This document shows positions 1-45,153 of a stretch of DNA of 45,153 nucleotides, one piece after another. The notes under the pieces are model-generated. The model saw only the letters and a program-made list of their open reading frames with translations, did not search any database and had not been told where the DNA came from. The DNA lies in assembly GCA_030055575.1 (NCBI GenBank), contig JASFYL010000005.1:1-45153 (forward strand), in the 5' to 3' direction. Both the position numbers and the translations under genes were made by a program. How positions within the stretch are numbered: position 1 is the stretch's first letter; each line of letters starts with the position of its first letter. The stretch comes from Thermoproteota archaeon. GTDB lineage: Archaea; Thermoproteota; Methanomethylicia; Methanomethylicales; Methanomethylicaceae.

Positions 1-744
1 TTATGCTTTCGATACCAATTCTTTTATTTGTTTGGGAGTGAGCTCTTTCTTTAGTGTGCATAACCGGTTTGATTGTAGCGTATTGCGACCAATCGTCAGA
101 CTCAAGAAAGCAACATAAATGCGTCTGCTTGCTTGAATATGCGCAACAACTCGTCTGTGACGGCAACCACCCTCGATCCAAAAGCCCAAGCGATGTCGAG
201 CTTCCGTAGCAGGCGGACAATACTGAATTGAATGATCTCCATCGACAGGAGAGGTCTTGCTGGAAAAGGCAATTCATCAATTCTTGATGAGCTTTCTAGT
301 TGAATTCTGTCTGATCTTCCTTCCTTTCTAATAATAATTCCTTCAAAATTATTTAGATCTATCGTCGTCCAATCTTCTTTCAAGCACAAGCATTGTCATA
401 CCCCCCTCCCCTATTACGCCTATGTCGAGCGCGGGCAAGCAAGCAAGCATGTTCCTTTGGGAAGGAAAGTGATGTGATTACCACCAATCACTGTAACAAC
501 TTCAGGCATTTTTTATTGATGTGATTAAACTCACAGCATCACCAATATTTTTTGTCATGGATGTAACTCAAACAAGATCTGGTTTGATGCGACGTAACTC
601 ATTTATCACATCTTTTTGTGATTTAATGGTAGCTGGGGCATCAATAATCATCACATCAAAACCGTCTCTCCAATACTACCCCGACATATCCCAATCCAAG
701 GGGAGAAGCGTTCAGCTCTAGGAACTTCTGGGTCTCAAAAACAT
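1..744 (-). pseudogene. Decayed B12-binding-domain radical SAM protein gene (runs off left edge)
   Basis: Minus-strand reading gives fragments in family order but in different frames with stops: PLGLGYVGVVLERR / FDVMIIDAPATIKSQKDVINELRRIKPDLV*VTSMTKNIGDAVSLITSIKNA / VVTVIGGNHITFLPK / FEGIIIRKEGRSDRIQLESSSRIDELPFPARPLLSME / SRVVAVTDELLRIFKQAD / KKELTPKQIKELVSKA. The CxxxCxxC segment expected between ELPFPAR and TDELL is absent. Confidence 0.65.
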
Positions 745-877
745 AGCTACTCGAGGGGATTCTCGAGTGTGACCTTCAACAAAAATCCCCCTTAAGATAC
801 CCTATCTAAGAAGGCATTTTAATTCTTAGTCAATAAATGGTCGATTTTTTTTAGCCAAAGGGTTAAAATCGGTCCGC

Positions 878-891
878 CGCAGATATCTGCG
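878..891. promoter_or_regulatory. 14-bp perfect palindrome CGCAGATATCTGCG just upstream of the phenylacetate-CoA ligase start; candidate operator
   Basis: Read directly; lies between an A/T-rich TATA-like stretch (ggttaaaatc, 861-870) and the ATG at 901. Confidence 0.4.
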
Positions 892-900
892 CTGACTACT

Positions 901-2193
901 ATGTCCAACCGAGTGTACGCGATGAGCAGAACCGAAATAAAGGAGCTTCAGGAAAAAAAGCTGAAGGAACTCCTCGCCCGGGTGTATGAGAGGTCTCCGT
1001 TCTACAGGCGGCGCCTCAAGGAGGCTGGGGTGGATGTTGCCAACTTCAAGATCAGAGATCTCGGGAAGGTGCCGTTCACTACCAAGTCAGACTTGAGGGA
1101 CAATTATCCACTTGGGCTGATATCCGTGAATAAATCAGAGATCGTGAGGCTCCACGCCTCCTCAGGGACCACGGGGAACCCGACCGTCGTGGCTTACACT
1201 AAGAAAGACGTAGAGGCATGGGCAGAGCTGAACAAGAGGTGCCTCGAAATCTGCGGCGCGACGAGCGAGGATGTGGTTCAGGTTGCGTACGGATATGGGC
1301 TCTTCACTGGAGGGCTTGGCCTCCACTATGGGGCAGAGAAGCTCGGGGCGAAGGTGATCCCAGCCAGCACTGGCAATACCAAGCGCCAGCTCAAACTCAT
1401 GAAGGATCTCGGGACCAGCGTACTGGCTTGCACACCCTCCTACGCGCTGTTCTTGGCGGAGAGCGCAAAGGAGGAAGGGATAGACCCGAAGAGGGACCTT
1501 AGGATCAGGATAGGGGTATTTGGTGCCGAACCCTGGTCAGAGAGCACCAGGAGGATACTGGAGGAAGAATTTGTCGGTTCCGCGTACGACATCTACGGGA
1601 TGTCTGAGCTTAACGGGCCTGGAGTGGCGATCGAGTGCAGAGAAAAGGACGGGCTCCACGTCTGGGAAGACCACTACCTAGTGGAGGTGATCGATCCGAA
1701 CACAGGAGAGACCCTTGAGCCAGGTGAAAAGGGGGAGATGGCGGTAACGACGCTGGAAAAGGAGGGGATGCCGCTCCTCAGGTATAGGACGCGCGACATA
1801 ACCATAATGGACGAGGATGTTTGTGATTGCGGTCTTGCCCATGCCAGGATCAAGAAGATCCTAGGCAGGACTGACGACATGCTGAAGATAAGGGGGATCT
1901 GCGTCTTCCCGAGCCAGATCGAAGGGGTCCTCTCGAACTTCGAGGGGCTCACTCCGTTCTACCAGCTGGTAGTCGATAGGGACGGGCCGCTCGACAGGCT
2001 TCTGGTCAGGGTGGAAGTCTCGGAGGACTTTAAGAGCGACAGGCTCACCGAGATCGTTGACCTTCAGAAACGCCTGGAGGAGGAGTTGAGGGATGTGCTG
2101 AGCATAAGCGCAGCGGTGGAGCTGACGGAGCCGAGGACGCTCCCTAGGAGCGAAGGAAAAGCTCAAAGGATAATCGATCTAAGGAAGGTGTAG
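901..2193 (+). CDS. paaK: Phenylacetate-CoA ligase family (AMP-forming)
   Basis: 430 aa; adenylate-forming motif LHASSGTTGNPTVVAYT, YGYGLFTGGLGLHYGAE, IYGMSELNGPGVAIEC, LGRTDDMLKIRGICVFPSQIE. Confidence 0.95.
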   Translation: MSNRVYAMSRTEIKELQEKKLKELLARVYERSPFYRRRLKEAGVDVANFKIRDLGKVPFTTKSDLRDNYPLGLISVNKSEIVRLHASSGTTGNPTVVAYTKKDVEAWAELNKRCLEICGATSEDVVQVAYGYGLFTGGLGLHYGAEKLGAKVIPASTGNTKRQLKLMKDLGTSVLACTPSYALFLAESAKEEGIDPKRDLRIRIGVFGAEPWSESTRRILEEEFVGSAYDIYGMSELNGPGVAIECREKDGLHVWEDHYLVEVIDPNTGETLEPGEKGEMAVTTLEKEGMPLLRYRTRDITIMDEDVCDCGLAHARIKKILGRTDDMLKIRGICVFPSQIEGVLSNFEGLTPFYQLVVDRDGPLDRLLVRVEVSEDFKSDRLTEIVDLQKRLEEELRDVLSISAAVELTEPRTLPRSEGKAQRIIDLRKV

Positions 2194-2201
2194 GGATCTT
2201 T

Positions 2202-2582
2202 ATGACTAAGCAGTTTAGCGTATTCCTTGAGAACAAGCCAGGTCGGCTCGCGAGCCTAGTTGAACTCTTTGAGGCTAACCAAATAAGGATACTTGCGATG
2301 GGGATCGCAGAGGCGGGCAACTACGGCATAGTGAGGTGCATAGTCGATGCCCCAGAGAAAGCCGCAGCTGTGCTGAGGAATGCGAATACCGCAGTAAACC
2401 TATCTGATGTAGTGATAGTCGAGATGACAAAGTTCCGCCAAGCCGTAAGAATCCTCGGGGAGAACGGGATAAACATCGATTACGCATACACCATGGACGG
2501 CGGTAAGATAGTCTTCAAAGTCGACGAGCTGGGCAAGACCTACTCGATCCTCTCGGATGCCGGCATCAAGATAGATGGGTAG
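2202..2582 (+). CDS. ACT domain-containing protein
   Basis: 126 aa, two ACT-like repeats (QFSVFLENKPGRLASLVELFEANQIRILAMGIAE...); immediately follows paaK-like gene. Confidence 0.9.
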   Translation: MTKQFSVFLENKPGRLASLVELFEANQIRILAMGIAEAGNYGIVRCIVDAPEKAAAVLRNANTAVNLSDVVIVEMTKFRQAVRILGENGINIDYAYTMDGGKIVFKVDELGKTYSILSDAGIKIDG

Positions 2583-2620
2583 GCCTTTTGCGGCTGGAGG
2601 GGGCTGGCTACGCAAAAGGC
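2583..2620 (+). terminator. Stem-loop (10-bp perfect stem gccttttgcg/cgcaaaaggc, 18-nt loop) directly after the ACT gene; terminator-like or RNA processing element
   Basis: Inverted repeat read directly, followed by T-rich sequence (atcattttctgcatctttattt). Confidence 0.35.
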
Positions 2621-2808
2621 AGATCATCATTTTCTGCATCTTTATTTGTTTCCCCCTAGGTTCTTTGTACAAAAGTAAACAGGTTTACATCACTAGACTG
2701 CTAGTCTCAAAACTGTCAATACGGTTGCGTAATCCGGACGGTGTGTTTGTTGCGAGAACCATTGGTAAACCTTTTAAGCCATAATGATAGTTAGGTTTAA
2801 CCCCAGAG

Positions 2809-2961
2809 ATGATGAAAATGGCAAAATGTTCCAAGTGTGGGACTGATGTCGCTAAACCAGAGAAGACATGGACTCTTGCTCCAAAGGGTAAGAAGGCAGT
2901 AACAGTGGGCCTCTACAAGTGCCCGAGTTGTGGTGCCTACTTCAGAGCGTCCTCAAAGTAA
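2809..2961 (+). CDS. Small zinc-ribbon protein resembling chromatin protein Cren7
   Basis: 50-aa ORF below the track cutoff: [50 protein letters not shown]. Two CxxC knuckles; PEKxWxLAPKGxKxVxxGLxKxPxxGxYFR matches the Cren7 core recalled from memory. TATA-like ccttttaa lies about 35-40 nt upstream. Confidence 0.8.
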
Positions 2962-3055
2962 TCTCCACTAAAAATCTCCTATTTTTTACCCTGCACTTAA
3001 TAGCTACGCTTATAGGGGGTTCACCTTTTCAGCATCCGGATATCCTGCCTTATCT

Positions 3056-4195
3056 TCACCTTACGGATTCGAAGAAGCGATGCAGTCTCCTGAGCCCTTC
3101 CTCCAAGACCGAGGATTGTACCGCATAGCAGAGTCTGAAGTGACCCCTATTATCTCCAAAATACTCTCCAGGGATCACTGCCACCCCCGCCTTCTTGAGA
3201 AGAGCTTCTGAGAAATCCCTGCTGGATGAGAAACCGCTGCCGATCTTTGGATATACATAGAAACCCCCTTCAGGCTCCGGGCAACTCACGACCCCTGCGG
3301 AGTTAAGGGACCTGAGGAGCTTTGCGAGGTTAGACTTGCAGACAGCCAAGTTTCTCTGGATGTACTCCCTCCATCCCTTAAGTGCACTGATGCACCCACA
3401 CTGTGCGAAGGTGGAGGGGGCGCTGACAGCATGCTCTTGAACGGTATGCATACGAGACAGCAGGGGCTTAGGACCAGCGGCGAATCCTACCCTCCAGCCA
3501 GTCATGCAGAAGACCTTTGAGAACCCGTCTGTGACGATCGTCCTTTCCCTAAGCCCGTCCAAAGAAGCTGGGGAGATGAACTTCCTGTTGACGTATACAT
3601 ATGCCCAATCGATCTCATCCGAAAGGACGAGCATGTCGTGATCCTCAGCCAGGTCCTTGACGAAGCTGATGTCTCTTTCATCCAAGATCCCCCCAGTCGG
3701 GTTGTTCGGGGAGTTGAGTACGATCGCGCGTGGCCTTGATCGGAGGGCTTCCTTAATCTCCTCTTCATTGAGATGGTAGGGCGGCTTGGACCAGATCTCG
3801 ATTGTTCTGATCCCGAGCATCTGGGGGACTGCCAAGAAGCTCGTCCAGCAAGGCTTAATCAGGATCACAGACTCCCCTGGCTTCACCAGCGAGGCAAAGA
3901 AAGCATAGTTTGCGAATTTTCCCCCAGTCGTCACGAGTATTTCATCAGCAGTGCGCTCGATCTTTCTGGTAGAGAAGAGGAACTCCGCTATCGCCTGCCT
4001 CAATTCGGTTATCCCCCAGCTAGACGAGTACCCATACGTCCCACATTCGATGGCTTCTATGGTGGCTTTGACTGCCGCCTCTGGAGGGGGAAAACCAGGC
4101 TCGGCGACATCGAACCGGACAATGTCGCTGGAGAAGCGCCTCTCCATTATCGAGAGGGGGGAGGGGAGAATCTCATCAAATCGATCCAGTGGCAT
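3056..4195 (-). CDS. Class I/II pyridoxal-phosphate aminotransferase
   Basis: 379 aa; NSPNNPTGG, SDEIDWAYVY, TDGFSKVFCMTGWRVGF. Confidence 0.93.
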   Translation of the reverse strand: MPLDRFDEILPSPLSIMERRFSSDIVRFDVAEPGFPPPEAAVKATIEAIECGTYGYSSSWGITELRQAIAEFLFSTRKIERTADEILVTTGGKFANYAFFASLVKPGESVILIKPCWTSFLAVPQMLGIRTIEIWSKPPYHLNEEEIKEALRSRPRAIVLNSPNNPTGGILDERDISFVKDLAEDHDMLVLSDEIDWAYVYVNRKFISPASLDGLRERTIVTDGFSKVFCMTGWRVGFAAGPKPLLSRMHTVQEHAVSAPSTFAQCGCISALKGWREYIQRNLAVCKSNLAKLLRSLNSAGVVSCPEPEGGFYVYPKIGSGFSSSRDFSEALLKKAGVAVIPGEYFGDNRGHFRLCYAVQSSVLEEGLRRLHRFFESVR

Positions 4196-4244
4196 CGGAT
4201 ATCACTCCGGCTAAGGCTGATATATAGCTAACTAACAGAGTCTA

Positions 4245-4841
4245 ATGGGGCAGCTCATGATCGAACAGGTAGGCGTCTTCATTCAGGGGTTCCTGACGCT
4301 ATTCATCGTATTCGATCCCATTGGGAACATTCCTCTCTTCCACGCGTTTACTTCGTCCTTGGAAACGAAGAGGAAAGGGAAGATAATTAACGACTCAGTA
4401 AAGGTCGCCTTTATGATCTTGGTGGGCTTCGCGTTGGGCGGAAGCATCATTCTCGACCTGTTCAGGATCTCGATAGACGATTTTAAGGTGGCAGGCGGCG
4501 TGCTTCTCTTTATCATGTCTATAGAAGGCCTGCTCGGGAAGGAAGAGGGCAGGTGGATGGAAAGGGAGGATGTGGCGATAGTCCCTCTCGCGACCCCCTT
4601 GATGGCAGGTCCTGGGAGCATCTACACCGTGATGTACCTGATGCAGCCACCGAACGGACCCTTCGTAGCGTTCTTCGCGATCACCGCAAACGCGCTGCTT
4701 CAATGGGTTTTGCTCAGATCATCCAACAGGATCATGAAGATTTTAGGAAAGACTGGATCAACAATAGTCTCGAGAATCATGGCATTCGTTCTGTCGGCAA
4801 TAGCCATCAGCATGATAAGGAGCGGATTGGTAGGAATATAG
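4245..4841 (+). CDS. MarC family integral membrane protein
   Basis: 198 aa, multiple TM segments; FDPIGNIPLF and PLATPLMAGPGSI motifs typical of MarC/UPF0056. Confidence 0.9.
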   Translation: MGQLMIEQVGVFIQGFLTLFIVFDPIGNIPLFHAFTSSLETKRKGKIINDSVKVAFMILVGFALGGSIILDLFRISIDDFKVAGGVLLFIMSIEGLLGKEEGRWMEREDVAIVPLATPLMAGPGSIYTVMYLMQPPNGPFVAFFAITANALLQWVLLRSSNRIMKILGKTGSTIVSRIMAFVLSAIAISMIRSGLVGI

Positions 4842-4888
4842 CTTTAGGTGGTTGAACGAACAGCTCATCAAAAGAGGGGTTTAGGTAA

Positions 4889-5713
4889 ATGAGCGATCAG
4901 AACGGCAACGGCAACTCGAGGCGAGCCACAACACCCATATCGTTGAGCCTCCCGTACCAAGAAAACCAAAAGCTCCGGAGGGTTGCGGAGCGGATCGAGA
5001 AAGATGAGAGGCTGAGGGGGATATGGAAGTGCTCGAATGTGATGGCGATAGAGAGGCTAGGGTACACCGACCACGGGGCGACCCATGTGAAGATAGTCGC
5101 CAACTCTGCGCTGAAGATCCTCCGGATCCTTTCGAAGAGCGGGGTGGTCCCGAGCATAGTTAAGGACTACTCAATGGAGGAGGACGACGCGGAGGTCGTA
5201 GTGGTCCTTGGTGCGCTCTTCCACGACGCAGGCATGATCGTGACCCGGACGGATCACGAGCTCTTTGGGATCGCAGTAGCATATAGCGAGATAGGGAGGA
5301 TATTGGAAGGGGTGTACCCTCCATATGAGGTCACAGTGATGCTCTCGGAAGTGATGCATACAATAGTATCACACGAGGAGCCTCACAAACCCCTCTCAAT
5401 AGAGGCGGGCGTCGTGAAGGTGGCTGACGCGCTGGACATGGAGAAGGGCAGGGCAAGGCTCCCGTTCGAGGCGGGCAGGGTTGACATCCACTCCGTCTCG
5501 GCGCTGAGCATAGAAAAGGTCAGGATCCAAGAGGGGACTGGGGCTGAGAAACCTGTAGTCATAAGGATCACTATGTCCAACTCGGCTGGAATATTCCAGA
5601 TTGACGAATTACTGAAGCCGAGGATCGAGAGCTCAGGGCTTCAGAAATACATCCATGTTGTGGCAGAGGTCGTGGGGCCCGAGAAAAAGATACTCGAGAA
5701 GTTCGAGTTCTAA
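4889..5713 (+). CDS. HD-domain (metal-dependent phosphohydrolase-like) protein
   Basis: 274 aa; DHGATHVKIVANSAL...LGALFHDAGMIV...VKVADALDMEKGRARLP. Confidence 0.85.
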   Translation: MSDQNGNGNSRRATTPISLSLPYQENQKLRRVAERIEKDERLRGIWKCSNVMAIERLGYTDHGATHVKIVANSALKILRILSKSGVVPSIVKDYSMEEDDAEVVVVLGALFHDAGMIVTRTDHELFGIAVAYSEIGRILEGVYPPYEVTVMLSEVMHTIVSHEEPHKPLSIEAGVVKVADALDMEKGRARLPFEAGRVDIHSVSALSIEKVRIQEGTGAEKPVVIRITMSNSAGIFQIDELLKPRIESSGLQKYIHVVAEVVGPEKKILEKFEF

Positions 5714-5743
5714 CGGGCAGGTACCACAACCGAACCCTTTTAT

Positions 5744-6043
5744 TTGCGTCTGGCTATATATTTTAACTACTCATATCGGAGGGATGCTTGGTTGGGTTTT
5801 ACTGCGACTTGGGAAGACTTCCTGAAGGTCTACAAGAACAGCGGTCAGCCTGGGCTGATGCTGAGAACCCTCAGGTTCAGCAGGGGGATTTCGATTGAAG
5901 AGCTGTCAGCGAAGACAGGAATCAGCGAAAAAGAGCTCATCGCCATAGAACTTGGAGCAAGCGACCACAGGTTCAACGAAGACCAAGAGATAATCAGAAA
6001 GATCTTCGAGACGCTGATCGTGATGGAAGAGAAATTAGGCTAA
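5744..6043 (+). CDS. Small helix-turn-helix (XRE-like) protein
   Basis: MLRTLRFSRGISIEELSAKTGISEKELIAIELG reads as an HTH; true start probably internal (ggaggg SD then TTG or ATG). Confidence 0.6.
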   Translation: MRLAIYFNYSYRRDAWLGFTATWEDFLKVYKNSGQPGLMLRTLRFSRGISIEELSAKTGISEKELIAIELGASDHRFNEDQEIIRKIFETLIVMEEKLG

Positions 6044-6044
6044 G

Positions 6045-6260
6045 TTATTGACTGCCGGATTGCGTTTTTGTTCTCCACTGCCCATAAATCCTTCCGCATC
6101 CTAACGTATTCAGAACCCATAAAAATCCGAAGGGTAATAATGCGCATTGCGACTGCGAATCAGAGGGCACGACTGCAGAGGACAACACTGCTACAGGAGA
6201 AAAACATAACACCATAGGGATAAAGAACAATCCTCCAGACACCAACCTCTTAATTTTCAC
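6045..6260 (-). CDS. Possible small membrane protein
   Basis: 71 aa with hydrophobic stretches (GGLFFIPMVLCFSPVAVLSSAVV, LLPFGFLWVLNTLG); TATA-like cattaaaaagg upstream on the minus strand. No family recognised. Confidence 0.3.
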   Translation of the reverse strand: MKIKRLVSGGLFFIPMVLCFSPVAVLSSAVVPSDSQSQCALLPFGFLWVLNTLGCGRIYGQWRTKTQSGSQ

Positions 6261-6320
6261 ACTTTTTTCGCTCTTAGAAACCTTTTTAATGGATTGTTAT
6301 GTAGCTCTTGAACAGACGCA

Positions 6321-7346
6321 ATGCAAGGTGGTAACATGGATACATCGATGATCCTGCTTGCCCTCGGACTCCTCCTTGCATTTATCATGTCCATGAACTT
6401 GGGCGGTAATGACGCAGCGAACCCCACTAGCGCGGCTGTGGGGGCAGGCGCCATGACGATGAAAAGGGCGTTGGTGGCATTCTGCATATTCGCATTCCTT
6501 GGTGCCGTACTTCAAGGTTCTATGGTTATTAAGACTGTTGGAAAAGGAATCGTCCCGGAGATCGATGTGGTAGGCGCCTTCGCAGTCATACTTTCGGCTA
6601 ATGTGTGGATCTTTTTGGCAACAATGAGAGGAATGGCGATCTCCACAACTCACTCGGTGATCTGTGCAGTGATCGGTTATGGCATAGCCAAGTTCGGGAT
6701 CGAGGGGATCAGCCTAACCGCCCTAGGCATGATTGCTGCGAGCTGGCTCACATCTCCGATCTGCAGCATGATCCTCGCGTTCGTAATCTACAAAATGATA
6801 TACGGTTTCGCCAACGGCAGATACGAAACCAGCCCAGCGAGGTTCTTCAAGGCGCTGCTTATCGGGTCGCTGTGCTTCAGCGCGTATTCGTTCGGCGCTA
6901 ACGATGTTGCTAACGCAACCGGAGTCTATATCACTATTGCCGCAAACATGGGACATATGCCTGATTCTCTAGCGATGCTTTCGCTGGCTGTCTTCGGTAC
7001 CTTAGGGATCATCTTAGGAGCGCTGCTATTTGGACCGAGGGTCATAGAAACCCTTGCGTTCAGGGTCACAAGGCTAGACCTGCTCACAGGGCTCGCCGCG
7101 AGCATCTCTAACGCACTCGTCGTCTACCTCTTCACTACTGTCCCTTACATCATCCTTGGCTACGGGCTTCCGATCTCGACATCATATGCGGCAGTCGGTG
7201 CCATCCTTGGCGCCAGCATGGCAGCAAAGAGGAACGTTAGTAGAAGCACTTCGGCTTACTTGGTAATGTACTGGCTCTTCACAGTTCCTGTCAACATCCT
7301 GCTTAGCGCCTCAATATTCTACCTTGTCAGTCTGGCAGTAGGGTAG
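6321..7346 (+). CDS. pit: PiT-family inorganic phosphate transporter
   Basis: 341 aa; signature repeats NLGGNDAANPTSAAVGAGAM and FGANDVANATGVYI. Confidence 0.95.
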   Translation: MQGGNMDTSMILLALGLLLAFIMSMNLGGNDAANPTSAAVGAGAMTMKRALVAFCIFAFLGAVLQGSMVIKTVGKGIVPEIDVVGAFAVILSANVWIFLATMRGMAISTTHSVICAVIGYGIAKFGIEGISLTALGMIAASWLTSPICSMILAFVIYKMIYGFANGRYETSPARFFKALLIGSLCFSAYSFGANDVANATGVYITIAANMGHMPDSLAMLSLAVFGTLGIILGALLFGPRVIETLAFRVTRLDLLTGLAASISNALVVYLFTTVPYIILGYGLPISTSYAAVGAILGASMAAKRNVSRSTSAYLVMYWLFTVPVNILLSASIFYLVSLAVG

Positions 7347-7360
7347 GCGGGTAGGCCCCC

Positions 7361-8065
7361 TCACCTTCGGCCCCGCAGGATGGCGATCGTCCTCAGCAGA
7401 TCGGCTGTATCCTCCATTTTGTCCGAGGCAGACTCAATGTTCTCGATTACTTCTTTTACCATGAGCCAATCGCTCACGTGTTCCGCTACGTCTCCCCAGC
7501 TCAGTATCTTGGCTATGAGTTCGACTCGCATCTCATCGATCTTCTCCTCTAGCCTCTCCGTTTTCTCGGCCTTACTCACAACGTCCCCGCTTCGCTTCAC
7601 TAGTGAGTCGATCGTATCCATGAGCGCGATCGCCTCCTCGACGAGGACGTCGACTAGACCTCTAATTCTCGTCTTGACGTCTTCCGGGATGTCTGCTGGG
7701 TGGGCGTGCTGGAGCTTCCTGGTCGCGGATTTGAGGTGGGCAGCGATGTCATCAGAGGTCATCAGAAGGCGTATTATTTCCTCCTGATCCATCGGATGGA
7801 GGGAGGACTTCATGAGTTCGTTGATGATCTCCTCCTTTATCGCGTCTGCCTCCCTCTCCAGATCGAGTATCTCGGAAGCCAGCTGCCTTGCATTTTCGAT
7901 GTCCCCTCCCAAGAATACGCCAATATAAGACCTGAACTTGTTGACTATAGTGAAGATCTTCTCGAGATGCTTCTCGCAGGCAGTTATGGCCTCCTTCTCC
8001 GCCCTTTGACCCAACCAAAAGCCGATGTGCCCTGAGCCGAGCGTCGTGTCCGACCTCCCCAGCAA
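7361..8065 (-). CDS. DUF47 / PhoU-like Pit accessory protein
   Basis: 234 aa helical protein; LDLEREADAIKEEIINEL, SWGDVAEHVSDWLMVKEVIENIESASDKMEDTADLLRTIAI. Confidence 0.88.
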   Translation of the reverse strand: MLGRSDTTLGSGHIGFWLGQRAEKEAITACEKHLEKIFTIVNKFRSYIGVFLGGDIENARQLASEILDLEREADAIKEEIINELMKSSLHPMDQEEIIRLLMTSDDIAAHLKSATRKLQHAHPADIPEDVKTRIRGLVDVLVEEAIALMDTIDSLVKRSGDVVSKAEKTERLEEKIDEMRVELIAKILSWGDVAEHVSDWLMVKEVIENIESASDKMEDTADLLRTIAILRGRR

Positions 8066-8286
8066 TAACTTAGGAGGATAGATATATGTATTATTCGCAT
8101 CACCCGATGCCTCGATCTCAGGAAAGCCAAATGATCCGTCATTAAATTCTAGGCAGGGGACAATATGAGATGATTACATTTTGGTAAGGGAGGGATGGAA
8201 AGCAGAAGCTTAGCCTGCAATGGTCGATCGATACTATTGGTTATAACGTCTGCTCGTGAACACGATCCAAGAAGTGCAGATGACGT

Positions 8287-9576
8287 TTAATCCCTTCGCG
8301 CCTCGTCCTCGCCGAATGGATTGCCCTTCTCGAGTATGTTTCTCTTAATCTCCTCATGTCTAGGTGTTAAGAAGCCCCTCTTTACGAGCGTCTCTTTTAG
8401 CCTCTCGACCATGCGCGGGGTATCTATACCGAGCGGGCAAACCTCTTTGCATCGCCCGCACTTGGTGCAAGCGTCCACCGCAACAGCCACTCCCTCTTCC
8501 CCAGTCGTGAAGGCGCTCCAGATCAGCCCGATCCCACCGAAGTAGTTGTTTCCGAAGGATCCCCCTAGCACCCGGTATATTGGGCACTCGTACATGCAGC
8601 CACCGCACCTTATGCAGTAGAGTGCCTCGACGAAGACACTATCCTCGGCCATCCTTGTTCGCCCGTTGTCGAGTAAGATCAGGTGGAGCTCCTTCGGACC
8701 GTGTGCCCCGTATACTATGGTCTTCTCGATGTCAGCAGTCTTGCTCGGACCCGTTATCAGAGAGACATAGGCTGACATGAAGACGCCGGTGGCGTAGGGC
8801 GGGAGAACCTGCAGTACCTTGAAGGCATCCTGGAGTGTGGGGACTATCTTCTCGATCCCAGTCAGGCATATGTGCTTTGGAGGTGCGTTGCTCACGAAGC
8901 GGGCGTTTCCCTCGTTCTCCACGAGGAAGATCGTGCCAGTGTTTGCAGCGACTACATTGGCGCCGGTTATCCCTATATCAGCATTGCAGAACTTGTCCCT
9001 AAGGTACTCCCTAGCAACGCCCACGAGCTCTGGGATCTCCGGGCTCACACCCTTCCCAAGAAGCTTGGAGAATGTCTTGGCCACCTCTTCCCTCGGCACA
9101 TGCACCGAGGGGTTTATGATATGCGTCGGCTTCTCCCCCCTCAGCTGTATGATGAATTCACCGAGGTCGGTCTCGTAGACCCTGTTGGAGTTCTCCTCGA
9201 GAACCTCGTTTATACCGATCTCCTCCCCGGTGAGCGACTTGGACTTGACTACAAGTTTCCCAGACCCGGTCAACTCTGAGACTATCTCCTTTGCCTCGGC
9301 AGCGCTCCTCGCCAGGTATGCCTCCCCCCTCACCTCCCTGACCGAGTCGATCGTGACCTTCACCAGAGCGTCAATCTCTCGTATTGATCTCTCCTTGATC
9401 CCTCTGACTTCCTTCCGCAGTTCTTCGAGTTCGGGTAGGCGCGACAGCGCCCTCTCCTTGGCTGATGTGTAAGCGGAGATCGCCCTGCTGAGCCCGGTTC
9501 TCCTCTTATCATCATTCATCCAGCTCTTCAACTCCTCCCTCTTCCGGACAATCCAATCCTTCTCAGCATTCTCCAT
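8287..9576 (-). CDS. LUD-domain / LutB-like iron-sulfur protein
   Basis: 429 aa; IGITGANVVAANTGTIFLVENEGNARFVSNAPPKHICLTGIEKIVP (LUD) plus CIRCGGCMYECPIYR and CTKCGRCKEVCPLGID 4Fe-4S motifs. Confidence 0.93.
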   Translation of the reverse strand: MENAEKDWIVRKREELKSWMNDDKRRTGLSRAISAYTSAKERALSRLPELEELRKEVRGIKERSIREIDALVKVTIDSVREVRGEAYLARSAAEAKEIVSELTGSGKLVVKSKSLTGEEIGINEVLEENSNRVYETDLGEFIIQLRGEKPTHIINPSVHVPREEVAKTFSKLLGKGVSPEIPELVGVAREYLRDKFCNADIGITGANVVAANTGTIFLVENEGNARFVSNAPPKHICLTGIEKIVPTLQDAFKVLQVLPPYATGVFMSAYVSLITGPSKTADIEKTIVYGAHGPKELHLILLDNGRTRMAEDSVFVEALYCIRCGGCMYECPIYRVLGGSFGNNYFGGIGLIWSAFTTGEEGVAVAVDACTKCGRCKEVCPLGIDTPRMVERLKETLVKRGFLTPRHEEIKRNILEKGNPFGEDEARRD

Positions 9577-9577
9577 G

Positions 9578-10294
9578 CTATCCCCTCCAAGCAGATAGCA
9601 GCAGCTCAGGAAGATCCAATACCCTCAAACTTTTTGGGCAGGCTTCTTTGATGTTGAAATTGCAGAACGGACATGCCGTGACCAACAGATCAGCCTCTCC
9701 CGGGAGGTTATCTGCGACGACCGACCTTGCGACCTCCCTCGATAGCTCAGGGAAAGCCGACCGGACTCCGCCTCCAGAGCCGCAGCAGAGCGCCCTTGAG
9801 CGGTTGTACTTCATCTCGAGCAGCTCGACACCCGGGATCAGCCTGATCAGCTGTCTGGGCTCCTCGTAGACGCCCATGTGCCTGCCCAAATGGCATGGGT
9901 CGTGGTAAGAAACCCTCGCATTCACTGTGCCAAGGCGACCCCTCAACAGACCTTCTTTCTCCATCAGAAACTGGGATATATGACGCACCCTGAATGGGAT
10001 ATCTCCCACTATCTGCGGATACTCTGATGACATCGTCCTGTAGCATCCGGGGCACGCGGTAATGACTTCCCCAAAACCCCTCGAGGCTATCCTGCGCACC
10101 GTCTCCTCAGCAACCCTAGAGGCAGCACCAGTCTGACCAGTCCTGAGCAGTACAGAACCGCAGCAGCCCTCTTCAGCTCCCAGCGTATCAAACTCAATCC
10201 CCATCTTTCCCAGAAGCGCCATGGTCGAATCCGAGATGCCTTTGGACCTAAGGCGAGACATGCAACCTTTCCAGTAAAGGAGGCGTTCAGGCAT
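9578..10294 (-). CDS. CCG-domain (LutA/HdrD-like) Fe-S oxidoreductase
   Basis: 238 aa; two CCG modules: GAEEGCCGSVLLRTGQ...CPGCYRTM and DPCHLGRH...ALCCGSGGGVRSAFPE...CPFC. Confidence 0.92.
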   Translation of the reverse strand: MPERLLYWKGCMSRLRSKGISDSTMALLGKMGIEFDTLGAEEGCCGSVLLRTGQTGAASRVAEETVRRIASRGFGEVITACPGCYRTMSSEYPQIVGDIPFRVRHISQFLMEKEGLLRGRLGTVNARVSYHDPCHLGRHMGVYEEPRQLIRLIPGVELLEMKYNRSRALCCGSGGGVRSAFPELSREVARSVVADNLPGEADLLVTACPFCNFNIKEACPKSLRVLDLPELLLSAWRG

Positions 10295-10383
10295 TTCTCA
10301 TCAGACAGACCCGTTAATATCTGAGCAAATATTAATTGCTGTCGCAGTGCGTGTCCAAGGGGAGGCGCCACCGGCTGATCCGG

Positions 10384-11508
10384 TCAGATGCCGAACCTGC
10401 GCCTCTCCCTAACAGGCTGCTCGAGCTCCTTGGCCAATTCCCTAAGGAGCTCCCTCTGCCTCGGGGTCAGCTTTTCAGGGACCACCGGACTCACCACGAC
10501 GAACATATCTCCTCTTCCGAAGCCGGTGAGCCTCGGCATCCCTTTCCCCTTAAGCCTTATGAGGGTGCCAGGCTGGGTGCCCGGCTCGATCGTCACCTTG
10601 ACCGGACCTTCGAGGCTCGGCACCGTAGCCTCGGTCCCAAGGGCAGCCTGAGGGAACCCTATCTTCAGGTCGTAGTAAATGTCCGGACCCTCCCTCCTGA
10701 ACCTGGAGTCCGGCGTGACAGAGACCTGTACGTATAGGTCTCCGGGCGGACCCCCGTCTGGGGAGACATCCCCCTCCCCCCTGAGCCTCAGCTGCATCCC
10801 GTCCTCAGCCCCGGCAGGGACTTTTACGTTTATCCTGCGCCTTGCCTTGACGACCCCGGATCCTCTGCAGGCCCCGCAAGGCTTATCGATTATGGACCCT
10901 GATCCCCTGCACGCAGGGCAGGCAGTTATCTGGACGAACCTCGCAAAGCCGCTCGCTTGAACCCGCTGGACTTGACCAGTCCCGCCGCACTGCGTACATG
11001 TTCTCGGAGAGGATCCAGGGGCGGCACCCGATCCTGCGCAGTCCTTGCACGTCTCGTTCCTGGGGATCTCTATTTCCTTCTCTGCGCCCCTGAAGGCATC
11101 CTCTAGAGATATCCTTAGCTCGTAGACGAGGTCGTTTCCACGCGTCTTCCTGTGACCGTAGCCTCCGTAGCCACCCCTCCCGAAGAACATGTCAAAGAGG
11201 TCGCCGAAGCCCCCAAATCCGAAATCCCTGAATATTGTTTCGAAGTCAACGCCCCTGAATATGTCCTCTTGAGTGTACTGCTGGTTGAAGCCAGCTCGCC
11301 CGAGCATGTCGTACTGGCTCCGCTTCTGCGGATCCGAGAGGACCGCGTATGCCTCTGAGATCTCCTTGAACTTCTCCTCAGCGTCCGGGGACTTGTTCCT
11401 GTCTGGGTGGTACTGCAGCGCAAGCTTCCTGTAAGCGTCCTTGATCTGCTCAGGCGTCGCGTCCCGCGGTACGCCCAGAACCTCGTAATAGTCACGTTTT
11501 GCTGCCAT
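10384..11508 (-). CDS. dnaJ: Chaperone DnaJ (type I Hsp40)
   Basis: 374 aa; J domain with HPD ([18 protein letters not shown]), G/F region, four CxxCxGxG repeats. Confidence 0.97.
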
Positions 11509-11581
11509 CTCTACCGATCCTCTGCTCGCGGAGTCAGTATTTCAGCCTTTTGCTTTGGATTTAAAAAAAGTTGATTGTAGG

Positions 11582-13471
11582 TCACTTGACTTTGTAGTCG
11601 GCGTCGTAGACCTTCTTGTCGCCTTGCCCCTCCGACTTGGCGCCGGATCCTTGGGCTTGACCAGCCTGAGCGCTCGCCTGCTGCTGCTTCTGGTACTCTG
11701 CAGCCGCCTGCTGGTAGATTGCGGTGCCAACCTCCTGGAGGACCTTGGTAAGCTCCTCGGACTTTGATTTGATCTTCCCCACATCGGTGCCGGCGAGAGC
11801 CTCCTTCAGTGCAGAAACTGAGGCGTCTATCCTGCTCACCTGATCCGGCTTGAGTTTATCGGCGAGGTCCTTCTTCGTCTTCTCGGCGGTGTAGATGAGG
11901 CTGTCAGCGGAGTTCCTCAGCTCTGCCTCTTCCCTCTTCTTCCGGTCCTGTTCGGCGAACTGCTCGGCCTCCTTCACCATCCTCTCCTTCTCTTCCTTGG
12001 AGAGCTTCGTGGAAGCCGTGATCCTGATCGAGGCAGCCTTGTTTGTGCCGAGATCCTTGGCTGTCACGTTCAGTATGCCGTTTGCGTCGATGTCGAAGGT
12101 AACCTCGATCTGCGGAACACCGCGCGGCGCAGGCGGTATGCCTTCTAGGTTGAACATTCCCAGAGAGACGTTGTCCTTTGCCATCGCGCGCTCCCCCTGG
12201 AGGACATGGATAGTCACAGCCGTCTGGAAGTCGGCTGCGGTTGTAAAGATCTGGCTCCTCCTCGTTGGGATCGTCGTGTTCCTCTCGATAATCTTGGTGA
12301 AGACGCCACCGAGCGTCTCGACCCCGAGGGATAGCGGCGTTACATCGAGGAGGAGGATATCCTTGACCTCTCCAGAGAGCACGGCGCCCTGGATGGCTGC
12401 CCCGATGGCTACGCACTCCATCGGATCGACCCCGCGCTCAGCAGGCTTGCCGAGTATGCGCTCGACGAAACGCTGTACAAGTGGGATCCTGGTAGTGCCG
12501 CCTATCAGGATTATCTTGTCTATCTGCGATGGGGTGAGCTTCGCGTCCTCAAGCGCCCGCATTATCGTCCTCTCGGTCTTTTGGACTATCGGTGTCGCTA
12601 GCTCCTCAAGCTTCGCCCTTGTTATCGTCATGTGGAGGTTCTTCGGACCAGAGGCGTCCGCGTAGATGAAGGGGAGGTCGATGTCAGTAGTGAGGAGGGT
12701 CGATAGCTCTATCTTAGCCCGCTCTGCAGCGTCCTTGAGTCGGGCCATAGCCATCCGGTCTCCCCGGAGGTCGACCCCGGTCTGTTTCTTGAACTCCTCC
12801 ACTATGTAGTCCATGAGGGCCTTGTCGATGTCCGCTCCTCCCGTCTCTGTGTCACCGCTGGTGGAGAGGACCTGGAAGACCCCCTTCCCAAAATCCATTA
12901 TTGTTACATCGTGCGTGCCCCCTCCAAAGCTGAAGACAAGGATCTTCAGTTCCTTGTCGAGCTTGTCCACGCCGTATGCCAAGCACGCGGCCGTAGGCTC
13001 GTTTATTATCCTAAGAACCTCGAATCCGGCTATCTCGCCTGCGTCCTTGGTCGCCTGCCGCTGGTTGTCGTTGAAATGGGCAGGCACGGTGATTACTGCC
13101 TTCTTGATTGTAGTGCCGAGGTACGTCTCTGCGTCCTTCTTGATCTTCTGGAGTATGAACGCAGAGATCTGCTGGGGTGTGTACTCCTTCCCGAATATGT
13201 TAACCTTGTAGTCTGTCCCCATCTTCCGCTTTATCTCAAAGACCGTGCCCTCCGGGTTCGCAATGGCTTGCCGCTTTGCAGGCTCGCCCACGAGGAGCTG
13301 TCCATCCTTCGTGAATGCGACCACAGAGGGGAACATCTTCCCAGCTGCGGTTGGCCCCTCGGCGCTGGGTATCACAGTTGCCCTGCCGCCCTCGAATATC
13401 GCGGCGGCGGAGTTTGTTGTGCCTAAGTCTATTCCAATAATTTTCTCTCCAGGTTGTATGTTTCCACTCAC
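11582..13471 (-). CDS. dnaK: Chaperone DnaK (Hsp70)
   Basis: 629 aa; [62 protein letters not shown]. Confidence 0.98.
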
Positions 13472-13472
13472 A

Positions 13473-14111
13473 TTAACTCTCCTCCTTTGTCATTTTTGAT
13501 CTTGAAGGCTTTGCCGAGACCTTCACCACGCTCGGCCTGATTACCCTGTCCCTGAGCATGTACCCTTTCCTCATCTCCTCGATGACCGTGTTTTCCTCTA
13601 GGTCTTCCCTCTCTTCCCTTGAGACAACCATGTGCTTTTCAGGGTCCAGAGGGCGCATGAGGCAGTCTATCTGCGAAACACCATGCTTCTCCAACACCTT
13701 CCGCATCTTCTTTAGGGTCATCTCAACGCCCTGCACTATTGCCCCTTGCTCAGCCGAACGCGCGTTCTTCAGGGCAAGCTCGAGCTCGTCTACGACTTCG
13801 AGCAGGTCACAAATCAGCGAAGCATTGGCGTATAGGCGAACCTCCTCGATCTGACGCTCGGATCTCTTCCGGATGTTCTCGCAGTCTGCCTGGGCGTACT
13901 TGAGCCTCGTGTTCGAGTCATGTAGTTCCTTCTGTAGCGCGCTCAGCTGTTGCCGATACTTTAATATCTCCTCCTCCAGATGCCCGAGATCCTTCTCCTC
14001 CGGAGGCTCGGCGCCCGGGCTTGTCTTTCCACACTCGACTTGGCTAACCTTCTCCTTCTCAGACTCCGCTCTCCCAGGCGATATGCTACTAGGCGATCTC
14101 TCAGCAGTCAA
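13473..14111 (-). CDS. grpE: Nucleotide exchange factor GrpE
   Basis: C-terminal [64 protein letters not shown]. The longer track ORF (to 14171) runs through a TATA-like aaatatatatattt, so I prefer the TTG at 14111 preceded by GGGGGAG. Confidence 0.9.
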
Positions 14112-14297
14112 CAGAGCTCCCCCGCTGAAGCTGAGAATTATATCGCAGTCAAATATATATATTTCACGCATACCGAACCTGGAGCAAGGAAGAAATCCAG
14201 ACGGTTGAGGTAATTTGCGGTAAAAGGACAGTATAGGATAAAGAAAGAAAAAACAATTATAAAAAAGGATAATAGCTCCAGAGGCGAGTATAACACG

Positions 14298-15419
14298 GTG
14301 CGTATGACGCCAAGCATCATCGAGGAGGCGGCATCGAGCTGCACTTTCTGTGGCGCTTGCGTAGAGGTCTGCCCCTTCTTCAAGGTCACCAAGAACCCGA
14401 AGTACGGCGCGATGGCTAAGGTGGAGGCGGCCATAGCCCTCTTCGAGGGCAAGGAGCTCAGCAAAGAGGAGGTAAATACTCTCTTACTCTGCACCAGGTG
14501 CGATGGCTGCCATAGCTCCTGCCCAATGGAGATACCGATCTCCCAAGTCGTCCAAGCCGCGAGGGCTGAGCTGAGGAGGGTTAATGCAGCCCCTGAGAAG
14601 TACAAAACGATAGCCGATGCGATAATAAAGACGGGCTCACCTATGGGCGCGCCCTTAGAGAAGAGGAGGGTTTGCATTCCGGGTGGTTTCAAACCCCCGG
14701 ATAGGGCAGAGTACCTCTACGTAACGGGCTGCTGGTCCGCGATCAAACTCCCAGAGACTGCGATGGCCACTATGGAACTGCTCATGAAGGCTGGCGTTGA
14801 TTTCACCATACTCGGCGAGAAGGAGTGGTGCTGTGGGCTATTCCTGATAGATACGGGGATGGTCGAGGAGGCTAAGGAGCTTGCCAAGAAGAATACGCTC
14901 CTCTTTGAATCGACGGGGGCAAGAACGGTCGTAACAGAGTGCCCCTCATGCCACGATGTCTTCAAGAACATCTATCCAGCCCTCTTCAGGAGCCCAAAGT
15001 ATGAAGTGATCCACATTTCGGAGCTGCTGGAGAAGGTTGTGGGAGAAGGGAGGCTTAGGCTATCGCCAGAAACCAAAAGGAAGAAGGTAGTATACAAAGA
15101 TCCATGCCCGCTCGCCAGGAGGAACGGCATTTTACGACCTCCGAGGAAGGTCTTGAGCGCAGTCTGCGAGCTCCTCGAGTATGATGAGTGTGGTAGAGAC
15201 GCGCTCTGCTGTGGCGCCCCAGCCGGGGTGAAGCCGCTATACCCAGAGATCTCGAACAAACTGGCCGAGTTGCTAATGGTGGAGGCGAAGGAGAAGGGCG
15301 CGGCAGAGGTCGGCGTGGGGTGCGTCTTCTGCATGTACCACATGGGAGGACTGCAGAAGGAAGCGGGTTACCCGCCCATAAAGACCCTTTCGCAGATACT
15401 CCTCGAGATGGTAGAATAG
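14298..15419 (+). CDS. HdrD/GlpC-like Fe-S oxidoreductase with 4Fe-4S and two CCG domains
   Basis: 373 aa; CTFCGACVEVCPFF, CTRCDGCHSSCPM, EKEWCCGLFLIDTG, CPSCHDVF, DPCPLARR, ALCCGAPAG, CVFC. Confidence 0.9.
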   Translation: MRMTPSIIEEAASSCTFCGACVEVCPFFKVTKNPKYGAMAKVEAAIALFEGKELSKEEVNTLLLCTRCDGCHSSCPMEIPISQVVQAARAELRRVNAAPEKYKTIADAIIKTGSPMGAPLEKRRVCIPGGFKPPDRAEYLYVTGCWSAIKLPETAMATMELLMKAGVDFTILGEKEWCCGLFLIDTGMVEEAKELAKKNTLLFESTGARTVVTECPSCHDVFKNIYPALFRSPKYEVIHISELLEKVVGEGRLRLSPETKRKKVVYKDPCPLARRNGILRPPRKVLSAVCELLEYDECGRDALCCGAPAGVKPLYPEISNKLAELLMVEAKEKGAAEVGVGCVFCMYHMGGLQKEAGYPPIKTLSQILLEMVE

Positions 15420-15485
15420 GAAAAGAACTCATCCGATGATGGGGGTCCTCCGTGGTAAGAAAGAGCGATAGCAAGTAAGAAAACG

Positions 15486-15884
15486 TCAGCCCTGCCTGAA
15501 CTTCTGGCTCAGGGGCACCCGCTTCCCGTCCTTTACGTATGTGATGGAAGTCTCGAGCCTCACAGGCATCCCCAAGTTGCAGAAGAGCTCATATAGATCC
15601 TCCCCAGGTATGTCCTCGCGCAGCTTCCCAGTCCTGTAAAGGTTGGCGATGTACTTCACCACCTCCATAGCAGCCTTTGGGTACTGCTCAAGGGCAGCCT
15701 CCAGAACCTCCAGCCCCCTGCCGAGCAGGTGCTGCTTGACGAGCGCCAAGGGGTCCGGCTCAGATTTCTTCGGTTCCTCTGCTTTCTTCATTGTCGCAAG
15801 CCTACGCTCCATCTCTAGGAGCTTGCGCCTCTTGATCAGCTCTATCTCGTCCTCTCCGCCAGTCGACATTTGTGCACCCTCCAA
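15486..15884 (-). CDS. Divergent PDCD5-like (double-stranded DNA-binding) protein
   Basis: 132 aa; charged N-terminal helix IELIKRRKLLEMERRLATMKK, then ...AMEVVKYIANLYRTGKLREDIPGEDLYELFCNLG...TSITYVKDGKRV; overall PDCD5-like pattern, weak identity. Confidence 0.5.
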   Translation of the reverse strand: MEGAQMSTGGEDEIELIKRRKLLEMERRLATMKKAEEPKKSEPDPLALVKQHLLGRGLEVLEAALEQYPKAAMEVVKYIANLYRTGKLREDIPGEDLYELFCNLGMPVRLETSITYVKDGKRVPLSQKFRQG

Positions 15885-15913
15885 GATAATTGATACAGGT
15901 CAGAAATAAGCTT

Positions 15914-16423
15914 TTAACCTTCCTTGGCTCGATCCTCTTCCAGCGCCTGAATCTTCCCTTTGACCCTGAAAGGCGGAGAGTAGTCCGGGAGGGCGTTCCC
16001 CCGCTCGTAGTGGCAGGAGATTGTCTTCCCCCTCAAGGATTCCCACAGGTCCTCAGGAACGACCTTGAAGAACTCTCTGAGCTCTCTCTTCTGGTACCCA
16101 TCCCCCTTCCGCTTCTTCGATATGAACTTAAATGCCAGGACTATCCTGCGCTTAGGGTATAGCTTGAACCCGTTTATGAGGAAGATGTCCCTCTCGATCT
16201 GATCCCAAAGCACGTAGAGATGATCCTTTGCACCAGCCTTTGCCTCGACTACATCTAACTCGCCGGACTCGTCATGAGTGGCCATAATGTCTGGCAGGTA
16301 TGCGCTGTTCCCTCCCGTCCTGTACGCCCACCATCCCGCCTCCCTGTACCTCTTAACGAGGTCTCGCTCGAAGCCCTGACCCCTGCTCTTCCTTATCCTG
16401 GAGACATGCGCGGGATCTTCCAA
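15914..16423 (-). CDS. Hjc-like Holliday junction resolvase / archaeal nuclease-fold protein with C-terminal extension
   Basis: 169 aa; SRGQGFERDLVKRYREAGWWAYRTGGN...PDIMA...DVVEAKAGAKDHLYVLWDQIERDIF matches the Hjc E...PD...ExK...Q arrangement. Confidence 0.7.
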   Translation of the reverse strand: MEDPAHVSRIRKSRGQGFERDLVKRYREAGWWAYRTGGNSAYLPDIMATHDESGELDVVEAKAGAKDHLYVLWDQIERDIFLINGFKLYPKRRIVLAFKFISKKRKGDGYQKRELREFFKVVPEDLWESLRGKTISCHYERGNALPDYSPPFRVKGKIQALEEDRAKEG

Positions 16424-16438
16424 GCAATCAGCAGCCCC

Positions 16439-17032
16439 CTACACCCACGCTCTCAGCTCCGGGCGGAAAGCCTCCAAGTACAACGCTCCGATGATCGTCT
16501 TTGCATCCTCTATCTCCCCCCTTCTGACCATCTCCAGCACCTGGGGGATCGGAAGGAAGGCGGTCTCGATCTCCTCGTCGACATCTGGATTCCTTTTGGA
16601 GGGGGCCAAGCGCTGTGCCAAGAAGAGGTACATCACCTCCGTGCTGTACCCTGGAGCTATGTAGAAATGCGCGAGTCTCTCCATGAGCTCTGCAGTGTAC
16701 CCAGTCTCCTCTGCGAGCTCCCTGCGGGCGCACGCCTCTGGGGTCTCCCCTTCCTCCATGGTCCCTGCAGGGATCTCCCAGAGCGTTTTCCTTGCGGTGT
16801 GCCTGTACTGCCTCTCCATCAGGATCATGTTGCGGTCGATTGCCACTATCGCCACGGCGCCCGGATGCACCACCTTTTCCCTTATGGACTCCCTGCCGCT
16901 CGGCAACCGGACTTGGTCTACGTCGACCTTTATTACCCTGCCCGAGAAGACGCGGGATGAGGAGATCGTCCCTTCCAAGTATGGCACCCTTAGCGCGCTC
17001 TGGACTGAACCATGGGCTGGATCAACGTCCAT
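16439..17032 (-). CDS. NUDIX hydrolase (ADP-ribose pyrophosphatase-like)
   Basis: NUDIX box GTMEEGETPEACARRELAEETGYTAE. The ATG at 17032 overlaps the upstream gene; a GTG at 16987 is an alternative start. Confidence 0.92.
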   Translation of the reverse strand: MDVDPAHGSVQSALRVPYLEGTISSSRVFSGRVIKVDVDQVRLPSGRESIREKVVHPGAVAIVAIDRNMILMERQYRHTARKTLWEIPAGTMEEGETPEACARRELAEETGYTAELMERLAHFYIAPGYSTEVMYLFLAQRLAPSKRNPDVDEEIETAFLPIPQVLEMVRRGEIEDAKTIIGALYLEAFRPELRAWV

Positions 17033-17703
17033 ATCCAGTCCGCGAACTCCCTCGGGTTCTTGGTCTGGAGCAGCACTTCGCCTGGACCCGTTATCCTGGT
17101 CACGAGCCCCTCGCCGCTGAGGAGGGTCTCCTTGAGTCCTCCAAACTTTTCTACCCTATATGTGCAGGTATTGTTGAAAGCTACTAGGTGAAAGTTGTCA
17201 ACGACAAGCTGCTCGTTGGGACCGAGGACATGCCTGTCAATCGCCCCGAAGGTGTTGATGAACAGGTCGCCGACTCCGGATGCCCTTATCATGAAGAGGC
17301 CTTGACCGAAGAGACCCTTCGTGAAGCCTTCCCACTTGACATCGAGGTCTACTGTTGGAGAGGAGGCGACGTAGGACTCCCTCCGGATTATCCAACCGTT
17401 GCTGCCGTCGAGGCGCAGGTGCTCTATGTCACCTATAGGAGCCGAGACGAACGCGACTTCGCCAGGACCTCCCCTGGCAGTGAAGTCGTTGACCCAGAAC
17501 GATTGCCCGCCGAGCAGTTTCAGACCTAAGGATCCGAGTACTCCAGACCGGGACCTCGTCTTTGCTTCGATGTTCGGGCTCATGTATGTCATCGCGCCCG
17601 ACTCACCTACGACCGACTCGCCGTCTTTGAGCCTAAGCACTACCATCGAGTATGACGGTTTGTATCGTATCTCGTATTCCATACCCACTACCACCCCATC
17701 CAT
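16990..17703 (-). CDS. AIM24 family protein (TIGR00266-like)
   Basis: 237 aa; GESVVGESGAMTYMSPNIEAKTRS, FVSAPIGDIEHLRL, EQLVVDNFHLVAFNNTCTYRVEKFGGLK, GEGLVTRITGPGEVLLQTKN. Confidence 0.88.
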   Translation of the reverse strand: MDGVVVGMEYEIRYKPSYSMVVLRLKDGESVVGESGAMTYMSPNIEAKTRSRSGVLGSLGLKLLGGQSFWVNDFTARGGPGEVAFVSAPIGDIEHLRLDGSNGWIIRRESYVASSPTVDLDVKWEGFTKGLFGQGLFMIRASGVGDLFINTFGAIDRHVLGPNEQLVVDNFHLVAFNNTCTYRVEKFGGLKETLLSGEGLVTRITGPGEVLLQTKNPREFADWIWTLIQPMVQSRAR

Positions 17704-17736
17704 ATTCGGGCAGCAGCTTATAAAAACTAGTTGCGG

Positions 17737-18960
17737 TCATGCTTTCCTCTTCTTCGATGTGACTATTGTGATGACATCACGATCACGGAGCTCATAGTCG
17801 TTCGGAAGCCTAAGACCGCTGACCGAATCTATGGCGTACAGGTAGTTTTCGTAGAGCTCCGAGTGTATCTCCTTAGCTAAATCCCTCGGGGTCGAACCCT
17901 GCGGCATGAGGAAAGCGTCTGGCAGGACATTGCCCTTCCTGTCCGAATACCTCTTGGCGTCTTCCACAGGGTAGACTACGTTTCTCTTAAGTAGCTTCAG
18001 AACAGCGATCGTGATTGCCTGGTCTACTCCAGTATGGAGCCACTTATCGAAGACCCTTGATTTGACGTATTCGAGCGCCCATTTCTGCTTCGGCGTGAGC
18101 GAGGCGCTGTCCTTGACAACGAACTTCTCGTCCCCCGGGATGTACGAGATCGCTCCCGCTCTCTCCGCCTTCCTGAGCAGGAGCTCCACGTCCGCAGATG
18201 CTGGCACCACGAAGCTCTTGCCGAAAGTATCAAGTAGTCCTTTAAGGTTCCTCTCCGCTACAGGCATATCCATCTTGTTCGCGACCAAGAGGGTGGGCTT
18301 GGAGAGATACCTTATCTCGGTCGCGAATGACCTAAACTCCTCCTCTTCCCAGTCCTCAAAAGGGATTCCATCTAACTTCGTCCTAGAGAGTGCTTCCTTT
18401 ATATGCGAGGGGGACACCTTGATGCCAGAGAGTATCTCATACAGGGCATCCTGGAGCCGCATGGACTTGTTCTGCAGGAGCCGCTTGATCTTGTCTGCGT
18501 TCTCGAGGAGGTTCTTGGTGTACCACTTTATGAGCTCCTCCTCAACATCATAGTAGTCTGCCAAGGGGGATCCCATTCCAGGCTCGCATATCTCGCCCCT
18601 CGCATTTATGCTGCCGGAGGCATCGACCACATGGAGGAGCGCGTCGGCCTGGGCCGCTACAGAGAGGAACTTTGTGCCGAGACCGAGTCCCTCAGAGGCA
18701 CCCTTGATGAGCCCCGGGAGGTCCACGATCTCCACGGGTATGAAACGCCAGCCGTCTATGCAGACCGAGTTCTGGGGATTGTCCTTCACCCCGAGCTCCT
18801 TGCAGACGCAAGCGGTCTTCGCGTATCCAATCCCAACATTCGGCTCCTTAGTTGTGAACGGGTAATTCGAGACCTCGGCGTTCATCATGGTCACTGCGTT
18901 GAAGAGCGTCGTCTTGCCGGCGTTGGTCTTACCTATAATGCCTATCCTGAGCATAAGCAC
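17737..18960 (-). CDS. Archaeal YchF/Obg-family GTP-binding protein with C-terminal TGS-like domain
   Basis: 407 aa; IGIIGKTNAGKTTLFNAVT, FIPVEIVDLPGLIKGASEGLGLGTKFLS, VANKMDMP. Confidence 0.93.
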   Translation of the reverse strand: MLMLRIGIIGKTNAGKTTLFNAVTMMNAEVSNYPFTTKEPNVGIGYAKTACVCKELGVKDNPQNSVCIDGWRFIPVEIVDLPGLIKGASEGLGLGTKFLSVAAQADALLHVVDASGSINARGEICEPGMGSPLADYYDVEEELIKWYTKNLLENADKIKRLLQNKSMRLQDALYEILSGIKVSPSHIKEALSRTKLDGIPFEDWEEEEFRSFATEIRYLSKPTLLVANKMDMPVAERNLKGLLDTFGKSFVVPASADVELLLRKAERAGAISYIPGDEKFVVKDSASLTPKQKWALEYVKSRVFDKWLHTGVDQAITIAVLKLLKRNVVYPVEDAKRYSDRKGNVLPDAFLMPQGSTPRDLAKEIHSELYENYLYAIDSVSGLRLPNDYELRDRDVITIVTSKKRKA

Positions 18961-19084
18961 TCATGTAATAAGCTGGTGGATCCGGTATATTACCTTGCGC
19001 ACCGAAAGTCCGAAGAGATTGCTTTTATATTTACAGCTCGAGAGCTATTGCCAGAAGCGGGGATCTGTCTTGATCTTGAAGGAC

Positions 19085-19780
19085 ATGAACGGTTTCGACT
19101 TTGAGAAGTTCGACAAGTCCATCGCGATCCTGGCGGTTGGGAGCGTCGAGAGGCATGGTGACCACCTCCCGCTGGGGACGGATAGCGAGCTCCCCGAGTA
19201 CATTGCATGCAGGGTTGCAGAGGAGTTGCACATCCTAGTGCTTCCAACAGTCTACTACGGCTCCTGTCACGCGATGCGCAATTTCCCTGGCACCTTTGAC
19301 ATAGACTCGGATGTCTTTTACAGGTATGTGGAATGCATCATGGAGGAAGCCTGGCGGAACGGCATAAAGCTGTTAGTGGTCCTGAATGGTCACGGTGGCA
19401 ACACGACTCCACTGCAGATGGCCGCGAGGCAGGTGGCTAACCGGACTGGTCTAGCAATCACAGTGATAGACTGGTGGAAGGATCTCGGAAAGAGCAAGCA
19501 ATACCTCTTCACGTCACCAGGACACGCCGGAGAGGACGAGACGAGTGCCATGCTCGCGATCGCGGAGGACAAGGTGAATATATACCTGGCTGGCAGGCAC
19601 GAAGTGGCTTACCCGGAGATCAAAGTGTACTCTAGGAAGATCGACGAGAGGCTCTACGAGGTGGCACTCACAGGGGACTCAAAGAAGGCGACTAAGCAAA
19701 AGGGCGAGGAGCTCCTTGGAGCGGCGATCGAGGACCTACTCAAGACAATAGACCATCTCCGAAGAACCTTGGAAATATAG
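19085..19780 (+). CDS. Creatininase family amidohydrolase
   Basis: MNGFDFEKFDKSIAILAVGSVERHGDHLPLGTDSELPEYIA, VLNGHGGN, PGHAGEDETSAML; track ORF extends to 18887, start more likely near 19070-19085. Confidence 0.88.
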   Translation: MNGFDFEKFDKSIAILAVGSVERHGDHLPLGTDSELPEYIACRVAEELHILVLPTVYYGSCHAMRNFPGTFDIDSDVFYRYVECIMEEAWRNGIKLLVVLNGHGGNTTPLQMAARQVANRTGLAITVIDWWKDLGKSKQYLFTSPGHAGEDETSAMLAIAEDKVNIYLAGRHEVAYPEIKVYSRKIDERLYEVALTGDSKKATKQKGEELLGAAIEDLLKTIDHLRRTLEI

Positions 19781-19826
19781 CGCTTTCCCAACATTTTTGG
19801 GCACCAATCCCAACTAGATCACAGGG

Positions 19827-20252
19827 GTGTGGGAAAGAATGAAGGTGTTCACCCGGCGCATCTCGCTTGAAACGGGAAGGAGGAGGGAGCTCATAAACAT
19901 AACGAAGGAAGTCCGCAGAGTCGTGGCTGAGAGCGGGATAAGGGACGGCTTGTGCACGGTGTACACGATGCACTCAACCAGCTCAGTCATAGTGAACGAG
20001 GATGAAAGCGGATTAAAGTCAGATGTGATTGCAAAGATCGGGGAAGATTTTCCGCGGGATAGAGGCTGGGCGCACAATCGGATCGATGACAATGCGGACT
20101 CACACTTGGCTGGAGCGTACCTTGGACCATCGGTCTCCATACCGGTGGAGGGGGGTCAGCCTGATCTTGGGACGTGGCAGAGTGTATTCTTCCTCGAGCT
20201 CGACGGTCCTAGATCTGGAAGGAAAGTCGTTATACAGGTGATGGGAGAATAA
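19827..20252 (+). CDS. YjbQ/UPF0047 family (secondary thiamine-phosphate synthase-like) protein
   Basis: 141 aa; GLCTVYTMHSTSSVIVNEDESGL, GWAHNRIDDNADSHLAGAYLGPSVSIPVEGGQPDLGTWQSVFFLELDGPR. Confidence 0.92.
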   Translation: MWERMKVFTRRISLETGRRRELINITKEVRRVVAESGIRDGLCTVYTMHSTSSVIVNEDESGLKSDVIAKIGEDFPRDRGWAHNRIDDNADSHLAGAYLGPSVSIPVEGGQPDLGTWQSVFFLELDGPRSGRKVVIQVMGE

Positions 20253-20255
20253 GTG

Positions 20256-20702
20256 CTACTGCGACTTGGGCGAACGGATCGACCTCGCCAGCTGCCTGTA
20301 TCGCTCGGACTCCTCTTTATTTCCGAGCATCTCCAAGGCTCCTGCAAGGTTCTCGGCAGCCCTAGCGAAGTTCGGTTCTATCCGCAATGCCATCTCGAAG
20401 AAAGGGATGGATTCCTCGACCTGTCCCTTCTTCATCAGCGCGATACCCTTTCCTTCCCAAGCGAATGCCAGCTGTGCGTCGTTCTTGATAGCATTGTCGA
20501 AGCACTCTAGTGCATCGTCGTACATTCTCAAATTGACAAAGGCTATGCCCTTCCCCGCCCATGCGATGGCATTCTTCGGATCTAGCTCGAGCGCCCTTTC
20601 GAAGTATATTATCGCGTCCTCGTTCTTGCCGAGCTCAAGGTGGATCCTGCCCCGCGTTATCATCTCCTCTGCGCTCACCGACACGTCACCACCAACAAGC
20701 AC
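20256..20702 (-). CDS. TPR repeat protein
   Basis: Repeats such as DAIIYFERALELDPKNAIAWAGKGIAFVNLRMYDDALECFDNAI. Confidence 0.88.
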   Translation of the reverse strand: MLVGGDVSVSAEEMITRGRIHLELGKNEDAIIYFERALELDPKNAIAWAGKGIAFVNLRMYDDALECFDNAIKNDAQLAFAWEGKGIALMKKGQVEESIPFFEMALRIEPNFARAAENLAGALEMLGNKEESERYRQLARSIRSPKSQ

Positions 20703-20754
20703 ATTTGACTTTTTTAATGGGGATATAAATAGGTTACATGTGACCTAAACACGG

Positions 20755-21876
20755 TCACTCCGGCAGCCTAACGGTGAAACGGGTGCCTTTTCCAAGCTCA
20801 GAGGATACTTCGATCTTTCCCCCATGTGCTTCGATGATATTTTTGCATATGGCGAGCCCCAGACCCATTCCCTTCGGCTTCGTCGTGAAGAATGGTTCGA
20901 ACAGGCGCTTCAAGTTCTCGGGGGGTATTCCGACACCAGTATCCTCGAAGGAGATGGATACGAATCCGTCCTCTCTGCGGACGGTAATGCGCAAGGACCC
21001 GCCATCGGGCATTGCCTGGTACGCGTTGGTGAGCAGGTTCACGAAGACGCGTTTAATCAGCTGCGGATCTATATTGATGGGCTTGATATCTTGTTCGATT
21101 TCTGTGCTGACAGAGACATTGGCAGGCTTATTGATAAATTTAAGCGCCTCCTCCAGTAGCTTCCGTATATCCGTCTCGGACCGCTCTAGCTTAGAGAGTA
21201 TTGCATAATCTTGGAGGGTCGTGACGATCTCGCTCATGTAGCCTACCTGCTTCTTCATCCTCTCAAGAAAGTCTAAGAATCCGCAGTCTACCAAAGCCTT
21301 CCGCATATCCTCAGGCAGGGTCTTCAGCTCCTCCTCTGCCGCGTATAGTGAGGAGACTATCGAGTGGAGCGGGCTTCTCAGGTCGTGATCGACAATGGCA
21401 ATTGCCCCTCCCAAGGCTGCCAGCCTTTTGGTCTCCTCGAGTTTTGCTGGGCTCTCCTTGAGCAACCCCTCTAGGCGCGATTTCTCAGACTGAAGGGCTG
21501 CGCACGAATTTTTGAGCGCCCTGAGATTTTCCTCCATCCTCAGATACGAATTCACAATGCCGAAAAGGAACAGTCCAAGACCTGCTATCTTCAGTATCCC
21601 GTCCAAGAAGGTGTTGACGAGATCCGGCTCCTTTGTGAACTCGTCTAGCAGGTCTATGATGAATCCGATGGTAAGAGTTGCCCATCCGATCCTCAGAGGG
21701 GTATTCCGGAAGTGTATAAGGAACAGGTTGGCTGCAGAGATCAGAGTCAGTATCGATGACTCTACGAATATGTCGCTGAGGTTGAACGGGGGCTTTAATG
21801 GAAATGTATAGAACCAAGAGATGACGATCAGCACTGATACAAGGACTAGTGTGAGGTAGAACAGACGCTCGCGCAC
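20755..21876 (-). CDS. Membrane sensor histidine kinase
   Basis: 373 aa; N-terminal TM segments, H-box [14 protein letters not shown]-box [15 protein letters not shown]-boxes [11 protein letters not shown] / [10 protein letters not shown]. Confidence 0.92.
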
Positions 21877-21959
21877 CCTCGCCCCTTCCCACTTTTAAAG
21901 AGAGATGCATTCGAACTAATAAATTTTCTAATATTAACAAATAATGAATATCGGTGTCG

Positions 21960-23129
21960 CTACAGAAGTTTGGACGCGATCTTCATCGCAAGCACGGGAT
22001 GCCTTGAAAACTTTGCGACGACCCTCATTACGTCCAGCCCATTTGCGAGATCGACGATGTCTTCACCGCTTAGGACTGAGCCGAGCAGATTCAGATCCTC
22101 GTCGCTAAGGTTCTCTATCGCCCTCAATACTTTGAGGCTCCGGCTTATCCTGGTTCCCCAGTACTCGCTGTATGCACCGCTGTACTTCCGTATCTCTTCC
22201 GGTCTACCTGATTCAAGCGCGTCCGCTATGCACCTCCCCGCAATGCTCCCTGCGCCCATGCTAGTCCTGATCCCCCCTCCAGTGATCGGGATCACTTGTC
22301 CCGCAGCATCGCCGCATAGGAGGACATTTCCCTTCGATGTCTCCTTTATCTGTCCGCCTACGGGGACGGCTCCTCCTCCCTCCTTGATCGCCTTAGCTCC
22401 CTTGAAGATCTCTGGGTGAGCCTCGATGAATCTGTCCAGGTAAGGTTTTGCCGGAGCGCCCCTCACCCCTATCCCGACGTTCGCGACGTACTCGTTCTTG
22501 GCGAAGATCCATGCGTAGCCTAAGGGCGCAACTTCCTTCCCCATGTAAATCCTAATGAAATCCTTCTCGGGAACCTTGCAGTTGACCATCACGTACTGGA
22601 TTGTCGGAATTATCTCGAAGTCCGCGGCATCGAACCCGCAACTCCGGCCTACGATAGACCCAACACCGTCGGCTCCGACGAGGTACTTGAAGGAGACTTC
22701 TCTCGTCTCCCCCTTGTGCGAATAGACCAGACTCTCGGCGGTCGTGCCCTTCATCTTGACTGCCTTTACTTCGGACCGCATCATGAGCTCAGAGCCAGAT
22801 GAGACTGCCTCACTCGCCAGGGCATACAGAAACTGCGGCTTGTTCAGGATGTAGCCGCGGTAGCTACTGCCTGAGATCTTGACGCCCTTTGACTCGTCTG
22901 GAGGGTAAACGTATGCACCGTTGATGCTGTTTGAGATAAGCGACTGGGTTACCGGGATCTCGGCGGTCTCGAAGGCTGAAGCTGAGACTGCCTCGGCACA
23001 GGCTTTCACTCCTAGATCCTTCTCCTTCTCAAGGACTAGTACCGAAAATCCTCTAGATGCGACTTTCCTTGCGGCCATCAGACCTGCAGGACCAGCCCCA
23101 ACAACCACAACATCGTAATTCATGTCCAT
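21960..23129 (-). CDS. Geranylgeranyl reductase family FAD-dependent oxidoreductase
   Basis: 389 aa; VVVVGAGPAGLMAARKVASRGFSVLVLEKEKDLGVKACAEAV, LVGADGVGSIVGR, LLCGDAAGQVIPITGGGIRTSMGAG. Confidence 0.92.
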   Translation of the reverse strand: MDMNYDVVVVGAGPAGLMAARKVASRGFSVLVLEKEKDLGVKACAEAVSASAFETAEIPVTQSLISNSINGAYVYPPDESKGVKISGSSYRGYILNKPQFLYALASEAVSSGSELMMRSEVKAVKMKGTTAESLVYSHKGETREVSFKYLVGADGVGSIVGRSCGFDAADFEIIPTIQYVMVNCKVPEKDFIRIYMGKEVAPLGYAWIFAKNEYVANVGIGVRGAPAKPYLDRFIEAHPEIFKGAKAIKEGGGAVPVGGQIKETSKGNVLLCGDAAGQVIPITGGGIRTSMGAGSIAGRCIADALESGRPEEIRKYSGAYSEYWGTRISRSLKVLRAIENLSDEDLNLLGSVLSGEDIVDLANGLDVMRVVAKFSRHPVLAMKIASKLL

Positions 23130-23190
23130 CAGCTCCTCTAGTGGAATCGAACTCCCTAATAAGACTCCCCCTTTAGAAGGCGTCCAAGGC

Positions 23191-24102
23191 TCACTTCTCC
23201 AAGACGGCTCTGTTCCTCAATGTTCCAATCCTTTCGACTGTCGCCTCGACGACATCCCCATCCTGGAGTTGCCCGATCTTATCGGGCGTGCCCATAGCAA
23301 TAAGGGCACCGGGTTCGAGCGTGGTGAATGAGGATATGTACTCGACCACAGTCGGCACATCGAATATCATCTCGCTGGTGCGTGAGCTCTGCCTCAGCTC
23401 GCCGTTGACGCTGAGCGAGAGCGAGAGGTCCATAGGATCCCCGACCTCCTCTCCAGTCACAATGAACGGTCCGATGGGGGCGAATGTGTCGAATCCTTTC
23501 GACCTCAGCCAGGGACGGGAGAGCGCAAAGTCCCTCTGCTGGATGTCCCTTGCGGTGATGTCATTAAGTACAGTATATCCAAAGATCCTCGAGTAGGCAT
23601 CCGAGCGGGAAACGTAGCGCCCGCCCTTGCCGACCACCACGCAGAGCTCAACCTCGTAGTCCACCCTCGAGGAGACCTTCGGGAGGACGATCTCATCATC
23701 TGGCCCGATTACAGAACGCGATGGCTTCATGAATACCACTGGGACCTCAGGGATCGGTCTCTTCAGTTCGGGTGCGTGGGATCTGAAGTTGAAACCTAGA
23801 CAGAACACAGCAGGCGGTCTTGTGATGGGAGCGCGGAGCCTGACTTCGCCAAGCCTGAAAGCTTCTCCCCTACTTCCCATCACCACAAGTTTGCCTTCAG
23901 AGAGGGAAAGAACCTCGCTCACGAGCTCAGAAAACAGAGACTCCTCGGAAAGTTCTTTCAACGGCAGCTCCGAAGGAGCGCGCTTCCTGAAGATCTCCTT
24001 GGTGGAGGAGAGGGAGTCCAATCTGACCACAAAATCTCCCGCCACCACCCCGGAGAAGATGCTTGAGCCATACTCAAACGTGGCAAATCTCAAACGTGGC
24101 AC
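23191..24102 (-). CDS. Fumarylacetoacetate hydrolase (FAH) family protein
   Basis: 303 aa; PPAVFCLGFNFRSHAPE, VDYEVELCVVVGKGGRYVS, GYTVLNDITARDIQQRD, GTPDKIGQLQDGDVVEATVERIGTLRN. Confidence 0.93.
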   Translation of the reverse strand: MPRLRFATFEYGSSIFSGVVAGDFVVRLDSLSSTKEIFRKRAPSELPLKELSEESLFSELVSEVLSLSEGKLVVMGSRGEAFRLGEVRLRAPITRPPAVFCLGFNFRSHAPELKRPIPEVPVVFMKPSRSVIGPDDEIVLPKVSSRVDYEVELCVVVGKGGRYVSRSDAYSRIFGYTVLNDITARDIQQRDFALSRPWLRSKGFDTFAPIGPFIVTGEEVGDPMDLSLSLSVNGELRQSSRTSEMIFDVPTVVEYISSFTTLEPGALIAMGTPDKIGQLQDGDVVEATVERIGTLRNRAVLEK

Positions 24103-24375
24103 CCCTTATTTTTGGGTTTTAAGTCTATCATCTCTGGCACTTAAAAAGATTGGGTAAATGGCATTGCGGGAGCGTGTATGGAAATAGGGAGTAGGAAAAA
24201 AAGAAAGCATTCGGTAACCATTGCGGGAACGGAAAACAGAAAGAAAGCAGTTGGGCATAAGCGGCGCTGCAGAGTCGGTGCGATGACTAAACAAATGCAA
24301 TAAACATGGCTTCAGGATTCGAGTTCGCCATTAAAGACGGGAGACATACGGCAGACCGTTCTCATGCAGACAGGA

Positions 24376-24846
24376 TCATCCCGTCCCGTAGAATTTCTTG
24401 TACTCATCATAATGCTTGCCCAAAAACTCCTCGAATGCGTTTCTGCTCAGCCTATCTGCCTCGGAGTTCTCTTCCCTAGGGATCCAATGCAACTCCACAT
24501 TCCTGAAGCACCCCAGCAGCGCCAGCGCCTTCTTGTGGAGGGGGATCAGCCGTCTAGCCCTTACGGCATACTCCCCTTTTAGCTGGCTTATCACCAGCTG
24601 ACTGTCCCCCTTGACCTCGATCGCCCCATCGTAGCCTTCTGAAAGCAGGCGTTCGAGCCCCCTTATCAGGGCATGGTACTCTGCGACATTGTTGGATACG
24701 TCGTCGCCAAACATACCCGCTCCAACGAACCCGTACCCCTCGTGCAACTTCTGGTCGTCCGAGTATACCACATACCCGAATGTGGCCACTCCTCCTGGAT
24801 TCTTTGGCATGCAGAGCCCGTCGAAGAAAAGTGTTACCGGCATCAT
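24376..24846 (-). CDS. RNase H-like (type I) protein
   Basis: 156 aa; FFDGLCMPKNPGGVATFGYVVY, NNVAEYHALIRGLERLL, VKGDSQLVISQLKGEY, LHWIPREENSEADRLSR. Confidence 0.88.
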   Translation of the reverse strand: MMPVTLFFDGLCMPKNPGGVATFGYVVYSDDQKLHEGYGFVGAGMFGDDVSNNVAEYHALIRGLERLLSEGYDGAIEVKGDSQLVISQLKGEYAVRARRLIPLHKKALALLGCFRNVELHWIPREENSEADRLSRNAFEEFLGKHYDEYKKFYGTG

Positions 24847-25015
24847 CCTTCCTCCCTCCCTTCAAGGATGAGATCCTGTCTTTTAACTTCAACGGACAGG
24901 CAAGCGATCAGGTTGGCTAGAGCTGTGCCGGAGCACAGTCTCCCTTACGCATATTATTACTATGGATAATAGATAGATAGATTAAAATACAAAATAATTA
25001 GTATTTACCAGCCTG

Positions 25016-26161
25016 GTGTCCGGCATGGCAGGAAGGAAAGGATTCAGTACCACCGCAATTCATCATGGCGATCCTGAGGGCAACGACATCATCGCTCCTA
25101 TCTATCAGACTGCCATCTTCAAGCACCCTGGCGGTAAGCAGATCCGCGGCAGGGACCTGAAGTACAGCAGGGAGGACAATCCCACAGTCAATCTACTGGA
25201 GAAGAAGATGGCTGCGCTCGAGGGTGGAGAGGACTGCCTGGCATTCTCATCAGGCATGGCGGCGATATCCACCTTGCTGCTCTGCCAGACCAGAAGTGGC
25301 GACACGATAGTCACCTCCAAGGAGATTTACGGGGCGACGCTCATACTGATGAGATCTTTGGATAAGTTCGGGATAAAGGTGAAGTGTGTCCTCAACGACA
25401 GGATCAAGGAAGAGATTGACGAAAAGACCAAGCTCGTCTTCGTCGAATCGATCACCAACCCGACGCTCAACGTTCCGGATCTAAAGGGCATCGCAGAGGT
25501 GTGCCGCAATAAGGGCGCGACACTAGTCGTCGACAACACCTTTGCAACGCCGATCAACTTGAGACCGATAGAAGTGGGAGCGGACTATGTGATCCATAGT
25601 GCAACGAAGTACCTCTGCGGTCACAACGACGCGATAGCAGGGATACTCGTGGGCCCTAAGGATGGAATAGGGGCTCTCTGGGAGTGGAGAAGGAACCTTG
25701 GTGGGAATCTGGACCCCTTCGCAGCCTTCCTGGTCATCCGGGGACTGAAGACCCTCAAGCTCAGGCTGTCTGAGCAGAACTGCAAGGCTCAAGAGATAGC
25801 GGAGTTCCTCGAGGGTCATGCCAAAGTGAAGAGGGTTCACTATCCAGGGCTGGCTTCAAGTCCGAGCCATAAGAGGGCAAAGGAGCTCATGAGCGGCTTC
25901 GGCGGCGTGGTCTCCTTCGAGCTCAAGGACATGGCTAGCGCCCTGAGGTTCCTCGGCGGACTGGAGATAATCAAAACTGCGCCGAGCCTCGGCGGGGCAG
26001 AGACGCTCATCACGCATCCGGCATCTTCATCGCACAAGAACATCAGCCCAGAGGAAAGGGCTGAACTGGGGATCACCGACGGACTGCTGAGGCTTTCTGT
26101 TGGGCTCGAGGACAAAGAGGACCTCTTTGAGGACTTGGAGAAAGGATTGGCAAAATCCTAA
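25016..26161 (+). CDS. Cystathionine gamma-synthase/lyase-type (Cys/Met metabolism) PLP enzyme
   Basis: 381 aa; FSTTAIHHGDPEGNDIIAPIYQTA, LVVDNTFATPINLRPIEVGADYVIHSATKYLCGHND, ESLGG-equivalent APSLGGAETLITHPA. Confidence 0.93.
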   Translation: MSGMAGRKGFSTTAIHHGDPEGNDIIAPIYQTAIFKHPGGKQIRGRDLKYSREDNPTVNLLEKKMAALEGGEDCLAFSSGMAAISTLLLCQTRSGDTIVTSKEIYGATLILMRSLDKFGIKVKCVLNDRIKEEIDEKTKLVFVESITNPTLNVPDLKGIAEVCRNKGATLVVDNTFATPINLRPIEVGADYVIHSATKYLCGHNDAIAGILVGPKDGIGALWEWRRNLGGNLDPFAAFLVIRGLKTLKLRLSEQNCKAQEIAEFLEGHAKVKRVHYPGLASSPSHKRAKELMSGFGGVVSFELKDMASALRFLGGLEIIKTAPSLGGAETLITHPASSSHKNISPEERAELGITDGLLRLSVGLEDKEDLFEDLEKGLAKS

Positions 26162-26692
26162 TTAGCCTACCCCGTTCCCCTCTTGCGGTATTATTGCACT
26201 GTTACCTTGCTCGTCCTCAATTACCAATGTGAAGGGGAGCGATCCCTCGATCGCGGACCTGATCCTTCTCACGGTCTGCTCTGCCTTTTCTTTCTTTGGC
26301 CCCTCCTCTAACCCTGCAAGCTGCTCAGCAACTTCCAGGAAGCGCTCAAGGACTCCCTCCACGTTAGTGACGAAGCCCAACGATCTAGGCCCAGGGGTCA
26401 GCTCAAGCCCTAGTTCAGGGACAAGGATCCTGCCGCTTGGCGACCTGATGACCCTTGCATTCAGCGCCTTCCGGTCAGAGACCCTGAACTCTACTTTCCT
26501 TATCCCCTTGCTCTCCAGCGGGATCTCGTGGTGTGCCTTCATCCCACAGCCTGGGCAGAACATCGCTATGAGCACAGCATTTCCTAGCCCAGGGATGTCG
26601 TCATAAAGCTCCTGCACCTCCATGCTATCGCCTCCGCATCCCGGGCACACTGCACGGTAAGAGAGGTGCCTTCTTCCTCCTTGCATAGACAA
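26162..26692 (-). CDS. ZPR1 zinc-finger domain protein (archaeal type)
   Basis: 176 aa; CPGCGGDSMEVQELYDDIPGLGNAVLIAMFCPGCGMKAHHEIPLESKGIRKVEFRV. Confidence 0.88.
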   Translation of the reverse strand: MSMQGGRRHLSYRAVCPGCGGDSMEVQELYDDIPGLGNAVLIAMFCPGCGMKAHHEIPLESKGIRKVEFRVSDRKALNARVIRSPSGRILVPELGLELTPGPRSLGFVTNVEGVLERFLEVAEQLAGLEEGPKKEKAEQTVRRIRSAIEGSLPFTLVIEDEQGNSAIIPQEGNGVG

Positions 26693-26746
26693 AGACCGGC
26701 AAGCTCAAGTCGCCTGGGAAATATATATTTGTTGGCATGAGAAGGC

Positions 26747-27307
26747 TTGGCGAGGGCGCTTGGATTGCGAGGTGTAGTGTTTGTGGAGGATGAGTGCAAC
26801 GCAAAGTGTAGTGCATTCAACCTTAAGCCCATAGGCTTTGTCAGGACAAGACACCGAGATGATGAGATCAGCGAAAGCTTTGAGGGAGTAGACGGCACTA
26901 TCGAGATCCTAGATGACTTCTCAGCTGGGCTAGAGGGACTCGAGGGGTTCTCCCACATACTCGTTGTCGCATACCTGCACAAAATCCCTTTAGACGCAAG
27001 GAAGGCCATGATGGTAAAGCCAAAATGGCTTGTCAAGTACGCTGAGGATCCCCGAAGCATACCTGAAGTAGGGGTTTTCGCAACCAGGTCACCCCATAGA
27101 CCGAACCCGATTGCACTGAGTGTAGTCAGGCTGATTGAAAGGGAAGGAAAGAACCTCAAGGTTGATGATCTGGACCTTTACGACGGGACTCCAGTGCTGG
27201 ACCTGAAGCCCTACATACCCTTGAATTGCTGCGTGCGGTTCCCCGCCTGGTTCTTGGAGATGCAGAAGAAGGTTAGGGATACGAAGGGCAAGGAGCTCAC
27301 TTTCTGA
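26747..27307 (+). CDS. TrmO/TsaA family tRNA methyltransferase
   Basis: LKPIGFVRTRHRDDE, LEGLEGFSHILVVAYLH, GVFATRSPHRPNPIALSVVRLIEREGKNLKVDDLDLYDGTPVLDLKPYIP. Confidence 0.92.
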   Translation: MARALGLRGVVFVEDECNAKCSAFNLKPIGFVRTRHRDDEISESFEGVDGTIEILDDFSAGLEGLEGFSHILVVAYLHKIPLDARKAMMVKPKWLVKYAEDPRSIPEVGVFATRSPHRPNPIALSVVRLIEREGKNLKVDDLDLYDGTPVLDLKPYIPLNCCVRFPAWFLEMQKKVRDTKGKELTF

Positions 27308-27400
27308 TCGGCTATCCCATTGGTGGTCGCCGCTAAGGAAGGACGGTACACCTTCGCAGGATGAAGCGATAATATTAAATCGCTTGCTGAGAGATATGGA

Positions 27401-27673
27401 TTGATCGAAATGGAGTTTGGATGGATAATCAACCTATTGGGGCTAGCCTTCAACGGTCTGAAGTGGGTAATCGAGTCTATACTGAGCATGACCCTTCTCA
27501 AGGCAAACCCGGACCTCGTAGAAGGGTTCTCTAACACCATAGCACTTCTCGTCTCCCTCACAGCGATCTATATAATGCTCGTTGTGGTGAGCATGGGGAA
27601 GAAGATACTTGGGATCATCATCCTCTTAGGCTGGGTGCTTCTGCTGGTGAGCATGGTAATCTCTGCCTTGTGA
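27401..27673 (+). CDS. Small predicted membrane protein
   Basis: 90 aa with two to three hydrophobic segments; family not recognised. Confidence 0.6.
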   Translation: MIEMEFGWIINLLGLAFNGLKWVIESILSMTLLKANPDLVEGFSNTIALLVSLTAIYIMLVVVSMGKKILGIIILLGWVLLLVSMVISAL

Positions 27674-27776
27674 GTAATTAAGAAGTAAGGAATGGGCGCA
27701 GGGGGAGATCGGTTCTCCTCCTCCACGGAGAGGCGGCTTTTTTCCTTCGGGTTTGGTTATTCCAATAGTTCGGACT

Positions 27777-29501
27777 CTAGGCTAGCCCTCCGAACAGCAG
27801 CCTTATCATGCCAAGTTCCCGGAATGCGAAGATGCCTAAGAGGGCTAGCGCAACGGATACGGCGCCAGGAAGTAGACCGTCAGCGACAGACCCGCCCCTA
27901 CTCAGCTTACCGCCGACCAGACCAAGCAGGAATGCGTCGTAGATTACAGAGAGGTAAGCGATCGATTCGGTCAGTTCAAACTGGGTCAATGTCATGAATG
28001 AGAGACCGAATGGGAGGGCAATGGCCGATGTGCCCAAGGCGCCCACGAAGAGCCTCCCGACAACGTCGACTGCGATAACGGTCGTGAACGTGAGTACGAC
28101 TGTGTTAACGTAGCTCACGGCAGCGAAGAACCTTGTCTGGGAGGAGAGAGCCCTCATGGACTGCCCGAGGTTGGATACCAACTCTGAAAGGTGATCTAGG
28201 CTCTTAGGCTCGGCTCCAAGGCGCTCGGCCTCGTCGATCAGCTCGAACGCCGCTCGCACCACCCAAGGGAACCGAACCGACCCTGCGACGACTGAGATGG
28301 GGGCACCTACCTTCAGGAAAGCGGAGATCCTGTGAAGGAATCTGTCAAAGTGGCGGTTGAAAGAATGGCTCTCGGAGAATCTTACCAAAGACATGCCCGG
28401 CGAGACCCCTTTCTTCGCCTCCTCGGCCACCAGGCGCGTGAATGAAGGCAGCGCAGAGAGGATCTGATTGGATTCTTTCCTTGCAGGGGCGTAGTGGATT
28501 GCAGCAGAGACCAAGAAGAGGAGAAGCACAAAGCCGAATGTGTAGTGCAGGGGAACGAGGATGCCGAGCCTCCAGTTCAGGAAGGCAACAAGGGCAGCGG
28601 TAGGAAAAGACAGCATGGATAGTGAAAATGCTCTTAGGGAAACCGGCGAGGTCAGCTCTCTCGGGATCGAGGAGTCGACCATGTAGCTCAGAAGCACAGC
28701 ACTGAGTGTCGGAAACCCTATGCATGCCAGCACGAGGGTAGAGAGCGATATTATAGAGCTGAATACGGCGCCGATCGTCAGGATCCCCATAGGAAGCATT
28801 ATGAAAGCAACCATCTCAGCCGATGCTATCACTGAGAACTTGTCCGTGAGTAGCCTCAGGCTGCCCTGGATCTGGGAGAAGACTTTCATCAATTCGTCCC
28901 TGAGTATGGAAGGGACCGTGTCCCCCTGCCTCTGGGCAGCCACGACCGAGAGGTAAAGATCCTTTACCCGTTCGGAGGGATGGTGCCTCGCCTCGAAGAC
29001 CATGGCATCGTAAGGGTGGATCGCATAGAGCCTCCTTACCTTCTCCACCCGATCTGCCTCCTGTCTGAAGCCCGGAAGCGATTCCGAGTGCCTTATCAGA
29101 TCCATGGTTGCCTGGAGGGAGACCCCTGAGGATGCGGCTATTGCGAGATAGGTTGTGAAGAAGGGCAGCTCCCTCTCGCATAAGACCCTCCTCTTCGAGA
29201 TCAGGAGGAGCGGTTTAAAGAAGAGGGAGGCCGGGATCAACCAAGAGGCTGCTGCAAGTGCCCCTACCGCAAGTAAAAGAGAATACGGGGCAGAGTATGC
29301 GCCCGTGGCAGCCAATAGGAGGAGCCCCAATGCGAAGACCGATGAGGAGGTTGATGCAAAGATCGCCTTGCGAATCCGCTTCGAGTACTCGATAGGCGAG
29401 GCGTTAAGGCCGCTCTGGTAAAGCCTGAGCGCCAAGTTTCCGCTTAGGCTGTATGTCAGGAAAGAAAAGAGAGAAGGCCTAACGCCAAGCCTCACGCCCA
29501 C
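27777..29501 (-). CDS. TadC/type II secretion F-like integral membrane protein of an archaeal type IV pilus system
   Basis: 574 aa, two T2SSF-like halves (ELPFFTTYLAIAASSGVSLQATMDLIRHSE...; LPSFTRLVAEEAKKGVSPGMSLVRFSE...), multiple TM segments. Confidence 0.85.
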   Translation of the reverse strand: MGVRLGVRPSLFSFLTYSLSGNLALRLYQSGLNASPIEYSKRIRKAIFASTSSSVFALGLLLLAATGAYSAPYSLLLAVGALAAASWLIPASLFFKPLLLISKRRVLCERELPFFTTYLAIAASSGVSLQATMDLIRHSESLPGFRQEADRVEKVRRLYAIHPYDAMVFEARHHPSERVKDLYLSVVAAQRQGDTVPSILRDELMKVFSQIQGSLRLLTDKFSVIASAEMVAFIMLPMGILTIGAVFSSIISLSTLVLACIGFPTLSAVLLSYMVDSSIPRELTSPVSLRAFSLSMLSFPTAALVAFLNWRLGILVPLHYTFGFVLLLFLVSAAIHYAPARKESNQILSALPSFTRLVAEEAKKGVSPGMSLVRFSESHSFNRHFDRFLHRISAFLKVGAPISVVAGSVRFPWVVRAAFELIDEAERLGAEPKSLDHLSELVSNLGQSMRALSSQTRFFAAVSYVNTVVLTFTTVIAVDVVGRLFVGALGTSAIALPFGLSFMTLTQFELTESIAYLSVIYDAFLLGLVGGKLSRGGSVADGLLPGAVSVALALLGIFAFRELGMIRLLFGGLA

Positions 29502-31210
29502 TCCCCCTCCAAAACCCCTCTGTTTCGTCCGGCTCGCCCCTGGTCTGCAAAGTCCCCTCCCTCAGAGATCGATCGGCTGAAAAGCATTCCATCACCAGAT
29601 GAATCACCGATGCAAACCAGGTCCTCAGGATCGAAGCTATCTGGGGAGGATTGGAATGCCCAGACGGCCTTTGCTACGAGCCCAGACTCCCTGAATTCTG
29701 CCCTCACCTTGGAGATCTCCAAGAGGCGGGTTAGGAATTTGACTCGCTTCCTGTAATTCTGGAGGAAGGCTTCCTCAGAAACCCCTGTTTCTTCGATAAC
29801 CCTCCTCGCCGAGTTAGAGGAGATGAGTGCCCTCTCATCGCAGACGAATCTATCTTCCTCTCCCTGGTACGTGAAAAGCGGGGTGAGCCGCAGGTCAGGA
29901 TCCAAGTCGTAGTAGTTGAGGACCCTCCTCCTTATTCTCGTCCGCCCCTCAACGCGCGAAGGATATTTTCCGACGAGAAGGATCCCAGCCAGTGACCTGA
30001 GGGCGCCCCTGTCGACTGAGATCGGGTGTGAGAGGAGGCGCTCGAGTGCGGAGGATGGGCTCTCCGCATGCAAGGAAGTAATCCCCCCGTGTCCAGTCAT
30101 GATTGCCTGTGCCCAGATCCTGCCTTCCTCCCCCCTTACCTCGCCCACAATAATATAGTCTGCAGACATCCGCAGGGCTTCCTTGACCAGCGCGAACATG
30201 CCTATCTCCCCCCGCTCGTCTAGGGTGACTGACTCCCGAACCACAAGCGAGAACCTGTTTGGGTGGGCAAGTCGAAGTTCAGGAGTGTCCTCGATGGTGA
30301 CTATTATTGCCCTCTCAGGTATGAGGTTACATAGCGCATTTATCATCGAAGTCTTGCCGGTTCCCATCGCCCCGCAGACCAAGAATGCCTTCCTGTGCTC
30401 CTCGAGTACCATCAGCCACGCAGCCATCTGGGGGGAGATAGTGTTGTTCAGCATCATCGAGGTGATGGACCATGGCTTCTCGGGGAACTTTCTTATGATG
30501 AAGCTCGAGCCTTCCACTGTGACCTCTCGCTTGTACGAAGCAGAAAGCCGTGAGCCGTCCGGTAGGCGGATGCTGAGGATCGGTCTGAATAGGGAGACCG
30601 ACTTCCCTGAGAGATGAACCAGCTTTTCCACGTAACGGTCCACCTCACCTGGAGCGAAGACGACATTGCTCGGCATGTTTCCGTAGTCGGAGTGCGTGCA
30701 GGAGACTGGGTTGTTTGAGGATGCCAAGACCACGTCCTCTACCTTATGGTCAGAGACCATTGGGTCGAGGGGACCGTACCCGATTATCTCCCTCTTGAGG
30801 AAATACTTGTGCCTCGGATCATCTAGCCCTGCTTTCTTAAGGTAGTCGTCAAACTGCCGCTCATCCCCTACAGCGGAAGTCGGCATTATGAAGAGGAGTT
30901 TCGAGGCAACCTCAGCTAGCATCGAGTGTTCCTCAGGAGTGAGTGGAGGGTCATGGATCAGGTATTCGAGATCCTTCGTCACGTAGACCGTGGCTAGACC
31001 GACCCGGTAGCTATCGATTATCTCGTAGTTCGAGAGGCGGACATGCGATGTCTTTATTTGGAACGGCGGGAGGGAGAACTTGTTCTTTGAAAGGCGGCGC
31101 CTCATCTCCAAATCCTCGAAGACCTCCCCTTCCAAACTTTCGAATGATTTGGAGACAACCCCAGCAGCGGATTTCCTTCCTCTCAACTTGAGCAAACACA
31201 CACTCTCCAA
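29492..31210 (-). CDS. TadA/VirB11-type secretion ATPase
   Basis: 572 aa; Walker A CGAMGTGKTSMINAL, VTIEDTPELRLAHPN, IIVGEVRGEEGRIWAQAIMTGHGGITSLHAESPSSALERL. Confidence 0.93.
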   Translation of the reverse strand: MESVCLLKLRGRKSAAGVVSKSFESLEGEVFEDLEMRRRLSKNKFSLPPFQIKTSHVRLSNYEIIDSYRVGLATVYVTKDLEYLIHDPPLTPEEHSMLAEVASKLLFIMPTSAVGDERQFDDYLKKAGLDDPRHKYFLKREIIGYGPLDPMVSDHKVEDVVLASSNNPVSCTHSDYGNMPSNVVFAPGEVDRYVEKLVHLSGKSVSLFRPILSIRLPDGSRLSASYKREVTVEGSSFIIRKFPEKPWSITSMMLNNTISPQMAAWLMVLEEHRKAFLVCGAMGTGKTSMINALCNLIPERAIIVTIEDTPELRLAHPNRFSLVVRESVTLDERGEIGMFALVKEALRMSADYIIVGEVRGEEGRIWAQAIMTGHGGITSLHAESPSSALERLLSHPISVDRGALRSLAGILLVGKYPSRVEGRTRIRRRVLNYYDLDPDLRLTPLFTYQGEEDRFVCDERALISSNSARRVIEETGVSEEAFLQNYRKRVKFLTRLLEISKVRAEFRESGLVAKAVWAFQSSPDSFDPEDLVCIGDSSGDGMLFSRSISEGGDFADQGRAGRNRGVLEGEWA

Positions 31211-31222
31211 AAAAAGAGAGGC

Positions 31223-31624
31223 CTACTGGACGTAGGCGCTGAAGATGAGTGTCCCCTGGTCTGTATTCAACGCTCCTCTCAGTATGGTGCCTGTGTTGAA
31301 TGTGATGTTGAAGTCGAACTGGAGCACGCGACTCTCCCCAGCCCTAATCGTATAATTTGCGTTTCCGGTATAATTGCCAAGGAGGCAGGAAGAGACGGCA
31401 GCATCGGCGTTGCCTATGTTCCTGACCGTCATGTAGAGCGTATCGTTCTGTACGACAGGAGATCCGACAATCATGAGGGCTCCCTGGTTCGAGGCGGAGG
31501 CTCCAGTCGATAGCATCCAGCTTACAACTATCCCCGTTACAGCAAGCGCTGCCACAGTTACTAGAATAGTAATTATCGGCGTCGAGATCTCCCCTCTCTT
31601 GTTCCTGGTTCTCTTTGTTGACAT
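31223..31624 (-). CDS. Type IV pilin-like protein
   Basis: From ATG at 31624 (SD gcgagg): MSTKRTRNKRGEISTPIITILVTVAALAVTGIVVSWMLSTGAS...; short basic leader, Gly-Glu, then hydrophobic helix; immediately upstream of ATPase/TadC genes. Confidence 0.75.
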   Translation of the reverse strand: MSTKRTRNKRGEISTPIITILVTVAALAVTGIVVSWMLSTGASASNQGALMIVGSPVVQNDTLYMTVRNIGNADAAVSSCLLGNYTGNANYTIRAGESRVLQFDFNITFNTGTILRGALNTDQGTLIFSAYVQ

Positions 31625-31762
31625 TTTTCCTCGCAAGATACGAGCGTTATAAAAATGCTGCACTCTAAGCATTCCTGCACGGGTGTTCTAATCTCTAGTC
31701 CAAATGTTCAGATCAATAGCATAAAATAAAGACCGACCCACAATTATTATGGGATTTGAATT

Positions 31763-33568
31763 ATGAATGGTACTTACAAGTTTCTGTTGGTGTCGATAAC
31801 CGCAGTCGTCCTGATACTCTCGGCGGTAGCATATGTAGGAAGCCAGCCGCCAGGCTCAGATCTGAAACGGTTCTCCAGCATGGCGGAACTGCAGGAGTTT
31901 CTTAGGGAGAAAGGAGGCTCAGGATGGCCGGTTTTCTACATGACGAGGGATTCCTCAATCTTCGCTTTCCAATTCAGTGCGGAGGCGGGGGCGGCTGGGT
32001 ATCCCACAAAGGACTACTCAACGACGAACGTACAGGTAGCTGGCGTTGACGAGGCGGACATCGCGAAGAGCGACGGGGAATTCCTCTATATTGCCTCAGG
32101 AAGCGCTGTTTACATTGTCAGGGCGTACCCGCCCGAAACCGCCGGAGTTGTGGCGAAGATCAAGCTCAATGACTCGTATTCGCTTGACCTTTACGTGAAC
32201 GGGGACAGGCTGGTGGTAATTGGGAGCGGGTACTCAAACGTCGTGAGGGAGTACGATAGCAGGATGTACATAAGGTCTGTAGCAGAATCATTCATTAAGG
32301 TCTACGACATCTCCGACAGGACTTCCCCAGAGCTCGTCAAGGAACTCACCCTGAACGGAACCGTGATAGGCTCAAGGATGATAGGAGACTACGTGTATAT
32401 TGTCGCCCAGAAGTACCCATACGAGCCCTACTACACTGGCGGCGAAAAGAGTGAGGTAGAACTCCCATCCTATGCTTTCGGTGAAATTACAGTTCAGATC
32501 AGACCTGAGGAGGTCTACTACATCAACTCCCAGGAATCCTATTACACATTCATCACAGTAATAGCCATCAATGTGGTTGACGACGGAGCGCAGCCATCCC
32601 ACGAGGTCTTCTTGGCAGGGGTGTCCTCGACGATGTATGTGTCAAGCGAGAACATGTACTTGGTTGCGCAGCGGTCCTACCTATACCGACCAATGCTTGT
32701 TGCACCATTGTTCTCCGCGACTGAGGATGACTGGAAGGAGGAGACTCTCGTTTACAGGCTAAGCCTGAGCAACGGTACAGTCGCGCTCGAGGCACACGGA
32801 ACCGTCCCCGGTCGCGTGCTAAACCAGTACAGCATGGACGAGCACAATGGTTACTTCAGGGTAGCCACAACCGAGTGGACCACCAACGGTTCCAAGAACG
32901 GCGTCTATGTGATGGATCTTGACCTCAAGATAGCAGGGTCCCTCACCGACATAGCACCAGGCGAAACAATATACTCCGCGAGGTTCATGGGAGAAAGGTG
33001 CTATCTTGTCACATTCAGGCAGGTTGACCCGTTCTTCGTGATCGACCTGAGCGACCCGAAAATCCCGTCTATGCTCGGATACCTCAAGATACCAGGGTAC
33101 TCGAGCTACCTGCATCCCTTCGACGATGGACACATAATTGGGGTCGGTAAGGAAGGCTCAAACCTGAAGCTTTCGCTGTTCGATGTGACTGACGTTGCCC
33201 ATCCTGCTGAAGTCGCCAAGTTCAACCTGAACTACAGCTACTCGGACTCCGAAGTGCTCTACGATCCGAAGGCATTCCTCTTCGACGCTACGAGGCAGCT
33301 CCTTTCCCTGCCGGTGGGATGGGGAGAATCGAAAGGGCTCTGGAGCTACTATTCCCACGGGGCGTATGTATTCAACCTTAGCGTTGAGCAGGGGTTCGTA
33401 CTTAAGGGCGTAATAATTCAAGAGTCTGACCAGACAGAGAACCTCTGGAGCCTGACTGTGAGGCGGATACTCTACATCGAAGACGCACTTTACACAGTCT
33501 CCAACGAGAAGGTGTGCATTAGCGACGCCGATTCCCTCGATCTCCTCGCATCAGTCGAGTTGCGATAA
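31763..33568 (+). CDS. Secreted/membrane-anchored C-terminal beta-propeller domain protein
   Basis: 601 aa; N-terminal hydrophobic anchor YKFLLVSITAVVLILSAVAYVG; STTNVQVAGVDEADIAKSDGEFLYIASGSAVYIVRAYPP typical of the beta-propeller (PF09826-type) family. Confidence 0.88.
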   Translation: MNGTYKFLLVSITAVVLILSAVAYVGSQPPGSDLKRFSSMAELQEFLREKGGSGWPVFYMTRDSSIFAFQFSAEAGAAGYPTKDYSTTNVQVAGVDEADIAKSDGEFLYIASGSAVYIVRAYPPETAGVVAKIKLNDSYSLDLYVNGDRLVVIGSGYSNVVREYDSRMYIRSVAESFIKVYDISDRTSPELVKELTLNGTVIGSRMIGDYVYIVAQKYPYEPYYTGGEKSEVELPSYAFGEITVQIRPEEVYYINSQESYYTFITVIAINVVDDGAQPSHEVFLAGVSSTMYVSSENMYLVAQRSYLYRPMLVAPLFSATEDDWKEETLVYRLSLSNGTVALEAHGTVPGRVLNQYSMDEHNGYFRVATTEWTTNGSKNGVYVMDLDLKIAGSLTDIAPGETIYSARFMGERCYLVTFRQVDPFFVIDLSDPKIPSMLGYLKIPGYSSYLHPFDDGHIIGVGKEGSNLKLSLFDVTDVAHPAEVAKFNLNYSYSDSEVLYDPKAFLFDATRQLLSLPVGWGESKGLWSYYSHGAYVFNLSVEQGFVLKGVIIQESDQTENLWSLTVRRILYIEDALYTVSNEKVCISDADSLDLLASVELR

Positions 33569-33756
33569 ACCACAAAACAGCGCATTTGCAATCTTTTTTT
33601 CTGCAACCCCCAAGAGGCGGTCGGACGATCGTTCGGATCGACAGGAACTTGCATCACCCTCCTTTTGTCGTCAGCAGAGCGAGCGGCAGTGTAGCCGAGC
33701 TTTTGGAAAATGCCATTTCTTAGAATAAAAAGAAACCGGAGCTACCTTAGGTCTCA

Positions 33757-34563
33757 TCAGGGAATCTCTTCAAGTTTTACAGAGTGGCCTAGCGCCCTGT
33801 GGGTGACCCGAACGTTCCTGAGATCGATCAGGCGGGCTAGCGCCTTCAGCTCCCCGACGGAAGGGTTCCTCATCTTCGAATACTCCTCGCAGCCTGCGTT
33901 TTCCGGGACGAACTCTACCAAGGTGAACCTTGCCTCACCTTTGTCAGCTTTGTTGTCGTATCCGAGCTCCTTCAGCTTCGCCGCTACCGACCTTGCTATC
34001 CTCGGGGCATCGTTCACACCAGGGATGATGACCATCCTAAGGTCGACGTAAGCTTCAGAGGAGAGAGCTAGCCTTATTGACTCGACTACTTTTCTCGATC
34101 GAGGCTCAGGAACCCCAGTGACCTTTTCATACTCTGAATCGTCGAGCGAGGTCTTGATGTCTATTGAAACTAGGTCGAGGAGGGGCAACATCTCCGATAG
34201 GCGTTCAGGCATCGTGCCGTTCGTGTCCACGCCGAACCTTAATCCGAGGGATTTTGCTCTCGCTGCGATCCTTTTCAGGGGATCAAGTTGGAGAAGTGGC
34301 TCACCCCCAGTCACCTTGCAAGCGCAAACAGTCTTGGAGCCCCCCAAGAACTCGAGGATCCGCCGCAAGTCTGTGCGGTGGGACTCTTCCTGAGTCCTGA
34401 GCTTCCAGTTCTGGCAGTAGCCGCATCTGTAATTGCAGCCTGAGAAGAATACGACGATGGCAGGCTCTCCAGGGTAGTCACAAAGGGAGAGGGGCAGCAC
34501 CTCCGGAGCGTATACCCAATCGCCGTCCCCGCCTGCCCTTGATCTCCCAGAACCGCCGCTCAT
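33757..34563 (-). CDS. nrdG: Anaerobic ribonucleoside-triphosphate reductase activating protein (radical SAM)
   Basis: CNYRCGYCQNWKLR SAM cluster, VTGGEPLLQ, DTNGTMPE; ATG at 34563 overlaps the nrdD stop. Confidence 0.92.
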   Translation of the reverse strand: MSGGSGRSRAGGDGDWVYAPEVLPLSLCDYPGEPAIVVFFSGCNYRCGYCQNWKLRTQEESHRTDLRRILEFLGGSKTVCACKVTGGEPLLQLDPLKRIAARAKSLGLRFGVDTNGTMPERLSEMLPLLDLVSIDIKTSLDDSEYEKVTGVPEPRSRKVVESIRLALSSEAYVDLRMVIIPGVNDAPRIARSVAAKLKELGYDNKADKGEARFTLVEFVPENAGCEEYSKMRNPSVGELKALARLIDLRNVRVTHRALGHSVKLEEIP

Positions 34564-36731
34564 GATATCCTTACCCTGTACCTGTCTATGAGTTCCTGCT
34601 TCTTCGCCGCGTTCCAAGAGCTCACGTCCTGGTAGTACCCGGTGATCCTCGAGTAGTTCTTCACCGAGGCGCTGCCGCACACCGGGCACTTGGAGCTTAG
34701 TCCGCCCCCAACATACCCGCAGTCCCTGCATAATGAGATGTCCTTGGTATGCGACCAGTACCCAACCCAGGACTGGGTAGCGATTCTCCGGTTTAGCTTC
34801 AGGAGTGCCTCGGGATCAGGGTTCGCCTCCCCGATCCAGACGTGGAATATGTCCCCTCCCTTGAGGATGGGGAAGAAGCGCTGCTCGATGCTGAGGCGCT
34901 GGTCGAGCGTCACCGGCGCAGAGACATTGACGTGGGCTCCGTTCGAGTAGTAGACCGGGACATCCTTGGTGTCGTTTAATCTTGATAGTGCGCTCTCTAG
35001 GTTGCCCTTGACGAGCTCCCTGGCGAACTTGGGGTAGTGGATGAGGTCTGCAACCGCAAAGCGCTGGGCTGCGGACTCGGCCGGAGTCCTGGCGATCGAG
35101 AACTTCTCCCCAGTCTCCTCAGCGTATGACTTCCTGATCTTGTCCATCTCAATGAGGACTTTGAGTGCCAGCTTCTGGGCAGATTGGTCTTCGTGGATCT
35201 CGTACCCGGTCATGTGCTGCACTAGCTCGTTCATGCCCACGAACCCTATTGTCAAGGACAGGTTGTTGATGTCGACGGCTGGGGGCGCCCCGCGCGGGCG
35301 CTGCGAAGCGAACGGTATCAGCCCCCGCTCGAACTGCCTCTTTATCGTCGCGCTCTTTAAAAGGAGGGCCTCCTTCGCAATGTCCATTGTCGACTTGAGG
35401 ATCTCCAGCAACCGCGCTTCGTCTCCTCCGGACTTGTATGCCACCCTTGGGAGGTTCACGGTGACCACCTGCATCCCTCCCATCGAGAAGTGGGCTCCTC
35501 CCTCGAACATTATCTTCTTCTGGAAGCTCTCGGACTTGCCGTCCTCTGAAAAGGAATAGGCGCAGCACTGGAAGCATGAGACACCGTCCTCGCCACCGCG
35601 GTAGGTCGGGATCATGTTGTCGTAGTAGGTCGACCCGAACTTTGCCGAGAGCTGGGCTGCCCTGAGCATCACGTCCTCGTATTCCTTGTCCTCCCAGTAC
35701 CTTCTCCGCTGGACAACCTCAGGCTTCGGGAAATTGAACATCTTGCCCATAGCGTCCCCTTTTAGGTACTCATCCAGCAGCGCTAGCGCGAATGCATGGA
35801 CGGTCTCCTCCAAATCGCCATACCTGAGGTCGGACCACACCTTTCCGTGCGAGACTACCGGGGCGTCCTGCCAGACCTTGGGCACCCCGGACTCTATCTG
35901 TATCGAGGAGAAGACGGGCTGCCCTCCCCGGGCTACGTATAGCTGGGTCATCTCGTAGAGGAACATCTGCGCAGTCTGGTGAAGCTTCTTCGAGTCGAGC
36001 CCAACGAGGTAGGGAGCCATGAAGACCGTGAAGTTGAAGAAGCCTTGCCCCCCTGCGAAGTTTGTCTGGGCTGCCCCCAAGACCTTCGCGGCGTGAAGTA
36101 TCGCAACCTCAGCGTGCTTGGCGGGTCCCGCTACCGAGGTATGAGTCCCGGTGCCGTCGGGCATGAGACCGTAAAAGAAGAAGTACCTGAGGTCGTGGTC
36201 TTGGCAGAATGGGCGCGTCCCCCAGTACTCCAAGTCATGCAGGTGAATGTCGCCCTTCAGGTGCGCGTCGGCTATGTGTGACGGGATCATGAGGAGGTAG
36301 GACTCCTTGCTGAGGAAGTCCGCCTTCTTCTTGTGGAAGGTCTCTGGGTTTGGTTGGAGGTTCGCGTTCTCCCTCGACTCGTACCCGTCTGAGTTGTCGA
36401 TCCTGTAGACCTCGTAGAGGGGCATCCCGACCCTCGTGTAGACATTCCTCTGCTTAGCAAAGCCGTGCTCCAAGAGCTTGACGTTCACGATCTCCCGTAT
36501 CAGGGGGCCGCTCAGCATCTTCAGGCGCATGTTCAGTATCTCCTCCTGGACCTCGTCAGCTATTAGCCTTGCCTCCTCCTCACTGAGCGGCTTCTCCCCA
36601 TACAGCTCCTTTACGAGCTGAGTCTCCTTCACCAGGCTCTTCACAATCAAGTCCTTGTTGAAGGGGACAATCACCCCGTCGCTCCGCCTCACAGGCGGAG
36701 GGCACTTTCCGTTCATCATGACCTCTGTCAT
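34560..36731 (-). CDS. nrdD: Anaerobic ribonucleoside-triphosphate reductase
   Basis: 723 aa; N-terminal ATP-cone, GDIHLHDLEYWGTRPFCQDHDLRYFFF, C-terminal CRDCGYVGGGLSSKCPVCGSASVKNYSRITGYYQ glycyl-radical region. Confidence 0.97.
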   Translation of the reverse strand: MTEVMMNGKCPPPVRRSDGVIVPFNKDLIVKSLVKETQLVKELYGEKPLSEEEARLIADEVQEEILNMRLKMLSGPLIREIVNVKLLEHGFAKQRNVYTRVGMPLYEVYRIDNSDGYESRENANLQPNPETFHKKKADFLSKESYLLMIPSHIADAHLKGDIHLHDLEYWGTRPFCQDHDLRYFFFYGLMPDGTGTHTSVAGPAKHAEVAILHAAKVLGAAQTNFAGGQGFFNFTVFMAPYLVGLDSKKLHQTAQMFLYEMTQLYVARGGQPVFSSIQIESGVPKVWQDAPVVSHGKVWSDLRYGDLEETVHAFALALLDEYLKGDAMGKMFNFPKPEVVQRRRYWEDKEYEDVMLRAAQLSAKFGSTYYDNMIPTYRGGEDGVSCFQCCAYSFSEDGKSESFQKKIMFEGGAHFSMGGMQVVTVNLPRVAYKSGGDEARLLEILKSTMDIAKEALLLKSATIKRQFERGLIPFASQRPRGAPPAVDINNLSLTIGFVGMNELVQHMTGYEIHEDQSAQKLALKVLIEMDKIRKSYAEETGEKFSIARTPAESAAQRFAVADLIHYPKFARELVKGNLESALSRLNDTKDVPVYYSNGAHVNVSAPVTLDQRLSIEQRFFPILKGGDIFHVWIGEANPDPEALLKLNRRIATQSWVGYWSHTKDISLCRDCGYVGGGLSSKCPVCGSASVKNYSRITGYYQDVSSWNAAKKQELIDRYRVRIS

Positions 36732-36905
36732 AAAAGCGACCCCTATGCGAGTTTTCCAGCAAATATTTAAGGCGTTTCATCCTATCCAGCGGTGGATTTA
36801 TAAGTTTTTTTAGAGTGATCTGTTTAAAGAAATCGATAAAAAGACCAGAGGCTATGTTGAATTTTTCATTATGGTAAATAAACAGTCCAGTCAATAACCA
36901 GTAGA

Positions 36906-37226
36906 TCAGCGATCCGCGGCGGATCTTAGGATCGATCTGAACAGGGGTCCCGCCTCTGTGGAAAGCTCCGAGATGGTCAAAGGATGACCCACGCGGTCTG
37001 CCAAGGCACCTGCGCCTATCAGCGCCAGACCTAGGAGGTCGCTGAAGGGCTCAGGGCTGGGCGTGAGTAGGAGGGCTGTGCCAAGCCTCTTTAGCCCCCC
37101 TTTGCTCTGCTTTCTACTGGGCTCCCCTATGATCGTGCGGATCGAGTTAAGCTCCCTCGCGAGGTCGCTCACAGAGCAGCTTGCGTCCCTGGCGCAGTCT
37201 GCTAAGAGCCTGTTGGCTTCGCGCAT
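36906..37226 (-). CDS. Hypothetical protein divergent from the his operon
   Basis: 106 aa, helix-rich, coding-like composition; family not recognised. Confidence 0.55.
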   Translation of the reverse strand: MREANRLLADCARDASCSVSDLARELNSIRTIIGEPSRKQSKGGLKRLGTALLLTPSPEPFSDLLGLALIGAGALADRVGHPLTISELSTEAGPLFRSILRSAADR

Positions 37227-37330
37227 TATTGCACCCTAACCACACTCTCCCGTGTATAGGCTTTTTAAGGCTTGCCTCTGCTTTTTCCGACAAAAAAATC
37301 GTTTTGTTTTGGTGGGAGAAGAGTGGGAAA

Positions 37331-37340
37331 AGTTTAAATA
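37331..37340 (+). promoter_or_regulatory. TATA-box-like element (agtttaaata) for the his operon
   Basis: gaaaagTTTAAATAA located about 35 nt upstream of ATG 37373; SD-like ggggag at 37363-37368. Confidence 0.55.
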
Positions 37341-37442
37341 ACATACTCCCGTCCCGGCTTCAGGGGAGCCTGATGCAAAAGAGGGATTTAGTTCACTAGG
37401 TTCCAGACGCCCAGAGGATTCAGGGATCTGGGCCCTGAAGAG

Positions 37443-38531
37443 GTGAAGAAGTACCTCTTCGTAGAGGAGAGGTTCAGAGAAGTGCTCAAGAGGTGGGGGT
37501 ACAGGGAAGTTAGAACCTCCACGATGGACTACTTCGACATAATCAGGGGCGGCGCAGGGGAAGGGTTTACGGACTCGATCTTCAAGGTCCAAGACTCGGA
37601 CGGCAGACTACTTTCGCTAAGGGGGGAGGTCACCACTCAGATCGCCAGGATGCTAGCATCAAAGGCAAAAGACGAGGGTAGGCTCTGCTATATTGCAAAC
37701 TGCATAAGGTACATTGAGGCTAAGAACCTTTCGCTTAGGGAGTATTGGCAGGCGGGCGCAGAGCTGATAGGCGGGGAGAGGGTAGCCTCGGACGCGGAGG
37801 CGGTTGCCCTAGCCCTCGAGATGCTTGATTCGGCGGGCATCCCGGCGAGTGTCGACCTGGGCAGCATGAGCGCGATCAGGGAACTGATGGATCACTTCAG
37901 GATAAAGGACTACAGGAGGGTGGTGAAGGCGATAAGTATGAAGTCTGTCGATGAGCTGAAGAAACTGACCTGCGACAGGCATGCAATCAGGGCATTCAGC
38001 CTTCTGATGTCCAAGAGGGGGAAGGCTGAAGTCGTCAAAATGGTCTCAGAGGAGGCGGGATGCCTTGAAGGTGAGTGGAGATACTTCAGGGACCTCTATT
38101 GCGCACTCGATGCCTACGGATACGCCTCAAGGGCGAATGTGGACCTCAGCACGATGAGGGAGTTAGAGTACTACAACGGGGTGGTCTTCGAACTCTTCCT
38201 CGGTGGCATTGGGCTACCGATCGGTGGCGGCGGGAGGTACGACATCATGATGGAGCAGTTCGGGCTGGACTCTCCAGCCACCGGGTTCGCGCTCAGTGTG
38301 GATCTATGCGTCAGAGCTCTCAGTAAGTCCGATAACAACGGGGTAGGGGACGACAGGGTGCTTAGGGTCTTCTACGAGGAGGGGTACATGGAGAAGGCGG
38401 TAGGGCTCGTAAGGCGACTAAGGTCGACAGGGAGGGCATGCACGCTGGACAAGTACAAGGGGGAGCAGGCGGGCCTGCGCGTGGGGGAGCGGGTCGTGTG
38501 GATCGAGACCGGTGACGAATATGAGCTCTGA
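37443..38531 (+). CDS. hisZ: ATP phosphoribosyltransferase regulatory subunit HisZ (N-terminal coding extends upstream; see frameshift finding)
   Basis: 362 aa; VEERFREVLKRWGYREVRTSTMDYFD, LLSLRGEVTTQIARM, YWQAGAELIGG, LPIGGGGRYD. Upstream same-frame codons encode FQTPRGFRDLGPEE without a canonical start. Confidence 0.9.
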   Translation: MKKYLFVEERFREVLKRWGYREVRTSTMDYFDIIRGGAGEGFTDSIFKVQDSDGRLLSLRGEVTTQIARMLASKAKDEGRLCYIANCIRYIEAKNLSLREYWQAGAELIGGERVASDAEAVALALEMLDSAGIPASVDLGSMSAIRELMDHFRIKDYRRVVKAISMKSVDELKKLTCDRHAIRAFSLLMSKRGKAEVVKMVSEEAGCLEGEWRYFRDLYCALDAYGYASRANVDLSTMRELEYYNGVVFELFLGGIGLPIGGGGRYDIMMEQFGLDSPATGFALSVDLCVRALSKSDNNGVGDDRVLRVFYEEGYMEKAVGLVRRLRSTGRACTLDKYKGEQAGLRVGERVVWIETGDEYEL

Positions 38532-39174
38532 AGCGGCAGAGGGCAACAGGCTGATAATTGCAGTGCCAAACAAGGGGCGCATGCGGGACCCTACAGTCAA
38601 GGTCCTGGATGGCGCCGGAATCAGGCCCCTGGAGGGCGAGAGGGTCTACTTCACCAAAACCACTGACCCAGGGGTAGACCTGATCTCAGTCAGGGCGGCG
38701 GACATACCGGTCTACGTCTACTACGGGATAGCTGACCTCGGCGTCACAGGGAGGGACATCGTCGCCGAGACGGGGCTCGAGGTCTACGAGCTCGCCGACC
38801 TCGGGTTCGGAAGGTGCGACCTTGTCGTGGCCGTCAGGAAGGACAGCGGCATATCCGATCCTGCTGAAATTCCCCATGGCTCGAAGGTAGCCACGGAGTT
38901 TCCAAAGGTGACCACCGATTACTTCAACGAGCTCGGGACCCAGGTCGAGACTATCACGCTCAGGGGGGCTGTTGAGATAGCTCCGACGCTTGGGCTTGCG
39001 AATGCTATTGTCGACATCTCTAGCACGGGGACCACCTTGGAGAGGAACTCACTGGTCGCGATAGGGGTCGTGATGAGCTCCTCAGCCAGGCTCATATGCA
39101 ACAAGATATCCTACAAGACAAAATATGATAAGATCGAGGCGCTTACAGAGAGGTTGAAGGGGTTGAGGTCTTGA
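38512..39174 (+). CDS. hisG: ATP phosphoribosyltransferase (short form)
   Basis: 220 aa; IAVPNKGRMRDPTVKVLDGAG, ADLGVTGRDIVAE, VDISSTGTTLERNSL; GTG 38512 or ATG 38521. Confidence 0.95.
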   Translation: MTNMSSEAAEGNRLIIAVPNKGRMRDPTVKVLDGAGIRPLEGERVYFTKTTDPGVDLISVRAADIPVYVYYGIADLGVTGRDIVAETGLEVYELADLGFGRCDLVVAVRKDSGISDPAEIPHGSKVATEFPKVTTDYFNELGTQVETITLRGAVEIAPTLGLANAIVDISSTGTTLERNSLVAIGVVMSSSARLICNKISYKTKYDKIEALTERLKGLRS

Positions 39175-40463
39175 AGGTAATCGGGTACGGAGAGTATAGG
39201 CACATCACGAGCCAGTCCATCCCCAAGGAGACCATAGACTATGTCTCATCCATAATAAGCCGCGTGAAGGCAGAAGGCGATTCTGCGCTCGTCGAACTCA
39301 CCGAGAGGTTCGACAAAGTGAAGCTCTCGCCTGCGGACCTCAGGGTGGAATGGGGCGAGTTGAGGAGAGCCTACAACGCAATCCCCAGCGCCCTGAGGGA
39401 TGCGCTCAGGAACTCCGCGGGGAGGATCAGGGATTTCCAAGAGCTCCAGAAGCCCGAAGGGTTCACTACTACGATTGTCCCAGGCGCATCTGCCGGGGTG
39501 GTCTTCGACCCGATCCAGTCCGTTGGGGTCTATGTCCCCGGGGGGAGCGCAGCGTACCCTTCCACGGTACTGATGACTGTGATACCAGCCAAGGTCGCGG
39601 GCGTCGACAGGTGCGCGGTCTTCACGCCCCCCGGAAGGGACGGGAAGGTTCCGGATGCGATACTGGCCGCGGCGTACCTAGCCGAGGCCGATGAGGTCTA
39701 CAGGGTCGGGGGTGCCCAGGCGATCGCTGCTATGGCTTACGGGACCGAACGGATAAAGAGGGTCGAGAAGATCTTCGGACCGGGGAACATCTACGTGACG
39801 GTCGCGAAAATGCTGGTCGCTTTGGATGTAGCCGTGGATATGCCAGCAGGTCCGAGTGAGCTGTTGGTCTATACAGAGGGATTCGACAAACCAGAGTGGC
39901 TGGCATACGACATACTAGCCCAGGCAGAGCACGACCAAAGGTCACGCGCCATACTGGTCACCACGGACAGGGACCTCGCTGAGAGGGTTGCCGAGGTCGT
40001 CAATAAGGAGGGGCGAGAATCGCCGAGGCGAGAGATACTAGAAAAGAGCGTCGGGGAGGCGGCCGCCATAGTCGTTTGCACGCGCGAGGAGGGGGTGAGA
40101 GTAATCAACGAGGTCGCGCCGGAGCACCTCGAGCTTGTCGGGGAGGGGGCAGAGGAGGTCTTCAGGCTCGTGAGGAATGCAGGGGCAGTCTTCATCGGCG
40201 AGTACTCGCCAGTCCCACTCGGGGACTACACGGCAGGCACCAACCACGTCCTGCCGACCATGGGGTGGGCAAGGAGGGCTTCCCCACTCTCGGTGCGGGA
40301 CTTCATGAGGGCTCGCGAGTTCCTTAGATGCACAAGGGACGGATTGATCCGCATAGCTGGGGACGCGGAGATCATAGCAACATCGGAAGGGCTGCTGAAC
40401 CACGCCAGGGCAGTAAGGGCTAGGATAGGAACCGAAGAAAAACACGGCTGCGGAGGGGGCTAA
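39171..40463 (+). CDS. hisD: Histidinol dehydrogenase
   Basis: 430 aa; VGVYVPGGSAAYPSTVLMTVIPAKVAG, GPGNIYVTVAK, DMPAGPSELLVY, AEHDQRS, GTNHVLPT. Confidence 0.97.
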   Translation: MKVIGYGEYRHITSQSIPKETIDYVSSIISRVKAEGDSALVELTERFDKVKLSPADLRVEWGELRRAYNAIPSALRDALRNSAGRIRDFQELQKPEGFTTTIVPGASAGVVFDPIQSVGVYVPGGSAAYPSTVLMTVIPAKVAGVDRCAVFTPPGRDGKVPDAILAAAYLAEADEVYRVGGAQAIAAMAYGTERIKRVEKIFGPGNIYVTVAKMLVALDVAVDMPAGPSELLVYTEGFDKPEWLAYDILAQAEHDQRSRAILVTTDRDLAERVAEVVNKEGRESPRREILEKSVGEAAAIVVCTREEGVRVINEVAPEHLELVGEGAEEVFRLVRNAGAVFIGEYSPVPLGDYTAGTNHVLPTMGWARRASPLSVRDFMRAREFLRCTRDGLIRIAGDAEIIATSEGLLNHARAVRARIGTEEKHGCGGG

Positions 40464-40467
40464 AGCG

Positions 40468-41568
40468 TTGGATATCGACGAATTTGTGGTCGAGCGGCTC
40501 AGACCCCTCCTTGGAGAGAGGAAGCGGACTGAGACTTACTTCGACTTGGCGGGCGAGAGGAAGGTCCGGATGGGGCTGAACGAGAACCTGCTTGTGAACC
40601 GGTTCTTCTCGGACACGCTCCTCTTTGAGGCGGTGAAGAGGCTTGACGTGAGGGAGTACCCTCCCCCTAAGGGGTGGACCGCGGTCAGGGCGATAGCCGA
40701 GGAGATGGGAGTGTGGGAGGACGAGGTCCTAGTCGGGAACGGTTCGGACGAGATCCTGGACTTGGTGGCGAAGGTGTTTCTTTCCTCTGACGGTTGCGAG
40801 GCGCTGATAGTCGACCCGACATTCGAGATGTACAGGTTTTACGCACTCCTTGCCGGCGGGCGCGCGAGGCAGGTCTTGACGAGCAGGGATTTCCGGCTGA
40901 ATGCGGACAGTGTCCTGTCCGAAATAGGCGAGGACACCAAGGTGATATTCATCTGCTCCCCGAACAACCCGACCGGTAGGCAGTTCGATAGGGACGAGGT
41001 TCTGAGGGTAGTGGAGGAGAGCGGCAGGATCGTTGTCCTGGACGAGGCGTATGTCGACTTTGCCCCTTACTCCCTCTCGGGCGAGTGCACGAAGTACGAG
41101 AACTTGCTCGTGCTGAGGACATTCTCGAAGGCGTTTGGGATAGCTGCGCTGAGGGCAGGTTACTGCCTCGGCAACTCGAGGATCATAGAGTGGCTGCGCG
41201 CAGCGCAAAGCCCCTTCAGTGTGAACTCGGCCGCCCAGCAGATGGTAAGGCTAGTACTAGAGAACAGGAAAGTCTACGACTCTTTCGTGAAACAGGTCAT
41301 TGAGGAGAGGAACTACCTCACGGCTGAGCTCGAGATGGTCCCGGGTGTGGAGGCATACGAGTCGGACGCCAATTTCATACTCTTCAGGCTACCCGACAGT
41401 GCCCCCTCAAAGGAGGTCGTGAGGCGACTCAGCGAGTCTGGCCTCGAGGTGAGGGATAGGGGGAGCCTACCGCTCCTTGAGAACTGCGTGAGGGTAACGG
41501 TCTCCACGAGGGAGAACAACCTAAAGTTCATAGAGAGGCTTAAGGAAGTGATGGGGGAGTTAGCTTGA
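40468..41568 (+). CDS. hisC: Histidinol-phosphate aminotransferase
   Basis: 366 aa; GNGSDEILDLVAKVF, SPNNPTGRQF, LDEAYVDF, LRTFSKAFGIAALRAGY. Confidence 0.95.
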   Translation: MDIDEFVVERLRPLLGERKRTETYFDLAGERKVRMGLNENLLVNRFFSDTLLFEAVKRLDVREYPPPKGWTAVRAIAEEMGVWEDEVLVGNGSDEILDLVAKVFLSSDGCEALIVDPTFEMYRFYALLAGGRARQVLTSRDFRLNADSVLSEIGEDTKVIFICSPNNPTGRQFDRDEVLRVVEESGRIVVLDEAYVDFAPYSLSGECTKYENLLVLRTFSKAFGIAALRAGYCLGNSRIIEWLRAAQSPFSVNSAAQQMVRLVLENRKVYDSFVKQVIEERNYLTAELEMVPGVEAYESDANFILFRLPDSAPSKEVVRRLSESGLEVRDRGSLPLLENCVRVTVSTRENNLKFIERLKEVMGELA

Positions 41569-42140
41569 CGAGGGAAGGCGAACGCGAAAGGAGGACACGC
41601 GAGGTAAACATAAGAATCCGCGTTTGTCTGGACGGACCAGGGGAGCTCACCGGAAGCACTGGGTCCGCCTTCATGGACCACATGCTCAGGACCTTGGCGA
41701 AGCACGCGTCGTTTAGGGTAGACTTGAAAGCCGAAGGGGACCTCAGGCATCACATAATAGAGGACACCGCGCTGGTCCTCGGGGAGGCTGTGGACGCGGC
41801 GCTTCTTGAAAGAAAGGGAATAAGGCGTTTCGGATACGCTTATGTGCCTATGGACGACGCCCTAGCAAGAGCCGTAATCGACTTGGGCGGAAGGGCATAC
41901 AGCAAGGTCAGGCTCGGGACTAGGGGCGAGTCGATCGAGGACACGAAGGTCGAGGACATAGTCCACTTCCTCGAGTCCCTGGCATCGGCACTGAAGTGTA
42001 ACATGCACATAAGGGTTCTTTACGGAACGAACGATCACCATAGGGTCGAGGCAGCCTTCAAGGCGCTCGCTCTCGCGCTGAGGGAGGCGGTATCGGTGAC
42101 TGGCAGCAGCGAGGTCCCTAGCGCGAAGGGGGTCATCTGA
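41565..42140 (+). CDS. hisB: Imidazoleglycerol-phosphate dehydratase
   Basis: 191 aa; FMDHMLRTLAKHASF, DLRHHIIEDTALVLGEA, GTNDHHRVEAAFKALA. Confidence 0.97.
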   Translation: MTREGERERRTREVNIRIRVCLDGPGELTGSTGSAFMDHMLRTLAKHASFRVDLKAEGDLRHHIIEDTALVLGEAVDAALLERKGIRRFGYAYVPMDDALARAVIDLGGRAYSKVRLGTRGESIEDTKVEDIVHFLESLASALKCNMHIRVLYGTNDHHRVEAAFKALALALREAVSVTGSSEVPSAKGVI

Positions 42141-42748
42141 TGAAGGTCGCTGTGCTGGATCTTGGGATGGGGAATCTCCTGAGCATCAGGAGAGGGCTAG
42201 AGAGAGCGGGGGCTGAAGTTGTGGTGGCACAATCAAACGGGGAGGCTGCCTGTGCCGACGCTCTCGTGCTTCCAGGCGTGGGAGCTTTCAGGGACGGAAT
42301 CAGGGCGCTGAGGGAGAGGTTCGGGGAGGCGACCGATGCCGCGTGTCAAGGGAAAATCCCGATTCTCGGAATCTGCCTCGGGATGCAGCTCCTCTTCACG
42401 AGGAGCTACGAGGGCGGGGAGCACCACGGGCTGGGGGTAATCAGAGGAGATGTTGTTAAGCTGCCACCCACGGTGAAGGTCCCGCACATGGGGTGGAACA
42501 GCATCAAAGTCCTGAGGGAGGGAGAACTTACGCGAGGGATCGGGGACGGGGAGTACTTCTACTTCGTCCACTCGTATTACTGCCTGCCAGCAGAAGGCTC
42601 GGTCACGATAGCCGCGACGGAGTACGGGTCAACATTCCCGGCAGTCGTGGAGAAGGGGGCGGTCTTCGGCACCCAGTTCCACCCAGAGAAGAGCGGCAGC
42701 GCAGGCGGGGCAGTGATAAGAAACTTTTTGGAGGCTGTGAAGCGCTAA
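42140..42748 (+). CDS. hisH: Imidazole glycerol phosphate synthase, glutamine amidotransferase subunit
   Basis: 202 aa; MGNLLSIRRGLERAGAEV, GICLGMQLLF, GTQFHPEKSGSAG. Confidence 0.97.
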   Translation: MKVAVLDLGMGNLLSIRRGLERAGAEVVVAQSNGEAACADALVLPGVGAFRDGIRALRERFGEATDAACQGKIPILGICLGMQLLFTRSYEGGEHHGLGVIRGDVVKLPPTVKVPHMGWNSIKVLREGELTRGIGDGEYFYFVHSYYCLPAEGSVTIAATEYGSTFPAVVEKGAVFGTQFHPEKSGSAGGAVIRNFLEAVKR

Positions 42749-43464
42749 TGAAGATCAGAGTGGTACCTGCGGTCGACATATCGAAAGGCAAGTGCGTCAG
42801 GCTTACGAAAGGAAGGATCGATGAGAGCAAGGTCTACTACGACGACCCCCTCGAGGCAGCGAGGAGGTGGGAAGGCGAGGGAGCGGAGTGGATCCATGTG
42901 GTGGACTTGGACGCTGCCGTAGGGGTCGGCAACAATGCCGAGCAGGTGAAGCGCATCATCGCAAACACAGGCGTGGAGGTCGAAGTTGGAGGCGGGGTGA
43001 GGAGCCTCGAGGCCGCGAGGGAGTACATCGGAGCGGGTGCCGGGAGGATCATCCTAGGCACCGGAGCCCTCGACGCCAACCTGGTAAGGGCTAGCATCAA
43101 GGAATTTGGCGCGGAGAAGGTAATGGCTGCGGTGGATCACATCGGGGGCAGGGTTGCGGTGAAGGGTTGGAAGGAGATGGTAGGCATCGACGCTGCCCTG
43201 CTCTGCAGGAGGCTGGAGGACCTCGGTGTAAGGATCTTCATGATGACTTCGATAGACCGGGACGGGACGATGAAGGGACCTAACATCGAGTACTCGCTGA
43301 TGGCGGTCTCGGAGATCAGGGGGGAGGTGTACTTGGCAGGCGGCTTCTCGAGCCTCTCAGACCTGGCGGTACTGAGGGGTTCGAGGGCTGCAGGGGTGAT
43401 CCTGGGTAAGGCGCTCTACGAGGGCGCATTCACGCTTAAGGAAGCGATGGGGGTGGTTGGGTGA
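42748..43464 (+). CDS. hisA: Phosphoribosylformimino-AICAR ribotide isomerase
   Basis: [54 protein letters not shown] at 42748 overlaps the hisH TAA. Confidence 0.97.
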
Positions 43465-44264
43465 CGCTGACGAAGAGGATCATACCTTGCCTGGACGTCG
43501 ACAAGGGCAGGGTGGTCAAGGGTATAAAGTTCGTGAACCTAAGGGACGCGGGCGACCCGGTAGAGCAGGCGCTGGAATACGAGCGGCAGGGGGCTGACGA
43601 GATCGTCTTTCTGGACATCACGGCTTCGTCGGACAACAGGGAGACGATGTTAGAAATCGTTAGGAAGACGGCGTACGAGCTCTCGATCCCCTTCACCGTG
43701 GGGGGCGGGATAAGGAGCTACGCCGACGTTAGGAGGGTTCTTATGGCTGGGGCGGACAAGGTCTCGCTGAACACTGCCGCCGTCAAGAACCCCAAGCTGA
43801 TCACAGAGGGAGCGGAGATCTTCGGCAGCCAGTGCATAGTGGTCGCAATAGACGCGAAGAGGGTGGGCTGCGAAGAACCGAGGTGGGAGGTCTATACGCA
43901 CGGGGGTCGGGTCGCGACCGGGATCGACGCGGTCGCTTGGGCGGTGAAGGCGGAGGAGATGGGAGCTGGCGAGATCCTGCTGACGAGCATGGACTTTGAC
44001 GGGTCGAAGGATGGGTATGACGTAGAGCTCACCAGGCGGGTATCGGAGAGCGTCAACATACCCGTCATCGCGTCCGGAGGCGCAGGGAATCCTGCCCACA
44101 TATACGAGGCGCTCACCGCTGGGAAGGCGGACGCGGCACTGGCAGCATCAATATTCCACTATGCCGAGTTCACCGTGGGCGAGGTGAAGGAGTACCTGCT
44201 CGAGAGGGGCGTGCCTGTGAGGACCGTGCGGGGCGCTGTAAGATCCTGTAAGAATGCGGTATGA
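43461..44264 (+). CDS. hisF: Imidazole glycerol phosphate synthase, cyclase subunit
   Basis: 267 aa; [71 protein letters not shown]. Confidence 0.98.
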
Positions 44265-44299
44265 AACCCATTGATGAGTAGCGGAAGAGGGGTGCGAAG

Positions 44300-44962
44300 A
44301 TGGCAGAAGAGACGGAAAATGCAGGCGTGAGGATAGGCGCGGAGGAGATCAACAAGCTGGTCGGTTCTCTAGACTTTGCGAAGCTGGGCGGCATAATCCC
44401 GGTCGTGGTAGTGAGCGAGGACGGGAAGGTGCTGATGCTCGCGTTCATGGACGAGGAGGCGCTGAGGAAGACGCTGAGCACGGGGATGATGCACTACTGG
44501 TCAAGGTCCAGGAAGAGGCTCTGGATGAAAGGGGAGGAATCGGGGCATTATCAGTACGTACTCGGGGTGTACGCGGACTGCGACTCGGATTCTCTACTCT
44601 TCAAAGTAAAACAGGTGGGGAAGGCGTGTCATACAGGGGAGGCGACCTGCTTCCACAAACAGGTGGTAGGATACTTAGCGCCATGGGAGGTACTCACGGA
44701 GCTCGAGGAGGTCGTCAAGGAGAGGATCTCGAGCCCACGGGAGGGCTCTTACACTTCGAAGATCGCCTCGGGCGGATTGGTGAAAGCCGCTAAGAAGGTC
44801 GGCGAGGAAGGCGTCGAGGCGGCTCTGGCAAGCGTCGCTGAGGGTAAGGATAGGGCGGTCAGCGAGGCTGCGGACTTGCTCTACCACCTGATAATACTCC
44901 TGCAGATGAAAGGAGTCAGTCTGGAGGAAGTATACAGGGAGCTGAAGAAGAGGAGGAAGTGA
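44300..44962 (+). CDS. hisIE: Bifunctional phosphoribosyl-AMP cyclohydrolase / phosphoribosyl-ATP pyrophosphatase
   Basis: 220 aa; VLMLAFMDEEALRKTLSTGMMHYWSRSRKRLWMKGEESGH (HisI) plus SKIASGGLVKAAKKVGEEGVEAALAS (HisE). Confidence 0.95.
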   Translation: MAEETENAGVRIGAEEINKLVGSLDFAKLGGIIPVVVVSEDGKVLMLAFMDEEALRKTLSTGMMHYWSRSRKRLWMKGEESGHYQYVLGVYADCDSDSLLFKVKQVGKACHTGEATCFHKQVVGYLAPWEVLTELEEVVKERISSPREGSYTSKIASGGLVKAAKKVGEEGVEAALASVAEGKDRAVSEAADLLYHLIILLQMKGVSLEEVYRELKKRRK

Positions 44963-45009
44963 TGATCGAGTCCGGGACTCAGGCATCCCGGCGACGAAGC
45001 AGCATTCGC

Positions 45010-45153
45010 TCAGGGCCTTGCTTGGCTCTCCTGCTCCAGCTTTTCCTTCACATCCTTGAGGGCCTCTGTCAGCCTCAGCTGCCTCCCCTTTTCCTTCATC
45101 GCGATCGCAATATCGTATACCTCCTCCACACTCTCAAAGTGGAGTGCCCTCAC
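45010..45153 (-). CDS. C-terminal end of a minus-strand CDS truncated by the window edge
   Basis: Reverse strand reads ...VRALHFESVEEVYDIAIAMKEKGRQLRLTEALKDVKEKLEQESQARP*; open to the edge. Confidence 0.45.
   Translation of the reverse strand: MRALHFESVEEVYDIAIAMKEKGRQLRLTEALKDVKEKLEQESQARP

Follow-up and report, generated by a model that had tools for sequence, protein, structure and literature searches.

Does an open reading frame (ORF) of 50 codons at positions 2809–2961 on the forward strand of a 45,153-nucleotide stretch of DNA (the window) from a methane-producing archaeon of the Methanomethylicia encode a chromatin protein in which a zinc ribbon is combined with the DNA-binding core of Cren7? 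This reading came from a first-pass annotation, whose ORF and peptide were both recovered exactly as it gave them. The region 2818–2961 is a real gene, correctly read in that annotation, and its product is a protein of known kind; the absence of the ORF from the ORF track reflects a length threshold and nothing more. Comparison with orthologues revealed changes at 55–85% of synonymous sites (pS 0.55–0.85) and 1–14% of nonsynonymous sites (pN 0.01–0.14), and the gene is under purifying selection, with dN/dS far below 1 and synonymous changes near saturation. The proposed frame and end were confirmed, but the first three residues (MMK) of the 50-aa extent probably do not belong to the product. 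In the homologue alignment, M4 was invariant across 15 homologues and residues 1–3 were variable or missing, and comparison with relatives revealed a Shine–Dalgarno-like GAGATGAT (2806–2813, +) that lies 4 nt 5′ of the ATG at 2818 and overlaps the first codons of the longer ORF. Because of this invariance and overlap, the ATG at 2818 is probably the true start, and the unconserved codons at 2809–2817 (+) are probably untranslated. Upstream comparison showed GAGATG- or AGGTG-type motifs at the equivalent position in most relatives. With the substitution pattern also taken into account, the zinc-ribbon Cren7-like protein is most likely encoded by 2818–2961 (+) and is 47 aa long, with a mass of 5.0 kDa, a computed pI of 9.7, and 10 K/R against 2 D/E (residues are numbered below as in the 50-aa ORF).

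A promoter-like element resembling an archaeal BRE/TATA box, GGTAAACCTTTTAAG (2764–2778, +), emerged from the same kind of comparison; it is located about 45 nt upstream of the start and is kept in the near relatives L003–L007, and a CTTTTAAA-type version is present in several more distant relatives. A scan for bacterial-type promoters and terminators, which is unsuited to archaea, found nothing. The gene stands alone, with a gene for an ACT-domain protein on one side and a convergent aminotransferase gene on the other, and the order AMP-binding ligase, ACT, Cren7-like gene, aminotransferase, MarC is preserved in most near relatives.

The similarity to Cren7 on which the earlier reading depended was upheld well beyond chance. 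Residues 16–47 (2854–2949, +), which form the Cren7-like DNA-binding core, matched the Pfam Cren7 profile PF11520 with 44.2 bits (E = 1.8e-11) against a gathering cut-off of 25, although the match spans only profile positions 20–51 of 58, and phmmer matched Cren7 sequences of the PDB at E = 2.6e-9. A control HMM, for which 25 full-length Cren7 sequences without zinc-ligand pairs were the sole input, gave the 50-aa peptide 47.0 bits, against 14.8 for the best of 5,000 shuffles; when all four Cys were replaced with Ser, the score was still 50.9. The Cren7 match is thus independent of the zinc knuckles, since the substituted version scores no lower, and a chance match through Lys/Cys composition was ruled out by the shuffles and the Cys-to-Ser control.

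The first-pass annotation had also aligned Sulfolobus Cren7 residues W26, L28, P30, K31, R33, V36, L40, Y49, and R51 with W21, L23, P25, K26, K28, V31, L35, Y44, and R46, and this register proved right: eight of the nine mapped DNA-contact residues are identical, the replacement of R33 by K28 being the sole difference. W26, L40, Y49, and R51 of Cren7 are likewise known or expected to lie at the DNA interface. Among the 15 homologues, K19, W21, L35, and R46 were invariant, and A24, P25, and K26 nearly so. The roles of L28, P30, K31, R33, and V36 are covered by previous studies (PMC5042384, PMC8927968): Cren7 binds the minor groove as a monomer, Leu28 intercalates, and A29, P30, K31, and R33 contact DNA (PMC5042384), and K24, K31, K42, and K48 are interface residues (PMC8927968). 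The equivalents of L28, A29, P30, K31, R33, K24, K42, and K48 are L23 (the putative intercalating residue), A24, P25, K26, K28, K19, K37, and A43, respectively, so that all published contact residues are retained or conservatively replaced, K48 excepted.

At the two turns, the knuckles that had been proposed to replace the N-terminal region and the DPET turn of Cren7 are intact: KCSKCG (2824–2841, +; C7 and C10) and KCPSCG (2917–2934, +; C38 and C41) contain four Cys that are invariant in 15 homologues, as is G11. The protein thus carries Cys pairs at both turns, as do the zinc-ligand Cren7 homologues of Kaur et al. (2018). No zinc-ribbon Pfam family scored above its curated cut-off (the best were zf-tcix, 25.8 versus 31.2, and Zn_ribbon_3, 23.8 versus 27), so a zinc-ribbon family was rejected as a better home, and none of the NCBIfam models passed its cut-off for the 2818–2961 protein. 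A zinc-free AlphaFold2 model, computed on a 15-sequence alignment, had a pLDDT of 87.4, with strands at 19–23, 31–37, and 44–49, and adopted the SH3-like small barrel of Cren7. In a Foldseek search against the PDB, ranks 1–12 were all Cren7 (probability 0.94–1.0; TMq 0.72–0.78 and rmsd 1.4–1.8 Å for most), with E-values of 0.004–0.4 that are weak, as expected at 50 residues; zinc ribbons, such as those of RNA polymerase I subunit I, NrdR, ZPR1, and archaeal RNase P Rpp21, came after them. Such a ranking is what a protein joining both folds should resemble, judging from the model. The second place of the zinc ribbons, together with the weak matches to many zinc-ribbon families, could also be read as the mark of a small zinc-ribbon protein that serves RNA, the ribosome, or RNA polymerase and resembles Cren7 only through a shared zinc-ribbon sheet. 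We consider this very unlikely, since Cren7 passes its curated cut-off and the zinc-ribbon families do not, the likeness to classical Cren7 survives removal of the Cys, and the top 12 folds are exclusively Cren7. The evidence therefore supports homology to Cren7, zinc knuckles that are intact, and a fold like that of Cren7.

The first-pass annotation suggested a connection between zinc ribbons and the Cren7 fold, with the reservation that such homologues could be known already; the connection is correct, and the reservation was borne out. A zinc-ribbon ancestry of Cren7/Sul7 had been argued from sequence and structure comparison by Kaur, Iyer, Subramanian and Aravind (Sci Rep 2018, PMC5906684). 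In their account, orthologues from Crenarchaeota and Bathyarchaeota carry between two and four Cys, placed at the two turns, ligands were lost more than once, and zinc binding was predicted, not measured; Methanomethylicota/Verstraetearchaeota are unnamed in the main text of that paper. Our search of the open-access literature found no experimental study of a zinc-form Cren7. What is new here is the revised start, the finding that the protein occurs beside histone and Alba across the class, and a graded series of ligand states.

Conservation in related archaeal genomes, proposed earlier as a check, was surveyed, and the zinc-form family was present in 34 of the 40 genomes of the class Methanomethylicia (20 of the 21 good ones). 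Histone was found in 37/40 (21/21 good) and Alba in 38/40 (21/21 good) of the same genomes. A 2018 review described Verstraetearchaeota as having neither histone nor any protein clearly resembling known chromatin proteins (PMC6136690); the survey revises this picture, since almost all good Methanomethylicia genomes contain histone and Alba as well as a zinc-type Cren7. The nearest named records, with 90–96% protein identity, belong to Candidatus Methanosuratincola and other Methanomethylicota (formerly Verstraetearchaeota). The group has a cultured member, the isolated Methanosuratincola petrocarbonis (PMC12244365), and one metagenome-derived orthologue (L007) is filed under this species name. 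No viral relatives of the Cren7-like protein were found in viral_contigs.

No histone match was found in the window's own genome (G000), which is 88% complete. As 37/40 class genomes (21/21 good) contain histone, we rejected the idea that this genome is histone-less, and the missing gene is probably an assembly gap. Co-occurrence of histone and Cren7, read by hand from the two lists of genome matches, showed histone in 26 of the 27 Methanomethylicia genomes with the zinc form, this genome being the exception, and in 0/78 genomes of the families with classical metal-free Cren7 (f11, f19, f23, f26, f30, f41, f51, f63, and f64). Zinc-form families without a histone match were also seen (f36, f43, f47, f61, and f62), and the other metal-poor group was mixed (f29, 16/16; f17, 2/16); because of these cases, and because the lineages are non-independent, the association between zinc form and histone is not a rule.

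The same genome encodes a second zinc-ribbon Cren7 paralogue, 68% identical (L002, at positions 1471–1614 of that locus, on contig C13). This copy is also 47 aa long, has a TTG start after a GGAGG site, and keeps all four Cys. Many genomes of the window's family have two or three copies, which are placed in separate regions of the tree, so the paralogues might divide the labour, with the 2818–2961 copy specialised and the L002 type as the main nucleoid protein, or with these roles exchanged. This division, although compatible with a general nucleoid role for the family, is unlikely, given that the tree branches concerned are weak and that all ligands and most of the contact residues are present in each copy. 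One extra copy in another genome (L057, G030:C20) looks decayed, with a ligand Cys of the first knuckle lost (KCPKYR) and no clear start, and is a possible pseudogene.

Across the phylum, a Cren7 match was obtained in 157 of 397 genomes. Automatic pattern classification of the 123 distinct sequences, in which a few labels are rough, revealed 58 CCCC and 10 CCCH forms, the latter with CPNGH or a similar second knuckle, and 3 with a single Cys at each turn; the classical sequences lack ligand pairs. The CCCH variant (L034, L035, L037, L038, L042, L045, and L102–L105) occurs in several families and separate parts of the tree. The single-Cys forms (L110, L121, and L155; family f29) read VECDG ... 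FKCPGG and could represent a disulphide or a metal-loss intermediate; in the same family, genomes of genus g66 contain up to five Cren7 copies. In family f41, a divergent paralogue (L115, L126, L140, and L141) has its tryptophan replaced (KVYVIRNH...), stands beside normal copies in most such genomes, and may contact DNA differently. In two further proteins, L136 (G300) and L137 (G180), a coiled coil of about 100 residues follows a zinc-form Cren7 domain that is weak and divergent; Kaur et al. reported a CdvA-coiled-coil/Cren7 fusion with the domains in the opposite order.

In an unrooted tree of 60 columns, whose length left most inner branches weak, sequences without ligand pairs fell into two distinct groups, and at least two changes between the states are required by the well-supported branches. 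Zinc ligands were thus probably lost at least twice, although the direction (loss rather than gain) follows the argument of Kaur et al. for a zinc-ribbon ancestry, not the tree. We tentatively propose, with slightly less than even confidence, that chromatin throughout Methanomethylicia combines a zinc-dependent Cren7 with histone and Alba, and that this arrangement preserves the ancestral form that gave rise to metal-free Cren7 at least two times, in the classical histone-less lineages and, separately, in another lineage in which one Cys per turn persists in some copies. If this is true, zinc-form Cren7 and histones coexisted before any histone replacement.

What, then, would the protein do in the cell? 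We consider this small, basic member of the Cren7 family likely to serve as a nucleoid protein that is stabilised by zinc and presumably abundant, with a general role in bending DNA and constraining supercoils beside the cell's own histone and Alba. One Zn(II) would be held by the CxxC knuckles, one at each hairpin turn, taking the role of the hydrophobic core and longer N-terminal strands of metal-free Cren7. The three-stranded sheet (19–23, 31–37, and 44–49) would sit in the minor groove, where L23, equivalent to Cren7 Leu28, would wedge between base pairs and kink the DNA, and K19, K26, K28, K37, and R46 would bind the backbone or groove. Kaur et al. predicted instead that zinc-ligand relatives have specialised roles in segregating chromosomes or dividing the cell, not in bulk packaging, having found Cren7 domains fused to a CdvA-like coiled coil and to FtsZ (PMC5906684), and the combination of a divergent zinc form with a coiled coil in L136 and L137 points the same way. 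For the product of 2818–2961, such a role is rather improbable: it is a single 47-aa domain with neither fusion nor C-terminal motif, and its neighbours encode an AMP-binding ligase, an ACT protein, an aminotransferase, and MarC, with no cell-division genes among them. As compact, single-domain candidates found throughout the class, proteins of this kind make the 2018 prediction of a zinc-ribbon origin for Cren7 directly testable by metal removal.

Comparison with known systems places the protein closest to the zinc-ligand homologues of Kaur et al., with which it shares the Cren7 core, a pair of Cys at each of the beta1/beta2 and beta4/beta5 turns, and the proposed retention of the ancestral zinc-ribbon state; it differs as a free 47-aa domain that occurs class-wide beside histone and Alba. 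With Sulfolobus Cren7 (PDB 3KXT, 2JTM, and 3LWH), it shares the W/L/P/K/V/L/Y/R contact pattern in register and the predicted fold, whereas the Sulfolobus protein is without metal ligands, has K48 in place of A43, and has longer N-terminal strands, the DPET turn, and a C-terminal PDDYP tail. In the 2818–2961 protein, the N-terminal part of crystallised Cren7 is represented by a CxxC knuckle and the tail is absent; the Pfam definition needs neither. The Cren7Znr family (e.g., APE_2454.1) likewise has a Cren7-like domain with zinc ligands, but that family has a longer C-terminal region, including a conserved acidic residue, with no counterpart here, since the protein, like its orthologues, ends (...YFRASSK) about four residues past the core. 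Small archaeal zinc-ribbon proteins (HVO_2753 type, RNA polymerase subunit P, and LysW) resemble it in size and in their two CxxC knuckles, whereas it falls far below their cut-offs, and its WxLAPKGxK core is that of Cren7.
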